From the NCBI RefSeq assembly GCF_029255185.1, contig NZ_JAPUVO010000116.1:1-43526 (forward strand): 43,526 bases of DNA, in the 5' to 3' direction. The position numbers and the translations under genes are program-made. The notes under the pieces were generated by a model. The model was not told the DNA's origin. It did no database searches and saw nothing but the letters and a program-made list of their open reading frames with translations. Origin of the DNA: Propionivibrio sp. Lineage in GTDB: Bacteria; Pseudomonadota; Gammaproteobacteria; Burkholderiales; Rhodocyclaceae. Shown in pieces: positions 1-43,526 of this stretch; position 1 is the stretch's first letter, and each line of letters begins with the position of its first letter.

Positions 1-2
1 CG

Positions 3-110
3 ATCCGCAAACAACTGAAAAACTACGAACGCATGAAGCTTCTCATCGACCGATGGATCGAGCTGGGAACAGAACTATCCAATCTCCGACTCGCCAAAGA
101 AACGATCTGA
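3..110 (+). CDS. C-terminal end of an unidentified protein (cut by window edge)
   Basis: An open frame enters from the left edge and ends at TGA 108-110, giving 35 residues that begin IRKQLKNYERMK and end RLAKETI. The stretch is charged and helical-looking (KLLIDRWIELGTELSNL). It resembles, from memory only, the C-terminal helix of DUF6788-type proteins that often sit beside transposases. That is a weak impression and no motif confirms it. The next ORF starts about 11 nt downstream, behind a purine-rich stretch, so the two may be co-transcribed. Confidence 0.4.
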   Translation: MRKQLKNYERMKLLIDRWIELGTELSNLRLAKETI

Positions 111-121
111 AGGGGGAGAAC

Positions 122-352
122 TTGTCACTCTCCAGTAAAGAAGAACTTTCAATGGACGGTTTGGCTACAATTTTTGCGGACGTCACCAAGCGTGGACTGG
201 TAAAAAATTATTTTTCATATAAGGCTGTATTGTATGGTGCAAATTATCATGACATTTTTGACAAAGGACATTGGATCGAGGTAATGGCATCTATTTTGAA
301 ATTGAAAACAAAAGTGGATTTGGATCGTGTCAAAACGTTGCTAAGGCCGTAA
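122..352 (+). CDS. Small AT-rich hypothetical protein
   Basis: Unrecognised 76-residue ORF if the TTG at 122 is used behind AGGGGGAG (111-118). The spacing is short. The first ATG in a sensible context is at 153 (MDGLATIFADVTKRG), which would give 66 residues. The segment from about 150 to 350 is clearly richer in A and T than the rest of the window, and its codons differ from those of the glyQ operon, which suggests acquired DNA. The reading frame ends near the place where the opposite-strand ORF (341-523) also ends, so a rearrangement junction is likely near 345. No domain, signal peptide or membrane segment is evident. Confidence 0.35.
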   Translation: MSLSSKEELSMDGLATIFADVTKRGLVKNYFSYKAVLYGANYHDIFDKGHWIEVMASILKLKTKVDLDRVKTLLRP

Positions 353-523
353 GTCGCAACCTGCAGCAGGTGTATCTAAAGGGTCAGGGTCGGTATTGAT
401 GACGTGGGCAGCGTCCGCCCCCGCCAGAACCTCCGAGAACACCCCGCTTCCTCCCTGGGTAAATTGGTGGCGCAGTGCTGTCACGTCACGACGCATTTGT
501 TGCTGCCGTTTGGCAGCATCCAT
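341..523 (-). pseudogene. Possible N-terminal remnant of a transposase
   Basis: This minus-strand ORF has a strong Shine-Dalgarno (AAAGGAGGTC, 8 nt before the ATG at 521-523), so its start looks genuine. The 60-residue product begins MDAAKRQQQMRRDVTALRHQ and continues FTQGGSGVFSEVLAGADAAHVI. That pattern, a basic helix followed by 'F..G..FSEVL', recalls the N-terminal part of IS4-family transposases such as '..LRHAFAQ..LPFADVL'. This is recalled similarity, not a search result. The last residues (NTDPDPLDTPAAGCDLRP) look like read-through into unrelated DNA. The frame stops where the AT-rich segment begins, so I interpret it as a gene truncated by a rearrangement. Confidence 0.35.
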
Positions 524-705
524 TTGAGTTGACCTCCTTTGTTGCCGTGCCGTGGTCGATCAACTTCAGCAAGGCAACTTGCGTGCTGGTCAGCCCTTAT
601 GTATTTCGCCTATTGTAGTGCCATGGGGGGGCAGACACATTTGAATGCTTATTCGTCTAGGTTGCATCACACCAGTTTGAATCGCACCCGCTGCCAGCCA
701 TCGCG

Positions 706-711
706 TACAAT
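706..711 (+). promoter_or_regulatory. Candidate -10 box for the glyQ operon
   Basis: TACAAT lies 61 nt before the glyQ start codon, with no good -35 at 16-18 nt. The nearest TTGAAT (678-683) is 22 nt away. It is plausible as the operon promoter only because no better candidate is seen between 524 and 771. Confidence 0.3.
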
Positions 712-771
712 CGCGCCTTGCTCATAAAACCAAGTAAAATCGCCATTTATTTGGTCTTTACAAAGCCTTTC

Positions 772-1677
772 ATGCCAACTTTTCAGGAAGTCATTCTGCG
801 TCTCCAGAATTTCTGGGACAAACAGGGGTGCGCGCTGCTCCAGCCTTACGACATTGAAGTCGGCGCCGGCACCTTTCACACTGCCACCTTCTTGCGCGCC
901 ATTGGCCCGGAACCGTGGAATGCCGCCTTCGTACAACCCTCGCGCCGCCCCAAGGATGGTCGCTACGGTGAAAACCCGAACCGCCTGCAGCACTACTACC
1001 AGTACCAGGTCGTTCTTAAGCCTTCACCAGCAAACATTCAGGAGCTTTACCTGCAATCGCTGGAAGCCCTTGGCATCAACCTCCAGGAACATGACATTCG
1101 CTTCGTCGAGGACGACTGGGAATCGCCGACGCTCGGCGCCTGGGGGTTGGGCTGGGAAGTCTGGCTGGACGGAATGGAGGTCACCCAGTTTACCTACTTC
1201 CAGGAAGTCGGCTCGCTCACCTGCAAGCCGGTACTCGGTGAAATCACCTATGGCCTCGAACGGCTGGCGATGTATCTGCAGGGCGTCGAAAACGTCTATG
1301 ACCTCGTCTGGGCTGAAGGTCCGGGCTACCGCGTAACGTACGGCGATGTCTATCACCAGAACGAAGTCGAACAATCGCGCTACAACTTCGAACATTCCAA
1401 CGTCGAAGTGCTGTTCCGCCACTTCGGCGATCACGAATCCGAAGCCAAGCGCCTGATGGTGCTGAACCTGGCTCTGCCTGCCTTCGAGCAGGTCATGAAG
1501 TGTTCGCACTGTTTCAACATGCTCGACGCTCGCGGTGCCATTTCAGTCACCGAGCGCGCCGCCTACATCGGTCGCGTGCGCGCTCTGGCACGCGAAGTCG
1601 CGCAGTCCTATTACAACTCACGCGAGGCCCTGGGCTTCCCGATGCGCAAGGCGCTCGCCATCGGAGAGGCGAAATGA
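772..1677 (+). CDS. glyQ: Glycyl-tRNA synthetase alpha subunit
   Basis: Catalytic alpha subunit of the bacterial alpha2-beta2 glycyl-tRNA synthetase, which activates glycine with ATP and charges tRNA-Gly in the cytoplasm. The product is 301 residues (E. coli GlyQ is 303). It begins [15 protein letters not shown] and carries the family hallmarks: [13 protein letters not shown], a class II motif region [26 protein letters not shown], and the [20 protein letters not shown] and [15 protein letters not shown] blocks. The frame is open upstream to 718, but homology begins at the ATG at 772. The Shine-Dalgarno there is weak. The stop codon overlaps the glyS start, so the two subunits are translationally coupled. 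Confidence 0.97.
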
Positions 1678-3755
1678 ACAACAGTTTGCTGATTGAACTG
1701 CGTACCGAGGAACTGCCACCAAAATCCTTGAAGGCACTGTCCGAGGCCTTTGCCAGCGGCGTATTCGCCGCGCTCAAGGAGCAGGCCTTCGCTTCGGCGC
1801 ACAGCGTCTGCACGCCCTACGCCACGCCACGTCGTCTGGCAATGGTGCTGACCGACATCGCCGAGCAACAAGCTGATCGCATCATCGAAAAAAAGGGGCC
1901 GGCAGTAAGCAGCGGGATCGACACCGAAGGCAAACCAACCAGGGCGCTGGAAGGCTTCATGCGTTCGGCTGGCGTCACCTTCGCGCAGTTGCATAAAATC
2001 GGCGACGGCAAGGCCGAATCCTTCGTGGCCCGCATCGAAATGAAAGGCGAAACGCTTAGCACCCACCTGGCTAATATTGTCGCCCAGGCGCTCAAGAAAC
2101 TGCCGATCCAGAAGCTCATGCGCTGGGGGGATTCCGAGCACCAGTTCGTTCGCCCCGTGCATGGGTTGATCATGCTGCACGGTGAACGCGTTGTTGCGGG
2201 CGAATTGCTTGGCCTGTTAAGCGGCAACCGAACGCGAGGGCACCGCTTCCTGTCCAGTGGCGAGATTGTGGTCGCCACACCCGAGGACTATTCAACGCAA
2301 CTGGCCGCCGGCAAGGTCATCGCCAGCTTCGCCGAACGCCGCGCTTCGATTGCCGCGCAACTTAACGCCAGGGCCGCCGCCTTGAACGCCCGCCTCAATC
2401 CGGCTGACGGTCTGCTCGACGAGGTGACCGCGCTGGTTGAGTGGCCGGCCGTCTATGTCGGCGAGTTCGAGGCCGAGTACCTCGAAGTACCGCAGGAATG
2501 CCTGATTCTGACCATGCAACAGAACCAGAAGTACTTCCCGCTGCTCGATTGCATGGGCAAGCTGATCAACAAGTTCCTGATTGTTTCCAATATGCAGGTG
2601 GACGATCCGCAGCACATCATCGGCGGCAATGCCCGCGTCGTTCGTCCGCGCCTCTCGGATGCGCGTTTCTTCTACAACAAAGACCGCAAGGCGACGTTGG
2701 CTTCACGTCTGGAAAAGCTTGGCAGTGTCGTCTATCACAACAAGATCGGCTCGGTGCTGCAACGTGTCGAGCGCCTTGAAGCACTGGCCCAGAAAATCGC
2801 CGTTCGCCTCGATGCCAACGCCTCGTTGGCCGCCCGCGCGGCGCGCCTGGCTAAAGCCGATCTTTCCACCGACATGGTTGGCGAATTCCCCGAGTTACAG
2901 GGCATCATGGGACGTTACTACGCCTTGCATGACGGCGAGGACGCCGCCGTTGCCGATGCCGTACAAAGCCATTACCAGCCGCGTTTTGCCGGTGACGCCC
3001 TGCCGCAGGGCAAGATCGCCTGTGCTACCGCGCTGGCCGACAAGCTTGACGCCCTGGTTGGTTTCTTCGGCATCGGGCAGCTCCCGACCGGCGACAAGGA
3101 CCCCTTCGGCCTGCGCCGCGCCGCACTCGGCGTGTTGCGCATCCTGATGGAGTCACCGCTGGCGCTCGATCTCGCCGAACTGATTGCCGACGCACAAGCC
3201 GGATTTTCCGCCGGCGTACTGATGACACCGGTCGCCGAACCGCTGCTCGACTTCATTCTCGACCGTCTACGCGGCCTGCTCAAGGAGGCCGGTTACGCGC
3301 AAGATATTGTCGAATCCGTACTGGCGCAACGGCCAACCCGCATTGACCTCGTTCCGGCCAGACTGGACGCTGTGCGCGCTTTCCTTGCCCTGCCCGACGC
3401 GCTGGCGCTAGCTGCCGCCAACAAGCGCATCGGCAACATCCTGAAAAAATCTGAAGGCGCGGGCGCCAAACAATTCTCCGAACCCGATCCCGCCCTATTG
3501 CAGGAAGACGCCGAAAAGGCGCTTTATGAACGGGTTGCCGAAATCGCACCACGGGTCAAGGCGCACGTTGCCAATGAGGCCTATGCCGACGCACTCAAGG
3601 CGCTGGCCTCGGTCCGTGTCGTGGTCGATCATTTTTTTGACAAGGTGATGGTCAACACCGATGATTCCGCTGTGCGTGCCAATCGTCTCGGCCTGCTCAA
3701 GGCGCTATTCGACCAACTCAATGCAGTAGCTGATATTTCAAAACTGGGCGTATGA
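1674..3755 (+). CDS. glyS: Glycyl-tRNA synthetase beta subunit
   Basis: Beta subunit of the heterotetrameric glycyl-tRNA synthetase, required for tRNA binding. It has 693 residues, close to the E. coli length of 689. The start [19 protein letters not shown] is typical of the family, and GAGAGG lies a few nt upstream. Internal family blocks include [47 protein letters not shown] and the [21 protein letters not shown] stretch. The C-terminal third holds the DALR-like anticodon-binding region ([11 protein letters not shown]). ATG 1674 overlaps the glyQ stop and its own stop overlaps gmhB, so the run is one operon. Confidence 0.97.
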
Positions 3756-4300
3756 AACTCGGCATGAAACTCGTTATCCTCGATCGCGACGGTGTCATCA
3801 ATTTCGACTCGGAGCAGTTTGTTAAATCGCCGACCGAATGGAAAGCCATGCCTGGCAGCCTGGAGGCCATCGCCCGGCTGACGCAAGCCGGCTACCGTGT
3901 CGTGGTGGCCACCAACCAGTCCGGAATCGGTCGCGGACTGTTTGACATGGATACGCTCAACGCCATGCATGACAAGATGCATCGCGCCGTGCGAGCGGTC
4001 GGCGGGCGCATCGATGCGGTGTTCTATTGCCCGCATTCGGCCGATTCGAATTGCGCATGTCGCAAGCCCAAGCCCGGCATGTTTAACCGGATCGGCGCCT
4101 GCTTTAACGCCGACCTGTCCGAGGTTTATGCCATTGGCGATTCCTTGCGTGACCTACAAGCGGCCGCAGCAGCCGGAGCGCGACCGATACTGGTGCTCAC
4201 TGGCAAAGGTGTAGAAACACAGGCGCAAGAAGCATTGCCTGAAGGCACGCTGGTGTTTGCCGATCTGGCGGCGGCCGTCGACCGTATTCTCAAGTCATGA
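3752..4300 (+). CDS. gmhB: D-glycero-beta-D-manno-heptose-1,7-bisphosphate 7-phosphatase
   Basis: HAD-superfamily phosphatase that removes the 7-phosphate from heptose-1,7-bisphosphate in the ADP-heptose branch of LPS inner-core synthesis. In the 182-residue product the nucleophile motif is D11-R-D13-G-V-I-N. The zinc-binding loop is C93-P-H95 ... C101-A-C103, followed by RKPKPGMF, and the acidic motif is [11 protein letters not shown]. The start overlaps the glyS stop (ATGA). A second in-frame ATG at 3764 ([10 protein letters not shown]) is equally plausible and would match the usual N-terminus better. Placement between glyS and an acyltransferase is common in betaproteobacteria. Confidence 0.93.
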
Positions 4301-5043
4301 TGGCCTTCCTACGCTCGCTCTTGTATCTGCTGCTCGCCATCCTGATCACCGCCCCCTTCGGCCTGCTCGTCACCTTGGCTATCGTCTTCCCGATGAAGTT
4401 CCGATTCTGGGTCATTTCGGTATGGCGCGCCTGCTTTCTGGCACTGTGCAAATATGTGTTGGGACTTCACTATCAGGTTATCGGCCGCGAGAATATCCCG
4501 GCAACACCCTCGGTCATTCTGTCCAAGCACCAATCGGCCTGGGAGACAGTCGGCCTGCAGGCCATCTTTCCGCCGCTGGTCTTCGTGCTGAAAAAATCGC
4601 TGTTGATGATTCCCTTCCTGGGCTGGGCGTTTGCCGCCGTCAAGATGATTTCGATCGACCGCAGCGCCGGCATGGATGCCCTGCGGCAAGTCATCACCCA
4701 GGGCTGCGATCGCCTCAAGGCCGGCTACTGGGTCGTCATCTTTCCCGAAGGTACGCGGATTGCCCCCGGTGCAAAGCGCCGTTTCAAGAGCGGTGGCGCG
4801 CACCTGGCGCTCAATGCCGGCGCCCTGGTCGTTCCGGTCGCGCACAATGCCGGCGAATTCTGGGCCAGGAACGCTTTCGTCAAGAAACCTGGGTTGATCA
4901 CGGTCAGTATCGGCCCGGCCATTGATCCGACCGGCAAGACTGCGGACGAAATCACCACCCTCGCCGAGCAGTGGGTCGAGGGCGAAATGCGGCGCATTTC
5001 GCCGCACCGTTATCTCACTGTTGCCCATGCCGTGGCAAGCTGA
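4297..5043 (+). CDS. 1-acylglycerol-3-phosphate O-acyltransferase family (PlsC-like)
   Basis: Inner-membrane acyltransferase of the PlsC/LPLAT family, expected to acylate lysophosphatidic acid or a related lysolipid at position 2. The 248-residue protein has a hydrophobic N-terminus with about two membrane segments (LLYLLLAILITAPFGLLVTL). The catalytic block is SKHQSAWET, the substrate block is FPEGTR, and a third block is GALVVPVAHNAG. The usual HX4D motif is HX4E here. I believe this is typical of the subgroup with 'HQSAWET' and is not inactivating. It overlaps gmhB by ATGA and the next gene by 17 nt. Confidence 0.88.
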   Translation: MMAFLRSLLYLLLAILITAPFGLLVTLAIVFPMKFRFWVISVWRACFLALCKYVLGLHYQVIGRENIPATPSVILSKHQSAWETVGLQAIFPPLVFVLKKSLLMIPFLGWAFAAVKMISIDRSAGMDALRQVITQGCDRLKAGYWVVIFPEGTRIAPGAKRRFKSGGAHLALNAGALVVPVAHNAGEFWARNAFVKKPGLITVSIGPAIDPTGKTADEITTLAEQWVEGEMRRISPHRYLTVAHAVAS

Positions 5044-5785
5044 ACTCCCGCTTGGCACCACAAAGCCGCTGGCGGCAGACGAAACGCCACGCACCATTGC
5101 CTTGGGCGACCGCATTGTTCCCTATGTTTTGCGCCGCGCGCGACGTCGCACCATTGGTCTTTCAATCGATCATCGCGGTTTGCGCGTTGGCGCGCCCCGT
5201 CGTGCCTCGCTGCTTGAAGTCGAGTCGCTGATCCTCCACCACAGTGACTGGGTAGCGCAAAAACTTGACGAATGGCGCAGCCGTCGCCGCCCGGATGCCC
5301 TGAAGATTGTCGATGGCGCGCGCTTGCCGATGCTCGGTGAATCACTGGAGATTCGCCTGGCGCTGGGCAGTAACCGTGCCATCTGGAACGAGCATGCCGC
5401 CCCTATCCTGACCCTCTGCCTGCGCTCACCGAGTGACGCCGGCCGCTTACTGGAAAAAACCCTGCGCGAAAAAGCACGCCGGCTGTTTGCCGAACGCCTA
5501 GTGCATTACGCCGAGCGGCTCACGCTGACCGTGCCCGCGCTTGCGCTATCCGCCGCACGCACACGCTGGGGCAGTTGCAGCCTGAAAACCGGAATCCGCC
5601 TTAACTGGCGACTGATCCATTTTCCCCTGAGCATCGTTGATTACGTCGTGGCGCATGAACTCGCCCACCTGCGCGAAATGAACCACAGCCCACGCTTCTG
5701 GTCCATAGTCGGGCAACTCTATCCCGAATACAAGGCCGCACGCGATGAGCTGAAACACCTCGCTGCCCACTGCCCGCACTGGTGA
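5027..5785 (+). CDS. YgjP-like metal-dependent hydrolase (DUF45/M48-type)
   Basis: A member of the YgjP/DUF45 family, zinc-metalloprotease-like proteins. E. coli YgjP has been described as a UTP pyrophosphatase. The 252-residue product starts MPWQAELPLG; the frame is open further upstream but that part overlaps the acyltransferase. Hallmarks are an N-terminal VPYVLRRARRRTIGLSID segment, the family block RTRWGSCS, NWRLIHFP, and the metal site HELAHLREMNHSPRFW (HExxH plus a downstream His). The C-terminus ends HLAAHCPHW. Coupling to the acyltransferase by a 17-nt overlap suggests co-expression. Its physiological substrate cannot be read from the sequence. Confidence 0.85.
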   Translation: MPWQAELPLGTTKPLAADETPRTIALGDRIVPYVLRRARRRTIGLSIDHRGLRVGAPRRASLLEVESLILHHSDWVAQKLDEWRSRRRPDALKIVDGARLPMLGESLEIRLALGSNRAIWNEHAAPILTLCLRSPSDAGRLLEKTLREKARRLFAERLVHYAERLTLTVPALALSAARTRWGSCSLKTGIRLNWRLIHFPLSIVDYVVAHELAHLREMNHSPRFWSIVGQLYPEYKAARDELKHLAAHCPHW

Positions 5786-5826
5786 GAGCATTTCGCCATT
5801 TCTGAAACCCCCATCAAGGAACACAC

Positions 5827-6216
5827 ATGAGAATCCTGCATACCATGATCCGTGTCGGCGACCTGGATCGTTCACTGGCCTTCTACACCGACGTACTCGG
5901 CATGCGCCTGCTACGCCGTAAAGAATACCCCGAGGGTCGCTTTACTCTCGCCTTCGTCGGCCCTGGTGAGGAAAGCGAAGGTGCCGTGCTTGAACTCACG
6001 CATAACTGGGACACGCCGTCTTACGATCTGGGCAACGCTTTCGGCCACATCGCGCTGGACGTCGACAATGCCTATACCGCCTGCGAGCAGATCAAGGCCA
6101 GGGGCGGCAAGGTCACGCGCGAAGCCGGGCCGATGAAGCACGGCACGACCGTCATTGCCTTTGTCGAAGATCCGGATGGCTACAAGATCGAGTTGATCCA
6201 GAACAGGGTGCCCTAG
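5827..6216 (+). CDS. gloA: Lactoylglutathione lyase (glyoxalase I)
   Basis: Glyoxalase I converts the hemithioacetal of methylglyoxal and glutathione to S-lactoylglutathione in the cytosol. The 129-residue single-domain protein keeps all four metal ligands at the same numbers as the E. coli enzyme: H5 (ILHTM), E56 (VLELTHN), H74 (FGHIALDV) and E122 (YKIELIQ). It also has the DPDGYKIEL ending of the vicinal-oxygen-chelate fold. The E. coli-like length and lack of insertions suggest the Ni-activated class. AAGGAA precedes the ATG. The next gene starts 4 nt after the stop. Confidence 0.96.
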
Positions 6217-6220
6217 ACCA

Positions 6221-7183
6221 ATGAAGACTATTCAATGGGGTGTGCTGGGCTGTGCCCGAATCGCCCGCATGCAAGTCGTTCCTGCCATTTTGCGCTGCGA
6301 AAATGCCCGGTTTGCTGCGCTGGCCTCGCGTGATCCCAGCAAACTGGCCGAATTCCAGTCGTTGTTCACCGCCGGCCCATTCACCGCCCATGCCAGCTAT
6401 GAAGCCCTGATCGAGGACCCGGTTGTAGAAGCCGTTTATATTCCCCTACCCAACTCCATGCACCACGAATGGGCCATCCGGGCCATGCGTTGCGGCAAGC
6501 ATGTGCTGTGCGAGAAGCCATTGGCACTTAACAGTCACCAGGCAGCGGAGATGATCCAGTGCGCGCGCGACTGTGGCGTACTGCTGATGGAGGCCTTCAT
6601 GTATCGCTATACCGACCGCATGCGCCAGATCAACCGCGTACTGGACAGTGGCGTGCTCGGAAAAATTCGAAGTGTCAATTCGACCTTCCGTTTCCTGCTT
6701 GATCGTCAGAACACGATCAAGGAAAACCCGGACCTGGGCGGCGGTGCGATGTATGACGTTGGCTGCTACCCGCTTAACCTGATCGGCCTCGTTGCCGGCG
6801 CCGAGCCCATCTCGGTCGCGGTCGAGTGCGACAAGCCGCATGGGGTAGATATCAATCTTTCCGCCGTATTGCGCTACGAGGATGGCCTTATCGCCTCGCT
6901 GCATTGTGGCTTCAATGCCTTTGGCCGGATGCACAGCGAGATCATCGGCACCGACGGCATGCTGCTTGCACCGGACACCTTCCTCAATGATGCAGGCCAG
7001 TTGACCGTACATGACAAAAACGGTTGCCAAATTATCGCGATCGCTGAATCTGATCGCTATGCCGAAGAGATCCGAGATTTTTCAGCAGCCATTCTGGAAA
7101 AGCGTTCGCCAAAGTTGGGCCTGGGCGAATCCCTGAGCAATATGCGGACGCTTGATCGAATCATGGTGCAAGTCCAGGGTTGA
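6221..7183 (+). CDS. Gfo/Idh/MocA-family NAD(P)-dependent oxidoreductase
   Basis: Probable sugar or trans-dihydrodiol-type dehydrogenase with a Rossmann N-domain and the GFO/IDH/MocA C-terminal beta-sheet domain. In the 320-residue product the dinucleotide motif is WGVLGCARIAR near residue 6. The EKP motif is CEKPLALN near residue 98, and the C-domain signature is GGGAMYDVGCYPLNL near residue 170. Family substrate ranges are broad and nothing nearby fixes the substrate. It lies 4 nt behind gloA, so it is probably co-transcribed. The dctP promoter lies about 70 nt downstream, so the TRAP genes form a separate unit. Confidence 0.88.
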   Translation: MKTIQWGVLGCARIARMQVVPAILRCENARFAALASRDPSKLAEFQSLFTAGPFTAHASYEALIEDPVVEAVYIPLPNSMHHEWAIRAMRCGKHVLCEKPLALNSHQAAEMIQCARDCGVLLMEAFMYRYTDRMRQINRVLDSGVLGKIRSVNSTFRFLLDRQNTIKENPDLGGGAMYDVGCYPLNLIGLVAGAEPISVAVECDKPHGVDINLSAVLRYEDGLIASLHCGFNAFGRMHSEIIGTDGMLLAPDTFLNDAGQLTVHDKNGCQIIAIAESDRYAEEIRDFSAAILEKRSPKLGLGESLSNMRTLDRIMVQVQG

Positions 7184-7253
7184 TCTATGCGAGGCGTGCG
7201 GAATGCGGACAGTAGCGGGAATTCAAAAAATGAAATTATGTTTCAGAAAAATC

Positions 7254-7282
7254 TTGAACGGCGTTTCGGCTTGGCGTATATT
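7254..7282 (+). promoter_or_regulatory. Sigma70 promoter for the dctPQM operon
   Basis: TTGAAC (7254-7259) and TATATT (7277-7282) are separated by exactly 17 nt. The site lies 78 nt before the dctP start codon, which itself follows GGAGGA. The surrounding stretch from 7184 to 7359 holds no ORF. This is the best-matched promoter in the window. Confidence 0.7.
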
Positions 7283-7290
7283 TCGAGTGA

Positions 7291-8340
<1,050 letters not shown>

Positions 8341-8360
8341 ATGCCGGTGTTTGGTCATGA

Positions 8361-8399
8361 AGCCCGAAGCGGTGATGCTCACTGCCTTCGGGCTTTTTC
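8361..8399 (+). terminator. Intercistronic hairpin with U-run between dctP and dctQ
   Basis: AGCCCGAAG (8361-8369) pairs with CTTCGGGCT (8386-8394), the stem continues inward through GGTGA/TCACT, and TTTTT follows. It lies 20 nt after the dctP stop and ends 13 nt before dctQ. It probably acts as a partial terminator and 3'-end stabiliser, raising the binding protein over the permeases. Confidence 0.75.
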
Positions 8400-8411
8400 T
8401 GGAAGAACGCA

Positions 8412-8906
8412 ATGAATTGGCTAACAAGTCTTAACGCCCATCTCTCGCGTTGGGCGATGTATATCGCCGTCGCCTGCTTGCTGGGAATCGTCGGCGTTGT
8501 CGTCGGCTCGGTGATCTGGCGCTACATCCTCAACGATGCGCCGTCGTGGTCGGAACAGGTGGCGTTGGTGCTGGTGATCAATGTCGCGATGTTCGGCGCC
8601 GCTGCCGGCGTGCGCGATGCAGGCCACATCGGCATGGAATCGCTGATCGGCCTGCTGCCCAAAGTCTATCAGTTCTGGATCGGCAATCTGGTCGGCCTGA
8701 TCACCATCTGCTTTGGCATTTCGCTGGTCTGGGGCTGCTCGATGATGGCCGACTCGGTCTGGGACAACAAGATGCCGACGCTGGGAATCTCCGAAGCCTT
8801 TCGTTACATCCCCTGCATTGCCGCCGGGGTGCTGATCATCCTGTTCTCGATTGAACACCTGATTGCAATGTTTACTGACAAGGAAGTGATTCCATCATGG
8901 CACTGA
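8412..8906 (+). CDS. dctQ: TRAP transporter small membrane subunit (DctQ family)
   Basis: Small integral-membrane subunit of the TRAP transporter, with four predicted membrane helices. The 164-residue sequence has hydrophobic stretches at about residues 16-38, 50-66, 85-107 and 128-150. The family-typical WRYILNDAPSWSEQVAL block and the RDAGHIGMESLI block are both present. GGAAGAA precedes the ATG. The last 10 nt overlap the dctM start, so the two membrane subunits are coupled. Confidence 0.9.
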   Translation: MNWLTSLNAHLSRWAMYIAVACLLGIVGVVVGSVIWRYILNDAPSWSEQVALVLVINVAMFGAAAGVRDAGHIGMESLIGLLPKVYQFWIGNLVGLITICFGISLVWGCSMMADSVWDNKMPTLGISEAFRYIPCIAAGVLIILFSIEHLIAMFTDKEVIPSWH

Positions 8907-10255
8907 CCGTCCTTTGCATCAGTTTCACGCTCTTCCTGCTGCTAGGCGTGCCAGTCGCCTTTTCGATTGCCCTGAGTTGCATCGCCACCTATTGGGTTGA
9001 AGGTTTTCCGCTGGAACTGGCGTTCCAGAACATGATTTCCGGGATGAACGTGTTTTCCTTCCTGGCCATTCCCTTCTTCATCTTTTCCGGCGAACTGATG
9101 CTGCACGGTGGCGTCGCCGACAAGATCGTCAATTTCGCACGCAACCTCGTCGGTCACTGGCGCGGCGGCCTAGGCATGGCCAACGTCGTGGCCTGCACCC
9201 TGTTCGGCGGCGTCTCCGGCTCGCCGGTCGCCGACGTCTCGGCGATGGGTGGAGTGATGATTCCGATGATGAAGAAGGAAGGCTACAGCGCTGACTACGC
9301 GGTCAACGTCACCACCCACGCCTCGCTGGCCGGTGCCCTGATGCCGACCTCGCACAACCTGATCATCTATGCCTTCGCCGCCTCCTCGAGCAGCGGCATG
9401 CTGCTCGGCCACAACATCATGATTAAGGGCGTCTCGATCGGTGACCTGATGTTTGCCGGCCTGCTGCCGGTGCTGGTGCTGATGGTGTGCATGCTCTTTG
9501 CCGCCTACTGGGTGGCCAAAAAGGAAGGCTATCCGATCCGTGCCGACGGCTCGCACACGCTCGACAAGTTCGCCGGCTGGAACGCCGTGCTGACCTCGTG
9601 CGTGGCCGCGGTTCCCGGTATGCTGGTGATCATTATCATCCTCGGCTGCATCATCGCCGGCATCACGACGGCGACCGAAGCCGCCGGCATCGCCGTGACT
9701 TACACGTTGCTGCTGACCTTCCTCGGCTACCGCACGATGAATTGGACCAAGCTGATGAAAGCCGCCGCCAAGGCCGCCAAGACTACCGGCGTAGTGCTGC
9801 TGCTGATCGGCGTGTCGACGATGTTTCAGTACATCATGGCCATCCTCGAGATTCCGGACAAGACGGCCGAGCTGCTGCTGACGGCGACGACCAATCCCTA
9901 CATAATGTTCTTCCTGATCAACCTGATCCTGTTCATCCTCGGCACCTTCATGGACATGGCCTCGACGATCCTGATCTGCACGCCGCTGTTCCTGCCTCTG
10001 GCCATCCAGATGGGCATGGGTCCGGTGCAGTTCGGCATGGTCATACTGCTCAACTGTGCACTCGGGCTCAATACGCCGCCGGTCGGCACGACGCAGTTCG
10101 TCGGTTGTGCCATTGGCGGAGTCTCGGTCGAGGAGGTGATGAAGAGCATCCTGCCCTTTTACGGCGCCCTCTTTGCCGTGATGGCGGTGGTTACTTATGT
10201 GCCTGCTTTCTCCCTGTGGATTCCCAGCCTGCTCAAGGGTGCGCCGGTGTATTGA
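8897..10255 (+). CDS. dctM: TRAP transporter large membrane subunit (DctM family)
   Basis: Large permease of the TRAP transporter and the sodium/proton-coupled translocation subunit. The 452-residue protein is almost wholly hydrophobic with about 12 membrane segments. It carries DctM signatures such as AIPFFIFSGELM, GGLGMANVVACTLFGGVSGSP(V)ADVSAMG, ATEAAGIAVTYTL and NPPVGTT-like LNTPPVGTTQFV. It overlaps dctQ by 10 nt. A 107-nt gap separates it from the ABC binding-protein gene, and no terminator is obvious there. Confidence 0.93.
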   Translation: MALTVLCISFTLFLLLGVPVAFSIALSCIATYWVEGFPLELAFQNMISGMNVFSFLAIPFFIFSGELMLHGGVADKIVNFARNLVGHWRGGLGMANVVACTLFGGVSGSPVADVSAMGGVMIPMMKKEGYSADYAVNVTTHASLAGALMPTSHNLIIYAFAASSSSGMLLGHNIMIKGVSIGDLMFAGLLPVLVLMVCMLFAAYWVAKKEGYPIRADGSHTLDKFAGWNAVLTSCVAAVPGMLVIIIILGCIIAGITTATEAAGIAVTYTLLLTFLGYRTMNWTKLMKAAAKAAKTTGVVLLLIGVSTMFQYIMAILEIPDKTAELLLTATTNPYIMFFLINLILFILGTFMDMASTILICTPLFLPLAIQMGMGPVQFGMVILLNCALGLNTPPVGTTQFVGCAIGGVSVEEVMKSILPFYGALFAVMAVVTYVPAFSLWIPSLLKGAPVY

Positions 10256-10362
10256 CAGCGAACCGTTATTGGCATCAACTCGTTTTCACAGCCACGCAAC
10301 AGGAATACAGTTTCACGCGTACCGACGATTGAAATGCAGTTCATTCTTACAGGAGAACTACC

Positions 10363-11360
10363 ATGCGTTCCATGAGAGTTCTTCCACTGTGTGCTGCCGC
10401 GATGCTGCTCGGTATCTTTTCCGTGACTGCAGTCGCGCAACAAAAACTGTATGTTTACACCTCGATGAAGGAATCGATGGTCGGTGACCTGAAAACGGCC
10501 TTCATCAAGAAACATCCCGACATCAAACTCGATTTCCAGTCTGCAGGTGCCGGCAAGCTGATGGCCAAGATTGCCGCCGAGCGTGAATCGGGCAATATTT
10601 TGGCCGACGTGCTGTGGACCAGCGAAGTCCCCGACTTCTAGCAGATGAAGGCACAAAGCCTGCTGCTGCCGTATATTCCGGCCGAGGTAAAACTGCTGCT
10701 GAATCCGCTGCCCGATTACGATGGCTCGTTCACTGCGGTTCGCCTCGGCACCCTCGGCATCGCCTACAACACGCGCCTGATCAAGGAGCCGCCCAAGACC
10801 TGGGCAGACCTGCAAAAGCCGGCTTTCAAGGGGGCCTACGGCATTGCAAATCCGGCACTCTCCGGTTACGAACCGCCTACATGAGCGTCGCCGTCCTCTC
10901 AAAGACCTTCGGCTGGTCCTATTTCGAAGGTCTGCGCGCCAATGGCGCCAAGATGGGCAAGGGCTCCGGGCAGGTGGTCGACGATACGGCATCGGGCGAC
11001 CTGGTGGCCAGCCTGGCGGTGGACTACATCACGCTCGACAAGGTCGACAAGGGCGCCACCTTGGCGCTGGTCTACCCGCCCGAAATGCTGGTCATCCCGA
11101 GCCCCATCGCGATCTTCCGCAACAGTCCCAATGTCGAGGCGGCGAAAAAATTTGTGGACTTCGTGCTGTCGAAGGATGGTCAGACGATCATCGCCAACGA
11201 AGGCACGCTGCCGGTACGCGCCGACGTCAAGATTCCCGAGCGTTTCAAGCTACCACCGGTTGAAGAAGCTATGAAGCGCGCGATGAAAATCGACTATCAG
11301 CAGATCATGGCCGAGAAAGAAACGACGATCAAGAAATTCACCGACATGATGCAGAAATAA
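10363..11360 (+). pseudogene. Disrupted ABC-transporter substrate-binding protein (iron/phosphonate type)
   Basis: Remains of a periplasmic binding protein of the FbpA/FutA/PhnS-like group. The first piece (10363-10641) starts behind AGGAGA with a signal peptide (MRSMRVLPLCAAAMLLGIF..AVA). It then runs through QKLYVYTSMKESM and VLWTSEVPDF and stops at TAG 10639-10641, where the family normally has Tyr, so TAC to TAG is the likely change. The same frame reopens (QMKAQSLLLPYIPAE) until TGA near 10882. The rest continues in a third frame from TAYMSVAVLSKTFGW to the stop at 11360. The shift is explained by five extra nt (about 10867-10871) inside CGGTT-ACG-AACCG. Without both changes the protein would be about 330 residues. 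Either it is a real pseudogene or the assembly has errors here. Confidence 0.85.
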
Positions 11361-11383
11361 TTTCCCGCTACCGGCACTGAAGC

Positions 11384-12481
11384 ATGGCTGACGTTCGCAT
11401 CGAGGGCATAAGCAAGCAGTATGCGGGGCGGTCGATTCTGTCCGGGCTGTCGCTGTCCCTTGATGACGGTGAGTGCTTTACCCTGCTCGGCCCTTCTGGC
11501 TGCGGCAAGACCGTCTTGCTGCGACTGCTGGCTGGATTTGAAACGCCGGATAGCAGCAGCATCGCCATTGGTGGCAAGGTGGTCGCCAACGCGGCGACCG
11601 GGCTGCTGATTCCGCCCGACCAGCGCGGCCTGGGCGTCGTCTTCCAGGATTACGCCGTGTGGCCGCACATGAACGTCTTCGACAACGTCGCCTACCCGCT
11701 CAAACTGGCGAAAACTGATTCCGCAGCGCTACGCGAACGCACGCTGCGCACGGTTGGACTGGTCGGACTCGACGGTCTTGAGGCACGCATGCCATCTCAG
11801 CTTTCCGGCGGCCAGCAACAGCGGGTGGCGCTGGCCTGCGCCCTGGTCTCGGAACCTCACCTGCTGCTGCTCGACGAGCCGCTCAACAATCTCGACGCCA
11901 ATCTGCGCGAGGAAATGCGTTTCGAGATCAAGGCGCTGCAGCGCAAGCTGGGAATCACGATTCTCTATGCCACGCACGATCAGGAAATCGCGCTGGGCAT
12001 TTCCGACCGCTTGGCGGTGATAGATGAGCATGGGGCGCTGCGCCAGATCGGTGCGCCGGAAGAGGTCTACGAACATCCGGGCGACGACTTCGTTTTCCGT
12101 TTCCTGGGCATTGCCAATTTCTTGCCGGTACGCCGCGATGGCGAGTCGCTCTACATCGGCGGCTCGATGGCGGCCTGGGTCGGTCCGCCACCGGACAAAG
12201 CGGGAGTACAACTCAGTGCGGGCTTTCGCCCGAGCGACGTGCTGCTCTATCGCGACCGGAACGAACATGACGGACTGCCCGGAATCGTTCGCCGCGCAAG
12301 CTTTCTCGGCGCCCAGGTCGACTACCTGATCGATATTGCCGGCACCCTGATCCGGGCCGCCTTACCCAGCCATGAATGCCTTGCCCGCCAGTTGCTGTTT
12401 GTCCAGGGTGATCGCTGTCGCGCCGGGCTGACCAGCGTCCAGTGGTTTGCCGGCGATATCGTCGCCAGCACCCAGGCGTAA
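11384..12481 (+). CDS. ABC transporter ATP-binding protein (Fe/spermidine/phosphonate type)
   Basis: Cytoplasmic nucleotide-binding subunit of the importer encoded here. In the 365-residue product the Walker A is GPSGCGKT (residues 36-43), the Q-loop is VFQDYAVWPH and the signature is LSGGQQQR from residue 140. The Walker B is LLLLDEPLNNLD and the H-loop is ATHDQ. The region after about residue 240 resembles a C-terminal regulatory (TOBE-like) domain. It starts 23 nt after the broken binding-protein gene and ends 4 nt before the permease. A second, different ATPase follows the permease, so the operon holds two. Confidence 0.9.
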   Translation: MADVRIEGISKQYAGRSILSGLSLSLDDGECFTLLGPSGCGKTVLLRLLAGFETPDSSSIAIGGKVVANAATGLLIPPDQRGLGVVFQDYAVWPHMNVFDNVAYPLKLAKTDSAALRERTLRTVGLVGLDGLEARMPSQLSGGQQQRVALACALVSEPHLLLLDEPLNNLDANLREEMRFEIKALQRKLGITILYATHDQEIALGISDRLAVIDEHGALRQIGAPEEVYEHPGDDFVFRFLGIANFLPVRRDGESLYIGGSMAAWVGPPPDKAGVQLSAGFRPSDVLLYRDRNEHDGLPGIVRRASFLGAQVDYLIDIAGTLIRAALPSHECLARQLLFVQGDRCRAGLTSVQWFAGDIVASTQA

Positions 12482-12485
12482 AGCG

Positions 12486-14177
12486 ATGAGTAGCCGCAGC
12501 GACTCGCGTTTCGGCACCTCGCAGCTGCTCTTTGGCCTGTCGGTGGCGATTCTGGTCATTGTCGTCGCCGTCCCCATGCTGTTGATTTTTTTCAATGCGT
12601 TCTGGGTTGATGGCCACTTCAACGTGCTCGATGTCGTCAAAATCCTGCGCCAGCCCGAGACCTACAAGGCGCTGGGCAATTCGTTGGTGCTCTCGGTCGG
12701 CGTCACCTTTACCGGAACCATCGTCGGAACCTTCTTCGCCTGGCTAGTCACACGCACCGATCTGCCGTTCAAGAAGACGATGAAACTGCTGTTCCTGGTC
12801 CCCTTCATGCTGCCCGCTTTCATCGGCGCGCTGGCCTGGAAGATGCTGCTCTCGCCGCGGGCTGGCTACATCAACCGTTTTTTCATCGACGTGCTCGGCT
12901 TCGACGGACCGCTCTTCAACATCTACTCCTATGCCGGAATCATTCTCGTCGAGACGATGTATCTCTTTCCCTTCGTCTTCATCCAGGTCAGCGGCGCGCT
13001 CGAACGCATGGACCCGACGCTCGAGGAATCGGCGCGGATTTCCGGCGCCGATCTCTTGACGATTACACGCAAGATCACCATCCCGCTGGTGATGCCATCG
13101 ATTCTTTCCGGCGCCCTGCTGATCATGCTCTATTCGATGGCGCATTTCGGCACGGTGGCCGTGCTCGGCATCGAAACCGGTATCTACAACATTCCGACGC
13201 TGATCTACGAAAAGATACACCAAAGCGCCGGCAGCTTTGACTCGATCCGTACCGCGACCGTGCTGGCGACGGTTCTGGTAATCACCGCCGCACTGATTCT
13301 CTGGCTGCAGAATCGTATCCTGGACAAGGGCCGCTATCAGATTATTGCCGGCAAGAGCTTTCGCCCGACCGAACTGAAGCTGCGCGGCCTGCGCGTTCCG
13401 CTGCTCATGCTCTGCCTGGTTTACATCGGCTTCACCATCGTGCTGCCAACGGTGACTATTTTCATGGTCGGCGGGCTCAAGACCTACGGCCTGCCGTTCA
13501 CCATCGAGAACCTGACCCTGACCAACTACCGCTACATCCTCTTCGAGTGGGATCTGACGCGCGATGCCATCTGGAACAGCATCAGCCTTGGCCTCACCTC
13601 GGCGCTGATCACCATGTTTGCCGGCGTCATCATTGCCTACGTCATCGTCAAGATGAAGGTGCGCGGCAAGGGCCTGCTCGAGTTCCTCGGCATGCTGCCA
13701 TTCTCGGTTCCCGGTTCGGTGATCGCGCTCGGCGTCATCCTGGCCTGGAGCGGCAAGTATGGCATCAACCTCTACAACACCGTGTGGATCATTCTGGTCG
13801 CCTACATCGCACGCTACATGGCCTTCTCGCTCAAGGCCAACTCGGCCGCCCTGGAGCAGGTGCATGACTCGCTGGTCGAGGCCGCGCGTGCCTCAGGGGC
13901 GACGATGTGGCAGGCATTGAAAGGCATCGTCATCCCGCTGGTGCGGCCCGGGATGGTCGCCGCGTTTTTCCTGATCTTTCTGCCGGCACTGCGTGAACTG
14001 ACCGTGTCGGTGCTTCTCTACGGCCCGACGACACGCACCATCGGCGTCGCCATCTACACGCTCAACGAGGACGGCGAGACCGTGTACTCGGCGGCACTCG
14101 CCGGCATCGCGCTGATCATCATCGTCCTCGGCGAAGTGCTGATCAAACGCCTGGTCACCGGCAAGAACAGCGCCTAG
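12486..14177 (+). CDS. ABC transporter permease, two fused membrane domains (FbpB-like)
   Basis: Inner-membrane permease in which two binding-protein-dependent transport domains are fused, as in FbpB and ThiP. It has 563 residues and about 12 membrane helices. Each half has its own EAA coupling loop: EESARISGADLLTITRKITI in the first and VEAARASGATMWQALKGIVI in the second. Both end in an IPLV-x-PS/PG motif. The start MSSRSDSRFG lies 4 nt after the upstream ATPase stop. The frame is open further upstream only as read-through of that gene. It is intact, unlike the binding-protein gene. Confidence 0.9.
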   Translation: MSSRSDSRFGTSQLLFGLSVAILVIVVAVPMLLIFFNAFWVDGHFNVLDVVKILRQPETYKALGNSLVLSVGVTFTGTIVGTFFAWLVTRTDLPFKKTMKLLFLVPFMLPAFIGALAWKMLLSPRAGYINRFFIDVLGFDGPLFNIYSYAGIILVETMYLFPFVFIQVSGALERMDPTLEESARISGADLLTITRKITIPLVMPSILSGALLIMLYSMAHFGTVAVLGIETGIYNIPTLIYEKIHQSAGSFDSIRTATVLATVLVITAALILWLQNRILDKGRYQIIAGKSFRPTELKLRGLRVPLLMLCLVYIGFTIVLPTVTIFMVGGLKTYGLPFTIENLTLTNYRYILFEWDLTRDAIWNSISLGLTSALITMFAGVIIAYVIVKMKVRGKGLLEFLGMLPFSVPGSVIALGVILAWSGKYGINLYNTVWIILVAYIARYMAFSLKANSAALEQVHDSLVEAARASGATMWQALKGIVIPLVRPGMVAAFFLIFLPALRELTVSVLLYGPTTRTIGVAIYTLNEDGETVYSAALAGIALIIIVLGEVLIKRLVTGKNSA

Positions 14178-14188
14178 GAAACTCAGCG

Positions 14189-15247
14189 ATGGCCTATATC
14201 GAACTCAGGCAGGTCACCAAACGTTTCGGCGAAGTCACGGCGGTCGATCGCCTCGACCTCGACATCGCCCAGGGCGAATGCGTGGCCATGCTCGGTCCCT
14301 CAGGCTGCGGCAAGACGACCACCCTGCGCATGGTTGCCGGCTTTGAAGATCTCGACGACGGCGAAATCCGCGTTGGCGACAAACTCCTGTCTTCGCGCCG
14401 GGGAAAATATTACCTACCGCCGGAACAGCGCAATTTCGGCATGGTTTTCCAGGCCTTCGCCGTCTGGCCGCATCTTTCGGTATTCGAGAATGTCGCCTTC
14501 CCGCTACGCGTGCGCAAGCTGCCCAAAGCGGAGATCATCGCGCGGACTGAAGAGGCGCTAAAGCACACCAATCTGCTCTCGGCGGCGCGCGGCAGCCCCG
14601 ATGATCTTTCCGGTGGCGGCAAGCAGCGCGTGGCACTGGCACGCGCACTCGCCATTCGTCCCGACGTTATGCTGCTCGACGAACCGCTGTCCAGCCTCGA
14701 CCCACATTTCCGCGAAGAGATGCGGTTCGAGATCAAGGATCTGCAGCGTCGTTTCGGCTTTTCGATCCTCTACGTCACGCACGATCAATCTGAAGCGATG
14801 GCCCTGTCAGATCGCATTCTGGTCATGCGTACCGGGGTCGTTCAACAAATCGGAACGCCGCTTGAAGTGTACGGATCGCCAGCGAATCGTTTTGTTTTCG
14901 AGTTCATCGGTCTGTCGTGTTTTCTGCAGGCTGGACTGTCGCCCTCCGGAATGAGTATCGACGGTACGCCCTATGACTGGCCTGGCGGCCTGCTGCCGCC
15001 GGCCGAAATCTTGGCCTCCGGCACCGGCCTGCTGGCTGCACGGCCGACCGAAATCGATTTTGTCAGCGCCGGCGGCGTGCGCGGGGTGGTGATGCGCAAG
15101 GCCTATCTGGGCGAGACCATCGACTATCGCATTGCTGTCGGACAGACCGAGGTGCGGGTGCAGAAAACCCGGCGTTTACCCGGACCGGGAGTCGGCGACC
15201 ACTGCGGGCTGAATTTCAGCCTCCCTCACGGGTACCCGCTTGGCTGA
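14189..15247 (+). CDS. Second ABC transporter ATP-binding protein of the same operon
   Basis: A 352-residue nucleotide-binding subunit related to the one upstream of the permease (same GPSGCGKT at residues 36-43, same VFQ.(Y/F)AVWPH Q-loop, same REEMRFEIK..LQR segment). The two may be an old duplication or a deliberate heteromeric pair. The signature motif is LSGGGKQR (from residue 140) rather than LSGGQQQR. Walker B is MLLDEPLSSLD and the H-loop VTHDQ is normal. The C-terminal regulatory domain is shorter. It lies 11 nt after the permease stop. Confidence 0.9.
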   Translation: MAYIELRQVTKRFGEVTAVDRLDLDIAQGECVAMLGPSGCGKTTTLRMVAGFEDLDDGEIRVGDKLLSSRRGKYYLPPEQRNFGMVFQAFAVWPHLSVFENVAFPLRVRKLPKAEIIARTEEALKHTNLLSAARGSPDDLSGGGKQRVALARALAIRPDVMLLDEPLSSLDPHFREEMRFEIKDLQRRFGFSILYVTHDQSEAMALSDRILVMRTGVVQQIGTPLEVYGSPANRFVFEFIGLSCFLQAGLSPSGMSIDGTPYDWPGGLLPPAEILASGTGLLAARPTEIDFVSAGGVRGVVMRKAYLGETIDYRIAVGQTEVRVQKTRRLPGPGVGDHCGLNFSLPHGYPLG

Positions 15248-15395
15248 AGAACACCCGCAGCCTTGGCCCTGAAGCCAGACCCACGTATACCCGGCCACTA
15301 GCGGCGATATATTATTTGGCAGCTGGTTTCTCGCAGCTTATCGGACTACACTAAGGCCTAGCCTGCATTCGCTGGCATTTACGAGGAGCAAGGTC

Positions 15396-15521
15396 ATGGG
15401 CAAAGCAAAGGAAACCAGCAAAGAAACCAAGAAACAGGCAGCAAAAACCCCCAAGGAAAAAAAGGCCGCCAAACAGGCCAAGAAACACGCTTCAGACAGC
15501 ATTCCATTGGTTACCCGCTGA
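15396..15521 (+). CDS. Very small lysine/alanine-rich basic protein
   Basis: A 41-residue ORF beginning MGKAKETSKETKKQAAK and ending SIPLVTR. Almost half the residues are Lys or Ala, with KTPKEKKAAKQAKK in the middle. GAGGAG lies about 9 nt upstream of the ATG, and an 8-bp hairpin begins 2 nt after the stop, which together make a convincing transcription unit. I recall similar short lysine-rich hypothetical proteins in betaproteobacteria but know no function. Nucleic-acid binding is a guess from the charge. Confidence 0.6.
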   Translation: MGKAKETSKETKKQAAKTPKEKKAAKQAKKHASDSIPLVTR

Positions 15522-15522
15522 G

Positions 15523-15547
15523 AGAGCCCCTGCTGAGGGGGCTCTTG
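15523..15547 (+). terminator. Hairpin between the small basic gene and dsbB
   Basis: AGAGCCCC (15523-15530) pairs with GGGGCTCT (15538-15545) around a 7-nt loop. No real T-run follows on either strand, so it may work weakly in both directions between the two convergent genes. Confidence 0.5.
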
Positions 15548-15548
15548 G

Positions 15549-16040
15549 TCACCGTGCCGTTTCACTCCGCAATAGCAGCCAGAGCGCCCCGGCAAGCAAT
15601 AGAGCGAAACACACACCCGACCAGTTGGCCAGGGAGAGGCCGAGGAAAACCCACTCCTTGTTGGTGCAGAAGCCGGTCACCATAAACATGGCCGGCCATT
15701 GCGTGCCAAGCCAGTTGATAAGCCGCTCGGCCAGCGTTGGATCACCAAAACCGCATTCAATCGCCTGTTGCGGCGCATACTGCATCCAGCTCTGCTGAAG
15801 CGCGGTGATCACCCCGCCGCCAGCGGCCAAGACGACGAAAACGCACCACAGTCTGCGCCCTCCGGGCAGCAGCACACCGCACAGCGCAAAAAAAGCCAGA
15901 ACCATATAAAGCAGGCGCTGAAGATTGCACAAATGGCAAGGTTGCAACCGAGCCAACTCGCCAATAACCAGCCCGGACGCCAACAGACCAAGCGACGCCG
16001 TGGTCAGCAAGGCAAAAACACTACGGGTGGAAAGGCGCAT
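15549..16040 (-). CDS. dsbB: Disulfide bond formation protein B
   Basis: Inner-membrane quinone-linked oxidase that re-oxidises DsbA. The 163-residue protein has four membrane helices. The first periplasmic loop carries the redox pair C-H-L-C in RLQPCHLCNLQR, and the second loop carries the other pair in IECGFGD and GFCTNKEW. The ending FLGLSLANWSGVCF is typical of betaproteobacterial DsbB. The start MRLSTRSVFALL is chosen because upstream codons overlap the desaturase gene and lack homology. It follows the desaturase with an 11-nt gap on the same strand. Confidence 0.93.
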   Translation of the reverse strand: MRLSTRSVFALLTTASLGLLASGLVIGELARLQPCHLCNLQRLLYMVLAFFALCGVLLPGGRRLWCVFVVLAAGGGVITALQQSWMQYAPQQAIECGFGDPTLAERLINWLGTQWPAMFMVTGFCTNKEWVFLGLSLANWSGVCFALLLAGALWLLLRSETAR

Positions 16041-16051
16041 AAGAATCCTGA

Positions 16052-17215
16052 TCAACTGAGCGAATAGCTGCGCAGGCGCAGCGAAAGTTCCTGTAATTGG
16101 CGCACCCCCGAGCTCTCCGCACGCTGGCACCAATCCTGCAACTCCCGGATCAATTGCTCGCGCGAGGCGTTGGTGCGTGCCCACAGCGCAACCAGTTCTT
16201 CGCGCATGGCATAGGCCGTTTGCAGCGCATTACTCTGCTTCAGAAGCTGCTCGAGACGCCCGCGCAGATCTTCAGGCACTGCGGCGGCTTCGACCACCAA
16301 CCAGCGTTTTAACCCTTTAAACTGTTCGCCGTTCTGGGCCTTGAGCAGCTCTTCCCGATACAACTGCTTCAAGGACTTGGCGTAACCCGAAAGGACGTCA
16401 TAACGGTTGGCGATCACCGCCTGCAGGGTATCGAAATCAACCAGCGGACGCAGCGTTCCGACATGCGGAACAGGCGCCACTTTTTTCACCTGCGCCAGAC
16501 CCAACGCAGCGAGAATGCAGATGTATGACCAGCCTAGATCGAACTCGTACCACTTGTTCGAGAGCTTGGCCGAGGTGGCATAGGTGTGGTGATTGTTATG
16601 CAGTTCCTCGCCACCAATCAGAATCCCAAAAGGGAAAATATTGGTGCTGGCGTCAGGCGAATTGAAATTTCGGTAACCCCAGAAATGCCCGAGGCCATTG
16701 ACCACACCAGCCGCCCAGAATGGAATCCAGGCCATCTGAACAGCCCACATTGCGGTCCCCCAGCTCAGCCCAAAAACCGCCACATCAATGGCTAGCATGA
16801 TCACCACGCCGCCCTTCTGCCAAGGCGTATAAAGATGCTTCTCGATCCAGTCGTCCGGTGTGCCTTGCCCGTAACGACGGAGTGTTTCAGCGTTTCTTGC
16901 TTCCTTGACGTAGAGGAACACGCCGCCCCACAACACGCGATTGATGCCATGGATTTGCGGGCTGTGCGGATCGTCAGCGGTTTCACACTTGGCGTGGTGT
17001 TTGCGGTGAATCGATGCCCACTCCCTGGTCCCCATGCCGGTCGTCAGCCACAGCCACAAACGGAAGAAGTGTGCGGGCAGCGCGTGCAATTCCAGCGCAC
17101 GATGCGCCTGATGGCGGTGCAGAAAGATGGTCACGGCAGCAATCGTCACATGAGTCAAACCCAAGGTCACCAGCACATAAGCCCACCACGGCCAATCGAC
17201 AATTCCAGCGTACAT
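16052..17215 (-). CDS. Membrane fatty-acid (acyl-lipid/acyl-CoA) desaturase, delta-9 type
   Basis: Di-iron membrane desaturase that introduces a cis double bond into fatty-acyl chains. The three histidine boxes are H33RHQAHR, H70RKHH and HNNHH (about residue 213). The sequence also has the TGMGTREWASIHRKHH and FPFGILIGGEELHNN family blocks. Hydrophobic segments flank the boxes. The protein has 387 residues, including a C-terminal tail of about 130 residues rich in Leu, Glu and Arg that looks helical and is longer than a minimal desaturase. GGAGGG lies 6 nt before the ATG. It is divergent from the two-component genes and transcribed ahead of dsbB. Confidence 0.9.
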   Translation of the reverse strand: MYAGIVDWPWWAYVLVTLGLTHVTIAAVTIFLHRHQAHRALELHALPAHFFRLWLWLTTGMGTREWASIHRKHHAKCETADDPHSPQIHGINRVLWGGVFLYVKEARNAETLRRYGQGTPDDWIEKHLYTPWQKGGVVIMLAIDVAVFGLSWGTAMWAVQMAWIPFWAAGVVNGLGHFWGYRNFNSPDASTNIFPFGILIGGEELHNNHHTYATSAKLSNKWYEFDLGWSYICILAALGLAQVKKVAPVPHVGTLRPLVDFDTLQAVIANRYDVLSGYAKSLKQLYREELLKAQNGEQFKGLKRWLVVEAAAVPEDLRGRLEQLLKQSNALQTAYAMREELVALWARTNASREQLIRELQDWCQRAESSGVRQLQELSLRLRSYSLS

Positions 17216-17393
17216 AATCCCTCCAGTTGATTTAGCCGAGAATTCTAAGGCATTTGGTATGACAGAAAAAACCGATATTCGATCACTGCGAAAATAAAAA
17301 TAAACGGTTCACACGAATTGCTCGTCCGAAGCCTGGCCAGGTATTTTTTCCAAAAGCGTTAATCTCATGCCCGCAACCGGCTATCATTGTCCC

Positions 17394-18104
17394 ATGAAGA
17401 CACGCATCCTGCTGGTTGAGGACGATGAGCGCCTCGCCGATCTGACCGCTGAATATCTGCGCAAGAACGATTTCGAGGTCGCCATCGAATCACGCGGTGA
17501 CGCCGCCGAGACCCGCATACTGAACGACGATCCCGAACTGGTGATTCTCGACGTGATGCTCCCCGGCAAGGATGGCTTCGAAGTCTGTCGGGCAATACGC
17601 GCCAGGTACCAAGGCGTGATCCTGATGCTTACGGCGCGCGACGAAGATCTCGACCAGATACTTGGCCTCGAACTTGGTGCCGATGATTACATCGCCAAGC
17701 CGGTGCAGCCGCGACTTCTGCTGGCGCGCATCAAAGCCCTGCTGCGCCGTCTACCTGGCACAGCCGGCGAGAGCGCCGACCCTGGCGAGGCGACGCAACT
17801 GGCCTTTGGCAACTTCAGCATCAGCCAGACAACGCGGAACACCCGCCTGGGCGACCAGACAATCGATCTGACCACCGCTGAATTTGACCTCCTGTGGTTG
17901 CTCGCCCGCCACGCCGGCCGCATCCTGTCGCGCGACGATTTACTGCTAAAGTTGCGTGGCATCGGCTTTGACGGCCTTGACCGATCGATTGACGCGCGGA
18001 TTTCACGGCTGCGCCGCAAGCTCGGCGACGACCCGGAAAACCCGGTACGAATCAAGACGGTACGCGGCAAAGGCTATCTGTTCAGCAAGCATGACTGGCA
18101 ATAG
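17394..18104 (+). CDS. rstA: OmpR-family response regulator (RstA-like)
   Basis: DNA-binding response regulator of 236 residues. The receiver domain begins MKTRILLVEDDERLADL, with the phosphoacceptor D53 in VILDVMLPGKDGFEV. Switch residues lie in LTARDEDLD and the conserved Lys in DYIAKPVQP. A winged-helix domain follows (LTTAEFDLLWLLARHAGRILSRDDLLLKL.., RRKLGDDPENPVRIKTVRGKGYLF). The closest named family by eye is RstA. The ATG at 17394 is chosen because the receiver domain starts there; the frame is open 27 nt upstream. Its last 14 nt overlap the sensor kinase gene. Confidence 0.9.
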   Translation: MKTRILLVEDDERLADLTAEYLRKNDFEVAIESRGDAAETRILNDDPELVILDVMLPGKDGFEVCRAIRARYQGVILMLTARDEDLDQILGLELGADDYIAKPVQPRLLLARIKALLRRLPGTAGESADPGEATQLAFGNFSISQTTRNTRLGDQTIDLTTAEFDLLWLLARHAGRILSRDDLLLKLRGIGFDGLDRSIDARISRLRRKLGDDPENPVRIKTVRGKGYLFSKHDWQ

Positions 18105-19503
18105 TCGCAACAATCGGCTACTTAACATCCTGGGGCGCTACAAACCGGTGCCGTGGCGCGGTCGCTACAGCCTGTCACGCCTTTTCTTCAATTTCTACCT
18201 GCTGGTGATGGGCTCCTTTGTCGCCATCGCCTTCTTCGCCGATTTCGTCATTTCGACTGCCGTCAAGGGAATCGCCGACGACTACACCAGCCGTTTCATG
18301 CGCGGCACCATCGTCCTGATTGAGGACGACCTGTTTCGTAAACCGCGCTCGGAATGGCCCAAAACAATCAAGGCGCTTGACGAAAAATTTGCCTACAAGC
18401 TTGATATCGTCGACCGCTGGACGCTCAAGCTGCCGCCAAAACAGGCAGAAAAGCTCGACTCCGGCGAACTGGCGGTTGATTCCGATGGCGATATTCTCTA
18501 CCACCGTTTAAAGCAAACGCCACAGATTCTTGTCGTCGGTCCGCTAACCCCCGACACCAGCCCGGATCACCCGCGCGCACTGCCGCTTGAGCTGCGCATC
18601 CGCCTCTTGACCTGGAGCCTGATCGGCCTTTTCCTAGCCATTGCCGTGTGGTTCTGGGTACGGCCGGTGTGGCGCGACCTGGAAGCACTGCGCCAGACGG
18701 CGCGAGCACTTGGCGAAGGTCACTTCGAAGCACGCTCGCCGGAAGCACGCAGCAGTGCTTTTGAACTGTTGACCGAAACGCTCAATGGCATGGCTGAACG
18801 CATCCAACGTCTGATTGCCACCCAGAAGGAGTTGTCGAGCGCGATCTCGCACGAATTGCGAACTCCCATCGCGCGCATGCGCTTCGCGCTGGAAATGTTG
18901 GCCGAAACTGACGGACGTGCCGAGCGCGAACGTCTAGGGCAAATGATGGGAATCGATCTTGACGAACTCGATAATCTGATCGATTCCAGCCTGACCTACG
19001 CTCGCTTCGAGCGCGAACAACCCGAGCTTCATCTAACGCCGGTCGAACTCGCGCCTTGGCTTGAGCAAGAAGTTAACTCCATGCGCATTCTCAGCCGCAA
19101 TCTTGAACTGACCGTCGACAGCAGTGCCTTACCTGCCGGGCAACAGGTCGAACTTGACCTGAAGAGCATGCCTTATGCGATAACCAACCTGCTGCGCAAT
19201 GCGCTCCAGTACGCCCGGTCAACAATCGCCGTCAGTGCCGAGGTTGTCAGCAACCGTATTCGTGTTCATGTTGATGACGACGGCATCGGAATCCCGGCGC
19301 CAGAACGCCAGCGTGTCTTCTTCGCCTTTACTCGACTGGATCGCTCGCGTGACCGTTCGACTGGCGGCTACGGCCTGGGACTGGCCATCGTCCGCCTGGT
19401 TCTGGAGCAGCATGGCGGCACGGCAACAGCCGACGAATCGCCCCTGGGCGGAGCACGATTTACCCTGGAGTGGCCATTGTCACAGAACGTCACCCAAACC
19501 TGA
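18091..19503 (+). CDS. rstB: Sensor histidine kinase (RstB-like)
   Basis: Membrane histidine kinase of 470 residues, partner of the regulator just upstream, whose gene it overlaps by 14 nt. It has a first membrane helix at about residues 31-56, a periplasmic sensor of about 115 residues and a second helix at about 170-190. A HAMP-like linker (RPVWRDLEALRQTARALGEG) follows. The H-box is SAISH254ELRTPIARMRF. The ATPase domain has an N-box NLLRNALQYA, a G1 box VDDDGIGIP and a G2 box GGYGLGLAIV. The stimulus is not evident. Confidence 0.9.
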   Translation: MTGNSRNNRLLNILGRYKPVPWRGRYSLSRLFFNFYLLVMGSFVAIAFFADFVISTAVKGIADDYTSRFMRGTIVLIEDDLFRKPRSEWPKTIKALDEKFAYKLDIVDRWTLKLPPKQAEKLDSGELAVDSDGDILYHRLKQTPQILVVGPLTPDTSPDHPRALPLELRIRLLTWSLIGLFLAIAVWFWVRPVWRDLEALRQTARALGEGHFEARSPEARSSAFELLTETLNGMAERIQRLIATQKELSSAISHELRTPIARMRFALEMLAETDGRAERERLGQMMGIDLDELDNLIDSSLTYARFEREQPELHLTPVELAPWLEQEVNSMRILSRNLELTVDSSALPAGQQVELDLKSMPYAITNLLRNALQYARSTIAVSAEVVSNRIRVHVDDDGIGIPAPERQRVFFAFTRLDRSRDRSTGGYGLGLAIVRLVLEQHGGTATADESPLGGARFTLEWPLSQNVTQT

Positions 19504-19566
19504 CGAAGGGACTAAAGACACGCTCGCTGCACCCCGCTACGATCCTGGACTGCGGTGGTCAAATCA

Positions 19567-19647
19567 ATGGAGAACCGCGACGTGCCCCAGTTCCAAGCCA
19601 AACAGATTCTCGAACGATTGCTACCACAAGGGAAAAACGAAGATTGA
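19567..19647 (+). CDS. Tiny 26-residue ORF, possible leader peptide
   Basis: A 26-codon frame (MENRDVPQFQAKQILERLLP...) starts at ATG 19567 behind GGTGGT. It ends 5 nt before the ATG of the following small membrane-protein ORF. It is hydrophilic and helical-looking. Its position suggests translational coupling, but chance cannot be excluded at this length. Confidence 0.25.
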   Translation: MENRDVPQFQAKQILERLLPQGKNED

Positions 19648-19652
19648 ATACC

Positions 19653-19841
19653 ATGCCAGCGCCGCACACGACATTCCCGGTCGCCGAAGGGCTTGGCATA
19701 TTTGTCGGAGTCGTGGCCTGGTATCTGCTCGCTGACGGCCACATCGAACTCATCCGGGCATTGCTCGCAGCCGCTGCTGGTTCGATCGTCTGGTTTGGCT
19801 TACGCTGTTGGAAAGAGAAAAACCGCAACAAGCATCACTAG
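19653..19841 (+). CDS. Small single-pass membrane protein
   Basis: A 62-residue ORF beginning MPAPHTTFPVAEGLGIFVG. It has one hydrophobic stretch (GIFVGVVAWYLLA), a second moderately hydrophobic stretch (ALLAAAAGSIVWFGLRC) and a strongly basic tail (CWKEKNRNKHH). It could be a two-helix hairpin or single-pass protein with the tail in the cytoplasm. The frame is open upstream to 19470, but that part overlaps the sensor kinase end. A good rho-independent terminator lies about 150 nt downstream. I do not recognise the family. Confidence 0.45.
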   Translation: MPAPHTTFPVAEGLGIFVGVVAWYLLADGHIELIRALLAAAAGSIVWFGLRCWKEKNRNKHH

Positions 19842-19995
19842 CAGCCCGCAGGCGCGTTACGTGTCGTCACGCAAACGCTGAAAAAGCGCAACAGACACAA
19901 ACCCAGGCAATCCCCAGAATGGCCCTGTTGCTTCAGCGTCCCCCGCTGGCAATGTTTGACCCTCCCTGACCCATCGCCAATGATGGGCCTTTAGG

Positions 19996-20025
19996 TCCCG
20001 CGCCCAGCTGGCGCGGGATTTTTTT
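19996..20025 (+). terminator. Rho-independent terminator
   Basis: TCCCGCGCC (19996-20004) pairs perfectly with GGCGCGGGA (20010-20018) around CAGCT, followed by TTTTTTT. It ends plus-strand transcription from the two-component/small-ORF unit just before the convergent mscS gene. Confidence 0.9.
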
Positions 20026-20041
20026 GCCTTATTTCTGCAAA

Positions 20042-21343
20042 TCAGACCGCTGCCGGGGCCTTGCCAAGGATGCGAACTTCACGCTGCGGGAAGGGAATCT
20101 CGATGCTGTTTTCGCGGAAGGACTTCAAGATCGCCAGGCTGATCTCCGAGCGCACATTACCCGTTCCGGCTTCCGGGTCAGATACCCAGAAGCCAAGTTC
20201 GAGGTCGATGCCACTTTCTGCAAACCCAGTCAGCAAGACACCCGGCGCCGGATCGGCAAGCACCCGTGAATGCCGCAGTGCGGCGTCGGCCATTAATTGC
20301 ATGGCATTTTCAAGATCCGTGCTGTAAGCGACCTGAACGCTCAGCACGATACGGACTCGAGTGTCGGTAAACGAGAGATTACGGATAATATTGTTCACCA
20401 GGTACTCGTTGGGAATGATCACCTCGATACCGGTCAGGGTGCGCAATACGGTGTAGCGCGTGGTGATCTGCGTCACCGTACCCGAGGTCTTGTCATCAAC
20501 AGCCACCAGATTGCCCAGCCGGATCGAGCGGTCGAGCAGGATGATGAAGCCACTGACATAATTGCTGGCAATTTTCTGCAAGCCAAGCCCCAGGCCAACA
20601 GCCAGCGCGCCACCGAAAACCGAGAGTGTCGTCACATCAATGCCGACCAGTGATAGACTGCACAGCAGTGCGGTCACTGCAAGCAAGGCCTTGGCCAGCC
20701 GCGCCAGCACCTCGCGCAGATTGGCATCCATCTGCCCGGCGGCCAGCAGGCGGCCCTCGATCAGACTGGCGATCCACAGCGCCAGCAACAGCGTGGCGCC
20801 AACTGTCACGGCGCCGTGCATCAGCATCCACAGATCAATCGTCTGCTTGCCGACCTTGAAGCTCACCTGTTCGAACATTTCGATCACGGGATCGTCAAGT
20901 CCTGTGATATTGAGTACTACCCCCAGCCATATGGTTGAAGTGATCAAGCGCTCGAACGTGGTGAGAAAGCCGCCATCGGAAAAAACGCAGCGCAGCACAT
21001 AGACCAGCACTCTGACCAGCGCCCACGAGACGAGCAGCGGAACAGCCAGCTCAAACAGGCTCAAATGCCCCCATTGACCGGCCTTGAGCACCTGGCGCAG
21101 AATCAGGACGAAGACCAGCGCAACCGAGGGGAAGGCAATACGCTTCAGGCTACCAACGCCGAAGAGGCGCAGCGCGCTCTGCCCGGAATGGCTGTAGCGG
21201 CTCTCCTGTTTACGCAAGCTGAACGACAACCACCAGGAAAATACCAGGATCAACGCCAAAGCCAACACTTCCCAGTAAAACACGGGCTGTTGCAAATCCC
21301 GCCAGAACTGATGGAGCAGTGCAAATATCTGTTTTTCGCTCAT
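20042..21343 (-). CDS. MscS-family mechanosensitive ion channel
   Basis: Inner-membrane channel of the small-conductance mechanosensitive family, which releases solutes on osmotic downshock. The 433-residue protein has several N-terminal helices (about 22-40, 70-85, 98-120, 135-150, 175-195). The pore/TM3 region (SVFGGALAVGLGLGLQKIASNYVSGFIILLD) and the beta domain (LGNLVAVDDKTSGTVTQITTRYTVLRT, PNEYLVNN) follow, then a C-terminal alpha/beta domain. It is longer than E. coli MscS (286), because of extra N-terminal helices. The start overlaps the rsmB stop (ATGA). Confidence 0.9.
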   Translation of the reverse strand: MSEKQIFALLHQFWRDLQQPVFYWEVLALALILVFSWWLSFSLRKQESRYSHSGQSALRLFGVGSLKRIAFPSVALVFVLILRQVLKAGQWGHLSLFELAVPLLVSWALVRVLVYVLRCVFSDGGFLTTFERLITSTIWLGVVLNITGLDDPVIEMFEQVSFKVGKQTIDLWMLMHGAVTVGATLLLALWIASLIEGRLLAAGQMDANLREVLARLAKALLAVTALLCSLSLVGIDVTTLSVFGGALAVGLGLGLQKIASNYVSGFIILLDRSIRLGNLVAVDDKTSGTVTQITTRYTVLRTLTGIEVIIPNEYLVNNIIRNLSFTDTRVRIVLSVQVAYSTDLENAMQLMADAALRHSRVLADPAPGVLLTGFAESGIDLELGFWVSDPEAGTGNVRSEISLAILKSFRENSIEIPFPQREVRILGKAPAAV

Positions 21344-22608
21344 TGGCGCTCCATGACAGCAGCAAAAAAGCCATCGGTACCATGGCGCTGCGGCAGCAAG
21401 CGCAAACGCTCGCCGCCGTTCGGGTCACAATCGATTTCGATCGCCTGCTTGCTCAGCACCTCGGCCGCAGGCAGCGAAACGAACTCCGGGTGCGCCGCCA
21501 GAAACGCCGACACGAGCACATCGTTTTCCGCAGCGAGCAGGCTACAGGTAGCGTAAACCAGGCGCCCGCCCTTTTTCACCAGAACTGATGCCGCATGCAA
21601 TATCGCCGCCTGCTTGATCGTCAGTTCGGCGACACTTTCCGGGCTCTGCCGCCATTTCAGATCGGGGTTGCGGCGCAGTGTTCCAAGGCCCGAGCACGGC
21701 GCGTCAACCAGCACGCGATCGAGCTTGCCGGCCAGTCGCTTAATCTTGATGTCATTCTCGGACTCGATACGCACCGGATGCACATTCGACAGCCCGGAAC
21801 GCGCCAGGCGTGGCTTCAGCTTGGCCAGACGCTTCTCGGCCACATCGAAGGCGTAAAGCCGGCCTTGGGAGCGCATCAGGGCGCCAAGGAGGAGGGTTTT
21901 GCCGCCGGCACCGGCGCAAAAATCAGCGACCATTTCTCCGCGTTTTGGCTGCACCAGGAAACCGAGCAACTGGCTGCCCTCGTCTTGCACCTCAAAGCTA
22001 CCGTCAACGAAAAGAGGGTGGCGCGAAATCGACGGCTTGCCGACCAACCGGATGCCAAGCGGCGAATAGCGGCAGGCAACGGCGGCTAGACCATCGGCAT
22101 TAAGCCGGGCCAGCACCGCCTCGCGCTCTATTTTGAGCGGATTGGTGCGCAGGTCAAGCGGCGCCGACTGATTGAGGCCGATGGCCAACGCCTCGAGTTC
22201 GGTCGCAGCGAACTCGGTGCTTAGCGTCTCATACAGCCAATCCGGGAGATCGAGGCGAACCGCCGGTGGCAGATCCTCAAGCCTGATCGCCTTGGCCTGG
22301 GCCAGCCATTTGCCTTCGACTTCATTCAGGACCAAGTCCAGTTCGCGCCGATTCAACCCCTGCACGCAAGCCAGGGTGGCCAGCACCAAACGCCGGGATG
22401 TCACATCATCGCCGCAACGGGCTGCTAGTGAGCGCTTGCGGCGTAGCACCGAATAAACGGCCTCGGCAACAAAACCGCGATCGGCGTGCCCCAGCTCACG
22501 GTTCTGGCGAAAGTAGCGCGACACCACCAGATCGGCGGGGAAAGTCGAACGCAGCAACTCGGAGAGCAACGCTTCGGTATGATTAAACAGGGCGGGGGTA
22601 AAGCGCAT
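21340..22608 (-). CDS. rsmB: 16S rRNA (cytosine-967-C5)-methyltransferase RsmB-type
   Basis: SAM-dependent m5C RNA methyltransferase. The 422-residue protein has an N-terminal NusB-like helical domain (about residues 1-140) and a Rossmann methyltransferase domain. SAM motif I is VADFCAGAGGKTLLLGAL near 228. The motif IV cysteine is C305 in DAPCSGLGTLRRNPDLKWR, and the motif VI cysteine is C355 in YATCSLL. It could instead be another member of the RsmB/NOP2 family, but the NusB-like N-terminus favours RsmB. It is followed without a gap by mscS. Confidence 0.9.
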   Translation of the reverse strand: MRFTPALFNHTEALLSELLRSTFPADLVVSRYFRQNRELGHADRGFVAEAVYSVLRRKRSLAARCGDDVTSRRLVLATLACVQGLNRRELDLVLNEVEGKWLAQAKAIRLEDLPPAVRLDLPDWLYETLSTEFAATELEALAIGLNQSAPLDLRTNPLKIEREAVLARLNADGLAAVACRYSPLGIRLVGKPSISRHPLFVDGSFEVQDEGSQLLGFLVQPKRGEMVADFCAGAGGKTLLLGALMRSQGRLYAFDVAEKRLAKLKPRLARSGLSNVHPVRIESENDIKIKRLAGKLDRVLVDAPCSGLGTLRRNPDLKWRQSPESVAELTIKQAAILHAASVLVKKGGRLVYATCSLLAAENDVLVSAFLAAHPEFVSLPAAEVLSKQAIEIDCDPNGGERLRLLPQRHGTDGFFAAVMERQ

Positions 22609-22848
22609 TGGAGCAATTATCCTTGTAAGAAAAACGGGCTGTTTGGAGAGTAATTCCAGTGTGGGTGGCGGCGGAGAATAATGTGTTTACCTCGGGGGAG
22701 CAGTCGGCGACCGAGGTTTGCGAATGCCGGCTTCGGGATACATTGCAGACGTCCAGCCCAATATGTTCGATCTGACCGCCCCCGACCCATAGGAGCCGCT
22801 CGGGCTTTCGAAAAAGCGGACCATCGCCCCCAAGGCATGAAACGCATC
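22609..22848 (-). other. Non-coding stretch between rsmB and the secreted-protein gene
   Basis: No ORF here has a ribosome-binding site or recognisable product. On the minus strand it contains text such as CCGAGCGGCTCCTATGGGTC and CGGTCGCCGACTGCTCC. These resemble the degenerate 'accgcttttgggtcg' type of decayed sequence seen between genes in related genomes (recalled, not searched). Similar text occurs at about 23560-23640. Confidence 0.3.
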
Positions 22849-23481
22849 CTACTGGTAGCACTTCGAAAACACCGGCTTGGTCTTCCTTAGAACGACGATA
22901 TTGCGAGGATAGGTCCCCGCACTGTCAGTTTCACCGAGGCTTACGATCGGATCGACAATTTTAAGTGTCACGTTTGCCGACCAGCACTTCATTCCTTCTT
23001 CGTCGGATGGTTTTGGTCCGCCGAGCTTCTTGTAGTCGGCATCGCTGCCAAGCTTGAACTCACAAAACCTTCTTAGAAATGCTGGCTCCGGCGGCATATC
23101 GCATTCGATGGCGAATGAAAGGTCGCCAGAATCACTTGGCTCCATTCCGGCCGATCCAGTGAGCTTGATTTGACCAGATAGATAGATTTCACCGTCAGGC
23201 ATGCCGCCATACCGGTCGTAGTGATCGAGAGAAGCTTTTTCTTTCTCTAGGTCGATCCAACGGTCTGAACTATCACGTAGGCCGCAGACCGCGCTAAGGC
23301 GAAGTCCGCGCGGCGGAGTAACTTCAAGGTTCGATAGCTCGTTGCCGCAGTAGCAGGGAACGGGCCTCTCCCATCTTTCAGACAACTCGTTTGATAGAGC
23401 CACGCACTTCTCGGCGGTTGAACGGGCTTCTGAACTAATTGCAGCCAGAAGCAGCAGCATCATTATCGCGAAGCGTTTCAT
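22849..23481 (-). CDS. Secreted hypothetical protein
   Basis: A 210-residue protein whose N-terminus (MKRFAIMMLLLLAAISSEARS) is a clear signal peptide. The mature part has several cysteines (EKC, PCYCGNE, SAVCGL, AIECDMP, RRFCEFK, MKCWS, SKCYQ), suggesting disulfides in the periplasm or outside. It is rich in charged residues and has no family I can name. The frame extends upstream to 23766, but the signal peptide fixes the start at ATG 23481. It lies downstream of the DUF6883/DUF4926 pair on the same strand after a 172-nt gap. The base composition of this islet is lower in GC than its flanks. Confidence 0.6.
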   Translation of the reverse strand: MKRFAIMMLLLLAAISSEARSTAEKCVALSNELSERWERPVPCYCGNELSNLEVTPPRGLRLSAVCGLRDSSDRWIDLEKEKASLDHYDRYGGMPDGEIYLSGQIKLTGSAGMEPSDSGDLSFAIECDMPPEPAFLRRFCEFKLGSDADYKKLGGPKPSDEEGMKCWSANVTLKIVDPIVSLGETDSAGTYPRNIVVLRKTKPVFSKCYQ

Positions 23482-23653
23482 TACTCGCCCTGGCTCCTTA
23501 CGAATTCCGAAAGTGGTTACGAGAGAACAGTTGAACGGCTGCTTTATGACCAAAATGCAACCGGCCGCTTCTGGCCGGGGACGGACGGCCAATTTCCGGC
23601 AGACACGCGCCGGGAATGTCCGGGGGTAACTGGAAACCGCTCGGTCGACCTTG

Positions 23654-23860
23654 CTACGCGGCCATAGCCGGGGAATGACGAAGCTCGATAAGTTGGCTGA
23701 TAGGGATCGGTTCAATCGCATAGGCCATCCCCCCAAGATCAGCGAACTCAACAAGAACAAAATCATCGCCTAATTCATCGACGATGGTGCCAACCTGTCC
23801 TTTGGCGAGGTGAATTGCTGGAAGGTCTTCCAAGGTCGCAACGACATCAAGTAGTTTCAT
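23654..23860 (-). CDS. DUF4926 domain protein
   Basis: A 68-residue protein (MKLLDVVATLEDLPAIHLAK then GQVGTIVDEL, FVLVEFADLGGMAYAIEPI) that matches the DUF4926 pattern 'kLLDvVal..dlp..gL..GqvGTIVe....VEF.d..G'. This family is a small SH3-like-looking all-beta protein of unknown function. It often lies next to a DUF6883 protein, as here (family knowledge). GGAG lies 6 nt before ATG 23860. A TTG at 23872 is in frame but less likely. Its first 14 nt overlap the end of the DUF6883 gene, so translation is probably coupled. Confidence 0.8.
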   Translation of the reverse strand: MKLLDVVATLEDLPAIHLAKGQVGTIVDELGDDFVLVEFADLGGMAYAIEPIPISQLIELRHSPAMAA

Positions 23861-24200
23861 TGCATTCTCCAATCACGTAGCATGTCGCCAGTTTTGCCAT
23901 GTCAGTTGCACACAACCAACCCGTTCGCACCTTGGCGCATCTCTGACCACGGACAATCTCCATATCAACCCGGTAGATCGATCCCCAGTAAGTGTTGCTT
24001 TGCAGTACTGCCTCCGATTTCCGTAGTCCGGCAAAGATTGCGGAGGCCAACCACTCTCCATCTGCTGCTGCGATGCCCAAAGCGGATAGAAAGACGCGGG
24101 CCTTGTGTCGGCCCTCTGGATGGTTCGTATTCAACACATAACCGGTGAGCTTTTTGAGGTCAATGTTGGCGTTTTCGATATTCGGTAGCAACACGGTCAT
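23847..24200 (-). CDS. DUF6883 domain protein
   Basis: A 117-residue protein whose pattern LPNIENANIDLKKLTGYVLN, HPEGRHKARVFLSALGI, YWGSIYRVD and KVRTGWLC fits DUF6883. That family is a small domain also found at the C-terminus of some polymorphic-toxin and phage-head-like proteins (recalled). The HP.G.HKARVF block is the most conserved part and holds the candidate active or binding residues. The ATG (24200) overlaps the stop of the upstream 52-residue ORF (ATGA), and its own end overlaps the DUF4926 start by 14 nt. Function is unknown. A toxin or modifier role is speculation from context. Confidence 0.75.
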   Translation of the reverse strand: MTVLLPNIENANIDLKKLTGYVLNTNHPEGRHKARVFLSALGIAAADGEWLASAIFAGLRKSEAVLQSNTYWGSIYRVDMEIVRGQRCAKVRTGWLCATDMAKLATCYVIGECNETT

Positions 24201-24355
24201 CGAACTCTCGGCAAACGCGTCTGTCCCGTCATATCCTCATACAGCCAATCGGCCAGACTGGGCCTGTGTTCCCATTGGGAGGCCGGAACATCCTTCAGCC
24301 AAGTATCAAAGCTGTCCTTTGTCTCGAGAGGCAACATGGCAACATGCGAACACAT
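24197..24355 (-). CDS. Small 52-residue ORF heading the DUF6883/DUF4926 cluster
   Basis: An ORF of 52 codons that begins MCSHVAMLPLETKDSFDTWL and ends DMTGQTRLPRVR. AGGA lies 5 nt before the ATG at 24353-24355. Its stop overlaps the DUF6883 start codon in an ATGA, the strongest sign that it is translated. It is rich in Trp, Asp and Glu (TWLKDVPASQWEHRPSLADWLYED), mostly acidic in the middle and basic at the end. No family is recognised. It could be a leader, an antitoxin-like partner or the truncated end of a longer gene. Confidence 0.5.
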   Translation of the reverse strand: MCSHVAMLPLETKDSFDTWLKDVPASQWEHRPSLADWLYEDMTGQTRLPRVR

Positions 24356-24547
24356 AGAAATCCTATGGACGAAACTAGATCACAAAGAGAGCGGAAATAC
24401 AATGCTGCCCCATGAACAGGATAAATTTGTTCTACCGCTAACCCATTGATTTGCTGTCATTCCGTGCTTGACCCGATCCAGTTCGTTTATCAAACAGGTC
24501 TTTTAACACCTTGATCAAATGGACAAATCTGGATTCCGGCTTGCGCC

Positions 24548-24569
24548 GAAAAATAGCGCGGCGCCGCGC
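24548..24569 (-). terminator. Rho-independent terminator of the purN-DUF3108 unit
   Basis: On the minus strand the 14-nt perfect palindrome GCGCGGCGCCGCGC (24556-24569) is followed by TATTTTTC. It begins 9 nt after the DUF3108 stop codon. Confidence 0.75.
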
Positions 24570-24578
24570 ACGCCACGA

Positions 24579-25568
24579 TCAGCGTGGTTTAAGTCCATCA
24601 GCTTCATCGCCCACCTGAATCTTGGTGGCAACCTGGACAAAGCTGTCGCCCTTGGCATCCACATGCCGGATTTTAACCGGCAGCAGCAAATAATCATAAG
24701 CCAACCAGAGTTCGGTCGTATTCGTTCCCGGAGCGCGCAGGTGCAAGGTACGCATTGTGCCAGCCGGCAGCTCAATGACTTCGTCGCCCAACACCTCAAG
24801 ATGATAAACCCCGTACTTCCTGCCGGTCGTGATCGATAGACTGCCACCGGCCTCGGGATGTGGCAGGTAGCCGAGCTGATAATTGAACGACAGCAGATCC
24901 TGTGCGCCGTAGTCCAGAGGCTGCTCGCTGCGGTCTGCGATACGCACGCTCATGTTCTGCCAGTCGAAGGTGGCCGTCTCCCTCGCCTCCTGACCATTGC
25001 GCCGAATGGCAAAGGTCTCGGGTTGCAGGCCAGCAACTGTTATTAGTCCACGGCTTTCCATCTCAATGCGGATGGCCTTGAATAGCCAGATAAGACCCGT
25101 CGTTTCGACCACAGACGTCAAGTGGTAGTGCCCATCGACGATAGACCACTCCTGCTGGGCAACACCGATTTCGAAATTCGAATCGCCACGATCGACCCGA
25201 TAACGAATCATTCCGTGGGCTGGCAGGCGCGCTTCGACAGGCGTCAACTCGGGTTCCGGCGGCGGCGTTACCGCTGGTTCCGGCCCTGTCTGGGGCAAAG
25301 CCAGTAACGACGTATCGGGAACGCTCAGTCCCTGGGTGGTGCTGGCGACGCTTCCCTCCTTGCGCCGCGGCATTCTCGACTTGGCCGGCTTCTGCGGATC
25401 AGGCCGAGTCGCCGTTTCGACCTGCGGCGGTGGCTTGGATGTGGGTTTGAGCTCGGCTATGAGCGGCGTTGATTCGGCCTCGGCCGACAGTTCGATTTCC
25501 GGCCCGAACAACAGCGCTGCGTGAATGCCGAGCGAAGCGGCAAGAGCAATAAGCAGAAAAAAGGGCAT
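24579..25568 (-). CDS. DUF3108 domain protein, membrane-anchored periplasmic
   Basis: A 329-residue protein with one N-terminal membrane anchor (MPFFLLIALAASLGIHAALL). A Pro-rich, low-complexity linker follows at about residues 35-115 (PTSKPPPQVETATRPDPQKP, PPPEPELTPVEA). A folded C-terminal domain has the DUF3108 pattern (MIRYRVDRGDSNFEIG, LTSVVETTGLIWLFK, YHLEVLGDEVIELPAGTMRT, ELWLAYDYLLLPVKIRHVD). The anchor plus Pro-rich linker is TonB-like in layout and would let the domain reach across the periplasm. It starts 3 nt after the purN stop. This adjacency is common in betaproteobacteria, but its role is unknown. Confidence 0.82.
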   Translation of the reverse strand: MPFFLLIALAASLGIHAALLFGPEIELSAEAESTPLIAELKPTSKPPPQVETATRPDPQKPAKSRMPRRKEGSVASTTQGLSVPDTSLLALPQTGPEPAVTPPPEPELTPVEARLPAHGMIRYRVDRGDSNFEIGVAQQEWSIVDGHYHLTSVVETTGLIWLFKAIRIEMESRGLITVAGLQPETFAIRRNGQEARETATFDWQNMSVRIADRSEQPLDYGAQDLLSFNYQLGYLPHPEAGGSLSITTGRKYGVYHLEVLGDEVIELPAGTMRTLHLRAPGTNTTELWLAYDYLLLPVKIRHVDAKGDSFVQVATKIQVGDEADGLKPR

Positions 25569-25571
25569 GCG

Positions 25572-26228
25572 CTAACGCGCAACTCGCGCCAGCGGCGACA
25601 CCAGGGCGCCAGCGCTGTCCTGCGGCGCACTGAAGACAACCCGCCCATCGACCAACTGTAGATGACCTTCAGCGAACCAGCGCACGGCCAGCGGATAAAC
25701 CTGATGCTCCTGGGCCAGCACCCGCGCCGCGAGGCTGGCGGCGTCATCGCCGTCAAGCACCGGAACGGCGGCTTGAACGATGATCGGGCCGTGATCAAGC
25801 GCCGGGGTCACGAAATGCACCGTACAGCCATGCACCCGCACGCCCTCATCAATCGCCCGCTGATGGGTGTGCAGACCGGGGAAGGACGGCAGCAGCGAAG
25901 GATGGATATTGATCAATCGCCCGGCGAAATGGCGCACGAAACCATCGCTCAAAATTCGCATGAAACCGGCCAGCACGACCAGATCCGGAGAAAAAGCATC
26001 AATGGCTTCGGCCAGGGCGGCATCGAAGGCATCGCGCGAGGCAAATGACCTGTGTTCGACAACGCGCGTCACAACGCCTGCTGCCGCAGCCGTTTCCAGC
26101 CCTTTGGCATCGGCCCGGTTGGCCAGCACCGCCGCCACGCGCACCGGCAGCGATCCCGCAGCGACAGCGGCCAGCAGCGACTCCATATTGCTGCCGCGAC
26201 CGGAGATGAGAATGACGATTGATTTCAT
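25572..26228 (-). CDS. purN: Phosphoribosylglycinamide formyltransferase
   Basis: Transfers the formyl group of 10-formyl-tetrahydrofolate to GAR in de novo purine synthesis (cytosol). The 218-residue protein has the phosphate-binding ISGRGSNM loop near residue 9, N107-I-H109-P and the catalytic D145 in PALDHGPII. These match E. coli N106, H108 and D144 to within one position. The hinge LPSFPGLHTHQRAI is also present. It is transcribed just ahead of the DUF3108 gene. An unusual inverted repeat lies directly upstream of its start. Confidence 0.96.
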   Translation of the reverse strand: MKSIVILISGRGSNMESLLAAVAAGSLPVRVAAVLANRADAKGLETAAAAGVVTRVVEHRSFASRDAFDAALAEAIDAFSPDLVVLAGFMRILSDGFVRHFAGRLINIHPSLLPSFPGLHTHQRAIDEGVRVHGCTVHFVTPALDHGPIIVQAAVPVLDGDDAASLAARVLAQEHQVYPLAVRWFAEGHLQLVDGRVVFSAPQDSAGALVSPLARVAR

Positions 26229-26245
26229 CTTTAAAAACTCAGTTG

Positions 26246-26427
26246 TTCACCGCAAAGGTGACTGAAGGGAATGCAGAGCCGCGAAGGGCGCAGAGTGCCG
26301 CAAAGAAATCAACAGTTTAATCTTGTTGATCTTGTTCATGGTGCTCACCCAGGTGGTGAATGGAGAAAACCATGCAATCCCTTTATTTCTTTGCGATCTT
26401 TGCGTCTTTGCGCCTTTGCGGTGAGGT
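26246..26427. repeat. Imperfect inverted repeat built of CGCAAAG-like units
   Basis: The left arm (26246-26310) starts TTCACCGCAAAGG and contains GCAGAG, GCGAAGG, CGCAGAG and CCGCAAAGAAAT. The right arm (26384-26427) read on the minus strand is CTCACCGCAAAGG followed by CGCAAAG, CGCAAAG and CGCAAAGAAAT. The arms flank a 70-nt centre. No ORF is inside. A related element lies at 40950-41054. Confidence 0.75.
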
Positions 26428-26435
26428 TTCTAGGT

Positions 26436-27158
26436 TCATTTGATGCCTAACAGACCGACGGGCAAAAACACCGCCGTCGCCAGGCTTTGCGTAAACCGCG
26501 TGACTGTCCGCCCGTGCTTGTCGGCGACCACCTTGGAGAGAAAATCCAGGAGACCGATAACGCGACCGAACTCACGCTCGAAACTCAGGTTGGGGTTATT
26601 CGGGTCCAGCTCATTGGACAGCAGCAACGTTTCACCACTGGCATTCCTAGTTGACGACATTTTCCAGATGGCGATTTCAATGTTGCGGGCGCAATTGTAG
26701 AGCTTCTGCTCATTCAAGTTGTCGAGCAGATAAAAATCGTCCTTGTCTTCGAAAGCAGCATAGGCCATGCCCAACAACCCGGCCATTACGGCTAGTACGC
26801 GATCGCCTTGATAGTTTGGGCTGAAGGCAAAGAGCGCTGCGGCACCCTCGCGGCGCCCCTCCAACTCGGGGAAATCAACTCCGCCGGCAAACAGGCGATC
26901 AAGCGCTGCCTCGATGCCGGGCTGCCCGGATTTCTTCCATTCCCGTGGATTGCGTCGGTAGAGTTTCTCGGCGATACGGCGCAGGCCGGCCATCACTTCA
27001 GCGCGGTCGGTATCGATCACCCGGTCGATCTCGGTCTTGGCCAGATAGCGCGGATCAAAACGCGTCTCTTGCTGCCCGTTGGAACCGATGCGGGTAGCGC
27101 AGGACGCAAGCAGGAAAACCAGCAGAACAAGCAGCGGGGGAACAGGGCGGCCAAGCAT
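26436..27158 (-). CDS. Hypothetical lipoprotein
   Basis: A 240-residue protein with a short signal sequence ending in a lipobox (VFLLASC at about residue 20), so it is probably an outer- or inner-membrane-anchored lipoprotein. The mature part is mostly helical-looking. It contains RFDPRYLAKTEIDRVIDTDR, LFAFSPNYQGDRVLAVMAGLLGMAYAAFEDKDDFYLLD and a hydrophobic C-terminus (SLATAVFLPVGLLGI) that could be a second membrane contact. I recognise no named family. It is divergent from the HDOD gene. Confidence 0.7.
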   Translation of the reverse strand: MLGRPVPPLLVLLVFLLASCATRIGSNGQQETRFDPRYLAKTEIDRVIDTDRAEVMAGLRRIAEKLYRRNPREWKKSGQPGIEAALDRLFAGGVDFPELEGRREGAAALFAFSPNYQGDRVLAVMAGLLGMAYAAFEDKDDFYLLDNLNEQKLYNCARNIEIAIWKMSSTRNASGETLLLSNELDPNNPNLSFEREFGRVIGLLDFLSKVVADKHGRTVTRFTQSLATAVFLPVGLLGIK

Positions 27159-27337
27159 ATCTCATGATAACGCACTCACATCCGGCAAACTTGACTTCAA
27201 ACGGCAACACTGGCCGGTTATGGCGAGAAGATCAAAGCCAAGTGACAATCCATCACACAATTGCTATCGTTGTAAAAGTCGTCGTTGAAATGCCTGTCGA
27301 GTACCAAAGTTGCACAAGAAAGAGAAACTAGCCTGTC

Positions 27338-28249
27338 ATGACTACGAACCACGAAGCGCACCCGAAAGCGGATGCAGAAGACGTTGATGAAAAGCAGGGC
27401 GACAAGGTCGGCCAGGCTCTCAACGACGAACGCTTCCAGATGCTCGCGGACATCGCCAAGGAACTGACAGGCACGGTGGTTTTTCCGACCTATTTTGACG
27501 CAGCGTTCCACCTGCGTCAGGAATTGCATGATCCTGCTCTGCCGACGGCGCGCATTGCCCGCATCGTCAGCCTCGAACCGCTGGTGGCCACCAAGTTGAT
27601 GCGCCTGGCCAACTCCGCCTATTACCGACGCAGAAACAATCAGGTTATTGATCTGAAGGCCGCCATCACCCGCCTGGGAATCGACGTGGTACGCACCACC
27701 GCTCTTGCCATTGCCATGGGCCAGCTCATGCGCTCAAAGGATCTAGTGGCCTTCAACGACTTTACCCACGCTCTCTGGGAACATTCCATCAAGACCGCAT
27801 CGGCGACCCGCATCCTGGCGCACACCTACACCCGGATCAACCCGGACGAAGCCCTGCTGGCCGGTCTGGTGCATGACCTTGGTGCCTTCTACATGCTCTA
27901 CCGCGCGGTCCAGTACCCGGAACTGCGCGCCCGTCCCGACACCTTAAAACATCTCATCCTGCAGTGGCATGAAAGCATCGGCGTCACGCTGCTCAACGCC
28001 CTCGGCATGCCCGATGAAATTGTCCAGGCGACCATCGATCACGATCAGCCGCGTGCCGCTCCGGCAATGGTGCGGACCTTGTCTGAAATCGTCTATGTCG
28101 GCAACATTCTCGCCGGTACCGATTTCGAATGGCTACGTCAAAATTTTGATCCGGACGTTGGCGAATCGGGACTCGTTCGTCAGAACTTCGCCGACCTGCT
28201 GCCAGAAATCGAGGCCGACGCCCAGGAAATGCTGACCCTATTTACCTGA
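27338..28249 (+). CDS. HDOD domain protein
   Basis: A 303-residue cytosolic protein with an HDOD domain (a degenerate HD hydrolase fold seen in signalling proteins). A charged N-terminus of about 40 residues precedes the domain. The domain starts at about residue 45 (GTVVFPTYFDAAFHLRQEL) and continues with SLEPLVATKLMRLANSAYY, AITRLGIDVVRTTALAIAM, a residual HD-like LLAGLVHDLGAFYML and WHESIGVTLLNALGMPDEIV. No kinase, GGDEF or EAL domain is fused to it. It meets the small HMA-like gene tail to tail with a 12-nt overlap. Confidence 0.85.
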   Translation: MTTNHEAHPKADAEDVDEKQGDKVGQALNDERFQMLADIAKELTGTVVFPTYFDAAFHLRQELHDPALPTARIARIVSLEPLVATKLMRLANSAYYRRRNNQVIDLKAAITRLGIDVVRTTALAIAMGQLMRSKDLVAFNDFTHALWEHSIKTASATRILAHTYTRINPDEALLAGLVHDLGAFYMLYRAVQYPELRARPDTLKHLILQWHESIGVTLLNALGMPDEIVQATIDHDQPRAAPAMVRTLSEIVYVGNILAGTDFEWLRQNFDPDVGESGLVRQNFADLLPEIEADAQEMLTLFT

Positions 28250-28453
28250 CCAAACCGCCTCATAGCCGGCCTCGGCGATGGCCTGGAGAATGTCGTCCAG
28301 GCTGACAAAGCGGCCATGCTCGACGCTGACTTCGCCTTTCTCCAGTGACACTTCGAGCTGACCGATACTGGGCAGATCCTGAATCGCATTGGTCACTGCA
28401 CGGACACATTCCTCGTTTTTCATGCCGCTGATTTGGATGATGATAGTTTCCAT
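28238..28453 (-). CDS. Heavy-metal-associated (HMA)-fold protein lacking the CxxC pair
   Basis: A 71-residue ferredoxin-like HMA domain (METIIIQISGMKNEECVRAV, SIGQLEVSLEKGEVSVEHGR, ILQAIAEAGYEAVW). In CopZ-type chaperones the loop is GMxCxxC. Here it is GMKNEEC, so the first Cys is Asn and only the second is left. Copper binding of the usual type is therefore unlikely. AGGGGTAA lies 5 nt before the ATG. It may be a metal-independent interaction module or a pseudo-chaperone. Confidence 0.75.
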   Translation of the reverse strand: METIIIQISGMKNEECVRAVTNAIQDLPSIGQLEVSLEKGEVSVEHGRFVSLDDILQAIAEAGYEAVWSGK

Positions 28454-28551
28454 GAGTTACCCCTGGTTCTAACCTGAAGTTCCAACACTTGAAGAGCGAA
28501 TGTAGCTGATACCGCAAGCGTTTGGCTTGAGATTGGAGTTCTGTTTTCTGA

Positions 28552-28686
28552 CTACGCCGATATCTGTTGCAGAAGTTCCATCGCGCGGCGCTGTTTCGAG
28601 TTGGCGGAGGTGATGATTTCGACGCTCGGCGTACCGTTTGTGGCTCATTCGACGTAGTACGCCAGCATGCACATCTTGTAGTTGAT
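28552..28686 (-). pseudogene. Decayed ORF fragment, possibly from a transposase
   Basis: On the minus strand a frame of 45 codons reads INYKMCMLAYYVE, stop, then ATNGTPSVEIITSANSKQRR and AMELLQQISA, stop. 'MLAYYVE' followed by Trp is the pattern I associate with the C-terminal end of IS1634-type transposases. Here a TGA stands where Trp (TGG) would be. The frame has no start or ribosome-binding site. This is recalled similarity only. Confidence 0.3.
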
Positions 28687-28753
28687 TTTAGAGGGTGAAG
28701 CCTAGCTTATTAGTGTGCCCCCTCTATTTATTGTCCCTACAATGTCACAGGGA

Positions 28754-28786
28754 GGCAAGGGAAACAACGCTTGCCGGCCTTTTTTG
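28754..28786 (+). terminator. Hairpin with U-run in the phasin leader
   Basis: GGCAAG (28754-28759) pairs with CTTGCC (28770-28775), then GGCC and TTTTTT. It lies 25 nt before the phasin ATG, between a TACAAT (28738-28743) and the AAGGAG ribosome-binding site. It could be an attenuator of the phasin gene or the end of an upstream transcript. Confidence 0.5.
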
Positions 28787-28810
28787 TTTGTTATCGTCAA
28801 GGAGATCGAC

Positions 28811-29353
28811 ATGGGAAAAAAATTGAAAGCACTGGCGGGTAGTTTGACGGAAAATCAACTCGCACTGACCGTCAAAGATTCAGCGCAGCAAATCTGGCTG
28901 GCTGGCCTCGGCGCATTTGCCAAGGCTCAGGAAGAAGGTGGCAAGGTCTTTGATGCGTTGGTTAGGGAGGGTGAGACCATTCAGGCGCGGACACGCAAGA
29001 TGACCGATGAGAAGATCGCCGTTGTTGCCGGCAAGGCAGCCGGGACCTGGGATCGTCTTGAGCAGGTGTTTGAAGACCGCGTTGCGCGGGCGCTCGGCAG
29101 TCTTGGTGTGCCGAGCAAGAAGGATATCGACAAACTATCCAGACGCGTAGCTGAGTTGACTGCCGTCGTGCAGGGATTGAGCGAAAGGAAAACGGCGCCG
29201 AAGCTTGCTGCCAAGCCGGTAGCCAAGGCTGCGGTAGCCAAGGTCGCCAAGCCGACAGTCAAAGCTGCTGCCAAAAAGCCGGTTGCGGCGAAGGTCGCGC
29301 CGTCAGTTACACCGGCGGATGTCCTGAAGACTATTGCCAAGAGCAATAAGTAG
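28811..29353 (+). CDS. Phasin family protein (polyhydroxyalkanoate granule-associated)
   Basis: Amphipathic granule-coating protein of 180 residues. The N-terminal two-thirds is the phasin helix (AQQIWLAGLGAFAKAQEEGG, VFDALVREGETIQARTRKM) with a leucine-zipper-like stretch KDIDKLSRRVAELTAVVQGL. The C-terminus (about residues 125-170) is an Ala/Lys/Pro/Val repeat tail (KPVAKAAVAKVAKPTVK), like that of PhaF, which binds DNA and helps granule segregation. AAGGAG lies 8 nt before the ATG. The adjacent patatin-like hydrolase supports a role at polymer or lipid granules. Confidence 0.88.
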   Translation: MGKKLKALAGSLTENQLALTVKDSAQQIWLAGLGAFAKAQEEGGKVFDALVREGETIQARTRKMTDEKIAVVAGKAAGTWDRLEQVFEDRVARALGSLGVPSKKDIDKLSRRVAELTAVVQGLSERKTAPKLAAKPVAKAAVAKVAKPTVKAAAKKPVAAKVAPSVTPADVLKTIAKSNK

Positions 29354-29419
29354 TCAGGTTCGCAGAAATTTGGTCGGCGGTGGCGCGTTTCCATCGCCCC
29401 GCCATTTTTTTGGAGACAA

Positions 29420-30637
29420 ATGATGGCCGCAGCAGTCTCGAGTTCGAAGGTAGGATTGGCGCTTGCTGGCGGTGGGCCGGTTGGTGGAATCTACGAGGTC
29501 GGCGCTCTGGCTGCACTGGCCGAGTCGCTCGATGGTGCGGATATCAATGAGTTTGATTATTTCGTTGGCGTTAGCTCGGGTGGCTTCGTTGCTGCCGCGC
29601 TGGCCAATGGCCTGCGTCCGGAAACACTGGCGCGCATGTTGGTTGAGAATGATACCGACGAGGTTTTTGACCCCGAGATGTTATTGCGTCCGGCATTTGG
29701 CGAGTATTTCAAGCGCGCGCTTTCTGTGCCTCCCCTGCTCTGGTCTTCTCTCCGGCATTATCTTTCAGACCCATGGCATCTGGGTTTGTTCGAATCGTTT
29801 CAGCGCCTGAGTTACGTGCTCCCGGCGGGTTTTTTTGATAATTCGGGGATTGATGAACTGCTGCGCAAACTGTTTTCAACATCCGGGCGGAGCAACGATT
29901 TCAGGCAGCTCAGGCACAAACTCTTTCTGGTCGCGACTGATCTTGATTCAGGTGATTCAGTGGCTTTTGGCACTGCAGGGCACGATGATGTGCCGATCTC
30001 GCTGGCCGTTCAGGCCAGCGCAGCTCTGCCCGGATTATTTCCGCCGGTGAAGATCGGCGGACATTATTACGTTGATGGCGCCCTGATAAAAACATTGCAC
30101 GCCTCGGTTGCCTTGCGCGAGGGTGCCGATCTGGTGATCTGCATCAACCCGCTCGTGCCTTTTGATTCCGCGCTGGCGTTCAAACAGCCGCATCATGATG
30201 ATTCGGTGCGTCGGCCTGAGCATCTGGTAGACGGCGGCTTGCCCGTTGTTTTGTCGCAAACATTCCGCGCCATCATTCACTCCCGCATGCAGATCGGTAT
30301 GGCGCGTTACCGGCACGAATACGAGAATTCGGACGTGGTGTTGTTCGAGCCGAAACGTGATGACGCCGAAATGTTCTTTACCAATGTCTTCAGTTATCGC
30401 AGTCGCAGCCGCTTGTGCGAGCATGCCTATCAGCGTACGCGCTCCGATCTGTACCGACGTCGGCACGAACTCTCGCCAATTTTTGCACGACACGGTATGC
30501 ACCTTAATATTCCGCTGCTTCGCGATCACAGCCGTTCGCTGCTGTCCGATAAACGCTCCCCGGATCTCATGTCGACCGCAGCGGCGCTTGATTCGTCACT
30601 GCACAATCTGGAATGCTGGCTCGCTAGCCAGGCCTGA
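29420..30637 (+). CDS. Patatin-like phospholipase/lipid acyl hydrolase
   Basis: Serine-aspartate dyad hydrolase of the patatin/RssA type, 405 residues. The oxyanion motif is GGGPVGG (residues 17-23), the nucleophile is S52 in FVGVSSGGF, and the dyad aspartate lies in HYYVDGALIKT near residue 217. The start codon is the first of two adjacent ATGs behind GGAGA. There is no signal peptide. It follows the phasin gene by 66 nt on the same strand, so a role at PHA or lipid granules is attractive but unproven. The long C-terminal part beyond the Asp (about 180 residues) is not typical of the minimal domain. Confidence 0.85.
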   Translation: MMAAAVSSSKVGLALAGGGPVGGIYEVGALAALAESLDGADINEFDYFVGVSSGGFVAAALANGLRPETLARMLVENDTDEVFDPEMLLRPAFGEYFKRALSVPPLLWSSLRHYLSDPWHLGLFESFQRLSYVLPAGFFDNSGIDELLRKLFSTSGRSNDFRQLRHKLFLVATDLDSGDSVAFGTAGHDDVPISLAVQASAALPGLFPPVKIGGHYYVDGALIKTLHASVALREGADLVICINPLVPFDSALAFKQPHHDDSVRRPEHLVDGGLPVVLSQTFRAIIHSRMQIGMARYRHEYENSDVVLFEPKRDDAEMFFTNVFSYRSRSRLCEHAYQRTRSDLYRRRHELSPIFARHGMHLNIPLLRDHSRSLLSDKRSPDLMSTAAALDSSLHNLECWLASQA

Positions 30638-30684
30638 TCCTTCAAATGGCCGCGCTGCCCTGTTTTTTTTTAGGAAAATCCCTG

Positions 30685-30690
30685 TATAAT
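30685..30690 (+). promoter_or_regulatory. -10 box upstream of tRNA-Gln
   Basis: A perfect TATAAT lies 40 nt before the mature tRNA 5' end, just after the patatin-like gene. The -35 region is T-rich (30662-30670) but has no clear TTGACA. This may serve tRNA-Gln and the genes downstream. Confidence 0.6.
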
Positions 30691-30730
30691 CCGCGCCTCG
30701 CTCGCTGGGACTCAATCAGTGGGCGACTGC

Positions 30731-30807
30731 TGGGGAGTCGCCAAGTTGGTTAAGGCACCGGATTTTGATTCCGGCATTCGAAGGTTCGAATCCTTCTTCC
30801 CCAGCCA
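30731..30807 (+). tRNA. tRNA-Gln (anticodon UUG)
   Basis: The sequence follows the E. coli tRNA-Gln pattern. The acceptor strand is TGGGGAG pairing with TTCCCCA, and the anticodon stem-loop is CCGGATTTTGATTCCGG with anticodon TTG. The T-arm contains GGTTCGAATCC, and CCA is encoded (30805-30807). It lies 90 nt upstream of prs, its usual neighbour in betaproteobacteria. Confidence 0.96.
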
Positions 30808-30897
30808 TTCAGTTTCTTTCAACCCGGGCAGCAGTTCAGGTTGCCTGTACCGACTGTTTTTTATCTGGCGTCTTTCCGGCGTCACAGGATGCGCGCT

Positions 30898-31848
30898 ATG
30901 GCCTACGACAGCCTGATGGTATTCACTGGTAATGCCAACCCCAAGTTGGCTGCCGATGTCGTCAAGCGTCTGAATATCTCGCTTGGGCGAGCCAACGTCG
31001 GCCGCTTTTCGGATGGCGAAATTACCGTTGAGATTCAGGAGCACGTGCGCGGCAAGGATGTTTTCATCCTGCAATCGACTTGTGCACCGGCCAACGAAAA
31101 CCTGATGGAATTGCTGGTGATGGTTGATGCGCTCAAGCGTGCTTCGGCGACCCGCATTACTGCCGCCATCCCTTATTTCGGGTATTCCCGTCAGGATCGA
31201 CGGGTGCGCTCGGCGCGCGTGCCGATTGCCGCCAAACTGGTCGCCGACCTGCTTACCGCCGCCGGCGTGCACCGAGTGCTGACCATGGACTTGCATGCTG
31301 AGCAGATACAAGGCTTTTTCAACATCCCGGTCGACAATATCTATTCGCTGCCGATCATGCTGGCGGATGTGTGGAAAAAGGATTTTGAAGATCTGATGGT
31401 CGTTTCGCCCGACGTCGGCGGGGTGGTGCGTGCCCGTGCGTTGGCCAAACGCCTCGAGTGCGACCTGGCGATCATCGATAAACGGCGTCCGAAAGCCAAC
31501 GTCTCGGAAGTCATGAACATCATCGGCGAGGTCGAAGGCCGCACTTGCGTCATTATGGACGACATGGTCGATACTGCCGGCACACTGTGCAAGGCCGCTG
31601 CCGCGCTCAAGAATAACGGCGCCAAGAAGGTTCTCGCCTATTGCGTTCACCCGGTTCTTTCCGGAGCGGCCGTCAGCCGCATCAACGACTCCGCACTTGA
31701 CGAACTGGTTGTTACCGACACCATTCCATTGAGTGTCGAGGCGCAGAAGTCATCACGCATTAGGCAATTGTCGGTGGCCGATGTTCTGGCCGAAACGATT
31801 CGCCGGATTAGCAACGAGGATTCGGTTTCTTCGCTGTTTATTGAATAG
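30898..31848 (+). CDS. prs: Ribose-phosphate pyrophosphokinase
   Basis: Makes PRPP from ribose-5-phosphate and ATP, feeding nucleotide, His and Trp synthesis. The 316-residue product starts [18 protein letters not shown]. It has the ATP-binding [10 protein letters not shown], the flexible loop [15 protein letters not shown], and the ribose-5-phosphate/PRPP loop [13 protein letters not shown]. The ATG at 30898 is preceded by AGGA. An alternative ATG at 30889 would add three residues. rplY follows after a hairpin. Confidence 0.97.
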
Positions 31849-31855
31849 TTTTATT

Positions 31856-31890
31856 AACCCCCTGCCTGGTCGCGGGCGGGGTTTGTTTCA
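31856..31890 (+). terminator. Hairpin with T-rich tail after prs
   Basis: AACCCC...GCC pairs with GGGC...GGGGTT, followed by TGTTTC. It lies directly after the prs stop and about 15 nt before the rplY start codon, so it may be an attenuator as well as a terminator. Confidence 0.6.
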
Positions 31891-31903
31891 CTCAGGAGCT
31901 ATC

Positions 31904-32518
31904 ATGAAATTTGAACTTAACGCACAACAGCGCACACTGCAGGGGTCCGGAGCGAGCCGCCGCCTGCGTCATGCGAACAGGGTGCCGGGCATCGTTTACG
32001 GTGGCACAACTGCACCGACCATGATCGAACTTCCGCACAACGATCTTCTTCTGGCGCTGCGCAAGGAGGCTTTTCACTCGTCCGTGCTGACAATCAATGT
32101 TGATGGTGTTGTGGAAACCGTGCTGCTGCGTGATTCCCAGATGCATCCTTACCGGCCGCTGGTTCTGCACGTCGATTTTTTGCGTGTCGATGCCACCCAT
32201 GCGATTCATCAGAAGGTGCCGCTACACTTCATCAACGCCGAAAGTTCGCCGGGTGTCAAGCTCAGCGGCGGCAATGTCTCGCCGGCTATGGTCGAGATCG
32301 AGGTGAGCTGTCTGCCGCAGGATCTCCCGGTCTTTATCGAAGTTGACTTGAAGGATCTCGAAGCCGGGCATACGATCCACGTGTCGCAGATCGTTTTCCC
32401 GAAAGGCGTGAAACCGATTACTCATGGCAATGACGATCCTGTCGTGGTTTCGATCTCGGTCAAGAAGGCTGTTGTTGCCGAGGGTGTCGAAGGCGAAGAA
32501 GCTGCGCCTGCTGCCTGA
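31904..32518 (+). CDS. rplY: 50S ribosomal protein L25/general stress protein Ctc
   Basis: Binds 5S rRNA in the large ribosomal subunit. This is the long (Ctc/TL5) form, 204 residues. The N-terminal 5S-binding domain (MKFELNAQQRTLQGSGASRR, NRVPGIVYGG) is followed by the TL5 C-terminal beta domain (QKVPLHFINAESSPGVKLSG, VSCLPQDLPVFIEVDL, HTIHVSQIVFPKGVK) and a short acidic/Ala tail. CAGGAG lies 6 nt before the ATG. A terminator-like hairpin lies 22 nt after the stop. Confidence 0.97.
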   Translation: MKFELNAQQRTLQGSGASRRLRHANRVPGIVYGGTTAPTMIELPHNDLLLALRKEAFHSSVLTINVDGVVETVLLRDSQMHPYRPLVLHVDFLRVDATHAIHQKVPLHFINAESSPGVKLSGGNVSPAMVEIEVSCLPQDLPVFIEVDLKDLEAGHTIHVSQIVFPKGVKPITHGNDDPVVVSISVKKAVVAEGVEGEEAAPAA

Positions 32519-32539
32519 TCCTTGCGTCCGCCATGAGAG

Positions 32540-32580
32540 GCCGCCGTTTGGTGCTTGATGCCAGCGGCGGCTTTTGGTTT
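32540..32580 (+). terminator. Rho-independent terminator after rplY
   Basis: GCCGCCG (32540-32546) pairs with CGGCGGC (32565-32571), followed by TTTTGGTTTT. It lies between rplY and pth, so pth may depend on read-through or on its own weak promoter. Confidence 0.75.
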
Positions 32581-32596
32581 TCAGGGCATTTCTCCA

Positions 32597-33166
32597 ATGA
32601 CTCCACCCCGTCTGATCGTCGGCCTCGGTAACCCCGGCAGCGAATACGAAGACAACCGTCACAACCTCGGTTTCTGGTTTGTCGACCGTCTGGCGTGTGA
32701 TCTGAAGGCGCCACTCGTGGCCCAGGGCAAGTTTTTCGGCCGTGTTGGCCGGGATGGCGATTTGTGGCTGCTGCAGCCGGGCACCTTCATGAACCGCTCC
32801 GGTCAAGCGGTTGCTGCTCTGGCGCGGTTTTACAAAATTGCAGTGCAGGAAATACTGGTGGTGCATGACGAGCTTGACCTGCAGCCGGGCAGCATCCGGT
32901 TGAAGCAGGGCGGTGGAAATGGCGGTCACAACGGTTTGAAGGATATTCAGGCACACTTGGCGACGCCGGATTTCTGGCGCTTGCGTCTTGGAATCGGGCA
33001 TCCGGGCGAACGCAACGAAGTGGTCAACTATGTCCTTCAGGCCCCGCGCAAGGCAGAGCAGGTTTTGATCGACCAGGCCCTGGATCGCTGTCTGCTGGCC
33101 TGGCCTAAACTTTGTACTGGCGATTACGAGGCTGCGCAACGCTTACTGCACTCCAAAGTCGTTTAA
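32597..33166 (+). CDS. pth: Peptidyl-tRNA hydrolase
   Basis: Releases peptides from prematurely dropped peptidyl-tRNA. The 189-residue protein has GLGNPG at residues 9-14 with N12, the catalytic His H22 in [26 protein letters not shown] and [11 protein letters not shown]. The ATG at 32597 is chosen by homology. The Shine-Dalgarno is poor, and the frame is open to 32555. Confidence 0.95.
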
Positions 33167-33192
33167 CGAATGCACCACACAGGAACCTCACC

Positions 33193-34284
33193 ATGAGCCT
33201 CAAATGCGGAATCGTCGGCCTACCCAATGTTGGCAAGTCCACCCTCTTCAACGCCTTGACCAAGGCTGGCGTGGCAGCGGAAAACTATCCTTTCTGCACC
33301 ATCGATCCTTCAGTCGGTGTGGTCGAAGTGCCCGACGCACGCCTGGACAAGCTGAGCGCAATTGTCAAGCCGCAGCGGGTCGTGCCGGCGGTGACCGAGT
33401 TCGTCGACATCGCCGGCCTGGTCGCCGGGGCTTCGAAGGGTGAGGGCCTGGGCAACAAGTTCCTGGCCAACATCCGCGAGACCGATGCCGTCCTGCATGT
33501 TGTGCGTTGTTTTGCCAATGACAATGTGATTCACGTCTCGGGAAACGTTGATCCGATTCGCGACATCGAAATCATTGATACCGAGCTGGCGCTGGCCGAT
33601 ATGGCGACGGTAGACAAGGCGCTCTTGCGCTACCGCCGGCCAGCCAGCGCCGGTGACAAGGAAGCCAAACTGCTGGTGGCGGTGCTCGAAAAATGCTTGG
33701 CACAGCTCGACCAGGCCAAGCCGGTTCGCGCGCTTAATCTGGCCAAGGAAGAATGGGCCAACCTAAAGCCTTTCTGCCTGATTACGGCCAAGCCTGTGCT
33801 GTATGCGGCCAATGTCGCCGAGGACGGTTTCGAGAACAACCCGTATTTGGATGCCGTGCGCGAACACGCCAGGGCCGAGAAGGCCGAGGTGGTTGCAGTA
33901 TGTGCGGCGATTGAAGCCGAGATCGCCGATCTGGCCGACGACGAAAAACAGCTCTTCCTGGCCGACCTCGGTCTTGACGAACCGGGGCTCAACCGGCTGG
34001 TGCACACCGGCTACCATTTGCTTGGCCTACAAACCTACTTCACGGCCGGTGTTAAGGAAGTTCGAGCGTGGACGATCCACAAGGGGGATACTGCACCGCA
34101 GGCGGCTGGCGTTATTCATACCGACTTCGAGCGCGGTTTCATCCGGGCGCAGACCATTGCCTATGACGACTTCATAACTTATGCCGGTGAGCAGGGCGCC
34201 AAGGAAGCGGGCAAGATGCGCGCCGAGGGTAAGGAGTATGTGGTCAAGGATGGTGACGTTTTGAACTTTCTGTTTAACGTCTGA
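33193..34284 (+). CDS. ychF: Redox-regulated ATPase YchF (Obg-like)
   Basis: Ribosome-associated P-loop ATPase of the Obg family. The product is 363 residues, the same length as in E. coli. The P-loop is GLPNVGKS (9-16), the switch region is [20 protein letters not shown], and the specificity motif is NVAE instead of NKxD, which favours ATP over GTP. The C-terminal TGS domain ends [12 protein letters not shown]. It follows pth by 26 nt. Confidence 0.97.
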
Positions 34285-34306
34285 TAGCACCTATACGTCG
34301 GGCGCC

Positions 34307-35296
34307 ATGAATCCGGTTTCGTCCCTCAGTTTGCCTGCCCGTTATCGCGGCCGCTTCGCCCCCTCGCCCACTGGTCCTCTGCATTTTGGTTCGCTGGTCG
34401 CGGCGGTAGGCAGTTATCTTGACGCACGTGCACACGGCGGCGATTGGCTGCTGCGTATAGAGGACGTCGATGCGCCGCGCATGGTGCCTGTCGCTGCTGA
34501 CGGGATTTTGCGCACGCTTGCCGGTTTTGGCTTCGAATGGGATGGTGAGGTTCTTGTCCAGAGTCGCCGTCTTGACCGTTACCACGCCGCGCTCGTTCGC
34601 CTGCAAGTCGACGGCGATGTCTATCCCTGCGCCTGTTCGCGCAGCGAGATTGCCGCGGCAACACGCCAGCCCTCGGTCGATGGCGGGCTGGTCTATCCTG
34701 GGACCTGCCGCGCCGGTCTGGCCGACGGGAAAGCCGCGCGCGCTTGGCGCCTGCGCGTTCCCGATCAGACCCTCAGTTTCGTCGATCGTGTTCAGGGCGA
34801 GGTCCATCAAAATCCACTGCGTGATGTCGGCGACTGCGTCCTGCTGCGGGCTGACGGGCAGTACGCCTACCAACTGGCGGTGGTCGTCGACGATGCTGCG
34901 CAGGGGGTCAATGCGGTGGTTCGTGGCGTCGACTTGCTCGACTCGACGGCACGCCAGATGTTCTTGCAACAGCGCCTTGGACTACCGACTCCGACTTACG
35001 CGCATCTGCCAGTCGTGGTCAATGCTGCTGGCGAGAAGCTTTCCAAACAGACGCAGGCGGCGGCCGTCACACCGTCTGATGGCAGTGCGCGGCTGGCCCT
35101 GGCCATGGATTTTCTTGGCCATCCGGTGCCGAGCGAACTGCGCGGTGTCCCGGTCGCCGATTTTTGGCGCTGGGCAATCTCTGTCTGGTCGATGTCGCGC
35201 GTACCTGCGTTGCGCGGGGTGTTTCCCGGCGATCTCGCTGAAATTGGCAATGGAGCCCGTGGCGTGTCCGGTGCTATCCCGGCCGGCAACGGTTAA
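34307..35296 (+). CDS. gluQ: Glutamyl-Q tRNA(Asp) synthetase
   Basis: Truncated glutamyl-tRNA synthetase paralogue that attaches Glu to queuosine in the tRNA-Asp anticodon. The 329-residue product lacks an anticodon-binding domain. It has RFAPSPTGPLHFGSL (the HIGH-like motif), the zinc site C108-A-C110...Y130-x3-C134, and KLSKQ near residue 249 (KMSKS-like). The start lies 22 nt after ychF. Confidence 0.92.
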   Translation: MNPVSSLSLPARYRGRFAPSPTGPLHFGSLVAAVGSYLDARAHGGDWLLRIEDVDAPRMVPVAADGILRTLAGFGFEWDGEVLVQSRRLDRYHAALVRLQVDGDVYPCACSRSEIAAATRQPSVDGGLVYPGTCRAGLADGKAARAWRLRVPDQTLSFVDRVQGEVHQNPLRDVGDCVLLRADGQYAYQLAVVVDDAAQGVNAVVRGVDLLDSTARQMFLQQRLGLPTPTYAHLPVVVNAAGEKLSKQTQAAAVTPSDGSARLALAMDFLGHPVPSELRGVPVADFWRWAISVWSMSRVPALRGVFPGDLAEIGNGARGVSGAIPAGNG

Positions 35297-35305
35297 CGCA
35301 ATTGC

Positions 35306-36988
35306 ATGGAGGTTGATGACCTGATGTCTAATGCAGAAATTTCTGGCGTTGCCTGGACCGCAACCCGGGGGCGCGTGCGTCTGGGCATGCTTATCACGCT
35401 TGTCGTTGCCAGCGCCTGGGTCTTCGGGTCATGGCTGGTCGCCGAGAGCCTGTGCCTTGAGCGAACGTCCCGCATGCTCGAGCGGGAGCAGGATGCAGCG
35501 TCGTCAGCGGCGATCTCGCTCGGTGCCAATATCGGCTTTACTCTGGCACACATGCGCAACATCCCGAAGATTCTGGCCAGACAGCCCGAAATTGAAACGA
35601 TCCTTTCCAGCATGGGCCCTGACGTACAGCGCAGCAATCTGGCGCTGCCCAGGTTCAGGAAAATGCTTGCAAAGGACACGCGCCTGTCGCATGTGTCGAA
35701 ACGGCTCGAGACCATGGCTGCCGAACTCGGTGTCGACCAGATCTGGATCATGAATGCGGCCGGTGATTGCGTTGCGTCGGGCGGTTTTCCCCTCGCAACC
35801 ACGGCAACCGGAGTGAACTATCTTGATCGTGAGTACTTCTGGATGGCGAAGCGGGAGGGTGTGGGCCGACAGTTTGCCGTCGGCCGTACGACCAATACGC
35901 CGGGAATCTTCTACTCAGCTGCGGTTGTCGTGGGCAATCGTTTTCTCGGGGTGATTGCCGTCAAGATCGACACGGTGCAGTTTTCGCGACTGATCAACGA
36001 CAGGAATGCCTTTATTACTGACGAAAACGGGGTGGTCATCACGGCCACAGATACCGGCCTGCTCATGAAGACTGTTCCCGGGGCCAGGGTCAGCAGGCTT
36101 ACCGAAAGCGAGCGGGAGAGTCGATATAAGCGGCGCGAATTTGCCATGCTCGCCGTTGATTCTCTGGATCTTGATGGGTTTCGTCTGTTGCGGCTGGAAG
36201 GTCACAGCACGCCAATGCTAATGGCATTTTCAGGGAATCAGGCAGACAATCTGAAGATCTGGGTGTTTCGGGAAGTCACCGAACTGTGGCGGATCAGGCA
36301 AGAAGGACTGTGGCCATTCCTTATCCTGCTGCTGGTCGGCGCTTTGCTGATTGCCAGCGTTGGCGCAGGGATCAACTACCTGCGCCGTGGCAAGGACCAT
36401 CAGGCTGAAATAGCCCGGGTCAATGCCGAACTCATCAAGCTCAATGATGAATTGCGGGTGCAGGCCCGCTTTGATTCGATGACGGGGTGCAGCAATCGTC
36501 GGCATTTTCTCGAAGAGCTTGGCAATGAGCTGAAACGTTCCTCGCGCTTTGGTTTTTCCTGCTGCCTGGCGGTGCTCGACATTGATCATTTCAAGGAGGT
36601 GAATGATCAATACGGTCATGCGACCGGAGACATTCTCCTCAAGCATTTTGTCCAGACCGTGGGCAAATGCCTGCGCTCATCCGATTTGCTCGGCCGGCTT
36701 GGCGGGGAAGAGTTCGCACTGTTAATGCCGCAGACCGCTCTGGCTGGCGCATTCGAACTTGCCGAGAGAATTCGGGTTGCCGTCGAGTCTGCGGTCGCCA
36801 TGTCCGGTCAGATCGAGATCCGTTTTACCGTCAGCATCGGGGTTGAGCAATGGTGGGGCGGTGATGATAGCGTAGAAACTTTTGTTGCACGGGCCGACGA
36901 TGCGATGTACGAGGCCAAGCGTGGCGGCCGCAATCAGGTCTATGCCGAATCACCCAGCAACAATCTGAGCCTGTTTCCGGAAATTTAG
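35306..36988 (+). CDS. Membrane diguanylate cyclase with periplasmic sensor
   Basis: Makes c-di-GMP. The 560-residue protein has a first membrane helix at about residues 25-47, then a periplasmic sensor of about 290 residues. The sensor looks like a Cache/PAS-type domain (DQIWIMNAAGDCVASGGFPL, NYLDREYFWMAKREGVGRQF, FYSAAVVVGNRFLGVIAVKI). A second helix (LWPFLILLLVGALLIASVGA) and a GGDEF domain follow. The active site is GGEEF, and RSSD five residues before it is the inhibitory I-site. Two starts are possible: ATG 35306, or ATG 35324 with GGAGG 11 nt before it. It lies 9 nt after gluQ. Confidence 0.9.
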   Translation: MEVDDLMSNAEISGVAWTATRGRVRLGMLITLVVASAWVFGSWLVAESLCLERTSRMLEREQDAASSAAISLGANIGFTLAHMRNIPKILARQPEIETILSSMGPDVQRSNLALPRFRKMLAKDTRLSHVSKRLETMAAELGVDQIWIMNAAGDCVASGGFPLATTATGVNYLDREYFWMAKREGVGRQFAVGRTTNTPGIFYSAAVVVGNRFLGVIAVKIDTVQFSRLINDRNAFITDENGVVITATDTGLLMKTVPGARVSRLTESERESRYKRREFAMLAVDSLDLDGFRLLRLEGHSTPMLMAFSGNQADNLKIWVFREVTELWRIRQEGLWPFLILLLVGALLIASVGAGINYLRRGKDHQAEIARVNAELIKLNDELRVQARFDSMTGCSNRRHFLEELGNELKRSSRFGFSCCLAVLDIDHFKEVNDQYGHATGDILLKHFVQTVGKCLRSSDLLGRLGGEEFALLMPQTALAGAFELAERIRVAVESAVAMSGQIEIRFTVSIGVEQWWGGDDSVETFVARADDAMYEAKRGGRNQVYAESPSNNLSLFPEI

Positions 36989-37026
36989 CGGCGCAGTGCG
37001 AGTCCATCCTGCCTGATGGCTGCCGA

Positions 37027-38187
37027 TCAGTGCTTCCCGCCGTAGCCCGAAATGCCGATGGCAATGCGAACGAGGTTGTAGCTTGCCCAGCGCAAGAGGC
37101 GTGAGTACCACGGGAGCTGTTGCCAGTGTTCCGCCAGCAGCTCCCGAGCGCCTTCGTGCATGGCCGTCTCCAGGCTGCGGCGCAATTGCCCGGCAAACTC
37201 ATGGTCCAGTGCGATAAGGTTTGCTTCCTTGGATAGCAGCAGGCTGAAGGGGTCGATGTTGGATGAGCCAACCGTTGCCCACTGTTCGTCAATGACCGCC
37301 ACCTTGGCATGCAGGAAGCTGTGGTGGTATTCGAAAATGTGTATGCCGGCGTTCAGCAGGTTGCCATAGAGTGCCTGCGTGGCGTAGTGCAGCAGAAGGT
37401 ACTCGATGCACCCCTGGAGCAGAATGGTCACCCGCACGCCGCGTTGTGCGGCGTCACCCAGCGCTCGCCGGAAACGGCGCCCGGGCAGGAAGTAGGCGTT
37501 AGCGATCAGAATGTCTTTACGGGCGCTGGCGATTGCCACGAGATACGCTTCTTCAATGTCCCGGCGATGCCTGATGTTGTCACGCACGAGGAATGCCGCC
37601 ATCTGCTTGCCGCATGGCGCGGGGTTCGGCGTTGGGTTGTTTGCTATGCGATAGCGACGCTTGAGCTTGACCCAGATGACGATTTCCCAGAGCCGGCGCA
37701 TGGTGCTTTGGATCGTACGGAGTAGTGGCCCTGAAATTTGCACGGCATAATCGAAGCGTGGCGGCAAATGACCCTGCGGGCTGAGGTCGTCAATGATATT
37801 GATGCCGCCGACGAAGGCGATCTCGCCGTCAATGATGACCAGCTTGCGGTGTAGGCGGCGCAATCGGTGCCGGCGCAGTTTGAAAGGTGCGAGGTCCGGA
37901 CGATAGACCACGGCCATGACGCCGGCGTCGGTCAGCGCAGGCAGCAATGTGTCTGCAAATGCGGGGGTACCAAAGCCGTCGACGAGAAGGCGCACAGCGA
38001 CGCCACGCCGGGCGGCGGCGATCAATGCATCGGCGACAGCACGGCCAGTGCTGTCGTGTTCAAAGATATAGCTTTCAAGATGCACGTCGCGACGTGCTTC
38101 GCTGATCGCGATTAGCAGCGCCGGAAAAAATTCAGCCCCACTGTTGAGCAGAGTCAGCCGGTTGCCGGGAACAAAGTCTGCGGGCAC
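37027..38187 (-). CDS. clsB: Cardiolipin synthase ClsB-type
   Basis: Phospholipase D superfamily enzyme that joins phosphatidylglycerol units into cardiolipin. The 386-residue protein has two HKD motifs (LHRKLVIIDGEIAFVGGINI and LHAKVAVIDEQWATVGSSNID) and SYIFEHDSTG. It lacks the N-terminal membrane helices of ClsA, which fits ClsB. The start is GTG 38187, two nt after the stop of the phosphatase gene. The same pair (ybhP-clsB) is adjacent in enterobacteria, which supports the call. Confidence 0.92.
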   Translation of the reverse strand: MPADFVPGNRLTLLNSGAEFFPALLIAISEARRDVHLESYIFEHDSTGRAVADALIAAARRGVAVRLLVDGFGTPAFADTLLPALTDAGVMAVVYRPDLAPFKLRRHRLRRLHRKLVIIDGEIAFVGGINIIDDLSPQGHLPPRFDYAVQISGPLLRTIQSTMRRLWEIVIWVKLKRRYRIANNPTPNPAPCGKQMAAFLVRDNIRHRRDIEEAYLVAIASARKDILIANAYFLPGRRFRRALGDAAQRGVRVTILLQGCIEYLLLHYATQALYGNLLNAGIHIFEYHHSFLHAKVAVIDEQWATVGSSNIDPFSLLLSKEANLIALDHEFAGQLRRSLETAMHEGARELLAEHWQQLPWYSRLLRWASYNLVRIAIGISGYGGKH

Positions 38188-38189
38188 CG

Positions 38190-38987
38190 TCAGCGCTTGG
38201 AATGGTCAGAATCATGGCGCAAATGCGCCGAGAGCGCGGCGTGATCGGAGATTTCCGACCACGGAGCAGCGCAATGTATTTCGGCCTGGACGACCGAGAA
38301 GCCGCGTACGTAGATGCGATCTAGGCGCAGCACAGGCCGCTTGGCGGGGAAGCTGCGTCCGGGTGATGCCGGGCTGCTACAGACGCCGCCAAAGACTTCT
38401 GAGAGGCCGAGGCGACGCGCCAGCAATTCGTTGGCTTCGTCGCGCCAGTCGTTGAAGTCGCCAGCGATGATCAGCGGCGAGTCGGGCTGTGCAATATCTT
38501 CCAGATGAAGGGCGAGGGCATCGAGCTGCCGGCGCCGTGAACGGGCGAACAGCGAGAGGTGGACGCAGACACAGTGCAACGCCATTTTCAGGCCCGGAAC
38601 GTTGATCGCGCAGTGCAGAAGGCCGCGCCGTTCGAAGCGTAGGTGGGTGACATCCTGATTGTGCGAATGCTCGATTGGGTAGCGCGAAAGAATCGCATTG
38701 CCGTGATGTCCGTGATCGTAGATGATGTTGCTACCGTAGGCGGTGGCTTGCCACACGTCTTCAGCGAGAAAGTCCTGCTGCGGCTCGTCCGGCCAGTTGT
38801 CGATCTCTGCGGCATGCCGGCTGTTCATGCCCTGGACTTCCTGCAGGAAGACGATGTCCGACCCCAGGGCACGCAACTGCTTGCGCAGTTCGTGCACCAT
38901 CATGTGCTGGTTGAACTGCGAAAATCCCTTGTGGATGTTGTAGGTGACGACTCGCAGTGTGTTGCCAACTGATTTTTTATTCGGCAT
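38190..38987 (-). CDS. Endonuclease/exonuclease/phosphatase family protein (YbhP-like)
   Basis: EEP-fold Mg-dependent phosphohydrolase, 265 residues. Fold motifs are VVTYNIHKG near residue 13, FLQEVQG near 47, HHGNAILSRYPI, HLSLFARSRRRQLD, AGDFNDW, RLDRIYV and SDHAALSAHL (the general acid/base DH pair). There is no signal peptide. It is coupled to clsB. I know of no proven substrate for YbhP. Given the partner gene, a lipid or phosphodiester substrate is plausible. Confidence 0.85.
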   Translation of the reverse strand: MPNKKSVGNTLRVVTYNIHKGFSQFNQHMMVHELRKQLRALGSDIVFLQEVQGMNSRHAAEIDNWPDEPQQDFLAEDVWQATAYGSNIIYDHGHHGNAILSRYPIEHSHNQDVTHLRFERRGLLHCAINVPGLKMALHCVCVHLSLFARSRRRQLDALALHLEDIAQPDSPLIIAGDFNDWRDEANELLARRLGLSEVFGGVCSSPASPGRSFPAKRPVLRLDRIYVRGFSVVQAEIHCAAPWSEISDHAALSAHLRHDSDHSKR

Positions 38988-38999
38988 GAATAGCCAAAG

Positions 39000-39028
39000 A
39001 AGTTAACCTGTTTAGAAAAACCTCTCAA
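39000..39028 (-). promoter_or_regulatory. Weak candidate promoter for the YbhP-like/clsB unit
   Basis: On the minus strand TTGAGA (39023-39028) and TAACTT (39000-39005) are 17 nt apart. A start from here would leave an almost leaderless message (start codon at 38987). The gene also has no clear Shine-Dalgarno, so the placement is tentative. Confidence 0.3.
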
Positions 39029-39094
39029 CGCAAGCAATCATTGCACGATTCCATAGGGGTGGCGGGAGAATCTTTTGGGTCAGTCGCAAGATGC

Positions 39095-40933
39095 TCACCC
39101 CCGCGTCAGTTGGGCGTAGAGCAGCGGCAGGCGGGCGGGGAGGTCTTCCGGCTTGCGGATGACGGTGAATCCGGCAGGGCCGAAGATGTAGGGCAGGTAG
39201 GCGCCGCCCGCGCGGTCTACAGTCACGCAGAAGGGCTGCAAACCCATGCGGCGGGCTTCGTGAATGGCCATGCGGGTGTCTTCGACGCCATAGCGACTGT
39301 CGTAGAGATCGAGGTCGTTTGGTTTGCCGTCGGAGATCAGCAGCAGCAGGCGGCGCGCGGCGGGTTGTTCGACGAGAATGCGCGAGGCCTGGCGCAGCGC
39401 GGCGCCGATGCGGGTGTAGTAGCCTGGCCTGAGGGCCAGGATGCGGCCCCTGCACTGGGCGTTGTAAGGTGTCGAAAAATCCTTGATCAGGTTAAATCGC
39501 ACATTGTGACGTTTAAGCGAGGAGAAGCCGTAGAGGCCGAAGCGGTCGCCGGTGGCGCTCATCGCCTCGGCGAACAGCAGCAGGCTTTCGCGGATGACGT
39601 CGATGATGCGGTGCGAATCGCTGACCCAGTTGTCGGTGGATAGCGAGAGGTCGGCCAGCAGCAGGCAGGCCAGATCGCGCTCACAGCGTGCTTGCGCGAG
39701 GTAGGCGCCGTGGTCCGGGGTATGCCCGCTGGCCTGATCTGCGATGTTGCGCACGCAGTTGTCGATATCGAGTTCCGGGCCGTCCTGCTGCGCTTTCAGC
39801 CAGTGCCGCGCGGGCGCCAGGGCGGCGAATTGCTGGCGCAGCCGGTGCGCGGTTTTTTTCAGCGCATCCGGCAGTTTCGCGGGCTGCGCGTCAGCGGCGA
39901 TCATCGGTTGCAGGCGACAGTGGTCGGGCAGTAACTCACCCATGCGGTAGTCCCACTCGGGGAGCGGAATGCCGGGGCCGACCGGCTGGTCATCCTCGGC
40001 GGCGGATGGCAGGTCGAGATCAAATTTGACGCGCGAAACGCGGGTTTTTGCATCACGGGTAATCGCGAGCTGATCCATGTCCTTGGCTGCTTCGGCCGCC
40101 AGCGGGTCGTCGTCCTCGTCAAAGGCGCGGTTGATGCGAACGTACTCACCCCAGGAGAGCAGGCTCTCGGCACGGAATATGAGCAGGAAGGGGCTGTCGT
40201 TCTTCGGCACTGTGACCTGCTCGGCTTTGTACGCCGGGCTGGTCGCGGAGTCATTGCCGCTGCCTTCGCCCGGCAGGTTGGCGTCGGTGGCGGCATCGGT
40301 GCGCGCGACATTGCCCGGTGGGGCGGCTAGCCACAGCGGAATTGGCTGCGGCGGGCGTGACTCTCGATGGAACAGTGGCGGCAGCAGGGCGAGGCTGCCC
40401 GGTTTGCACAGTGCCTGGCGTAGCGCATTCTCCTGTGCCGCCTCGTCATCAGCCATGGCCTGTGGCTCAATGCGGCTGGCCAGGTGCGCTGCGAGCAGGC
40501 GCTGGTAACGCGGCTTGAGGCCGGGGAAATGGCGCAGGGTGGCTTGCGTGGCCCGCTGGTTGCGCAGGTGCCACGGCAATTGCGGTGCTTCATCGCAGGC
40601 CGCCAGCGCGGCCAGCCAGAAGTAAAGGTCACGGTTGAGCGAGCGCTCCGAAAAAATGGCAATCTCGGACGGCAGGCGCAGAGTATCAGCGTCGAGCCGG
40701 GCCAGCGTCGCCTTGTCGCCGCTGCCAGCGATGCGCTGCATCAAGCGACGGTGCGCGCCGTGCGTTTCGGTCGTCGCCGCCGCCACCTTGAGCCCGGGGT
40801 CGCCGCCAAAGGCACGAAAGAGAATGCCGGCCGTTTTCTCGACCTCCGTGAGCGTCACCGCCGCCTCGGGATAGTGCCGCACCGCCACGCCAGTGGCCCA
40901 TCGATGCCAAATCTTGCCGACGAATTCTTCCAT
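39095..40933 (-). CDS. norD: NorD: nitric oxide reductase activation protein, VWA domain
   Basis: Von Willebrand factor A-domain protein that works with the AAA+ protein NorQ to mature nitric oxide reductase. The 612-residue product starts at ATG 40933 (MEEFVGKIWHRWAT); a TTG four codons upstream is in frame. The C-terminal VWA domain has the MIDAS motif D428-L-S-L-S and ends with LLLLISDGKPNDLDLYDSRYG and PFCVTVDRAG. The N-terminal part, about 420 residues, has the variable helical and acidic region typical of NorD. A repeat of 105 nt lies 17 nt upstream of its start codon. Confidence 0.9.
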   Translation of the reverse strand: MEEFVGKIWHRWATGVAVRHYPEAAVTLTEVEKTAGILFRAFGGDPGLKVAAATTETHGAHRRLMQRIAGSGDKATLARLDADTLRLPSEIAIFSERSLNRDLYFWLAALAACDEAPQLPWHLRNQRATQATLRHFPGLKPRYQRLLAAHLASRIEPQAMADDEAAQENALRQALCKPGSLALLPPLFHRESRPPQPIPLWLAAPPGNVARTDAATDANLPGEGSGNDSATSPAYKAEQVTVPKNDSPFLLIFRAESLLSWGEYVRINRAFDEDDDPLAAEAAKDMDQLAITRDAKTRVSRVKFDLDLPSAAEDDQPVGPGIPLPEWDYRMGELLPDHCRLQPMIAADAQPAKLPDALKKTAHRLRQQFAALAPARHWLKAQQDGPELDIDNCVRNIADQASGHTPDHGAYLAQARCERDLACLLLADLSLSTDNWVSDSHRIIDVIRESLLLFAEAMSATGDRFGLYGFSSLKRHNVRFNLIKDFSTPYNAQCRGRILALRPGYYTRIGAALRQASRILVEQPAARRLLLLISDGKPNDLDLYDSRYGVEDTRMAIHEARRMGLQPFCVTVDRAGGAYLPYIFGPAGFTVIRKPEDLPARLPLLYAQLTRG

Positions 40934-40949
40934 TGCTAAGAACAAGCTC

Positions 40950-41054
40950 TTTCAACGCAGAGAACGCAGAGGCGCAGAGATCGCGGAGAAGAACCAGAAA
41001 ATATATCGGTTTTCTCTCTGCGTCCTCTGCGCCTCTGCGTTCTCTGCGCTGAAA
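40950..41054. repeat. Near-perfect inverted repeat of CGCAGAG units
   Basis: The left arm from 40950 reads TTTCAACGCAGAGAACGCAG then AGGCGCAGAGATCGCGGAGA. The right arm (41011-41054), read on the minus strand, is TTTCAGCGCAGAGAACGCAG then AGGCGCAGAGGACGCAGAGA. The AT-rich centre is AGAAAATATATCGGTT. The arms could form a long cruciform or RNA hairpin between the polyferredoxin and norD genes. It is related in design to 26246-26427. Confidence 0.8.
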
Positions 41055-41072
41055 GCGGTTAACCTCCCTTGC

Positions 41073-42068
41073 CTATCGCACATTCGTGTCCTCATCCTCG
41101 GTCGCTCCTAACTGCCGTAGTCGTTTGAGCGTCGTAGCGTTGAAGCCGGCTTCGTTCTGGCGTGCGGCTTCGCCGCTGACCCAGTGCAGTAGCGCGCCCT
41201 GCGGCTGGTTGTGATTGGCTGTTTCACAGGCCGACAGGCACTGGCCGCACTGGGTGCAGGCGAACATCCAGCGTTTGACGTTGCGCGGTTTGAGGCGCAT
41301 CGGGCAGACGGCGTCGCAGGCGCTCGTTTTGCCGCCGACGCAATTGGCGCAATCGTTGATGCGTTCGCGGTCAAAACCGACGACCATCGCTTTCTTGTTG
41401 CCGATCCAGGCAATGCTTTGCCAGATGCCGATGGCACAGGCGTAACGGCAAAAAAGATGGCGGGCGAAGAGAAATTCGGCAGAAAGGACGCTCGTTACCA
41501 CGCCGATAAAAATGACCTCGTACTTGCTTAGGCTGAAGTTCAGCAGCCCGCCATAGACCTGAAAAGGCGGCATCAGGTAGGTGAGAAAGACCAGCGCCCA
41601 GGCAAAGGCGAAGCCGATGGCAAAGGGCACGACGAGCAGCCAGTAGCGTGCGTCACGTGCCGATGGTCTGCCGTCGGGCTCCCACGGCGCTGTTTCCCGC
41701 TTGTCCCACAACGAGTGCTTGCCGGTGGCGCGCAGCATCAGGCGGTTGATCGTTTCGACGACCGAGAAGTGCGGACACAGCCAGCCGCAATAAAGCCGCC
41801 CCCACTTCCAGGCGATACCCAGGATTAGAGCGAGCACGCCGAGCAGCGGCAGGAAAAGGTAGAGCAGTACGTTGCCGGCGGCCGTCAAAGGCGAAACCGT
41901 GCCGGCGATGAAATCGTCGATGCCGACATGCCATTCATGGGTCAGGAAGTAGGCATGCCCTTCTGTGAGGTCGTAACGCAGCAGATCAAAGACCGGTGTC
42001 AGGGTGAACAGTACAAAAAACCCCATCTGCATAAATAGGCGGCTGCGCTGAATGGTGGATTGCTTCAT
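41073..42068 (-). CDS. Membrane polyferredoxin-type 4Fe-4S protein (NosR/NapH-like)
   Basis: An integral-membrane iron-sulfur protein of 331 residues, with helices at about 13-30, 62-88, 142-165 and 183-200. Cysteine motifs include RLYC94GWLC98PH and HLFC207RYAC211. Two 4Fe-4S sites follow: C240-x2-C243-x7-C251-x3-C255-P, and C271-x2-C274-x2-C277-x3-C281. It resembles NapH/CcoG/NosR C-terminal modules that pass electrons across the membrane. Its place between the norQ-linked membrane protein and norD suggests a role in NO-reductase electron supply or metal centre assembly. The start is at ATG 42068, overlapping the previous gene (ATGA). Confidence 0.85.
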   Translation of the reverse strand: MKQSTIQRSRLFMQMGFFVLFTLTPVFDLLRYDLTEGHAYFLTHEWHVGIDDFIAGTVSPLTAAGNVLLYLFLPLLGVLALILGIAWKWGRLYCGWLCPHFSVVETINRLMLRATGKHSLWDKRETAPWEPDGRPSARDARYWLLVVPFAIGFAFAWALVFLTYLMPPFQVYGGLLNFSLSKYEVIFIGVVTSVLSAEFLFARHLFCRYACAIGIWQSIAWIGNKKAMVVGFDRERINDCANCVGGKTSACDAVCPMRLKPRNVKRWMFACTQCGQCLSACETANHNQPQGALLHWVSGEAARQNEAGFNATTLKRLRQLGATEDEDTNVR

Positions 42069-42460
42069 GCGTCTTGCGGTTTCGGGCCGAGCAGCGGGTA
42101 GCAGAAGGGCTTGCCGGCCATCGCGCGAGCAAGGCCGAGCATGCCGCAAACGACCAGGGTTGAATGCACGCAGGTGAAGTACATAATCACCAGCACCCAG
42201 GTCCACGCCCACTGTAATCCGCCAAAGGCGATGAAGGCGACAGTGAAGCCAGCGATTAGCGTGCCGCCCCAGAGGCTGACGAAAAAAGTCTGACGCAGGT
42301 GCTCGCGCGCCAGCGGTGGTACATCGGACCTTGTTCGCCACAGCCAGAAGAGCACGGCAAAGGCAATGCCAGGCAGGATCAGCAGGTTGGCCAGGTAGAG
42401 GGCTTCAGCGATGATCGCCAGATTCTGCCCCGGTTTTTGCGGCGTATGCTCATCGTCCAT
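42065..42460 (-). CDS. Small multi-pass membrane protein of the nor cluster
   Basis: A 131-residue protein with about four hydrophobic segments (LAIIAEALYLANLLILPGIAF, FFVSLWGGTLIAGFTVAFIA, WTWVLVIMYFTCVHSTLVVC). It ends GKPFCYPLLGPKPQDA. The ATG at 42460 follows the norQ stop by 2 nt, and its own stop overlaps the polyferredoxin start. No named family is recognised. It may be a NorE-like or assembly factor by position, but the sequence does not show the heme-copper subunit III pattern. Confidence 0.65.
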   Translation of the reverse strand: MDDEHTPQKPGQNLAIIAEALYLANLLILPGIAFAVLFWLWRTRSDVPPLAREHLRQTFFVSLWGGTLIAGFTVAFIAFGGLQWAWTWVLVIMYFTCVHSTLVVCGMLGLARAMAGKPFCYPLLGPKPQDA

Positions 42461-42462
42461 GA

Positions 42463-43269
42463 TCAATACCCAAACGTGGCTTTGACGATCTCGAGCAGCG
42501 CTTCGGCCGTCTCGATGTCGTCGGTCAGGCTTTCGACGAGGGTGACGCGGCAGGCTTCAACCGGCGTCAGGCCGGCCTTGATCAGTGTCGCGGCGTACAC
42601 CAGCAGGCGGGTTGAGGCCACTTCTTCAAGGTCACGGTCTTTCAGGGCGCGCAGCGAATTGCCGATGGCTACCAGGCGTTTTGCGGTGTCGGCATCAATG
42701 CCGGTTTCGCCGATCAGAATCGCCTGTTCACGTGCCGCTGACGGGAATTCAAAGCGCAAGGAAACGAAGCGCTGGCGCGTCGATGGCTTGAGCCCCTTCA
42801 TCAGATTCTGGTAGCCTGGGTTGTAGGAGACGATGAGCATGAACGAGGGTGGCGCTGCGATCAGTTCGCCGGTGCGATCAATCGGCAGCACACGGCGGTC
42901 GTCGGCCAGCGGGTGGAGAACGACAGTGGTGTCCTTGCGCGCCTCGACCACTTCGTCGAGGTAGCAGATGCCGCCTTCGCGCACGGCGCGGGTCAGCGGC
43001 CCGTCCGACCAGTAGGTGGCGCCGTCGCCGATCAGGTGGCGGCCAACAAGGTCGGCAGCGGTGAGGTCGTCGTGGCAGGCCACGGTGTATAGCGGCAGGC
43101 CGAGCCGGGCGGCCATGTAGGAAACGAAGCGGGTCTTTCCGCAGCCGGTCGGGCCCTTGATCAGCAGCGGCAGCCGGTTTTTCCAGGCGTAGTCGAAAAT
43201 CTCGACTTCGTTGCCGGTAGCGTCGTAGAAGGGCAGTTCCTGCGCCGTGTGCTGTGTTTTTGTATCCAT
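42463..43269 (-). CDS. norQ: NorQ: AAA+ ATPase of the CbbQ/NorQ family
   Basis: Chaperone-like MoxR-type AAA+ ATPase that remodels nitric oxide reductase together with NorD. The 268-residue product has Walker A GPTGCGKT (39-46), Walker B ICYLDE (101-106), the DDLTAADLVGRHLIGD block, sensor 1 IVSYNPGYQ and arginine finger STRQRFVSL. AAGGG lies about 7 nt before ATG 43269. A TTG 19 codons upstream is in frame but lacks support and lies upstream of the proposed promoter. It is the first gene of the minus-strand cluster norQ, membrane protein, polyferredoxin, norD. Confidence 0.9.
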   Translation of the reverse strand: MDTKTQHTAQELPFYDATGNEVEIFDYAWKNRLPLLIKGPTGCGKTRFVSYMAARLGLPLYTVACHDDLTAADLVGRHLIGDGATYWSDGPLTRAVREGGICYLDEVVEARKDTTVVLHPLADDRRVLPIDRTGELIAAPPSFMLIVSYNPGYQNLMKGLKPSTRQRFVSLRFEFPSAAREQAILIGETGIDADTAKRLVAIGNSLRALKDRDLEEVASTRLLVYAATLIKAGLTPVEACRVTLVESLTDDIETAEALLEIVKATFGY

Positions 43270-43302
43270 TCGATTACCCTTGGAGCGAAAGAGAACAGGG
43301 CG

Positions 43303-43343
43303 AGTATAGTCGACCGATTTACTCAAACATTGATGCGGGTTAA
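43303..43343 (-). promoter_or_regulatory. Candidate Dnr/FNR-type box and -10 for norQ
   Basis: On the minus strand TTAACCCGCATCAA (43330-43343) fits the CRP/FNR-family pattern TTGA-N6-TCAA at 7 of 8 positions. TATACT (43303-43308) follows after 21 nt. If transcription starts near 43296, the box is centred at about -40.5, the class II activator position. This fits activation by a nitric oxide or oxygen sensor of the Dnr/FNR type. Confidence 0.55.
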
Positions 43344-43454
43344 ACGCCCCGAAAAAAATGGCATCTACCTTGCGGTCGATGCCATTAACTCATAGAGGTA
43401 AGCCCCCGGCTCTGCCGGGGGACTCACCAAGGTTTGACCTTTACGACGGTCTGC

Positions 43455-43492
43455 GTGAATTTCTGATCTCTGCCAAGAGAAAGGAGATTCAC
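43455..43492 (+). promoter_or_regulatory. Hairpin masking the transposase ribosome-binding site
   Basis: GTGAATTTCT (43455-43464) can pair with GGAGATTCAC (43483-43492), two pairs being G-U, and an inner stem TCTCT/AGAGA extends it. The GGAG Shine-Dalgarno for the ATG at 43494 is inside the stem. IS200 transposase translation is known to be limited by such a structure. Confidence 0.7.
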
Positions 43493-43493
43493 A

Positions 43494-43526
43494 ATGAAAG
43501 AGTACCAGAGCCTGAGCCATACGAGA
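43494..43526 (+). CDS. tnpA: IS200/IS605-family transposase TnpA, first 11 codons
   Basis: ATG 43494 follows AAAGGAG and opens MKEYQSLSHTR, the characteristic N-terminus of this group of small HUH/Y1 transposases (usually followed by W-[DC]-CKYHVVFIPK, beyond the window). The catalytic HUH motif and tyrosine are outside the window. Confidence 0.75.
   Translation, partial: MKEYQSLSHTR

Follow-up and report, generated by a model that had tools for sequence, protein, structure and literature searches.

A DUF6883–DUF4926 gene pair of Propionivibrio as a probable toxin–antitoxin-like unit with a predicted ribonuclease fold

Do three small overlapping genes on the minus strand of a Propionivibrio genome form one system, and what could such a system do? 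The window, meaning the whole stretch of 43,526 nucleotides that was analysed, carries a 52-codon ORF followed by genes for a DUF6883 and a DUF4926 protein, and the original prediction treated them as a trio with a toxin–immunity or modifier–adaptor role in a low-GC islet. The map agrees with that description, since the three ORFs and their ATGA and 14-nt overlaps lie as claimed and both domain identities hold well over their Pfam gathering cut-offs, with PF21814 matched at E 9.7e-32 (109.9 bits against 27) and PF16277 at E 2.3e-17 (62.5 bits against 29.1). The trio is indeed low in G+C, having 0.523 compared with 0.583 for the window, which is within the lowest 3.4% of 702-nt windows, and it is flanked by a DUF3108 gene and by genes that were recognised by eye as purN-like and rsmB-like. 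The DUF6883 start itself lacks a good ribosome site. The features are as follows.

22609–24578, minus strand: inserted islet of approximately 2 kb separating the DUF3108 gene from the rsmB-like gene, two neighbours in 18 of 19 evaluable same-genus loci
24361–24364, minus strand: AGGA, Shine-Dalgarno-like, 5 bases ahead of the ATG of the 52-codon ORF
24197–24355, minus strand: 52-codon ORF (52 aa, ATG start), a possible leader or coupling ORF and not a conserved component
24206–24247, minus strand: 42-nt block also present ahead of DUF6883 in Ferrovum myxofaciens (36/42 identical)
24197–24200, minus strand: ATGA stop/start overlap (4 nt) of the 52-codon ORF and the DUF6883 gene
23847–24200, minus strand: DUF6883 gene (117 aa), predicted BECR-fold RNase toxin
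23867–23870, minus strand: GGAG, Shine-Dalgarno-like, ahead of the DUF4926 ATG
23847–23860, minus strand: overlap of the DUF6883 and DUF4926 genes (14 nt)
23654–23860, minus strand: DUF4926 gene (68 aa counted from ATG), predicted antitoxin/immunity protein
22849–23481, minus strand: hypothetical protein of 210 aa whose start resembles a signal peptide (by eye), sharing the islet with the pair

The islet thus holds the 52-codon ORF, the DUF6883–DUF4926 pair and the 210-aa protein, for which tblastn gave no match (E up to 1e-3) among the other loci compared. A search of 40 genomes, among them that of the window, found the DUF3108 protein in 36. From other members of the genus 21 loci (L217–L237) were fetched, of which 19 were evaluable because L228 and L235 end before the site. 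An rsmB-like gene lies within approximately 230 nt after DUF3108 in 18 of these 19, even with overlapping stop and start codons at L217, and the exception is L230, where no rsmB was seen in the fetched stretch. This adjacency suggests that the pair was gained at this site in the lineage of the window. No common repeat of 9–14 nt was detected between the islet borders (24401–24600 versus 22601–22900), and no plasmid DNA resembling window positions 22700–25700 was found.

The association of DUF6883 with DUF4926 was examined using a genome-contig scan with the pattern GRHKARVF, which favoured the standalone form; the analysis used the best 80 of the 190 relatives that it gave. DUF4926 lies directly downstream of DUF6883 in 78 of these 80, the two exceptions being a contig that ends 34 nt past DUF6883 (L043) and L102, where an intact DUF6883 frame (4872–5700) has no DUF4926 behind it and none was found elsewhere in the genome. 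The same arrangement was present in all four viral loci, and the gap between the genes has a median of 1 nt, with overlaps in 40 of 82 when DUF4926 starts are chosen by script. Four of the six first plasmid records are annotated with DUF6883 then DUF4926; a Rahnella plasmid record has an annotated DUF4926 behind an unannotated DUF6883, and in the unannotated L026 plasmid record both domains were detected by profile. In a Methylobacterium-like genus, DUF6883 matched in 57 of 99 genomes, with up to seven matches per genome, and the gene order is reversed, a DUF4926-like gene lying upstream in 29 of 29 newly fetched best-match loci; named Methylobacterium plasmids share this arrangement. At L002 both domains occupy one 175-codon frame. 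DUF6883 is patchy, occurring in 18 of 300 genomes of the order and 7 of 398 of the phylum. The pairing is far beyond chance and recurs widely, as had been proposed, and two small adjacent co-oriented genes are kept together as in type II toxin–antitoxin systems. DUF6883–DUF4926 is hence a recurrent two-gene unit, and the trio is really a duo. In the open-licence PubMed Central papers searched, no mention of DUF6883, PF21814 or PF16277 was found; DUF4926 is mentioned in one of them, PMC10343443.

The BECR (Barnase/EndoU/Colicin/RelE) fold has N-terminal helices and a four-stranded sheet. The predicted structure of DUF6883 shows N-terminal helices followed by such a sheet, like solved BECR-fold RNase toxins, and the protein is predicted to be a BECR endoribonuclease toxin closest to the tRNases of contact-dependent inhibition (CDI). 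BrnA is a DNA-binding antitoxin, and BrnT is an RNase of another target class than the tRNases. The BrnT toxin of BrnTA (PDB 3U97) has a similar fold, whereas the partner of DUF6883 is DUF4926 and not BrnA. Candidate catalytic residues of the window protein are K17, Y21, H27, K103 and T106, the position of K103 being R in 87 of 141 relatives, and range arithmetic tentatively placed the K, Y, R/K and T/S positions of the Kp342/EC3006 type, with Y160 one residue off and H shifted by 3. The protein shares 14% identity with CdiA-CT of the CdiA-CT/CdiI complex of Klebsiella pneumoniae 342 (PDB 6CP9), but it is standalone, lacks the CdiA delivery parts and has DUF4926 as partner. CdiA-CT of Escherichia coli 3006 (PDB 6CP8, 6VEK) is likewise a delivered toxin, unlike the window protein, and its immunity protein is described as all-helical in PMC9086364. 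Polymorphic and CDI toxins form the C-terminal end of a larger protein that is delivered, whereas the window DUF6883 is a 117-aa protein in itself. Since the two nearest folds are tRNases, tRNA is the best-guess substrate, and DUF6883 most likely cuts it. Alphaproteobacterial relatives of DUF4926 match SH3_12 weakly (Pfam), faintly suggesting an SH3-like fold.

A PDB sequence search with P0002, a toxin-fused relative, A4 and A1 gave nothing credible, and a DUF4926 match to PDB chain 4u08 (LIC11098; E 0.003) was left unused as no stretch passed alone. Among 50,697 phage records neither P0002 nor the L026 domain had a match at E 1e-5, none of five proteins scanned against the PADLOC anti-phage models had a match at E up to 1, and no PHROGs family was matched. 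NCBIfam matches to YebG and GroES were below cut-off and rejected.

Relatives show where a DUF6883 toxin may be carried. On the viral contig L112, a Phage_min_cap2 protein carries DUF6883 as its C-terminal module and is followed by DUF4926, and on an Anoxybacillus plasmid (L245) DUF6883 ends a Phage_Mu_F protein whose gene is flanked by portal and scaffold genes. Behind the latter, in the position of an immunity gene, a 56-aa protein (5371–5541) is matched by no DUF4926 model and may be a drifted DUF4926. These two relatives share the architecture of the MuF polymorphic toxins that temperate phages carry (PMC5576092 and PMC12226406), although the window DUF6883 does not belong to a phage gene; PMC12226406 describes polymorphic toxins, the MuF family included, as having a variable C-terminal toxic domain that immunity proteins counter. 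Long frames in Rahnella (L025) and in the viral locus L244 end in DUF6883 and are followed by DUF4926, with no second recognised domain. At L014 (1075–2631) and L202 (4242–5729), DUF6883 sits mid-protein (approximately 500 aa) with extra C-terminal sequence, and no DUF4926 was found nearby.

Decay of the two genes is unequal. In 160 locus entries with DUF6883, classified mechanically, both genes are intact in 135; DUF6883 is broken with DUF4926 intact in 15 (L204 doubtful) and with DUF4926 absent in 2, DUF6883 is intact with no DUF4926 in 5 (two contig ends, L014 and L202 within a larger protein, and L102), and DUF4926 is partial in 3 (two contig ends and L201). A sign test for DUF6883 being the broken member gave p = 0.001 (14 versus 1) or p = 0.013 (14 versus 3), with loci that are not fully independent. 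Without L149, which was found through DUF4926, hand arithmetic gives approximately 0.002 (13 versus 1) and 0.02 (13 versus 3); the other decay loci were found via DUF6883, so that cases in which it is wholly lost are under-represented, which works against the result. A real exception to the asymmetry is L102. Taken with the fold and the candidate catalytic positions, which resemble those of CDI tRNases, the MuF architecture of two relatives and the occurrence of the pair in both gene orders, the usual breakage of the toxin gene lends good support to the toxin–immunity half of the original prediction.

Two loci have their own peculiarities. At L136 (1468–2010), a DUF4926 gene without DUF6883 closely precedes a coding stretch that looks Rhs-like by eye. 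At L019 (1258–2236), two tandem copies each consist of a truncated DUF6883 and then an intact DUF4926.

We consider it probable that DUF6883 is an RNase toxin of BECR fold, most likely cutting tRNA, that DUF4926 blocks it, and that the window pair is a standalone toxin–antitoxin-like unit on the insertion of approximately 2 kb. The observations behind this reading are the near-constant pairing, the fold match, the conservation of candidate catalytic positions, the toxin-type architectures in relatives and the insertion; from them we infer toxicity, RNase activity with a tRNA substrate and neutralisation by DUF4926, and the 52-codon ORF would do no more than couple translation to the DUF6883 start. 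DUF4926 would most likely bind DUF6883 and block its active face; when DUF4926 is exhausted or removed, free DUF6883 would cut RNA and translation would stop. Because the window pair stands alone, it should act inside its own cell, presumably as an addiction or stress unit and perhaps against phages.

Alternatively, the window pair could be a stranded polymorphic cassette of CDI, Rhs or MuF origin, in which DUF4926 protects against the DUF6883 toxins of neighbours or phages while the cell's own DUF6883 is a leftover without delivery. Fused relatives do exist, DUF4926 occurs with no or only degenerate DUF6883 within 1.5 kb at L136, L140, L148 and L149, and the tandem copies of L019 are degenerate. 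Against this, standalone pairs are the common form in the scanned set (which the GRHKARVF pattern favours), are full-length with intact candidate catalytic positions, and are found on plasmids and behind many different genes, and we regard such an origin as unlikely.

That the 52-residue protein is a third component, an adaptor or modifier of a real three-part system, appears very improbable. The ATGA overlap, the good ribosome site of the ORF and the Ferrovum block at the same place, with a local score of 60 where 200 shuffles reached no more than 46, speak for it. However, tblastn against 112 loci and a comparison of upstream ORFs, candidates for which were present in 78 of 84 database loci, gave this one counterpart, a 20-codon ORF that matches the last codons of the 52-codon ORF. 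Four of the six differences in the block alter a residue and two are silent (counted by hand), which gives no sign of selection on the 52-aa peptide. The recurring upstream genes are others, judged by eye: the pair directly follows an AcrB-like transporter gene in ten Bradyrhizobium loci (L049, L053, L067, L069, L078, L084, L091, L094, L102 and L108) and GyrB-like genes in three other loci, and an AroE-like gene also recurs. In 300 genomes of the order, 78 had matches to the 52-aa ORF at E up to 1, none besides its own being significant (best non-self E 0.011); all were put down to chance apart from a 17-residue match in G200 (E 0.735), which has the same sequence as the Ferrovum record. An 11-residue viral match and weak Fic-protein matches were rejected. 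No Pfam, PADLOC or PHROGs family was matched by the 52-residue ORF, one NCBIfam model was matched far under its cut-off, and its length is uninformative as many ORFs of similar size are in the window list. Hence the proposed trio and its modifier–adaptor role found no support, the search ahead of other DUF6883/DUF4926 pairs having returned the Ferrovum match only. Reversed roles, with a toxic DUF4926 restrained by DUF6883, might be read from the inverted gene order in alphaproteobacteria and from DUF4926 being the domain fused to restriction subunits, but they are hardly credible as the nuclease fold and candidate catalytic positions belong to DUF6883, which is also the domain at the C-terminus of both MuF-type proteins, and DUF4926 persists where DUF6883 is broken.

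Returning to DUF6883 as toxin and DUF4926 as its antidote, the restriction fusions occur in other genomes. In the Methylobacterium-like G445 (L206), an operon reads hsdM-hsdS-hsdR-DUF6883 (hsdM and hsdS named by eye), in which hsdR carries a C-terminal DUF4926 directly ahead of DUF6883 (7717–11400). This HsdR of 1098 aa has HSDR_N, SWI2_SNF2 and T1R_D3-like domains, its residues 1040–1083 match DUF4926 (32.5 bits against a cut-off of 29.1), and the ATG of the DUF6883 frame overlaps the hsdR stop codon, so that the fusion to a type I subunit is clear from the sequence. Plasmids of Rhizobium etli and Agrobacterium pusense (L196 and L197, each at 4042–7381) carry a methyltransferase gene, a BPTD_3080-family restriction endonuclease (type III-like) with a DUF4926-like C-terminus, and an overlapping DUF6883; in G538 (L157), DUF6883 is identical to that of R. 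etli. Here the fusion is probable: the Pfam match of DUF4926 in G538 is below cut-off (17.4 bits, E 0.003), the R. etli protein has no DUF4926 match at E 0.01, and the strong scores of these C-termini were obtained with a profile of seven sequences, the L157 domain among them. Within the 114 nt preceding the DUF4926-like domain, R. etli has no in-frame start codon and A. pusense one GTG. DUF6883 occurs in 3 of 289 genomes in the class of G538 and 2 of 199 in its family, which makes the type III-like fusion a rare one. L206 and L196/L197/L157 are the only cases accepted as fusions; in high-G+C genomes, DUF4926 also lies in long open frames, which were set aside for want of support.

These operons are perhaps antitoxin-tethered restriction guards. 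They resemble PrrC–PrrI, in which, according to PMC3506569, the HEPN-type anticodon nuclease PrrC is held by a type I restriction system; DUF6883 likewise follows a restriction subunit with a presumed inhibitor, but it is a different nuclease and would be inhibited by a fused antitoxin domain. The window islet lacks this linkage, with no restriction gene among its candidate genes. As a tentative possibility, DUF6883–DUF4926 may be a widespread RNase toxin–antitoxin family that has been wired into restriction enzymes by antitoxin fusion, such that the antitoxin would disappear and the RNase be freed once the restriction enzyme is lost or inhibited. Two widespread DUFs would gain specific, testable roles as RNase toxin and antidote, and one family would embrace the pairs that stand alone, the MuF-type phage proteins and the restriction operons; if the fusion reading is true, a restriction system would guard itself by means of an explicit antitoxin.
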